Shown: positions 1-32,821 of the stretch, one piece after another
Layout: each line of letters begins with the position of its first letter
Numbering within the stretch: the first letter of the stretch is position 1
NCBI GenBank assembly: GCA_913047395.1
Contig: CAJWUF010000011.1
Coordinates: 1-32,821, forward strand
DNA: 32,821 nt
Direction of reading: 5' to 3'
DNA from: an uncultured cyanobacterium
GTDB taxonomy: Bacteria; Cyanobacteriota; Cyanobacteriia; PCC-6307; Cyanobiaceae
The notes under the pieces: model-generated
Told to the model about the DNA's origin: nothing
The model's database searches: none
The model's input: the letters and a program-made list of their open reading frames with translations, nothing else
Position numbers and translations under genes: made by a program

Positions 1-558
1 AAGAACTCTAGATAATCAAATTTAAAAATTTTTTATAATCAAACTAAAACCTCGGGCCAAGCATTTCAGTTGATCATGACTATGATTTCAATAATCAAGA
101 ATTAGCTTTACTTAACTGATTCGTGGATTCGCGGGGTGAACAGCAATGCAGCGGAGGCAACCCTTATCGACAGGTCGCTCAAGGGGCCATAGGCGGTTTG
201 ATCGACAGGAAGGCCGAAAAGTGCCCTCAGAAGCTATACAGAGGCTTTCTCAAAGCCTCTGAGACACCGTTTTGGCATGTGGAGGTTCGCTCAAGTTCAT
301 TGGATTTTTATTGAAGTCAATGCAAGAACGCCACCAGCCAGGTCGGTCTGTTGTGATCAAGCTTCACCAAATGTTTTTGGATTCATATTTTCAGGAAAAG
401 TGGCGTTTCGCTGAAAACCCTCTTCAGAACAGGTCATCGATGCCTAATACGCTCTGCCTAGGTAGATGAGCCTGCCGACGTACTGGCACATTTTTCGCCG
501 AGATGGTTGACGAATGATGGGGTATAGGACTTAAAGGTCAATCAGAGATGCCTCCTCA
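1..558. other. Gene-free region upstream of the small acidic protein gene
   Basis: No convincing gene lies here. Two short open frames (123-314 and 272-469, plus strand) overlap each other and have composition unlike a real protein. The first 120 bases are very AT-rich, with a TATAAT box at 34-39 and the nonamer ATAATCAAA at both 12-20 and 35-43. From about 120 to 470 the sequence becomes more GC-rich and holds a perfect hairpin at 239-261. No tRNA or rRNA signature was seen. It could be the tail of an intergenic region, a decayed gene or a small RNA locus; the sequence alone does not decide. Confidence 0.5.
239..261. terminator. Perfect 10-bp hairpin, terminator-like or structured RNA
   Basis: CAGAGGCTTT (239-248) and AAAGCCTCTG (252-261) are exact reverse complements around a CTC loop. 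On the plus strand a short TTTT tract follows only at 270-273, so it is not a textbook Rho-independent terminator in that direction. An upstream CTCAGA (226-231) could compete for TCTGAG (258-263), which would allow an alternative fold. No gene end lies immediately upstream within the window. Confidence 0.4.
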
Positions 559-795
559 ATGGATTGGGAGTTCACAGAAGACGCCGCCTTCCTTGCTCTT
601 TGCGATGCCTTTCGCGAGAGCGGTGAATCATCGGCTATCGAGTTCCTGGCCAATGGTGAGGGTGCTTTTCATTTTCATGAGCTAACGCAGAACGCGGCCG
701 GAGAGGGAGTTGACCTAAGTGATTCAGAATCACTAGAGGAATTTCAGCAAGAAGTCATAGATACAGTGGAGAAGCTCTGTCAGGAATTAATTTAG
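559..795 (+). CDS. Small acidic conserved-type hypothetical protein (78 aa)
   Basis: I do not recognise a named family. The protein is very acidic, with 20 Asp/Glu against 2 Lys/Arg, and has no membrane segment or signal peptide. The C-terminal third (residues about 55-78) looks like an amphipathic helix. Codon use and composition fit a real gene, and the frame stays open from the ATG at 559 to TAA. An ATG at 548 is out of frame, so 559 is the natural start; no clear Shine-Dalgarno sequence precedes it. It converges on metH with 61 bases between them. A role in binding a basic partner is possible, but nothing in the sequence shows it. Confidence 0.6.
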   Translation: MDWEFTEDAAFLALCDAFRESGESSAIEFLANGEGAFHFHELTQNAAGEGVDLSDSESLEEFQQEVIDTVEKLCQELI

Positions 796-834
796 AGTTA
801 TACATCTAGCTCCGAATTGATATTCGTAGCTAGC

Positions 835-852
835 GTACTTATTAATGAGTAC
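835..852. repeat. Near-palindrome between convergent gene ends
   Basis: GTACT (835-839) and AGTAC (848-852) are inverted repeats around a centre that is itself nearly palindromic (ATTAAT). It sits between the stop of the small acidic gene and the stop of metH. The position suits a two-way transcription stop, but there is no long T-run on either strand, so this is only suggestive. Confidence 0.25.
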
Positions 853-856
853 AAAT

Positions 857-3800
857 TTAAACGCTAAAATACTTTGCTTGGCTATGTAGAGCAATAATAG
901 CTGTAGTACTTTGCTCGGGTTCTAATTGATCATTTGCATCCATTTTTAGTTCTATCCGTTCAGCACCTAACCATTGGAGTTGTTGTCTTGAGTCACCTAA
1001 ATTTGGACATGCTGGATAGCCAAAGGAAAAGCGACAACCTCTGTACCTCTGAGCAAGAATTTCGTTTATTGCCTGTGGTTCAAGATTCCCAAAACCACAT
1101 TCACAACGAATACGAGCATGCGACCACTCAGCTAATGCTTCGGCCAACTGTACAGTTAATCCATGGAAAAATAGATAATCAGTATAAACATCTGCATCAA
1201 ATAATGTCTGGGCGAAAATGGTGCATTCCTTACCCATTGTTACAGCTTGCATAGGTAGGATATCAGTTGGTTTTCCATCTTTAAGGTCATTATAAAAATC
1301 AGAAATGCAGTAGTGCCTGCCTCCACGTTGTCTAGGTAGATTAAAACTGCCAATTGGATTTATACCCTCATTGTCAAATACGATTAACGAGTTTCCTTCT
1401 CTTCCGCAAGGAAAATATCCGTATGCAACCGCGGGCTGCAAGAGGTCTTCTTCCTTTATTCGATTAATCCAGCTAAGTAGGACTGGTACTGCGTTGTCTT
1501 CTAGGTATTTCTCATATTCACCACGACTCTGGTTATTCGACTTTCGCATTTGCCACTGACCTTTAAAAAGAGCATTACGGTCTAAATATTTGATAATCTC
1601 ATCGATAGGTATCTGATCAGCTTTTAGGACTTTTGAGCCGATAAAGGGTGCGGTAATTGGATCTTCTGTAGACACCTCAATTGATCTATCGGTTGATATA
1701 TTTACTGATTTAGAGTTATTAGTCTTTGGTTCACTTACGTTATCATTTTTATTATTAGTTGCCTCTTGATTTGATTGCTCACCAAGTATCAAACCATCTG
1801 GTGTTCCGTCAAGAAATCCTTTGATGTCATCCCAGCGGTTATTCTTGCAAGCAGCCACATAGGAGTCCATGAAGCGGAGATCCGTGAAAGCATCCTTCCC
1901 GTAGATAACCTTTCCATTATATGAACTGCTGCAATCATTATTGACAAATCTAGGAGTAAGAGCAGCGCCTCCTAGTATTACGGGGACGGTAATGCCAGCA
2001 TCGTTAAATTCTTTTAGATTACTCTTCATAAATGCTGTTGATTTTACGAGAAGCCCACTCATGGCGATGCAATCGGCATTGTAAGTTTTTTGTGCTTGGA
2101 TAATCGCCGCGCTATCTTGCTTAATTCCTAAATTAATAACTTCATATCCATTATTTGTTAAGATTATATCAACAAGATTTTTGCCTATATCATGTACATC
2201 TCCTTTTACTGTTGCTATAAGGAATTTAGCCTTTGAGTTATTGCCGCCACTAGACTTATCCATATGTGGCTCAAGATATGCAACAGCAGACTTCATAGTT
2301 TGGGCTGACTGGAGAACGAATGGAAGTTGCATTTGTCCAGATCCAAATAGTTCGCCAACTACCTTCATTCCTTCAAGAAGGAATGTGTTTACGATCTGCA
2401 GGGGCTGATAAGTGTGCAGCGCTTCATCAAGAGCTTGATCAAGACCTACTCTTTCACCATCGATAATAAATTGCTTAAGACGTTCCTCTATAGGTAAATC
2501 GGCCAATGAAGGACCGGAAGCCCTTGCCTCTTTAGTGCTAACTCCTTCAAAAAGTTTAGTCAACTCTGTCAAAGGGTCATATGTGCATAAGTCTTTTTCA
2601 AAGCCTCTTAAATCGTGTATTAGATCTCGACATATACGTTGGTGTTGTTCACTTATTTTGCTAAGCGGTAGAATCTTAGATGGTGATATTATCGCTGCAT
2701 CCATACCGGCTTCGCAGCAGTCATTTAGGAATACCGAATTCAGTGTAATCCGTGCTGCAGGAGAGAGTCCAAAACTTATATTAGATACACCCAGTACTAC
2801 ATGTGCACCATGAAGTTCATTTCTGATCAGCCGAATAGCCTCTATAGTTTCTGATGCATTTTTACGGTCTTCCTCAATACCAGTGGATATAGGAAGTGCT
2901 AATGGATCATAAAATATTTCATGCGCAGGAATACCAAATTTAATAGCTGCCTGGTAAGCACGTTTGGCAATCTCGAGTTTCTTTTTTGCAGTTCTAGCCA
3001 TACCTTGTTCATCTATGGTACCAATGACTATTCCAGCTCCATACTCCTTAGCGATTGTTAATACCTGATAGAACCGTTCCTCACCATCCTCATAATTTGT
3101 TGAATTCAGGATGCATTTGCCACCAGCAATCTTTAGGCCAGCCTCCATCTTCTCCCATTCTGTTGAATCAAGCATCAAGGGTAGATTGATGTTGGTTACA
3201 AGTCTGCTCACCATCTCATGCATGTCATTTATCCCATCACGTCCTACATAATCGACATTGACATCAAGAACATGTGCATTCTCTTTTAGTTGTCCACGAG
3301 CTACAGCAACTAGGCCATCCCAATCTTCGCTATTTAGTAGGTCCCTTACTTTCTTAGAGCCGCTTGCATTAAGACGTTCTCCAATGATTAAGAATGAATT
3401 ATCCTGGTGATATGGTGTAACTCCATAAAGAGAGGCTGCTGAGGGTTCATATCCAAATAATGTTCTCTTTTCTACATCCTTACCACGACGGCAAGGGCGT
3501 TCTGCTGCTCGCATTTCTCTAGCAAGTTCTGCCAATGCCGAAATATGTGCAGGAGTCGTTCCACAACATCCTCCAATGACCTGAACACCTAGATCCTCAA
3601 CGAAGTGCATAAGTTGCATCTTTAATTCCAAAGGCTGCAATCTGTAATGAGCAACACCACCTACATTTTCTGGCAATCCAGCATTCGGTATGCAACTAAT
3701 ATGGAATGGACAATGATTAGATAAATACTGAATATGTTCCTTCATCTGTTCTGGTCCTGTTGCGCAGTTCAGACCGAGAATGTCTATCGGGAAAGGTTCT

Positions 3801-4477
3801 AGTATTGAAACAACAGCAGAAATGTCAGAACCAACAAGCATGGTGCCTGTAGTCTCCATTGTTACAGAAACCATTAAAGGACGACGTTCACCTAATTTTA
3901 AAAATGCAGATTCAACACCTTGTAAAGCAGCCTTTATCTGCAAAACGTCCTGACATGTTTCAATAATAAATAGGTCAACATCTCCAGCTAATAATCCCTC
4001 TGCTTGTTCTTGATATGAATCACGCATTGCATCAAAATCAATATGACCAAGAGTTGGCAATTTTGTAGTTGGGCCCATTGACCCTGCTACAAATCTTGGC
4101 TGCTCAGGTGTGCTGAACTTATCAGCAATTTCCTTTGCCAACTGTGCTGATTTCTTATTTATTTCATATGCGAATTCTTCTAATTCATATTCTGCAAGTA
4201 CGATTGACGCTGCTCCGAAGGAATTTGTCTCGATAACGTCGCACCCTGCTTCAAGGAAAAGACGATGTACCTCTTGTACCGCATCTGGTCTTGTTAGGAC
4301 TAGATGTTCGTTGCACCCCTCTAGTGCTACGCCGCCAAAATCATCTGCAGTAAGTTCTAGGCCCTGCAGAGATGTGCCGGTAGCTCCATCGAAAACTAAT
4401 ACCGGTCGCTCTGGGGAGTAGAGGCGAGCAAGAAAAGCCGAATCAGTTTTCTTGACTTCCAGGCTCTCTGATGCCAT
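857..4477 (-). CDS. metH: Cobalamin-dependent methionine synthase
   Basis: Transfers a methyl group from methyltetrahydrofolate through cobalamin to homocysteine, giving methionine in the cytoplasm. All four MetH modules are visible, numbered from the ATG at 4477 (1206 aa). The homocysteine domain (about 15-330) has zinc cysteines in NCATGP (C238) and GGCCGTTP (C304, C305). The pterin-binding domain (about 355-620) begins at [11 protein letters not shown]. The B12 cap and Rossmann domains (about 660-890) carry DVHDIG (760-765), whose His is the lower cobalt ligand, plus SGLLVKST and GGAALTPR. The activation domain (about 935-1206) has [10 protein letters not shown], the family's S-adenosylmethionine site. 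A GTG 12 bases upstream (4489) is an alternative start. An Asn/Ser/Lys-rich stretch (about 900-930) links the B12 and activation domains. It lies 68 bases downstream of ilvE and probably shares its transcript. Confidence 0.97.
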
Positions 4478-4545
4478 CGAGTTGTTCACGTCTTGGCGTG
4501 ATCCTAGATAGCTACCTGCTTACAGCCATGAAGATCTCTTTAAAT

Positions 4546-5466
4546 TCATTGATTGCTCAAGGCAATGCGCGTGATCCAATGCTCATAATCCTTGTCGCGT
4601 CCTTCCGTAATCTCTATGAGACGCTCACGTAAGGCATTCATGACCGGTCGCTCCGTTGCTAAGGCGGTCGATTCAAGCTTCCTTATTGGCGTTATTTTTG
4701 CGGCCGTACCTGTAAGGAATACCTCATCAGCGATAAAAAGCTCTGTTTTGTCAACTGGTCGCTCTATCACGGGTATACCCATCGCATTGGCAAGTTCGAT
4801 AACACTTGCACGGGTGATCCCTTCCAGTATGTCTTGATCAACACCAGGTGTTATTAACTGTCCATCCCTTACAAGAAAGAGGTTCATGCCGCTAGCCTCA
4901 CTGATCTTTCCTCTGCTGTTTAGTAGCAATGCTTCGTCGAATCCACTTAATACCGCTTCTGTTTTGGCTAGCGAACTAGTGATATAGGCGCCACTAATCT
5001 TGCCTCTAAGAGGTAGAGATCTGTCCTCTTGACGTGTAAAGCTGCTAATTCGACAGCTGACTCCTTCTGGTGACAAGTAGTCGCCTAGTTCGAGTCCATA
5101 GATAAAGAAATCTGTCTCGATGTTGTGTAGACGCGGGGCTATTCCCAGATCACTTGTATAAACAAATGGTCGAAGGTAGATAGGTGTTTTTGGCCTATTT
5201 ACCTTGAGAATTGACTCCAGAGCAGCAATTATTTTCGCTTCACTTAGTTCAGTCAGCAACAAGCGAGCACTTTGACTTAGGCGCCTTGCATGTCGATCTG
5301 CTCTGAAGAGCAAAATTGAGTTGCTGTTTTGAGGATCAGGTATAGCCCGCATCCCTCCGAATGCACCCGTCCCGTAGTGCAAGGCATGAGTGGCGATCGA
5401 GACCTTGGCGTCTTCGAATGGAACGCATTTCCCCTGGAACCAGGCATAAGGCAGGAACTGATGCAT
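4546..5466 (-). CDS. ilvE: Branched-chain amino acid aminotransferase (fold-type IV PLP enzyme)
   Basis: Catalyses the last step of valine, leucine and isoleucine synthesis, moving the amino group from glutamate to the branched-chain 2-oxo acid with pyridoxal phosphate. The 306-residue length is normal for the bacterial family. Visible motifs are HALHYGTGAFGGMR near residues 27-40, the likely PLP lysine K156 in RGKISGAY, the EASGMNLF segment starting at E190, and LTGTAAKI (251-258), which contacts the cofactor phosphate. The ATG at 5466 gives the expected N-terminus. D-amino acid transaminase and aminodeoxychorismate lyase share the fold, but the overall pattern fits IlvE best. It is the first gene of a leftward ilvE-metH pair and diverges from cobN across 78 bases. 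Confidence 0.92.
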   Translation of the reverse strand: MHQFLPYAWFQGKCVPFEDAKVSIATHALHYGTGAFGGMRAIPDPQNSNSILLFRADRHARRLSQSARLLLTELSEAKIIAALESILKVNRPKTPIYLRPFVYTSDLGIAPRLHNIETDFFIYGLELGDYLSPEGVSCRISSFTRQEDRSLPLRGKISGAYITSSLAKTEAVLSGFDEALLLNSRGKISEASGMNLFLVRDGQLITPGVDQDILEGITRASVIELANAMGIPVIERPVDKTELFIADEVFLTGTAAKITPIRKLESTALATERPVMNALRERLIEITEGRDKDYEHWITRIALSNQ

Positions 5467-5544
5467 TACTGGATAGGGACCTAATCTCTAGATTTTCTCA
5501 CCACCTCGACTCAATCCAGCAATTCTTCGCCAGTAAATGAGCTA
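5467..5544. promoter_or_regulatory. Divergent promoter region between ilvE and cobN
   Basis: This 78-base gap must hold or border the start signals for both the leftward ilvE-metH pair and rightward cobN. It is too short for a cobalamin riboswitch, and none of the B12-box features were seen. No strong -10/-35 pair stands out by eye. Confidence 0.35.
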
Positions 5545-8500
5545 ATGCATCGACTAGCAAGCCTGCCAGGAGATGGTCCATTAGAGGATGTGCTGCTCGT
5601 AGAACAGCCATCAGCACCAATCCTTCTGTTGACCAGTGCAAGAACTGATATCGCAACACTTGCTTCTGTTCTGGATCTTCAAGAACAGCACGGCTGGAAA
5701 AATCGAATCCGTGCACTGCCATTAACAGCTCTCGATCATCCTGCGCAGGTTGATCACTATCTAGCCACTACGGCATCAAAAGCAAAGTTGATTGTCGTCC
5801 GTCTTCTAGGGGGACGAGGGCACTGGAGCTACGGGCTTGAACAGCTGAGCTTGTGGAAAGAGGGAGATGCTCAACGTGAGCTCCTTATTCTCGCGGGCAC
5901 TATTGATCAGGATTTAGAGCTTCATGCCCTCGGTAGTTACCCCATACCTTTGGCTGATCGACTGGCTCTGCTCATGCGAGAAGGCGGTGTTGAAAATATG
6001 TTGATGCTTCTTGATGTGTTTGACGATCTTTTTAATGACAAGCCTCTAACGCTCGATCACATCAAAGTCAAAGCCATGGCTGATCCTGCACCTTGGGATT
6101 GGCAATCAGAATCAGGGCCCAAGGTGGGAGTAGTGCTCTATCGAGCACTTTTTCAAGCTGGTGACTTAGCTTTCCCTAAAGCTATTAATCAGAAACTTCG
6201 TGATCGAGGGCTGGTTCCACGAGCTATCTGGGTCAGTAGCCTTAGGGATCCAGCGGTACAAAAGGGTGTTGCCCACCTGTTTAAGCAACAAAATGTAGAA
6301 GCTGTTCTGACGACGACCTCATTCGCCTCTGTGCAGTTTGAACAGGTAGGTCTTGGTTCGGTCCTATGGGATGAACTTGACGTACCTGTTTTGCAGGTAC
6401 TTAGCAGTGGTCGCCCGCGACAGGAGTGGATAGATAGCAGCAGAGGTCTTGATCCGCTTGATCTTTCTCTACAGGTCGTTCTACCAGAACTTGATGGACG
6501 CATTACAACTCGTCCAGGGGCCTTTCGCTCTATTCAACAGACACATGACTCTCTTTCAACAGTTGTTCAAGGAATGGAGCCCGATGATGGCGGTCTTAAC
6601 TGGACAGCAGATCATCTAAAGAACTGGATCAAGCTTCGACAAGCTCAACCATCACAACGACGCATTGCGCTTGTTTTAGCAAATTACCCTATCCGGGATG
6701 GTCGAATAGCTAACGGAGTTGGGCTCGATACTCCTGCTAGTACAGCCTCAATCTTGAAATGGTTGCAGGAAAGCGGACATGAGCTTGGTTCTGATGCAAT
6801 TCCGGCTGATGGTCAAGAGTTGATGAAATGCCTGCTCAGTTCACGTACCAATGACCCAGAGAGTCAAAATCGACCAGCGCTTTCATATCTATCGCTTTCT
6901 CAATACTTGAGCTGGTGGGATTCATTACCAGCGAATTCCGTCGAACCTATTTTGAAAAGATGGGGTTCACCGGAGCAGGCGATTGATCTGGAAGCTGATG
7001 GTTTCCCTATACATGGCATCAGCTTTAAAAATGTCGTAGTACTAATCCAACCAAGTCGTGGTTATGACAGTGATGAAATTTCAGATTTACATTCTCCCGA
7101 TCTACCTCCACCTCATCGATACCTAGCCCAATACCTATGGATTAGCCAAGTCCATAGATCTAATTTATTGGTACATATTGGCAAGCATGGCAGTGTTGAA
7201 TGGCTGCCCGGTAAGGGTGTGGGACTCAGTGATTCGTGCTATCCGAATCTTGCGCTAGGACCTTTACCTAATGTTTATCCCTTCATAGTCAATGATCCAG
7301 GAGAAGGCTCTCAGGCCAAAAGAAGAAGCCAAGCTGTGATAATCGATCACCTCACACCACCACTTGGCCGTGCTGGGCTACATGGCGATTTACTAAAGAT
7401 TGAAGTTTTGCTAGATGAATATGTTGAGGCAAATCAGTTAGGTGCTGAAAGGGTCTATATTATTGAGTCAAAATTGATTAATCTGCTAGAGAAGAATAAC
7501 TGGCCTGGTTTACCCAAGGTATTAGACGAATCAAAAGAGAGTAGGAGATTATTGCAAAAGAGTTTTGACAATGCTGAAACCTACCTCTGTGAACTCAAAG
7601 AATCTCAGATAAGAACAGGTCTGCATCACTTTGGCAAGGCACCTACCCACAAGGCCGCCCTTGAGCTATTACTTGCAATTGCCCGAGCACCATCTAATGA
7701 TCAACCTGGCTTAACACAATCAGTTGCCACCAAAATTGGTCTGGAGCTAGATCCTTGGTCCGACGAGGAGGGTGAGATAATCTCTAGCCATGACAAGAAT
7801 ATACTAATCAAGTTCGGCCTAGAACCTCCCCGTAGGATTGGAGATGCTGTTGCTTGGATTGAAGAGCAAACTCTGATTCTATTAGATATTCTTCTTGTAC
7901 AATCAAATGAACAAGATACAAATATCAACCATAAACTACTAATTGAGCCATTGAGGAATTGGCTTAATTCTTCAAATTACGATCCTCATTTAAAACTTAT
8001 CAAACAAGATCTCTGGCCTCGGCTTATGGCCTGCGCAGAGAAGGAACAATATGCTTTTATCAACGCTGTATCGGGTAGGCGCATAACTAGTGGTCCTTCT
8101 GGTGCGCCTACACGTGGCAAACCAGAAGTACTACCTACTGGCAGGAATTTTTATTCAGTTGATCTCAGAGGACTGCCAACAGAGGCCGCCTGGGACCTAG
8201 GCAAGCGAAGTGCTGAACAGTTGCTGGACTTGCACCTTCTAGAGCAAGGTGAGCATTTAACTCATTTAGCCCTCTCTGTATGGGGAACAGCAACTATGCG
8301 TAATGGTGGAGAAGATATAGCCCAGTTATTAGCGTTAATTGGAGTTCGACCAGTATGGGATGGTCCGAGTCGGAGAATGGTCGGTTTAGATGTTATTCCA
8401 ATAAGCCTTCTCGGGCGTCCAAGGGTAGATGTAATCCTGCGAATATCAGGACTCTTTAGAGATGCCTTCCCGCAGCTTATTGGCTGGGTGAATAAAGCAC

Positions 8501-9306
8501 AAATACTCGTATCTAATTTAAAGGAAGACGCTAAATGGAACCCCCTAGCTGAAATTACACGTCAGAAAGGTCCTCAGGGCCGTGTATATGGATCAGCCCC
8601 CGGAGCATATGGAGCAGGTCTTCAAGCATTGATTGACTCAGGATCCTGGAATAATCGAGCAGATCTTGGGGAGTCTTATCTTGCTTGGAGCCAATGGCGA
8701 TACAGCGGTGAGTCGGATCCAACTTTAGATCGAGATGGACTCGAACGAGGTCTGCAAAATGTTCAGGTAGTTCTTCACAACCAAGACAACCGAGAGCATG
8801 ATCTATTGGACTCAGATGACTATTACCAGTTTCATGGGGGACTAGCAGCTGCTGTGGAATTGACCTCTGGGCAGCGACCTGATCTTTGGTTTGGTGATCA
8901 TTCACGCAGGGATCGACCGAGAATGCGACCACTTGAACAAGAAATAGACAAAGTTGTACGAAGCCGCTTGTTAAATCCTCGTTGGATCGATGGAATGAAG
9001 CAGCACGGCTACAAGGGAGCTTTTGAAATGGGTGCAAGCCTTGATTACCTGTTCGCCTATGACGCAGCTACAGATCTGGTTCCCGATTGGTGTTACAAAG
9101 CTCTGTATGAGCATTGGCTAGAAAATAAAGCAGTTCAAGATTTTCTTAGTGATAAAAATCCTTGGGTTCTTAGAGACATGGCCGAACGTTTGCTTGAGGC
9201 TGCAAATCGAGGCATGTGGAATTCAGCAGATCAGCGTGAATTGATCTCACTTAGAGAAATTGTGAATACAAGTGAAGCAAAGATCGAAACAAATCAACTT
9301 AACTGA
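5545..9306 (+). CDS. cobN: Aerobic cobaltochelatase large subunit CobN
   Basis: Large subunit of the chelatase that inserts cobalt into the corrin ring during B12 or pseudo-B12 synthesis, working with AAA+ chelatase subunits that cyanobacteria usually share with magnesium chelatase. The 1253-residue length fits CobN. The family core is clear: HIGKHGSVEWLPGK (544-557), LGPLPNVYPF, DPGEGSQAKRR (584-594), DHLTPPLGRAGLHGD, then toward the C-terminus RVDVILRISGLFRDAFP and RVYGSAPGAYGAGL. These are closer to CobN than to the related chlorophyll subunit ChlH, which is longer and has a different C-terminal half. The ATG start matches the N-terminus I remember for picocyanobacterial CobN. Nearby metH is a consumer of the product, though the two are on opposite strands. 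It converges with the PHP gene across about 158 AT-rich bases. Confidence 0.93.
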   Translation: MHRLASLPGDGPLEDVLLVEQPSAPILLLTSARTDIATLASVLDLQEQHGWKNRIRALPLTALDHPAQVDHYLATTASKAKLIVVRLLGGRGHWSYGLEQLSLWKEGDAQRELLILAGTIDQDLELHALGSYPIPLADRLALLMREGGVENMLMLLDVFDDLFNDKPLTLDHIKVKAMADPAPWDWQSESGPKVGVVLYRALFQAGDLAFPKAINQKLRDRGLVPRAIWVSSLRDPAVQKGVAHLFKQQNVEAVLTTTSFASVQFEQVGLGSVLWDELDVPVLQVLSSGRPRQEWIDSSRGLDPLDLSLQVVLPELDGRITTRPGAFRSIQQTHDSLSTVVQGMEPDDGGLNWTADHLKNWIKLRQAQPSQRRIALVLANYPIRDGRIANGVGLDTPASTASILKWLQESGHELGSDAIPADGQELMKCLLSSRTNDPESQNRPALSYLSLSQYLSWWDSLPANSVEPILKRWGSPEQAIDLEADGFPIHGISFKNVVVLIQPSRGYDSDEISDLHSPDLPPPHRYLAQYLWISQVHRSNLLVHIGKHGSVEWLPGKGVGLSDSCYPNLALGPLPNVYPFIVNDPGEGSQAKRRSQAVIIDHLTPPLGRAGLHGDLLKIEVLLDEYVEANQLGAERVYIIESKLINLLEKNNWPGLPKVLDESKESRRLLQKSFDNAETYLCELKESQIRTGLHHFGKAPTHKAALELLLAIARAPSNDQPGLTQSVATKIGLELDPWSDEEGEIISSHDKNILIKFGLEPPRRIGDAVAWIEEQTLILLDILLVQSNEQDTNINHKLLIEPLRNWLNSSNYDPHLKLIKQDLWPRLMACAEKEQYAFINAVSGRRITSGPSGAPTRGKPEVLPTGRNFYSVDLRGLPTEAAWDLGKRSAEQLLDLHLLEQGEHLTHLALSVWGTATMRNGGEDIAQLLALIGVRPVWDGPSRRMVGLDVIPISLLGRPRVDVILRISGLFRDAFPQLIGWVNKAQILVSNLKEDAKWNPLAEITRQKGPQGRVYGSAPGAYGAGLQALIDSGSWNNRADLGESYLAWSQWRYSGESDPTLDRDGLERGLQNVQVVLHNQDNREHDLLDSDDYYQFHGGLAAAVELTSGQRPDLWFGDHSRRDRPRMRPLEQEIDKVVRSRLLNPRWIDGMKQHGYKGAFEMGASLDYLFAYDAATDLVPDWCYKALYEHWLENKAVQDFLSDKNPWVLRDMAERLLEAANRGMWNSADQRELISLREIVNTSEAKIETNQLN

Positions 9307-9464
9307 TGATTTTATAATTAATTTAAGCAGTTTCGGTTATGTGATTTAATCTCCTTATGTTGATTTAATAACCAATATACAAATTTATATAGATTTAAGT
9401 CATTTTGGTAATTTGAAGTATAAACCAATCAAAAATGAAAATAAACGAAGTCACAATCATCAGG

Positions 9465-10118
9465 TTAACGACCGCTAAGATCAAACCCATGCGTATCAGT
9501 ACCACAGGTGCTTAACAGACCAAGATCCTTCAACTGTTGATCAATGGCCTCACAAATAAGTGGCGTCGGACGCCACTTAGAGAGACAATCGTAGTCATAC
9601 CAGGCTTCCCCACCATCAAAACCAATATCAGAGGCAGTGCTAATTAGCTCAGTATGACCAATACGATACCGAGCCGGATGAGCGAGTACAGCTAAACCAC
9701 TAGCTTGATGAATTGCCTTAAGAACCACTTCAGCTCGTAGAGATTGGCCAATGGCTGAATCATTTTGGCTATAAGGGTGAAGAGATTGGTGACCAATCTC
9801 AAAACCAAGTGCCAGTACATGGACAAGACAACCTTTAAGCAGGCAACTTATCTCTATGCCACTCCAAAGGGTTGGGACTTGTAAACCTTTGTTTAATTGA
9901 ATATCAAGCCAATCCTTCATCAACTGGTATGCCTGAGTGTTGTGGTGATCCGTTACGGCTAGGTGCTTTATGCCTCTTTCCGTAGCCTGAGATATTAATT
10001 GCAGGGGCTCTAGGCTCCCATCACTGAATGTGGTGTGGCAGTGAAAATTAAGAATATTTGGACAACTTTCAGGGCCAGTAGCCAAGAGGATTCGACTGAG
10101 TGGATGTTTATCATTCAT
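9465..10118 (-). CDS. PHP-domain metal-dependent phosphoesterase
   Basis: A stand-alone PHP domain, related to the bacterial TrpH/YciV (RNase AM) proteins that remove phosphate or 5' nucleotides in a metal-dependent way. From the ATG at 10118 the protein has 217 residues. Metal-ligand motifs are visible in order: HCH (26-28) with TFSDGS, TDHHNT (57-61), the Glu of SGIEIS (89), LAHPARYR (147) and GTDTHG near the end (D208, H210). The true substrate (3',5'-pAp, short RNA or another phosphoester) cannot be read from sequence. A longer frame to 10172 would overlap hemJ by 62 bases. The ATG at 10118 overlaps the hemJ stop by 8 bases (ATGAATGA), a typical coupling arrangement, so I chose it. Confidence 0.82.
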   Translation of the reverse strand: MNDKHPLSRILLATGPESCPNILNFHCHTTFSDGSLEPLQLISQATERGIKHLAVTDHHNTQAYQLMKDWLDIQLNKGLQVPTLWSGIEISCLLKGCLVHVLALGFEIGHQSLHPYSQNDSAIGQSLRAEVVLKAIHQASGLAVLAHPARYRIGHTELISTASDIGFDGGEAWYDYDCLSKWRPTPLICEAIDQQLKDLGLLSTCGTDTHGFDLSGR

Positions 10119-10698
10119 CACTACTTGAATTTTTTTCAGGTGATTGCTGCTGCAATCTTCTCCAACGTGCATAAAATTGAATTGATGCGGCCATAAACAA
10201 CACCAGACCTACCATCAACCAAGTTGCAGCTCCCGTCGGGAACTGGTTTTTGAAGACAACCAGCATCACCACAATTACTAATATCAATGTAGGTAGTTCA
10301 TTTAGAGCTCGAAGCTGACGGCCACTCCAGCGGCATTCCCCACGAGCTAACTGACCCATTAAGCGATAGCAAAAGGCGTGATAGACAAGAAGTCCGGCAA
10401 CAAAAACAAGTTTTGCCTGCATCCAACTTTGATATAGCCAACTTGGCTGGGTGATCAATAGTCCCACCGCCATAGAAACAGCAAGAACCATGCCTGGGGT
10501 AGTGATGATATTTACGAGTCGCCGCTCCATGAGCATGTACTGCTCCTCAAAGGCCTCTTTGATGGGCGGATCCAGTTCAGCAGCTTCAACGTGGTAGATA
10601 AACAGGCGCACAAGATAAAAAAGTCCAGCGAACCAAACCACCACCCCAACAATGTGGAGTGTTTTAAACCACAGGTAAGCCTCAGGAGATAAGGTCAT
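10111..10698 (-). CDS. hemJ: Protoporphyrinogen IX oxidase HemJ (UPF0093 family)
   Basis: Membrane enzyme that oxidises protoporphyrinogen IX to protoporphyrin IX, the branch-point precursor of heme and chlorophyll; HemJ is the form used by most cyanobacteria. The 195-residue protein has about five membrane helices (roughly 8-34, 61-84, 92-115, 130-150, 157-176). It keeps the family signatures KTLHIVGVVVWFAGLFYL near the N-terminus, KLVFVAGLLVYH in the middle and RALNELPTLILV with VVFK after it. The final helix and Ser/Glu-rich tail go beyond the minimal family core. The start ATG at 10698 lies 66 bases after uvrC, and the stop overlaps the PHP start by 8 bases, so the two are probably co-translated. 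Confidence 0.88.
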   Translation of the reverse strand: MTLSPEAYLWFKTLHIVGVVVWFAGLFYLVRLFIYHVEAAELDPPIKEAFEEQYMLMERRLVNIITTPGMVLAVSMAVGLLITQPSWLYQSWMQAKLVFVAGLLVYHAFCYRLMGQLARGECRWSGRQLRALNELPTLILVIVVMLVVFKNQFPTGAATWLMVGLVLFMAASIQFYARWRRLQQQSPEKNSSSDE

Positions 10699-10764
10699 TG
10701 GAGGGCTAATGGCAGCTTGTTGACCTTAGGAAAGCCCGATGAATCAAAAAGCCTTGAGTAATGC

Positions 10765-12771
10765 TCAGTCAAGCACCTCCATAGCTTTGTCTTCCTCTGG
10801 GTGGAAGTAGGTCCAAACCTGTAAGGCAAGTGCTGGACCAATGCCTGAGACCTTGCTGATTTGCTCAACCCTAGCCAACTGAATAGCCTCAACGGACTGA
10901 AAGTGCGCAAGGAGGTCACGGACTCGTTTTGGACCGAGTCCTTGTATGTCACTTAGACGTGATCGTTTCATTCGTTCCCCCCTTTGTTGGCGGTGAAAAC
11001 TGAGCGCAAATCGATGGGCTTCATCTCGGAGTCGTCTGAGTAGAGCAACACCCAACTGATCAGGTTCACTATCTAGTGGTGTTTTTTGACCTGGTACAAA
11101 AATTTCCTCACGCTGCTTAGCTAAAGAGCAAACGACAAGATCCTCATGAAGGTTCAGCTCACGGAGTGCTTCCATAACTGCTGAAAGCTGCCCCTTGCCT
11201 CCATCAATCATCACCACATCAGGCCAATCATTAAGACCATCAGTCTGTAAGGTGCTGCCACTTCTATGTCGTAGTTTCTCTATATCTGCGCCTTCATTTT
11301 TGACCCTTGCCCAACGACGGAAACGTCTACGCATAATTTCTACCATAGACATGAAGTCATCACTATGGCCAGGCTTAATACTACTACTTTTTATTTTGTA
11401 CTTTCGGTAATGCTGCTTGGCTGGTAAACCATCAATAAATACAACCTGGGAAGCAACAGCATCGCTTCCCTGTATGTGACTTATGTCGTAACCCTCTATA
11501 CGTCTCGGATGTATATTGAGGTCGAGCAGCTGGGCTAAATCCTCGGTTGCTAACATTTGCTGTTCCTGCCCATGTTTAGCGCGAGCAAGTTCAAAAGATG
11601 CGTTTCTCTCTACAAGGTCAATGAGTTCAACCTTATTTTGACGTTGAGGGAAAACAACTTTTACTCGACGGCCACGTTGCTCACAAAGCCACTCCACAAG
11701 TAAATCATGCTGAGGCAATCGATATTGAACAAGTATTTCAGGAGGTACTTCAACAGGCTCAAGTTGGCTGTAGTGCTCCTCAATTACACGTTGCAAAACA
11801 TTGCCAGGTTCTTGATCAGCAGCATCTGCAGTGAAACCAAGTCGACCTACTAGTTTACCGGCACGCATCTGGAATAATTGAACAGAAGCAAGACGTTCAT
11901 CACTTGCTAATGCAAGAACATCACGACTAACCGTTGAATCTGGAAGGCTCATTTTTTGCCCCTCATTAAGCTGTTCTAAACCTTTCAGCTGATCTCTAAG
12001 CTTAGCTGCAGATTCATAATCTAATCTTTCTGAATATCGTTGCATCTGAGTTTCCAATAAAAGTCTAAGTTCTTCATTCCTGCCCTGAAATACCATCGCT
12101 ACCTTACGTAGGATCTGATGATAGTCTTCTACACTTATCTTCTCTTGGCATACGCCAGGGCAGCGACTAATTGAATAATTGAGGCAGGTACGATCTTGAT
12201 GCAACGGACGTGGTCGTTGGCGCAAAGGGAATGAGCGTTTGACCAGTAATAAGGTCCTCCGCAGAAGGCCGACATCGACATAAGGACCATAGAAGCGATC
12301 ATTCTGACTACGGAGGCGCCGCCGTCTGGTTATAAATATCCTCGGGTAAGGCTCACTCCATGTTATGCATACATATGGATATTTCTTATCGTCCTTCAAC
12401 AGTACATTAAAGTGAGGCTGCTCGTTTTTTATAAGATTAGATTCAAGAACCAGTGCTTCGGTTTCGCTATCAGTAATGATGAATTCTATTTCATATATTT
12501 GACGCACCATTAGACGGATGCGAGGACTAAGGTCTTTACTACTACGAAAATAACTTCTTACACGACTACGTAGAGATTTTGACTTGCCAACATATAACAG
12601 TCGATCATCACTGTCGCGCATCAAGTAACACCCAGGCTCAGCAGGAATTTCTTTTAACCGCTGTTCAAGTCTTATTTGATCAGTGAGTAATGAATTGCGA
12701 TTTGATATTTCGCTCAAATTATTATTATCCCCCGTAGGACCAACCTGTAGAGGCAAGGTTAAGTGCTTCAC
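10765..12771 (-). CDS. uvrC: Excinuclease ABC subunit C
   Basis: Makes both incisions around bulky DNA lesions in nucleotide excision repair, recruited by UvrB. Domain order is complete: GIY-YIG nuclease (about 43-120) with PGCYLMRD and LLYVGKSK, a UVR segment that binds UvrB near 230-265 ([11 protein letters not shown]), the RNase H-like second nuclease with GYDISHIQG and MIDGGKGQL, and tandem helix-hairpin-helix motifs at the end ([18 protein letters not shown]). The length of 668 is normal. The start is uncertain: a GTG at 12771 makes a 47-base overlap with the flavin reductase, whereas a TTG at 12717 would remove the overlap and give 650 residues. It belongs to a leftward block with hemJ and the PHP gene. 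Confidence 0.95.
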
Positions 12772-13207
12772 TATCTTGATTGAGATGGGCAGATTTCACC
12801 TCTCCAACAAAAACAGTGTGATCACCATGTACTACCTGACCCACAAGTTCACATTCAACTCCCCCAATAGAGTCTTCAAGCAAAGGTAGACCAAATTCGC
12901 CAAACCGAAATGGGGCAGACTCGAACCGACCTCCCATGGCTGACTGGGGCTTGAAGAACACCGCAGCAAGATCTTTCTGATCAGCACGCAGCATGTTTAG
13001 CGAAAAAAGTCTTGTTCTCTTGATAATTCCATGACTAGATCCCTCTGATCTAACAGCCATAACAACTAGGGGAGGCTCAAACGACCCTTGAGTAACCCAA
13101 CTTGCTGTAAAACCGTTTATTTCATCATCTTCTCGGACTCCACAAATAAACAGACCGTGAGGAATTTTGCGCAACAAAAGCTTTTTCGCTTCTAGATCCA
13201 GTGCCAT
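12725..13207 (-). CDS. Flavin reductase-like FMN-binding protein
   Basis: Member of the flavin reductase (FMN-binding split-barrel) family, which binds FMN and uses NAD(P)H to reduce flavin or act on small substrates. Recognisable features are the N-terminal IPHGLFICG strand, [18 protein letters not shown] (the FMN-contacting segment), FSLNML, and a C-terminal HTVFVGEV strand. From the ATG at 13207 it has 160 residues; an upstream in-frame ATG at 13222 would add five. The flavin reductase-like domains at the C-terminus of cyanobacterial flavodiiron proteins belong to the same family, but here the domain stands alone. The 3' end overlaps the possible GTG start of uvrC. The start diverges from coaD by 74 bases. 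The physiological electron acceptor is unknown. Confidence 0.85.
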
Positions 13208-13281
13208 TGATAATGAATTCATCTCTACAAACTCTAGGCAGCTCTTCTCTGCATAGGATCCAAAGGTTGCTTGGTTGGATT

Positions 13282-13755
13282 ATGAGAGCCCTTTACCCCG
13301 GCAGCTTCGACCCGCTTACCTTTGGCCACTTGGATTTGATTGAGCGTGGTTGCGAGCTCTTTGGGGAGGTTGTTGTGGCGGTGCTGAGCAACCCAAGCAA
13401 GTCACCTGCGTTCACATTGGAACAAAGGCTTAGGCAAATCGAGATTTCTACTGATCATTTGAAATCCGCCAGCGTGATCAGCTTTGAAGGCCTAACAGTG
13501 AGCTGTGCTCAGCAAAACAACGCGGATCTCATCCTGCGCGGACTGCGCGCAATGAGTGATTTCGAATATGAACTACAGATTGCTCATACAAACCGTTCTT
13601 TGGCTCCTGACTTGCAAACGATATTTCTAGCGACTGAGGCTCATCACAGCTTCCTAAGCAGTTCTCTGGTAAAGGAGGTCGCTCGTTTTGGAGGCAGAAT
13701 TGATCACATGGTGCCTGAAGTGGTGGCAGAAGACCTCTCCAGGTTATTTAATTGA
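13282..13755 (+). CDS. coaD: Phosphopantetheine adenylyltransferase
   Basis: Fourth step of coenzyme A synthesis: transfers AMP from ATP to 4'-phosphopantetheine. The 157-residue protein has the nucleotidyltransferase signature [14 protein letters not shown] (5-18), with the catalytic TxGH-type motif at 13-16, [12 protein letters not shown] (86-97) and the SSSLVKEV motif (126-133). The open frame extends back to a GTG at 13201, but that adds 27 residues foreign to the family and overlaps the divergent flavin reductase. The ATG at 13282, immediately before [10 protein letters not shown], is therefore the proper start. It is followed after 19 bases by the coiled-coil gene, probably on the same transcript. 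Confidence 0.96.
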
Positions 13756-13774
13756 GCTTTAAACCACCACTGTG

Positions 13775-14710
13775 ATGAGCGAGCCTAGGTTTACCGTTCT
13801 CGATCAGCTCGACCAACTAGAGGAGATCGTTCTAGAAGGCAGTCGAATCCCCTTTAGTGGCGGTCGCCTAGTAAACGAGCAAGAAGCAGTTGATGTTCTC
13901 GATGCTGTTAGGGAGGCCTTGCCTTCGCAGGTGAATCAGGCAAATCAACTGCTCCAGAAGCGTCAGGATTTCATCACAACAGCTCAAAAGCAGGCTGATG
14001 AGATTGTTCAGCAAGCAAATCAACAGCGCGAGCAACTGGTAAGTGCGGCTTCCGTAAGACAAGAGGCTGAGCGACAGGTTGCTGAGCTTCGTGATCAATC
14101 CCGGCAGCAATGCGAGCAACTCTTGCAAAAAACCAGGCAACAATCCGCTCAGATAGAGCACGATATGCAATCGAAACTGGCTCAACTTGAGCAGCAGTTC
14201 GCCAGCCGTCGACAACAGCTTGAGCAGGAGGCCCTTGAACGTAGACAGCAACTTGATCGTGAAGCCAATGAATTAAAGAGACAGCTAACAGAGCAACACG
14301 AACGCAACCGTCAACTTGCAATCCAAGAACTAGATCAAATAAGAGATGAGAGTGTGCGCTTACAAAAAGAAGCCCAAAACGAAGCAGAGCGTCTTCATAA
14401 CGATGCACTCCAATACAGGCAGCAAACCCAACAACAATGTGAATCTCTAATCCTCCGCAGTCGTAATGAAGCAGCTGGAGTGCAGGACGGTGCAAACCGT
14501 TATGCAGAGCAAACTCTTGGAGAACTTGAGCACCGCCTCAAAGAGATCGGTCAAGTAATAATTGCTGGCAGGCAAGAGTTGGTCAAAATTCAGACTATCT
14601 CCAGTTATGAAGATGCCAGGGCCTCTGATAAGAGCAAAGATAAGGCCGTGCCAATTAGCCGTGCTCGTCGAGCTGCTTCACGGTTAAGGCCGATGAAGGG
14701 CACGGGCTGA
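13775..14710 (+). CDS. Long coiled-coil protein, Gln/Glu/Arg-rich
   Basis: A soluble protein of 311 residues with no signal peptide or membrane segment. A short globular N-terminus (about 1-50, with VLDQLDQLEEIVLEGSRIPFSGGRLV) is followed by a continuous charged heptad-like region to about residue 270, rich in Gln, Glu, Arg and Leu. The C-terminus is basic (RARRAASRLRP). The N-terminal segment resembles conserved cyanobacterial proteins sometimes labelled DivIVA-like or ATP synthase b-like; I recall these as uncharacterised, and no function should be assumed. A GTG three bases upstream (13772) is an equally possible start. It lies 19 bases after coaD. Its last 56 bases overlap the 3' end of convergent dacB. 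Antisense open frames here are by-products of CAG/CAA-rich codons. Confidence 0.8.
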   Translation: MSEPRFTVLDQLDQLEEIVLEGSRIPFSGGRLVNEQEAVDVLDAVREALPSQVNQANQLLQKRQDFITTAQKQADEIVQQANQQREQLVSAASVRQEAERQVAELRDQSRQQCEQLLQKTRQQSAQIEHDMQSKLAQLEQQFASRRQQLEQEALERRQQLDREANELKRQLTEQHERNRQLAIQELDQIRDESVRLQKEAQNEAERLHNDALQYRQQTQQQCESLILRSRNEAAGVQDGANRYAEQTLGELEHRLKEIGQVIIAGRQELVKIQTISSYEDARASDKSKDKAVPISRARRAASRLRPMKGTG

Positions 14711-15986
14711 AGCGCGCAGTAGCCTTCAACAACTGACCAATAGTTTCATTTGGATAGCTAGCCCCATTAGCCAAAGCACTCACATAGCGAGGACCATCCT
14801 TAGTGTTAAGAATCCCCGAGACTGAACGAACACCAGTCAGGGTTCCAGTCTTGCCCCAAAATTTTCCTTCTAGCTCAGAACCTCTATATAGCTTGCGAAG
14901 AGTACCTCTTTGACCTGCTATTGCCATAGAGGCTTGGTAGTAAGCAGCTAGGGGATGATTACCCATGCGCATCAACAACGTTGCCAAAGCCTGGCTAGTA
15001 AGCCGGTTGTTTCTAGATAGACCACTACCATCAGCTATCTGCAGTCCACTTGTAGGAAGATTCTGTCGCTTCAACCACCGCATAGCCTCCCAGGAGGCTT
15101 GCTTAACATCCCAGCTATCAGCAGCATGACGGAGCAATACTTCCGCAGTGAAGTTATGGCTCTCTGCATTAGCAAGACTGAGTAAGGCATGCATTGGTGC
15201 TGAATCTTCCTTATGTAGAAGAACAGAATTAACTGTTTTGTTATTGACTTGATCGTGGTCAACAAGCATTAAATGAGCCTTGCCACCTTGGCGTAGCATC
15301 TCACTTTCAAACAAATGTTTTAAGCGATTAGCCGGGTTAATTACTGATAATTCAAGAGCATTGCTTGTAAGAGCAAGACGCGTAATTGGAGCCCCGTAGG
15401 CGTAAGTACGGTCTACGGGTTCCCAGTCATTAGGCCACCAGCGGTGACGAGGCTCCTCTCTGATTACTAGTTGAACAACTTCACTAGATGAATGTGTTCG
15501 TGATCCTCCCTGTCCAAGTGCTGCCATTGCAAACCTTTGAATCTCAGAGATTCCAAGGTCGGGATCTCCTTCACCACTAATTTCAAGTACGCCATCAGAT
15601 CGTCGTACTAATTGAGTGCGCAACTTGAAATCAGGTCCAAGCCGGTCGAGAGCAAACGCAGTTGTTATTAACTTCTGATTGGATGCTGGAATTCTTGGAA
15701 GCTTTCCGTTGACATCTGCAAGAAGTTGACCATGCTGATCAAGCACACTCACACTCCAGGCCCATTTCTGCTTACTCAGCAAGGAATGTAGTTTTTTCTG
15801 TAAAGGCGGACATATCCGTCCATATTGAAGTGCTGGATAGCCCTGGTTTTGGCTTGGGGGCGGTGGATTAAGGAGTGGTAGTTCAGCTTTAACATCTGAA
15901 CCAATCAGAGTTACCCCTATTCCCAGGAATGGGATAAATAACATGGCAGCTCTTTGTTTATATTCGCGTAGAACAAACAATGTCAT
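14655..15986 (-). CDS. dacB: D-alanyl-D-alanine carboxypeptidase/endopeptidase, PBP4 (DacB) family
   Basis: Peptidase S13 enzyme that removes the terminal D-Ala or cuts peptide cross-links of peptidoglycan in the periplasm. From the ATG at 15986 (443 aa) all three penicillin-binding motifs are present: SNQK (102-105, nucleophile Ser and Lys), SRN (324-326) and KTG (379-381, in WGKTGTLTG). The N-terminus has basic residues and a hydrophobic stretch (about 14-30) consistent with a signal peptide or membrane anchor. The preceding DUF4330 gene ends in TGA whose A is the first base of this ATG (TGATG), a coupled start; a GTG at 15989 is the alternative. The last 56 bases overlap the end of the convergent coiled-coil gene. 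Length is typical of cyanobacterial members. Confidence 0.92.
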   Translation of the reverse strand: MTLFVLREYKQRAAMLFIPFLGIGVTLIGSDVKAELPLLNPPPPSQNQGYPALQYGRICPPLQKKLHSLLSKQKWAWSVSVLDQHGQLLADVNGKLPRIPASNQKLITTAFALDRLGPDFKLRTQLVRRSDGVLEISGEGDPDLGISEIQRFAMAALGQGGSRTHSSSEVVQLVIREEPRHRWWPNDWEPVDRTYAYGAPITRLALTSNALELSVINPANRLKHLFESEMLRQGGKAHLMLVDHDQVNNKTVNSVLLHKEDSAPMHALLSLANAESHNFTAEVLLRHAADSWDVKQASWEAMRWLKRQNLPTSGLQIADGSGLSRNNRLTSQALATLLMRMGNHPLAAYYQASMAIAGQRGTLRKLYRGSELEGKFWGKTGTLTGVRSVSGILNTKDGPRYVSALANGASYPNETIGQLLKATARFSPCPSSALTVKQLDEHG

Positions 15987-16501
15987 CACTGCGCTTTTAC
16001 GTTGCTGACCGTTCCATTTATCCGATACGTAGAACCTTCTAGCTCTACTGGTGTTCCAATTTTTAAATTTGTTCCAGCTAAAACAACACCACTCTTAGAG
16101 ACTATGCCGTCACCGTGTAGTACAAAACGAGCCTCAAGAATACTATTAGCAGCAATATTAGGATCTTCTGCTGTAACAACAGAGCCATCTGGCTGAACAG
16201 CAACGAGTTTTTTAGTGAGATCTAAAATATTTGATAATTGCAAGGAACCTGCAGGTTGATTACGTATTATGATACTGGTGTTGCCCTGAGCTAATGCAGT
16301 TTCTATCAGCCCCACTGGGTCTGCTGCTGGCACATTTCGAACATCGACTGTCAGCTGAATTGGTCTCAAGACTCCGGTGGCTTTGGCAATTGAATTACTT
16401 AATTTTGGACTCCACAACACACCTCCTAGAGCAAGCAATGCTACTAATGCAGCCGCACCGTCAAGGAGCGTGAAGCGACTAAACAAGGTGGGGCGCGTCA
16501 T
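15986..16501 (-). CDS. DUF4330 domain protein, single membrane anchor
   Basis: Uncharacterised 171-residue protein that I assign from memory to DUF4330, a cyanobacterial family of unknown function. One hydrophobic helix lies near the N-terminus (about 13-30, AAALVALLALGGVLW), after a short basic segment. The remaining 140 residues look like a beta-rich periplasmic domain (VDVRNVPAADP, TSIIIRNQPAG, RINGTVSNVKAQ). Its stop codon shares a base with the dacB start, so the two are probably translated together. That pairing suggests an envelope role, which is inference only. It follows DUF1995 by 90 bases in the same direction. Confidence 0.75.
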   Translation of the reverse strand: MTRPTLFSRFTLLDGAAALVALLALGGVLWSPKLSNSIAKATGVLRPIQLTVDVRNVPAADPVGLIETALAQGNTSIIIRNQPAGSLQLSNILDLTKKLVAVQPDGSVVTAEDPNIAANSILEARFVLHGDGIVSKSGVVLAGTNLKIGTPVELEGSTYRINGTVSNVKAQ

Positions 16502-16538
16502 AAAATCTGATCAGGCATTTATATTAATCAGTTGAGTG

Positions 16539-16571
16539 CGATCAATCAAGCCGTCTATAGCACTTTGATCG
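16539..16571. repeat. Inverted repeat upstream of the DUF4330-dacB pair
   Basis: CGATCAA (16539-16545) and TTGATCG (16565-16571) are 7-base inverted repeats 19 bases apart. They lie in the 90-base gap between the DUF1995 stop and the DUF4330 start. This could be an operator or part of a hairpin, or chance in a sequence that uses GATC often. Confidence 0.2.
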
Positions 16572-16591
16572 ACGGATTGAAATACATTGCA

Positions 16592-17245
16592 CTATGAGCC
16601 CAACTCTCTCTGGGAAGGCAGAGCCATTAATAATGCAGCGTCTATTGTCTCCGCATCTGGGCGCTGCTCATAGGTTGCCACCTGGCGATACCCATCATTA
16701 TCAGCGCGAAACAGGCACCATTCACCGGGATGTATGCGCATCAGCGCACCAGCTTCTAAAGGTTGTAGCCAGTAAGCCTTACGCCATAAAGATAAAAATC
16801 CACGTCGACGTTCTCTAGCCACACTGCCTATACCAATAGTAGTACTTTCAAGACGTCCGTTTAACATAACAATAGGACCAGAATGCATATTGCTAAGACT
16901 TTCGAATTGTAAGTAGTCGCTTGGCTCTGGTGCCACGATTAGCAGAATACGATCGTCATCCTCCTCGCTCTGCTTTTCAATAAGATCATTAATTGAAAAA
17001 ATTTGATCTGCAATATCAGGATTACTATTTTTAGCAAGGGCGCAAGCTCCAACGTCGGGCCAAACGAGAAGAGTTGGCATACCTTTTTGTTGAAGACTTT
17101 TCATCAGGCGGGTAGCAACGGGCATCAATTTGAGGCCCTCAAACTTCAAGTTCACCTCCCATCTTCCTTGGGGTTGATCTCTTAGCGCGGTTTCAACTGC
17201 CGCCAAAACCATGGCTTCAGCAGAGAGAAGATCAACAGGAAGCAT
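16592..17245 (-). CDS. DUF1995 family protein
   Basis: A 217-residue soluble protein that I assign to DUF1995, a family found in cyanobacteria and plastids. Features that fit are the N-terminal PVDLLSAEAMVLAAVETAL, a central segment with a nucleotide-fold feel (ILLIVAPEPSDY, PIVMLNGRLES) and a Trp-rich C-terminal third (LSLWRKAYWLQPLEAGALMR, EWCLF). Some plastid relatives take part in photosystem or RNA-related work, but this member has no assigned function. It starts 43 bases after the cysteine desulfurase and is probably on that transcript. No membrane helix or signal peptide is seen. Confidence 0.72.
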   Translation of the reverse strand: MLPVDLLSAEAMVLAAVETALRDQPQGRWEVNLKFEGLKLMPVATRLMKSLQQKGMPTLLVWPDVGACALAKNSNPDIADQIFSINDLIEKQSEEDDDRILLIVAPEPSDYLQFESLSNMHSGPIVMLNGRLESTTIGIGSVARERRRGFLSLWRKAYWLQPLEAGALMRIHPGEWCLFRADNDGYRQVATYEQRPDAETIDAALLMALPSQRELGS

Positions 17246-17288
17246 GGTTATAAAAGGGAAGGAAGGGAATTAGATGAAAACTCAGTGT

Positions 17289-18488
17289 TTAGACCACTGA
17301 AGCCACAGCGTAAATGGCCTTTTGCAATAGATCGGGAACATCCTGCATCTGCTCATCAATTAACCATGGACCTAAGCTGAAACGTAACCCAGACTGAAGC
17401 CATTCAGAATTAACCTGCATGGCCTCAAGCACCATGCTGTTCTTTGACTGTCCTGCCATACAAGCACTACCACTACTTGCAGCCAGACCCAGTTTGGCAA
17501 GTTCGCGCACAACGGCCCTTCCAGAGAGGGGTTGATTTTGCGCTGTACCGACAAGCATTGATATGTGGTGTGGCAAACGATTAGTTTGATCACCAGTGAA
17601 GTAAAGCCCTGGAATGGTCAGAAGATTTTTTTGTAATGCATCTCTCATTACTTTCACCATCGAAACCTGATTCTGTTTAGATTGATCAAAATCTGATGCC
17701 AATTTTTTCATCTGTTCGAGTGCCGTAGCCATTCCCGCAACTAATGCGACGGGTTCGGTCCCAGCGCGGAGACCTTGTTCTTGACCACCGCCACATTGCA
17801 AGGGCTGAATAGACGATAGGAATTCTGGGCGCACAAGAAGCAAACCAATGCCCTTGGGGCCTTGGAGCTTGTGAGCAGATGCACTAAGTAAGTCAATCGG
17901 CAGAGAAGCCCAATCTAAAAGACCTTGGCTAAGTACTTGTGTGGCATCGGTATGAAATGGTATGCCTCGATCCCTGCAAGCTCTACCAATAGTTTTAATG
18001 GGCTGGATTGTACCAACCTCACTTTGGCCCCAAATGACTGATACCAGACGAGTTGGGGGCGCCAGCATGCTGTCAACAGCCTCTAGCTTTATGCGACCCA
18101 AGGCATCTACAGGCCATGTGAAAACTTCCCATCCTTCACGATTGAGCATCTGAGCTACTGCAACTACAGCTGGATGTTCGACCGCTGAAATAACGAGGCG
18201 ACCAGGCTGCATTGATCTAGCAGTTCCTAATAGGGCCAGATGTATTGATTCCGTAGCACCAGAGGTAAACAACACATCAGTTGTATTTGCCATCAGACAA
18301 CTTGCGGTAGTTTGTCTACTTCTTTCAAGCAATTCAGCAGCGCAGATTCCTGGACCATGGATGCTAGATGGATTCCCCCAGGCAATTTGTTGAACCTCCA
18401 TAATGCGCTGAATAACCGCAGGCCCTGGAGGGGTAGTGGCACATGCATCTAGATAGATCTCAGGCCTGCTGGAATTAACTCTGACCAT
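17289..18488 (-). CDS. Cysteine desulfurase (NifS/IscS-like, class V aminotransferase fold)
   Basis: PLP enzyme that takes sulfur from cysteine, leaving alanine, and passes it as a persulfide to iron-sulfur or other sulfur pathways. Numbered from the ATG at 18488 (399 aa): YLDACATTPP near 12-21, VEHPAV with the cofactor-stacking His (H105), HTDATQ, the PLP lysine K207 in SASAHKLQGPKG, GGGQEQGLRAGTEP, and the active-site cysteine C343 in SSGSACMAG. Spacing around the active Cys looks like the NifS/IscS group rather than the SufS group. An upstream TTG at 18497 would add three residues. The start overlaps the end of dapF by 14 bases, so the genes are likely translationally coupled. Which sulfur acceptor it serves is not shown by its neighbours. 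Confidence 0.88.
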   Translation of the reverse strand: MVRVNSSRPEIYLDACATTPPGPAVIQRIMEVQQIAWGNPSSIHGPGICAAELLERSRQTTASCLMANTTDVLFTSGATESIHLALLGTARSMQPGRLVISAVEHPAVVAVAQMLNREGWEVFTWPVDALGRIKLEAVDSMLAPPTRLVSVIWGQSEVGTIQPIKTIGRACRDRGIPFHTDATQVLSQGLLDWASLPIDLLSASAHKLQGPKGIGLLLVRPEFLSSIQPLQCGGGQEQGLRAGTEPVALVAGMATALEQMKKLASDFDQSKQNQVSMVKVMRDALQKNLLTIPGLYFTGDQTNRLPHHISMLVGTAQNQPLSGRAVVRELAKLGLAASSGSACMAGQSKNSMVLEAMQVNSEWLQSGLRFSLGPWLIDEQMQDVPDLLQKAIYAVASVV

Positions 18489-19584
18489 CCTTTTCAAACT
18501 GGGTTTGAGTGCTTTGTGCCAATGAATCGTTAGTTAGCTTGGCAAAGCTATTAACAGATGAACTGATAAAAGATTGTTCTTTTCTATTAAAAACCTCGAC
18601 ATTAGTGCCCCTATCTGACTGTTGAGATGCCTTGCAAATTATTGGTGTATCAATATTAATCATGGGTTGTTGCACATCAACAACTTTTGACTGCTTTTCG
18701 TCACTTACATCCTCTGAAAAGCCTGGCATCAAGGCAGGTGTCATCACACCGTCAAATACCGCTTGAGCTGGGCCGATCATAAAAACAGATCCACTACGTC
18801 CTGGCCAACTGATATTTAATGGACCTCCTGGCAGGCGAACTTCAGCTTGTTCACCAGAAAGACCAAGTAAGCATGCTGCTACAAGCGTTGCACAAGCACC
18901 AGTGCCACATGCCAATGTAGGCCCTGCGCCACGCTCCCAAACACGAATCTCAAGTTGATCAGGTCCATTTACTTTCAAGAAATGGACGTTTGTTTTGGCA
19001 GGAAAAGCTGGGTTTTGCTCAAGTGAATGTCCCCAATTCTCAAAAGGGATTGAATTGAGATCATTAACAGGTACAACCACATGTGGGTTACCCATACCGA
19101 CGGCCGCAACCTTCAATGTTGTGCCATCCATGGAGAACTCGCCTTGTGGCAAGCCAGCAGGGCCGCAGGGCAATGTGGTTGGTATTGATTGTGGATCTAA
19201 ATACGGAGAACCCATATCAACACGTATTTGACCATCGTTGAGAAGAGCAGGCTGGATGATTCCAGCCAATGTTTCCACCCTCGAGTAGTCACAGGTGGTT
19301 TTGCCGTCAACATCGGCTACAAAACGAGCTAAACAACGTATGCCGTTCCCGCACATCTCAGCTTCGCTACCGTCGGCATTAAAAATTTTCATGCTTAGAT
19401 CAGCCTCAGATTGAGGTGGTAGGGCGAGAATTAGACCATCCGCGCCAACCCCAAAACGACGATTGCAAATCAGACGTACCCAGGCTGGATCAGGAAACCG
19501 CACACGTTCAGGCAACTGTCCTTGTCGACCATCGATTAAAAGGAAGTCGTTTCCAAGTCCCTGATATTTGCTGAACTGCAACAT
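18475..19584 (-). CDS. dapF: Diaminopimelate epimerase with an unusual C-terminal extension
   Basis: Converts LL- to meso-diaminopimelate, the direct precursor of lysine and of the peptidoglycan cross-linking residue. It is a PLP-independent two-cysteine epimerase. From the ATG at 19584 (369 aa) both catalytic cysteines are in place: C78 in AEMCGNGIR and C226 in LACGTGACATLVAA. KYQGLGNDF lies at the N-terminus and GMGNPHVV in the middle. The family core ends near residue 290, after VFMIGPAQAVFDG. The remaining 80 residues are polar, Ser/Gln/Asn-rich and lack any domain I recognise; most family members have only about 275-290 residues. A GTG at 19587 is an alternative start. Its end overlaps the cysteine desulfurase start. 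Divergent hfq begins only 26 bases upstream. Confidence 0.94.
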   Translation of the reverse strand: MLQFSKYQGLGNDFLLIDGRQGQLPERVRFPDPAWVRLICNRRFGVGADGLILALPPQSEADLSMKIFNADGSEAEMCGNGIRCLARFVADVDGKTTCDYSRVETLAGIIQPALLNDGQIRVDMGSPYLDPQSIPTTLPCGPAGLPQGEFSMDGTTLKVAAVGMGNPHVVVPVNDLNSIPFENWGHSLEQNPAFPAKTNVHFLKVNGPDQLEIRVWERGAGPTLACGTGACATLVAACLLGLSGEQAEVRLPGGPLNISWPGRSGSVFMIGPAQAVFDGVMTPALMPGFSEDVSDEKQSKVVDVQQPMINIDTPIICKASQQSDRGTNVEVFNRKEQSFISSSVNSFAKLTNDSLAQSTQTQFEKDGQS

Positions 19585-19610
19585 CACTTACGCGTAGCTA
19601 ACCCAATCCT

Positions 19611-19832
19611 ATGGAAAATCATCCCCTTAACCCAAGTCTCCCTGGCGTTCGACTCATTCAAGGGTGGGTAAGGGACGAGATACCGCTAAGTATTGAGCTG
19701 CCTAATGGCCTGCGCCTGGAAGGGCGTCTGCTCTGGCAAGATCCCGAATTCCTCGCTCTAGAGCGCCCAGATTCACCTCAACCAGTTTTAATTAATCGTC
19801 GAGCTGTTCTGCTAATCCGACCACTTGGCTGA
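19611..19832 (+). CDS. hfq: Hfq-like RNA-binding protein, cyanobacterial type
   Basis: A 73-residue Sm-like protein. Cyanobacterial Hfq differs from the enterobacterial form by a shorter sequence and weak Sm2 motif, and from memory its gene commonly neighbours dapF, as here. The pattern LPGVRLIQGWVRDEIPLSIEL, GLRLEGRLLWQDPEFLAL and a closing VLINRRAVLLIRP fits an N-terminal helix and five beta strands. In characterised cyanobacteria this Hfq binds little RNA directly and acts with pilus machinery; whether that holds here is unknown. The ATG at 19611 is 26 bases from the divergent dapF start. leuS follows after 57 bases in the same direction. Assignment rests on context plus fold-like pattern, so it is moderately sure. 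Confidence 0.72.
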   Translation: MENHPLNPSLPGVRLIQGWVRDEIPLSIELPNGLRLEGRLLWQDPEFLALERPDSPQPVLINRRAVLLIRPLG

Positions 19833-19889
19833 AACATCTACCCTTTACTCCCCAGCTGTGGCACGATCGCAAGCTGGTGAAACCTCTTC

Positions 19890-22517
19890 GTGACAGAGTC
19901 TTCCCCCCCAACTTCAACAACAAGCCATAGCTCAGCTCGCTACGAACCTATTGAGCTGGAAACGCGATGGCAAAAGGAATGGTTACGCCAAGGACTTGAT
20001 CAAACTCCTGAAATTGGTGCGAACCAAAAATGCTTTTACGCGTTGTCGATGTTCCCGTATCCCTCCGGGAGTTTGCACATGGGGCATGTACGCAACTACG
20101 TAATCACAGATGTGATTGCCCGTGTACAGCGCATGCGAGGTGATGCTGTCCTTCACCCGATGGGATGGGATGCCTTCGGGTTGCCAGCAGAGAATGCCGC
20201 AATAGCAAGAAATGTGGATCCAGGAGACTGGACTGATCAAAATATTGCCCAAATGAGGGCACAGCTAGATCGATTAGGTCTATCAATTGACTGGAAAAGG
20301 CAACAGGCAACATGTAGCAGCGACTATTACCACTGGACACAATGGTTGTTCCTGGAGTTATTTGATGCTGGATTGGCTTATCAAAAAGAGGCAACTGTTA
20401 ATTGGGATCCTGTTGACCAAACAGTACTAGCGAACGAACAAGTTGATGGTGATGGTCGATCCTGGCGTTCAGGAGCACTTGTTGAACAACGACTGCTCAG
20501 GCAATGGTTCCTGAAGATAACTAATTATGCAGACGCATTAGTCGATGATCTAGATCAATTAACTGGTTGGCCTGAAAGGGTTCGCACGATGCAAGCCAAC
20601 TGGATTGGACGCTCACAAGGTGCAGAAATAAACTTCAAGGTAGATGGTCAGACAGATGAAATAGTCACTGTATTCACGACACGTCCTGACACTCTTTTTG
20701 GTGCAAGTTATCTGGTCCTAGCACCAGAGCATCCTTTAGTAGATGTTCTTACAAGTTCCGAGCAAGAAATAGCTGTAACGGCATTCAGGGATCTTGTCAG
20801 CCAACTAAGCGTCAAAGAGCGCACAGCTGATGATCAACCTAAACGTGGCGTACCTATCGGTTCATTTGTTAGCAACCCTGCCAATGGTGAGTTGATTCCG
20901 CTATGGATTGCTGATTATGTGCTCGCTGACTATGGCACGGGTGCAGTAATGGGCGTACCTGCACACGATGAGAGAGACTTTCTTTTCGCTCGTAGCCACG
21001 AACTTCCCATCAGAGTTGTTGTTAATTTACCGGGCACAGATGAGCATCTAAATGATGGTCAAGCCTGGTCAGGACCCGGTGTACTTATCAACTCAGCTGA
21101 ATTTGACGGTCTCACAACAGAAGAAGCAAAGCGGGCAATTACAAATCATGGTTCCACTAAAGGTTGGGCAAAAAACAAAGTTCAATATCGATTACGCGAC
21201 TGGTTGATATCTCGTCAGCGCTATTGGGGTTGCCCTATTCCGATGATTCACTGCTCTAGCTGCGGAACAATTCCTGTTCCGCAAGAGGACCTTCCTGTAA
21301 CCCTGCCTAGAGATATCAACCTTTCTGGCAAAGGTGGTTCACCTCTTGAACAACAAGACGATTGGGTTAACGTTACATGTCCATGTTGCAAGAGGAATGC
21401 CCGACGAGAGACAGATACAATGGACACATTCATGTGTTCATCTTGGTATTATCTTCGTTTTGCGGATCCTCATAACAAGGAACATCCGTTTGATAAAGGT
21501 ATTGCAGATAAATGGCTGCCAGTTAATCAATACGTAGGCGGTATCGAACATGCCATTCTTCACCTACTTTATGCGCGCTTCCTAACTAAGGCACTCTACG
21601 AACGAAAGCTTATAGGGTTTAACGAGCCCTTTGAGCGGTTGCTTACTCAAGGGATGGTTCAGGGAATAACCTATCGCAATAGTAAAACTGGACAATATAT
21701 CTCGCCAGATTTGGTCTTGGATGCAGATGACCCCAGAGATCCAGAGACAAATGAAACTCTTGAGATTTTATTTGAGAAGATGTCAAAATCTAAATATAAC
21801 GGCGTAGATCCAGCAATAGTAATTGATCGTTATGGTGCAGATACAGCGAGAATGTTCATCCTATTCAAGGCGCCCCCTGAAAAAGATTTGGAATGGGATG
21901 ATGCCGATGTAGAAGGTCAGTATAGGTTCCTACAAAGACTTATTCGTTTGGTTGATAGTTGCACAAATACCGATAGCAATATATCAATTAACACATCAAT
22001 AAAGATAGCTGATTTCACTGATCTGAGTGATAATGAATGCGAGATAAGAAGGGCAGTACATTCTGCAATAGAAGCTATTACTGAAGATCTAAGTGGCGAC
22101 TTCCAGTTAAATACAGCTATTTCAGAACTGATGAAGCTATCAAATGCATTGAGTGGTTCGTTGCATAATATTAGCGCTAATGTTGCAGCAGAAGCACTTT
22201 CTATTTTAGTACGTCTACTTGCTCCCTTTGCACCTCATCTGGCCGAGGAATTTTGGATGAAACTTGGAGGAACAGACAGTGTCCATCTCCAGCCATGGCC
22301 AATTCACGACCCTAGTGCACTTATAAAAGACACTATTGAACTCGTTATTCAAGTCAAAGGGAAAGTAAGAGGCACGATCCAGGTCCCAGCTAATGCTGAT
22401 AAAAGCACTTTGGAACAATTAACACTAGCTAGTGATATCGCTATAAAGTGGTTAGATGGAAAAGAACCAAGAAGAGTTATCGTAGTGCCAGGTAAGTTGG
22501 TGAACCTCGTACCTTAA
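19890..22517 (+). CDS. leuS: Leucyl-tRNA synthetase
   Basis: Class Ia aminoacyl-tRNA synthetase that charges tRNA-Leu. The 875-residue protein uses a GTG start at 19890 (MTESS) and has a variable N-terminus before the conserved [15 protein letters not shown]. The HIGH-type motif is HMGH (63-66, in [12 protein letters not shown]), and KMSKS is at 630-634. The editing domain in between shows [12 protein letters not shown] and [15 protein letters not shown], with the Asp that recognises misactivated amino acids. A zinc-ribbon-like Cys cluster (CSSCG and CPCC) lies in the middle. The C-terminal anticodon-binding and tRNA-contact regions are complete. It follows hfq by 57 bases and may share its transcript. 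Downstream is a long AT-rich gap before the convergent pgi. Confidence 0.97.
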
Positions 22518-22869
22518 ATAATTGGCACTGTATCGATCGTTTAAATAAATATTATTCCTTTTGCGACAAGTGACTTTTAATAATCATTGGGAAACAACAT
22601 TTAAACCTTAAATCTTGTTAATTAGCGAACTGCTACAAAGCTCACAGCTTGAAATCACATTCGAAATCTACTACTTGATTATTCAAACTAAACTTATAGA
22701 CTATTGATGAGATCATTTTAGGCCTTCACGTAATCCCAGAGCAGAAGTACCTTGACCTAAGGATGTATTGTGAAAAAGTTTAACATTGGTAATTTAATGG
22801 ATATTAGCCATATATTTTTAGCCAAGGAACTTGAGAGTATTCATAAAATTGATACCATCTTTATTAGCA
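22518..22869. other. AT-rich gap between leuS and pgi
   Basis: The gap lies between two convergent genes. No clear Rho-independent hairpin with a T-run was found. One short plus-strand frame, GTG at 22770 to TAG at 22880 (36 residues, preceded by AAGG 5 bases upstream), overlaps the last bases of pgi by 11. It has no recognisable features and AT-rich codons, so I do not call it a gene. The rest appears non-coding. Confidence 0.5.
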
Positions 22870-24468
22870 TTAATTTTTAGTAAAGCGCATAGAGGCTGGA
22901 TGGGACCAATTACCTTGTGCTGAGTATCCCCGATCGTTGGCAGTTAGATGTCTTAAGATCCAAAAGACTGCCTCATCAGATCCTTCGCCAATAATTTGTT
23001 GGACTTCATCGACTGAGCGTTCTACACCATCTGAAAGTACAGCTTCTACTTGAGACTGTAAGTTGAGAATTGAAGCAGCGGCCTTCTTGCCTGCTTCAAC
23101 TCCTGGTTGATGATAGGCATTGATATTAACCAGCTCTCCATAAAGGCCAACGGCTCTCTCAAAGAGTGCAATTAATGCACCAAGGCGTCGAGAATCAAAT
23201 CTTCGCATAGAGATGCAGATGCTTTGTCGCCCACCTTCTGTGAGGGCTGAACGTGTGCCTTGAAGGAAACCATCTAGAAAATCACCTGGACGTTCGTTGT
23301 TAATCGCACCAATATCTGCCCCATCATCAAGCACTTCTATAAAAGTAGCGAAGAAGTTATCGACTCCATCTCTTAATTGCTGTACATAGGCGTGCTGATC
23401 TGTAGAGCCTTTATTGCCATATACAGCGATTCCCTGATGGACAACATTGCCATCTCGATCAAGGCGCTTCCCAAGCGACTCCATAACGAGCTGCTGAAGA
23501 TAACGGCTGAAAACCTCTAGACGATCTTTATATGGAAGAACAACCATGTCACGACGCCCCTGGCCATCACCTGCAACAAACCAGGCTGCAGCCATCAGGG
23601 CAGCAGGGTTAGTTCGAAGATCGGCAACACGTGTGGCCTCATCCATCTGGGCGGCACCAGCTAGGAATTCACGTATATCACTACCAATCAATGCTCCGGG
23701 TAACAGACCAACAGCGCTGGTGATGCTGGTTCGCCCCCCAACCCAATCGAACATGTCAAAGCGCTCTAACCAGGATTCATCCTGCGCCTGTTTATCAAGT
23801 CGGCTATTGAGCATCGTCACTGCGACTGCCTGCCTAGCCCATTGACCTCCCATCTCCTCAAGGCGGAGGCGGGCTTGCTGCATGCCCAGGTGTGGTTCCG
23901 GAGTTGCTCCGGATTTACTTACGGTGATTACCAATGTGGTCGTAAGAGCCTCTCCTAAACCGCCAAGAACACGACTCATGCCATCAGGGTCCACATTGTC
24001 AAAAAAGTGGAATGACAGTCCCTCACCTTGATTCTCAAGCGCACGAACCATGAGAAGAGGGCCAAGGGCACTGCCTCCTATGCCGATCCAAAGCACATCG
24101 GAAAACTTCTTTCCATTTGGAGCTTTGATAACTCCATTGGCCACATTCCGACTGAAGGTCTCAATCAGGTTGATTTCATGGGCGATATGTTCACGAGTCT
24201 CGTCATCCGGGGCTAGTTGGGGCTGACGTAGCCAATAGTGGCCAACCATTCGCTGTTCGTCAGCGTTGGCAATGGCGCCCTGTTCAAGAGCTTGCATCGA
24301 TTTGAATGCCAGCTCAAAGCGCGGTCGCAACTTCTCCAAATCGCCTGTGTTGATATGCATACGGCTGATATCGAGCCATATCCCCAGGTCATCTTGAAAC
24401 CAAAGCAAATCACAGAAACGCTGCCATTGAATCTGGGCATCACTGGTGCTGAAATCCGGGAAGCTCAT
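22870..24468 (-). CDS. pgi: Glucose-6-phosphate isomerase
   Basis: Interconverts glucose-6-phosphate and fructose-6-phosphate, linking the Calvin cycle, glycogen and the oxidative pentose phosphate path. Numbered from the ATG at 24468 (532 aa): WIGIGGSALGP (127-137), the phosphate-binding VSKSGATPE (183-191), the catalytic Glu in QQLVMESLGK (E330), the His in STDQHAY (H359) and the Lys in GVEAGKKAA (K461). A longer open frame to 24516 adds 16 residues that do not look like the family and would crowd the divergent gene, so I place the start at the Met of MSFPDFS. Length and order match cyanobacterial Pgi. It is transcribed away from the 24555 gene, with 86 bases between the starts. Confidence 0.96.
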   Translation of the reverse strand: MSFPDFSTSDAQIQWQRFCDLLWFQDDLGIWLDISRMHINTGDLEKLRPRFELAFKSMQALEQGAIANADEQRMVGHYWLRQPQLAPDDETREHIAHEINLIETFSRNVANGVIKAPNGKKFSDVLWIGIGGSALGPLLMVRALENQGEGLSFHFFDNVDPDGMSRVLGGLGEALTTTLVITVSKSGATPEPHLGMQQARLRLEEMGGQWARQAVAVTMLNSRLDKQAQDESWLERFDMFDWVGGRTSITSAVGLLPGALIGSDIREFLAGAAQMDEATRVADLRTNPAALMAAAWFVAGDGQGRRDMVVLPYKDRLEVFSRYLQQLVMESLGKRLDRDGNVVHQGIAVYGNKGSTDQHAYVQQLRDGVDNFFATFIEVLDDGADIGAINNERPGDFLDGFLQGTRSALTEGGRQSICISMRRFDSRRLGALIALFERAVGLYGELVNINAYHQPGVEAGKKAAASILNLQSQVEAVLSDGVERSVDEVQQIIGEGSDEAVFWILRHLTANDRGYSAQGNWSHPASMRFTKN

Positions 24469-24554
24469 CGATGTTGCTTTTCTCTCACTGCTCGAAGCTA
24501 TCCATGATCTGGGCAATTGCCCATTTTTTGGGATATTACAGTTATTGTCACCGG

Positions 24555-25370
24555 ATGCTCAAGGCACTTAACAAATACCCGAAAGCGCCTAAAGGGCGTT
24601 TTCTTACAGGCTTAGCACTTGTCTTATCAGGCTATCTGATGGTTCTCAATAATGAGAATACGTATCGATATGCTCACCAAATCCCGATCTCAAACCAGCT
24701 AAGAGCTGTTTCTAACCAGGATCAACTAGATCCAACTGATTTCACAGCAGAAGAACTCCAATATTTAGAGAGACGCTTTGGGGTGCATGGTCCACAACCT
24801 CTTCTGGCACAACTCTTCTTTGAAAGCTATGGGCAATTTGCTCCCGTACGCCACCAGACACTTTCGCAACTCGAGAATCTGCGATTTACGCTGCTCTCGG
24901 ACTCAGCAAGACTAAACATCAATCCGATGCTAGTAGCGGCTGTTCTTTATGAAGAGATGCAGTTAGCCAAGCCTGTAGAGAATCACCCAATCGCAGCTCA
25001 TTCAGGCCTATTTCGTACCCATGGTCCCGCCCAGCTCAGTGTTCAGGAGTTGGTTTACCAAGGAAAATTGCCGAAGGACCCTAGCGCTGAGGAAATTACC
25101 CAAGGACGCAATCAATTGCTTGATCCGCACCAAAATGTACGCATTCTAATAGGAAAGATAGTGAGATTAAAACGAGAACTTGGTTTACCCTTGAATCGCG
25201 AGCTACAGATAATCAATTCGCCTAAAGATGCTAAAGGTATAGCCATGCTTGCGTATTTATATAATGGCAAAAGTGATTATCCACGCCGCGTACTACGACA
25301 TATGCAAGATCCAGAGTTACATGGAATCATTTACTCTCAACGCTCCTTATCTGAACTTCCCCTTATCTAA
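24555..25370 (+). CDS. Membrane-anchored protein, possibly lysozyme-like
   Basis: I do not recognise a named family. From the ATG at 24555 (271 aa) it has a basic N-terminus and one hydrophobic helix (about 15-31), which suggests a signal anchor with the bulk outside the cytoplasm. The rest is mostly helical. The segment NPMLVAAVLYEEMQ, then HGPAQLSVQELV and LLDPHQNVRILIGKI, resembles the helix-Glu-helix plus GxxQ pattern of lytic transglycosylase-like folds. That would place a candidate catalytic Glu in LYEEMQ. The similarity is by eye and weak. The frame runs back to a TTG at 24471 with an ATG at 24504, but 24555 puts the helix close to the N-terminus. Its last 24 bases overlap the end of the convergent amidase gene. 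Confidence 0.6.
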   Translation: MLKALNKYPKAPKGRFLTGLALVLSGYLMVLNNENTYRYAHQIPISNQLRAVSNQDQLDPTDFTAEELQYLERRFGVHGPQPLLAQLFFESYGQFAPVRHQTLSQLENLRFTLLSDSARLNINPMLVAAVLYEEMQLAKPVENHPIAAHSGLFRTHGPAQLSVQELVYQGKLPKDPSAEEITQGRNQLLDPHQNVRILIGKIVRLKRELGLPLNRELQIINSPKDAKGIAMLAYLYNGKSDYPRRVLRHMQDPELHGIIYSQRSLSELPLI

Positions 25371-26300
25371 CTTTCCCTTACGAGTACAAAGATGATCGAG
25401 TGCCGCTAATCGAATCTGAAGATCCTTCCAAGAGAAGCTGCGAGGATCGGAACGTTCACCTGCAAGGTCAACATGTTGATGAGTGGTTATATTCTGTGCA
25501 GGAATAGAAAAGCGATGCATCCATTGTGAAAGAACCAATGCGAGTGAATCATATTGAGCTTGCGTATACCCACTATGACTAGGTCCAAGATGTCGTCCAT
25601 CCCAGGGTGTTTCAAGGCTTAGGTGTAATGCGAAATTATTAACTGACCCTGTTAAGCGAGGGTTTGTAACAGCCCATTCTCCAAGAAAAGCTGAATTACC
25701 TGCCCCATAGGCTCTTAAATGAGGATCAACTAAATCAGCAACTTTTCCATCTAAACTAATCATAGTGTGATAGCTCACCTGCCACTCATCCTTAGGGTGA
25801 TTATCCTTAAATGTATTGTATGCGGAAGTTAAGGAGCCTGATGTCTCATGAAGAATAACAAGGCGTGGGGAAGTATTAAGTCGGCGTCCATATATATCCC
25901 AATGATGACGTTTACCATAGTTAGACTCATGAATTGGCCAATCTTTGCGATCATTTATTAGTTTCTTTTGAAGCAAATTAAGCCGTAGTAGAATATTTGG
26001 ATCAATGCCTGAACATTGCTTCCTCAACGGTGAAGACCAGGAGATAGCTCTTGGGGGTTTTGATGATGCAGATGTAAGGATATTATCTTTTGCTGTGTTG
26101 TCTTGCTCATAAATCAGTTTAACTGATTGGCCCTTAGATTCATGATCATCATCTTGATTGGATACTTGATCATCAACTAAATACCAACCAAGTCCTATAA
26201 TTATCGATAATGCACAGGCACCAAGTGGTAAACGAAGGAACTTGAGTCGTGGTTGACTCTTCCATGACTTGATGAGTGTTGCTAAATAATCTGGAACCAT
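25347..26300 (-). CDS. N-acetylmuramoyl-L-alanine amidase (Amidase_2/AmpD-like), membrane-anchored
   Basis: Zinc amidase that cuts the bond between muramic acid and the stem peptide of peptidoglycan. The 317-residue protein has one membrane helix near the N-terminus (about 21-41), a polar low-complexity linker (about 43-95) and a C-terminal amidase domain. Zinc ligands can be read as H151 in VILHETSG, His in THQHVD (274 or 276) and D285 in RSDPRS, in the family order His, His, Asp. WQVSYHTMI and the GAGNS segment are also family-like. The start at 26300 overlaps the end of the M61 peptidase gene by 19 bases, so the two are probably one transcript. The far end overlaps the possible lysozyme-like gene. 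The outer face of the inner membrane is the likely place of action. Confidence 0.85.
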   Translation of the reverse strand: MVPDYLATLIKSWKSQPRLKFLRLPLGACALSIIIGLGWYLVDDQVSNQDDDHESKGQSVKLIYEQDNTAKDNILTSASSKPPRAISWSSPLRKQCSGIDPNILLRLNLLQKKLINDRKDWPIHESNYGKRHHWDIYGRRLNTSPRLVILHETSGSLTSAYNTFKDNHPKDEWQVSYHTMISLDGKVADLVDPHLRAYGAGNSAFLGEWAVTNPRLTGSVNNFALHLSLETPWDGRHLGPSHSGYTQAQYDSLALVLSQWMHRFSIPAQNITTHQHVDLAGERSDPRSFSWKDLQIRLAALDHLCTRKGKLDKGKFR

Positions 26301-27979
26301 TGTTCACGCAGTTTACTGGCCTGTGTTGGTGCTTGATCATCAATTGTCATGATCCAGTGATCCACACCTGGTGGATCACTGCCAATTGTAGTCTCGCGAA
26401 GGCGTCCTCTTCTTGAATAGGTGATAGTTACAGAGGGATCCTCTGGGAGCAGAGTTTTCATTTCGTCAACATGGCTTAAGCGAAAACCACCGACAGCGAT
26501 TAATTCATCACCAACAACAAGTCCTGCTTGATGACCATGACTTCCAAAGGAAACACTTGTGATTTTAATTAAGCCTTCTCTTTGAACAAGGGTTAGCCCA
26601 GTTTGTCTCTCAGTTGATTTTATAGGCTCAAGCTTCAGACCGATATCATTAACTACTGATTCAAGAGGGAGACTATCCAATTGATCAAGCCAAACATCAA
26701 GATCGCTGGCAAGAGTGGGTTCTACCTCAGCAATTGCAGCCTTGATATCTAGCCTTGAATAACCTCGCGCAGTACGACCGAACTTTAACCAAAGACTACG
26801 AAGAATGCTCGCTAGAGATGAGTCATATTGCCTAAGACGTACATCTAGACAAAAAGCTATTGCAGCACCAAGCCGATAGTAACTTACTTGTATATCAGAA
26901 TTGGCTGGGTTTGATTTGTAGAGCTTCACCCAAGCCTCACGAGAACTATCTGCAAGTGTTTGATATCGTCGACCAGGCTTTGTAAGTAGAGGGGAAAATT
27001 CTGCTGATAGATCCTTTAGCAAAGTAAGGCGATCGCTCAAGTTGGCCAAAAAAGGCAAGGTAAGATCAAAGTAGCTGGTGACACCTTCAGCGAACCATAA
27101 TGAATCACTTACAACTGCCTTAGTATAGTCATATGGGCGGTACTCACTAGGCCTAAGACGTCTTACATTCCATTGATGAAGATATTCATGCCCTATAAGT
27201 TGTAGTAATTTTCGGTAGCCATCATTCTCGCCAAGTGAATTCCAAGAATACTGAAGTACAGCACCATAATCATGTTCGAGACCTCCGTATCCTCTATCTA
27301 ACATCTGGATTACTAGTTGGTAGCGATCACCAGCCGGAGGAGGTCCATCCATTAAATGACATGTAGCACAGCAAATATCACTGATATCTTCTAAAAAATC
27401 TGAAGGCCAACCCATTGGAGGTGCACCTATACATATTAGCTGATGATTGTTTTTGTTTACTGTAAAGGGTGTAGATTGAAAACAGCCAGCATGTAAAGGT
27501 GCATCTACAAGCTGGTCATAATCATCAGCGATGAAAATCTCCTCACCAGTTAGTGGAATATACGTATTCCATCCATCAGGCACAACAACATTTAGCCTAT
27601 GTGTAGACCAACGATGACTACCTATTTCAACTACAGCGGCTGCAAGACAAAGGGAAGAGAAATCAGGGTCCAGATAACAAGTACGTACAGTGAGTTGACG
27701 CGCCTCAATCACGTAGTTCAAGGAGAGAGGCTCTAAAGAGTCTAGCTCTGTCTTCCAACCACTTGAGCTCACCCGCTGTACAGGAACTAATTTTGAGTCT
27801 TGCTTAAGGTTGAGACTATGAAGATGCTGAACATGCTCCCTAATTGTGTATGAACCTGGTGTCCATATCGGAAGTGACCATTGCAGACTTTTTGATCTAG
27901 GTATCCATTTCAGTGTGACCTTGATGGACTGAGATGCTGGCTCACTTAGATCAAGGTAAATATCTACAATTTCATTCAT
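26282..27979 (-). CDS. M61-family metallopeptidase with C-terminal PDZ domain
   Basis: Gluzincin of the M61 (glycyl aminopeptidase-like) family. The N-terminal beta domain (about 1-170) has the LPIWTPGSYTIREH signature. The catalytic helix carries HEYLH (264-268) in LIGHEYLHQWNVRRLRP, with the third zinc ligand E298 in LWFAEGVTSYFD. A PDZ domain (about 455-545, with GLVVGDELIAVGG) follows. Length 565 is normal for the bacterial family. No signal peptide or membrane helix is visible at the N-terminus, so a cytoplasmic peptidase is the simplest reading. The ATG at 27979 is preceded by a 295-base gap toward purN. The stop overlaps the amidase start by 19 bases. The natural substrate is unknown for the cyanobacterial members. 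Confidence 0.9.
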   Translation of the reverse strand: MNEIVDIYLDLSEPASQSIKVTLKWIPRSKSLQWSLPIWTPGSYTIREHVQHLHSLNLKQDSKLVPVQRVSSSGWKTELDSLEPLSLNYVIEARQLTVRTCYLDPDFSSLCLAAAVVEIGSHRWSTHRLNVVVPDGWNTYIPLTGEEIFIADDYDQLVDAPLHAGCFQSTPFTVNKNNHQLICIGAPPMGWPSDFLEDISDICCATCHLMDGPPPAGDRYQLVIQMLDRGYGGLEHDYGAVLQYSWNSLGENDGYRKLLQLIGHEYLHQWNVRRLRPSEYRPYDYTKAVVSDSLWFAEGVTSYFDLTLPFLANLSDRLTLLKDLSAEFSPLLTKPGRRYQTLADSSREAWVKLYKSNPANSDIQVSYYRLGAAIAFCLDVRLRQYDSSLASILRSLWLKFGRTARGYSRLDIKAAIAEVEPTLASDLDVWLDQLDSLPLESVVNDIGLKLEPIKSTERQTGLTLVQREGLIKITSVSFGSHGHQAGLVVGDELIAVGGFRLSHVDEMKTLLPEDPSVTITYSRRGRLRETTIGSDPPGVDHWIMTIDDQAPTQASKLREQWFQII

Positions 27980-28274
27980 CTAAAGTAAGTCCTACAAGGT
28001 TAGTCTACTAGCTTTTAAGAATAGCAATCTTGCTGAGTCCATAGCCAGATCCAAAACACAATGGCGGTACGTTTTCGTTAAACGTAACAAACCTGGTTGA
28101 TGAGCAGATTTAAATAAGTGTTAGCAATATTTAAAATCTAGCACTAAAAGAATGTAGAAGCGCTCTAGCTATGAAAAGCATGCAGTCCATGCATTGTTAA
28201 GATCACAGTCCCACTATCTGGGCTGCAACACTTAATGATTAGTAGCTGCTAATATTTTTTCATCCGTCAATACA
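27980..28274. promoter_or_regulatory. Divergent non-coding region between M61 peptidase and purN
   Basis: No gene is seen. It contains a 7-base inverted repeat at 28068-28086, a 5-base one (GCATG, CATGC) at 28178-28192, and a weak AT-rich stem at 28238-28253 followed by six Ts (28255-28260), just before the purN start. It must hold promoters for both genes. No purine riboswitch features were recognised. Confidence 0.4.
28068..28086. repeat. Inverted repeat TACGTTT-n5-AAACGTA, possible operator
   Basis: TACGTTT (28068-28074) and AAACGTA (28080-28086) are exact inverted repeats around TCGTT. The symmetry and the place between divergent starts fit a dimeric repressor site, or a small hairpin. 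No regulator is encoded nearby to link it to. Confidence 0.3.
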
Positions 28275-28988
28275 GTGGGTAGTATAAATAAATTGAATAA
28301 GGATCTACTCCCTCATTCGCCAAAACCAACTCACTCCACTGGCGATCAAAAGGCAGAAAGCTTGTCGCTTATCTGGCCTCAACCAACAACTTTGCAGCGA
28401 TTCAACCCTCCATTAAGACTTGGTGTCATGGCTTCCGGAAACGGCAGCAATTTTGAGGCCCTCGTAAAGGCAGCCAAAAGATCTGAACTTGATGCCCATA
28501 TATGCGCACTAGTGGTAAATAATCCCAACTGTGAAGCACGTCGCAGGGCTGAACGCCTTGGGGTGAAGTGTGTAGTCCACGATCATCGAGATTTCGACAG
28601 TCGGGAAAAATTGGATCAGGCTTTAGTGAAAACATTTTCCATGTTGGCTGTCGAAGGTGTTGTAATGGCTGGTTGGATGCGCATAGTCACATCAATCCTG
28701 ATTGATGCATACCCAAATCGACTACTCAACATTCACCCATCACTGCTGCCAAGTTTTCGAGGTTTAGATGCTGTCGATCAGGCAATAAAAGCCAGAGTTC
28801 CGCTCACTGGATGTTCTGTTCACCTGGTAGAACCCGAGGTAGATGCTGGCCAAGTGCTGGCACAGGCCGCAGTACCAATCCTGAGTTCAGACAACCATCT
28901 AACCCTCAGCAAACGAATCCAGCACCAAGAGCATCAACTCCTTCCCATAGCTGTAGCTATAGCTGGTGAATGCTGGAGAAGTGTCTAG
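28275..28988 (+). CDS. purN: Phosphoribosylglycinamide formyltransferase, folate-dependent
   Basis: Third step of purine synthesis: adds the formyl group from 10-formyltetrahydrofolate to GAR. Family marks are VMASGNGSNFEAL (phosphate-binding loop), NIHPSLLPSFRG with the catalytic His, and the GCSVHLVEPEVDAGQVLAQ segment with the catalytic Asp. The GTG at 28275 gives 237 residues, with about 45 extra before the conserved PLRLGVMASG; usual members have only a few there. The next in-frame ATG is inside the glycine loop, so the real start is either this GTG or one of the TTG codons between. It diverges from the M61 peptidase gene and converges on argC with 5 bases between the stops. Confidence 0.93.
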   Translation: MGSINKLNKDLLPHSPKPTHSTGDQKAESLSLIWPQPTTLQRFNPPLRLGVMASGNGSNFEALVKAAKRSELDAHICALVVNNPNCEARRRAERLGVKCVVHDHRDFDSREKLDQALVKTFSMLAVEGVVMAGWMRIVTSILIDAYPNRLLNIHPSLLPSFRGLDAVDQAIKARVPLTGCSVHLVEPEVDAGQVLAQAAVPILSSDNHLTLSKRIQHQEHQLLPIAVAIAGECWRSV

Positions 28989-28993
28989 ATGAT

Positions 28994-30100
28994 CTAGGGA
29001 TAAAAAGTTAGCGAAGGTAAACCAGTGGCTGGTGGCAGACCAGCCATGAGATTCAAACATTGAACTGCTTGTCCCGCCTGACCCTTTACGAGGTTATCGA
29101 CAGCACTCATCAAAACAAGCCGACTAGTGCGATTATCGACTTGTACAGAAAGGAGGGCTTTATTGGTGTTTTTCACCCACTTGGTTGCTGGATATGTGCC
29201 CACTGGCAGTACATCAACACAGGGATGGTGGCGATAGATCGCTCTAAGGACAGTCCTGCAATCCTCAGCTGTAAGTCCAGGATCTCTAAGGCGCGCATAA
29301 ACAGTAGCAAGCAGACCACGGACCATTGGCACTAAATGTGGAGTGAACTGCAGCTGGATCGGTTGTCCAGCAACCTCACTAGCCATTTGTTCGATTTCAG
29401 AAGTATGGCGGTGTCCAACTACACCATATGGAGCTATCGAGTCAGAGGCTTCTGCTAAGAGAAATTGCTCCTTTGCCAAACGGCCACCACCTGATGTGCC
29501 AGTTTTGGCATCAATGATCAAACCATCGTTTTCGATCAATCCTTGATTAAGGAAGGGCAATAAGGGCAGCAGGCTGGCTGTCGGGAAACATCCTGGTGCA
29601 GCAACAAGCTTTGCAGCCGCAATTTCAGGGCCCTTCCATTCGGGCAATCCATAAACAGCCTCACGACAAAGCTGTTCATCATTTCGATTCAGTACCCGTG
29701 CTTCTTGAACATAAACTTGATTCCATTGATCCAGTGAGCGATATCGATAGTCAGCTGAGAGGTCCACAACACGCACATTGCGTCTGAGCAATTGTGGTGC
29801 TAGCTGACAGGCAAGACCATTTGGGAGGCTGAGTACTGCGTAATTAGCCAACTCAGCAATCTTGTCTGGATCTGGAGATTGAACCTCAGGGTCATCTGGT
29901 ATGGGCAGAAAAGGGAAGAGTTCGCTCCATCGCTTACCAGCACTACGTTCACCGCCGAGATAGGTGACATTTAGCTGTGGATGCCCCTCAAGCAGCCTGA
30001 TTGTCTGAAGACCGCCATAGCCCGTTGCTCCGATTACGGCAACTCGGCTGTCATGAGCCTTAGATATGGCGGCGGCTTTGGTGCTTGGGGTGCTTTCCAT
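28994..30100 (-). CDS. argC: N-acetyl-gamma-glutamyl-phosphate reductase
   Basis: Third step of arginine synthesis: NADPH reduction of N-acetylglutamyl-5-phosphate to the semialdehyde. From the ATG at 30100 (368 aa) there is a Rossmann loop ([11 protein letters not shown], about 20-30), the catalytic Cys in [10 protein letters not shown] (C171), TGTSGGGR, and the catalytic His in VGHRHTSE (H230). A longer frame to 30250 adds 50 residues that overlap ribBA coding sequence, so it is rejected. About 17 residues of polar N-terminal sequence precede the core. The stop lies 5 bases from the end of convergent purN, and the start is 40 bases from divergent ribBA. Confidence 0.94.
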
Positions 30101-30140
30101 GGCCTTCGACGAACGCCGGGTGATCGTACTGTTGTCGATA

Positions 30141-31871
30141 ATGATCCCAGAAAGATTAATTCGTAAGACCCTGAGAACTTCCTCGAAATCCACAGATTCC
30201 ATCGACATCCCCTTCGATGACATTGCTGATGCGTTAGCCGCTATCCGCAACGGTGAATGTGTTGTGGTTGTGGATGATGAACGCAGAGAAAACGAAGGGG
30301 ATCTGATCTGTGCAGCTCAGTTCGCCACACCAGAACAAATCAACTTCATGGCCACCGAGGCCCGAGGTCTGATCTGCCTGGCAATGCAAGGCAGTCGCCT
30401 AGATCAACTTGATCTACCGCTGATGGTGGATCGAAATACAGATTCAAATCAAACTGCGTTCACAGTAAGTATCGATGCTGGACCTGAAAAAGGTGTAACT
30501 ACAGGCATTTCAGCAGAAGATCGTGCCCGAACCATACAAGTAGCACTGCAAGCAGAAACTCGTCCTGTAGATCTTCGCCGTCCAGGTCATATTTTCCCTC
30601 TTAGAGCTAGTCAAGGAGGGGTCCTAAAACGTGCTGGCCATACAGAAGCTGCTGTTGACTTATCTCAGCTTGCAGGTTTAGCACCAGCAGGAGTGATTTG
30701 CGAAATCCAAAATTCTGACGGCTCAATGGCAAGATTGCCTCAATTGCGGAGTTATGCCCAGCGCTGGGGACTAAAACTAATAAATATTGCCGATCTAATT
30801 CGATACCGACTTGAGAATGAGAGATTTGTATACCGTCAAGCCACAACTGAATTGCCAAGTCTTTTTGGCAATTTTCAAGCGATAGGTTACTTAAATGGAT
30901 TAGATGGTTCAGAGCATATTGCTCTAGTTAAGGGTGACCCTCGTGGACTAAAGGAACCAGTCCTAGTACGCATGCATTCAGAATGTCTTACCGGAGATGC
31001 CTTTGGATCACTGCGTTGTGATTGTCGCCCCCAACTCGAGGCTGCCTTAGCTCGCATCGAACAAGAAGGTGAAGGTGTGGTGGTTTATCTCCGACAAGAA
31101 GGTCGCGGCATAGGCCTAATCAACAAATTAAAGGCCTACAGCCTCCAGGATGGTGGTCTAGATACTGTTGAAGCAAATGAAAGCTTGGGTTTTCCCGCAG
31201 ATTTACGCAACTACGGGGTTGGCGCACAGATACTCACAGACCTTGGCATCCATCGCCTGCGTCTACTCACAAACAATCCACGCAAAATCGCAGGACTAGG
31301 TGGCTATGGCTTACAGGTCGAAAGTCGCGTACCCCTTGTGATCTGCCCTGGCGACCACAACGCTGCCTATTTGGCTGTTAAACGTGAAAAACTTGGCCAC
31401 TTAATAGAAGCGGAAAATTCTGAGGTTCAAGTTGTTGATGCAGGACCTTTTGTTGTAGCAGCCTGGGACGGTGAAGTTAATAGCAATGTGCTGACTGACC
31501 TCAGAATCCGTGCTCAGGGATGGGCAAAAGAGCATCATTTGGAGCTCAATCCAGAAAGCTCCCCACGTTTACTTGCATTGTGGGACAGACCAGTCTTTGC
31601 TTGGCGTATAAGCCAAATCCCAACAACTTCTCAGGCGTCATCATCCACCTTTGAGAAGGCTTCAATAGAGTCATTGCTTAAGGAATTGGCGCATTGGCCT
31701 GGTACTCGTCGTATTGGTCTTCTACGTACAGACAGCGCCCAACAAGCAATTCATCCTTCCCAAGATCTCAATCGTGAAGAGAGACCATTGGCCAGTCTTT
31801 TCGAGAGTGAGACATCCCAGCTAGAAAACTGGGAAGCCTCAAGAATTCCCAAATTGATTCTTTGGTCTTGA
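30141..31871 (+). CDS. ribBA: Bifunctional riboflavin enzyme: DHBP synthase / GTP cyclohydrolase II
   Basis: Supplies both precursors of riboflavin: 3,4-dihydroxy-2-butanone 4-phosphate from ribulose-5-phosphate, and the pyrimidine product of GTP ring opening. Numbered from the ATG at 30141 (576 aa), the RibB half (about 25-225) has [11 protein letters not shown] and [11 protein letters not shown]. The RibA half (about 230-420) has [17 protein letters not shown], with the three zinc cysteines C282, C293 and C295, and the RQEGRGIGL loop. A further 155 residues (about 421-576, with [21 protein letters not shown] and [14 protein letters not shown]) extend beyond the two catalytic domains and match nothing I know by function. 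The frame runs back to an ATG at 30066 that would overlap the argC start, so 30141 is preferred. It converges on ppiB with 26 bases between. Confidence 0.95.
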
Positions 31872-31897
31872 AATCAATCAGATTTATATGTTTATTC

Positions 31898-32335
31898 CTA
31901 CTGAATGGTTACTTTGTTAATCCGAGAACCGTTCTTTAAGGCTAAGACGACATCGATATTTCCGGTCTGACCGAAAACTGTATGCACACCATCTAAATGA
32001 GGCTGAGCTTCATGCACAATAAAAAATTGACTTCCGCCAGTGTTCTTGCCTGCATGAGCCATAGATAGTGAGCCAGGAAGATGCTTTCTGTTATTGATCT
32101 CACAATTGATCGTATAACCAGGTCCACCGGTTCCAGGTGCACCATTTGCACCCTCACGTGTGTTGGGGCAACCGCCCTGAGCCATAAAGCCATCGATCAC
32201 ACGATGAAAAGACAAACCGTCATAGAAACCTTCCTTGGCCAGCTTGGTGAAGTTAGCAACAGTTTGAGGAGCATCACCATCAAATAGGTCTAGCTCAATC
32301 AAGCCTGCTTCTGTGTCCATCAGGGCCTTAGTCAT
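31898..32335 (-). CDS. ppiB: Cyclophilin-type peptidyl-prolyl cis-trans isomerase
   Basis: Small cytoplasmic proline isomerase that helps protein folding. From the ATG at 32335 (145 aa) it has the single cyclophilin domain of the bacterial PpiB group: [23 protein letters not shown] with the catalytic Arg, [19 protein letters not shown], and HTVFGQ toward the end. No signal peptide is present. An upstream TTG at 32341 would add two residues. The frame is slightly shorter than the 160-170 residues of E. coli PpiB but the fold is complete. The 3' end faces ribBA. Confidence 0.94.
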
Positions 32336-32591
32336 AACCAATTGAGCAAAAAAACATCTTACTCAACTGAGCCCCAAATGCGTGACAGGCTTAAATATCA
32401 ACCAACCCTTTGCATTTGATTATTAAATATAATAAATTCGTCTATACTAATAACAGACAGATGACGCTTTCAAGGCCATCGGCATGTTACATGACCGAGC
32501 AGAGGGTTGAATAAAAGCAGTACTAATTAATAGTCAGATCCAGAGTATTTAAAGATTACTAACGCTAATAAATATGCAAGAGCAAAAGCTC
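32336..32591. other. Gap between murQ end and ppiB start
   Basis: About 256 bases, AT-rich in the middle, with no gene seen. It lies downstream of leftward murQ and upstream of leftward ppiB, so it probably holds the ppiB promoter. A small hairpin, AGAGC-AAAA-GCTCT (32579-32592), overlaps the murQ stop by one base; no T-run follows on the minus strand. A TATAAT lies at about 32428 on the plus strand but has no matching -35 box at the usual spacing. Confidence 0.4.
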
Positions 32592-32821
32592 TCAATGCAA
32601 GTAATGGCCTGAGCTTGCTAATGCTATTCGCAAATGATTATCATGGTCAAGCAGAAGTTCTCTTGCTGCATCAGCATCTAATCTGCCTACTGCCATCACT
32701 AGAGCTACTTTTACAGATCCATCACTTAATTTAAGCAACTCTAAGCCATGGTCTCGATCGATATCGGCCAAATCACGAAGAATTCGCAATGCACGATCCA
32801 TCAGCTTGCTGTTGCTAGCAG
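32592..32821 (-). CDS. murQ: N-acetylmuramic acid 6-phosphate etherase, C-terminal part (cut by window edge)
   Basis: MurQ opens the lactyl ether of MurNAc-6-phosphate to give GlcNAc-6-phosphate during peptidoglycan recycling. Only about 76 residues at the C-terminus are in the window; the frame stays open to the right edge, so the Met at 32801 is internal, not the start. The visible ASNSKLMDRALRIL helix and the following GLELLKLSDGSVKVALVM and DADAARELLLDHDNHLRIAL match the helical, UBA-like C-terminal end of MurQ. The TGA stop is at 32592-32594. The catalytic SIS domain lies outside the window. Recognition is from the tail only, so it is fairly but not fully sure. Confidence 0.75.
   Translation of the reverse strand, partial: ASNSKLMDRALRILRDLADIDRDHGLELLKLSDGSVKVALVMAVGRLDADAARELLLDHDNHLRIALASSGHYLH

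Follow-up and report, generated by a model that had tools for sequence, protein, structure and literature searches.

The locus of dapF and hfq raises the question of how two divergent genes are transcribed when their start codons are 26 bases apart, and whether such proximity serves regulation. It was addressed in the window, the whole 32,821-nucleotide stretch analysed here from an uncultured cyanobacterium, and in the corresponding loci of other cyanobacteria.

Layout of the dapF/hfq locus

The genes and the gap between them are located as follows:

18475..19584, minus strand: dapF, diaminopimelate epimerase, 369 amino acids with the ATG start
19585..19610, between the divergent genes: dapF/hfq gap, 26 bases
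19611..19832, plus strand: hfq, Hfq_1 family, 73 amino acids
19890..22517, plus strand: leuS, 3' of hfq on the same strand, an order shared by relatives

DapF matched the profile PF01678 in two stretches (198.5 bits for a cut-off of 34.7, E 3.6e-59), which identifies a diaminopimelate epimerase domain. The hfq product was recognized as an Hfq/Sm domain protein by PF21979 (Hfq_1; 71.5 bits for a curated cut-off of 27, E 6.5e-20). Its closest solved structures are 3hfn (E 1.2e-07) and 3hfo (E 8.4e-06), and its closest named relatives are Prochlorococcus records with 84–86 per cent identity. The source genome is incomplete (1.76 Mb in 151 contigs). The first ATG of dapF occupies 19584–19582 on the minus strand and that of hfq 19611–19613 on the plus strand. 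The longest frame of dapF begins with a GTG one codon farther upstream (19587), with which the gap would be 23 bases. In the alignment, both starts, including the N-terminus of DapF, line up with those of relatives. The distance of 26 bases given in an earlier note on this DNA was thereby confirmed, and starts lying well downstream, the outcome named there as refuting its interpretation, were not seen.

At its 3' end (18475–18497), dapF overlaps the start of the frame that follows it in the same orientation, which encodes a class-V aminotransferase (PF00266). With respect to the C-terminal tail of DapF (18475–18730), a median of 375 amino acids was obtained for 116 loci of the same taxonomic order versus 280 for 63 loci outside of it.

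The gap was compared with those in 400 kb (20 stretches) of G028, a complete genome of the window's genus, using a simple purpose-built gene caller. With 402 genes called, 4 of 69 divergent pairs were at most 26 nt apart and 10 of 69 at most 50 nt. One of these four is dapF/hfq itself, called as 17 nt with an upstream dapF start picked by the caller; the other three are predicted overlaps and maybe miscalls. A stricter caller that undercalled genes (234, hfq being missed) gave 0/38 and 3/38, respectively, and was replaced for the main figures. The pair thus belongs to the few per cent of divergent pairs with the shortest gaps, without being unique.

Distribution of the gene pair in cyanobacteria

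Hfq_1 was found in 145 of the 299 genomes of the window's order. The sample consisted of 126 of these (the 19 left out were mostly low-scoring), to which eight further loci were added and from which L034 and L009 were removed as duplicates. Since some genomes enter twice (e.g. L035/L053, L036/L084, L037/L056), some counts below are made on distinct sequences; the sequences compared are related, and the counts are thus not independent. Start calling picked a later hfq ATG in L071, L119, L237, L239 and L243.

In the order, 121 of 134 loci have a divergent dapF next to hfq, and the gap measures 22–58 nt in 108 of these 121 (exactly 26 in 14). Elsewhere in the phylum, where all 74 hfq matches were examined, the same holds for 63, with gaps of 11–382 nt, many of them of 100–380 nt. 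Among the 154 genomes of the order without hfq, 20 were examined, and in all of them dapF and leuS are divergent neighbours. As the pair is common inside and outside the order and dapF adjoins leuS where hfq is missing, comparison indicates that the pair is ancestral in cyanobacteria and that dapF comes to face leuS once hfq is lost.

The order dapF-hfq-leuS in marine cyanobacteria was published in 2005 (Axmann et al., Fig. 8; PMC1242208), with dapF-leuS distances, hfq included, of 297 and 298 nt in MIT 9313 and WH 8102, and with SS120 and MED4 devoid of hfq. The window displays the same order. The passages of that article dealing with this neighbourhood mention neither a dapF promoter, nor a hexamer over the hfq start, nor the islands described below.

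A conserved hexamer at the hfq start codon

On the dapF strand, the gap is closed by a hexamer which has one base in common with the hfq start codon. The elements considered for dapF are:

19606..19611, minus strand: TAGGAT, probable dapF -10 hexamer, its first base pairing with the A of the hfq ATG
19597..19601, minus strand: expected start of dapF transcription (about 19599), derived from where the hexamer lies and a usual spacing of 6–7 nt
19630..19635, minus strand: TTGGGT, weak -35-like sequence inside hfq codons 7–9

Among 93 distinct gap sequences, TANNNT is found at this position in 85 (TAGGAT in 71, other forms in 14), while any other offset, on whichever strand, attains 13 per cent at most. 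In the five bases preceding the hfq ATG (-5 to -1), one base is kept in 86, 87, 82, 76 and 85 of the 93 sequences, respectively. Beyond these five the gap is variable, the commonest base from -14 to -6 occurring in at most 54. Searching 12–45 nt upstream of dapF, a TA..AT hexamer was detected in 93 of 97 distinct sequences of the order (shuffles: mean 7.1, maximum 15), the exceptions being L028, L049, L050 and L070. It is present across at least 16 genus labels by hand count, at a distance from dapF of 19–39 nt. No other TANNNT occurs within 120 nt upstream of dapF in the window and four close relatives. As a control, TANNNT overlaps the start in only 8 of 308 ATG-start genes of G028, and ATCCT precedes the start in one of 308. 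The variants TAAGAT, TAAAAT, TACGAT and TACCAT all retain T1, A2, A5 and T6, which fits the motif Ta-aaT reported for S. elongatus (PMC3219970).

Outside the order, no enrichment upstream of dapF was observed, neither for TA..AT (20/59; shuffle mean 23.1) nor for TANNNT (43/59; shuffle mean 45.3). At one locus there (L231), TAGGAT precedes dapF and hfq is 122 nt distant, which is a lead only. Within the window's order, a conserved TANNNT at a plausible distance from dapF is what is expected of a sigma-70-type -10 element, and the hexamer is most likely the -10 box of dapF. A two-hexamer consensus promoter scan of 18500–20500 found nothing (shuffles: mean 2.5) and gave no convincing -35 hexamer for dapF; TTGGGT, read by eye 18 nt from the -10 hexamer, is coding sequence and gained no support.

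A sigma-70-type RNA polymerase would thus use the hexamer as -10 box and start dapF transcription near 19599, so that the 5' leader would measure some 15 nt. Its footprint would cover the first codons of both dapF and hfq. The sharing of a base between the dapF -10 box and the hfq start codon would also explain why the gap stays short.

Assignment of the hexamer to dapF

The hexamer, read on the other strand, places ATCCT directly against the hfq start codon at constant spacing, while its distance to dapF varies by 20 nt as given above. It could therefore belong to hfq as a translation or RNA element rather than to the promoter of dapF. This is unlikely, as ATCCT is pyrimidine-rich on the hfq strand and does not resemble a Shine-Dalgarno sequence. 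Moreover, in two pairs of loci (L048/L059 and L060/L090) the hfq start has moved, yet the hexamer, now without an ATG behind it, is still found close to dapF. The loci where the two genes are separated point in the same direction. Where no remnant of dapF is left beside hfq, the hexamer is missing from the hfq start in 18 out of 18 cases; where a remnant is left, it is still there in 6 out of 8, which may reflect recent events or a captured promoter. The pattern defining a remnant was chosen after viewing the sequences and misses some (L030, L045, L047). Where more than 60 nt separate dapF from hfq, the new DNA upstream of dapF contains a TANNNT in 9 of 10 loci (shuffles: mean 3.4, maximum 7); the stricter TA..AT was not enriched in these separated loci of the order (4/10; shuffles: mean 1.1, maximum 5). 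By comparison, the separated and the ATG-less loci speak for a -10 box of dapF rather than an element of hfq.

Another reading relies on the symmetry of the hexamer: a single -10 box would fire in both directions, as in the bidirectional promoters of Warman and colleagues, its opposite starts lying some 18 bp from each other. The A at -5 and the T at -1 would then serve both strands, and they are kept in 86 and 85 of 93 sequences; 18 bp is also the commonest distance at the bidirectional promoters of E. coli (PMC12825309). That spacing, however, follows from the geometry and brings no independent evidence. The bases -4 to -2 are conserved as well, as expected for the dapF direction, and the plus-strand RNA would begin around hfq codon 3, missing the hfq ATG, so that it could serve leuS only. 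We consider this reading quite improbable. From what the article reports, both systems are divergent units in which polymerase footprints necessarily overlap and a symmetric -10 box is possible; the dapF/hfq case differs in being known from sequence only and in a plus-strand start that would fall inside hfq.

The promoter of hfq

With the hexamer attributed to dapF, the gap is too short for a second full promoter, as the earlier note had stated. That note had also held that either the promoters lie inside the opposite genes or the mRNA 5' ends overlap in antisense. For dapF the former did not hold: the -10-like hexamer lies in the gap, with only its first base shared with the hfq ATG, and just the -35 zone would reach into hfq. 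For hfq, a start inside dapF is likely, as no plus-strand TANNNT occurs within 150 nt upstream of it in the window and four close relatives. Among distinct sequences, TANNNT within 60 nt upstream of hfq is even rarer than in shuffles (15/97; shuffle mean 50.5), a depletion for which the coding constraint of dapF alone may account. Since no usual box is found upstream, hfq would be served by a non-consensus box inside dapF or be reached from farther away; we regard its promoter as probably non-consensus and inside dapF, from where leuS behind it would perhaps be transcribed too. A two-hexamer scan of 19780–20050 found no promoter either. One weak candidate was noted inside dapF:

19562..19570, plus strand: TGATATTTG, extended -10-like, inside dapF codons 5–8

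It was not supported by a test of the codons. The third-position GC of dapF dips at codons 6–7 (0.32 and 0.47) and at codon 9 (0.37), versus 0.787 over codons 41–250. The codon choices at 6–7 were set against those elsewhere in the gene (Lys AAA in 65/99 adjacent genes versus 53/94 elsewhere in dapF; Tyr TAT in 57/99 versus 8/24) and persist after separation from hfq (AAA in 7 and TAT in 9 of 11 loci), and for these reasons the dip was not assigned to hfq. A general 5' codon ramp was considered as its cause and was not seen in G028, a single genome, where third-position GC is about 0.44–0.55 early and 0.488 late.

Overlap of the transcripts

Whether hfq starts inside dapF or farther away, its mRNA would overlap the 5' end of dapF, and the 5' ends of the two mRNAs are thus likely to overlap. 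Over a minimum of roughly 15 nt, the hfq mRNA would run antisense to the 5' end of dapF, and both polymerases would compete for the same DNA.

In the earlier note, such an overlap beside an Hfq-family gene was proposed as a plausible regulatory site. An antisense device, perhaps acting through Hfq, would accord with the overlap entailed by an hfq start inside dapF and with the retention of the divergent pair in most loci (121/134 and 63/74). It is nevertheless highly improbable. No Rfam family matched at gathering threshold in the whole window, and the RNA of 19560–19660 folds no better than shuffled sequences (z 0.55; 142 of 200 shuffles do so equally well or better), which leaves the proposal without a conserved RNA family or fold. 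Gaps of 100–380 nt are found in many loci outside the order, and both genes persist where islands part them. The idea that Hfq makes the site special found no support either, the RNA-chaperone role of cyanobacterial Hfq being described as not demonstrated in the part consulted of a 2021 paper (PMC8092324). The overlap is probably a by-product of genome compaction rather than a dedicated regulator.

Putative mobile islands between dapF and hfq

In seven genomes (G062, G066, G018, G076, G044, G223, G127) the body of dapF and hfq lie 1.4–13.5 kb apart on one contig. For G013 and G101, the sides come from separate contigs (L277/L278 and L279/L280), so that an insertion between them is presumptive there. 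Other loci display separations of 0.57–1.34 kb. A tyrosine-integrase gene adjoins the break, located in dapF codons 4–6, in six relatives (L268, L269, L270, L271, L277/L278, L279/L280). The hfq-side piece of all six keeps the dapF promoter, the start codon and six codons; in L268–L271 foreign sequence follows codons 1–6, and the dapF side has its own start and the common core. At the hfq-side break, the integrase gene has the orientation of dapF in the six genomes. PF00589 scored above cut-off in five of them (L277: 25.7 bits for 27.1), and the longest integrase frames start 82, 63, 502, 502, 102 and 92 nt past the captured dapF ATG, as measured by hand. A by-eye check of the open-frame lists of L272, L273 and L274 recognised no integrase frame. 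The G044 locus (L272, oriented 1818–13247) contains a 3809-codon open frame between dapF and hfq.

These arrangements tentatively suggest, at somewhat less than even chance, that the start region of dapF next to hfq serves mobile islands as a site-specific landing site. The integrase would recombine at dapF codons 4–6, with TTCAGCAAA or a close sequence as core, and dapF would obtain its new start codon and upstream sequence from the island. What is left on the hfq side, namely the promoter of dapF with its start codon and six codons, would then point into the island, in four of the six cases at an integrase gene starting 63–102 nt downstream. Thus, the island would capture a promoter which the hfq start codon holds in place, and would use it for expression of the integrase.

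Islands inserted at the 5' end of dusA are known (PMC4482086); there too, as far as described in the text consulted, an integrase gene adjoins an insertion that interrupts a conserved protein gene at its 5' end. Here the target is dapF, in relatives of marine Synechococcus, and the likeness drawn is one of layout. Among the literature matches listed for dapF with integrase, no paper on such islands was found, and the possible use of this switch region as a landing site for mobile DNA appears unreported.

Significance

Taken together, we hold it likely that the locus is an old compact divergent pair in which the dapF core promoter ends at the hfq start codon with an overlap of one base, that a non-consensus promoter inside dapF most likely drives hfq, and that the overlap of their mRNAs is probably a by-product of genome compaction. 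The gene arrangement is ordinary and already published; the promoter element is well supported by sequence conservation and apparently unreported. The probable promoter of dapF, a gene of lysine and cell-wall synthesis, is placed at base resolution, and the question of the hfq promoter is sharpened by the absence of a usual box upstream. If confirmed, the islands would add an integration site in a protein gene and a case of promoter capture in abundant cyanobacteria of the ocean.
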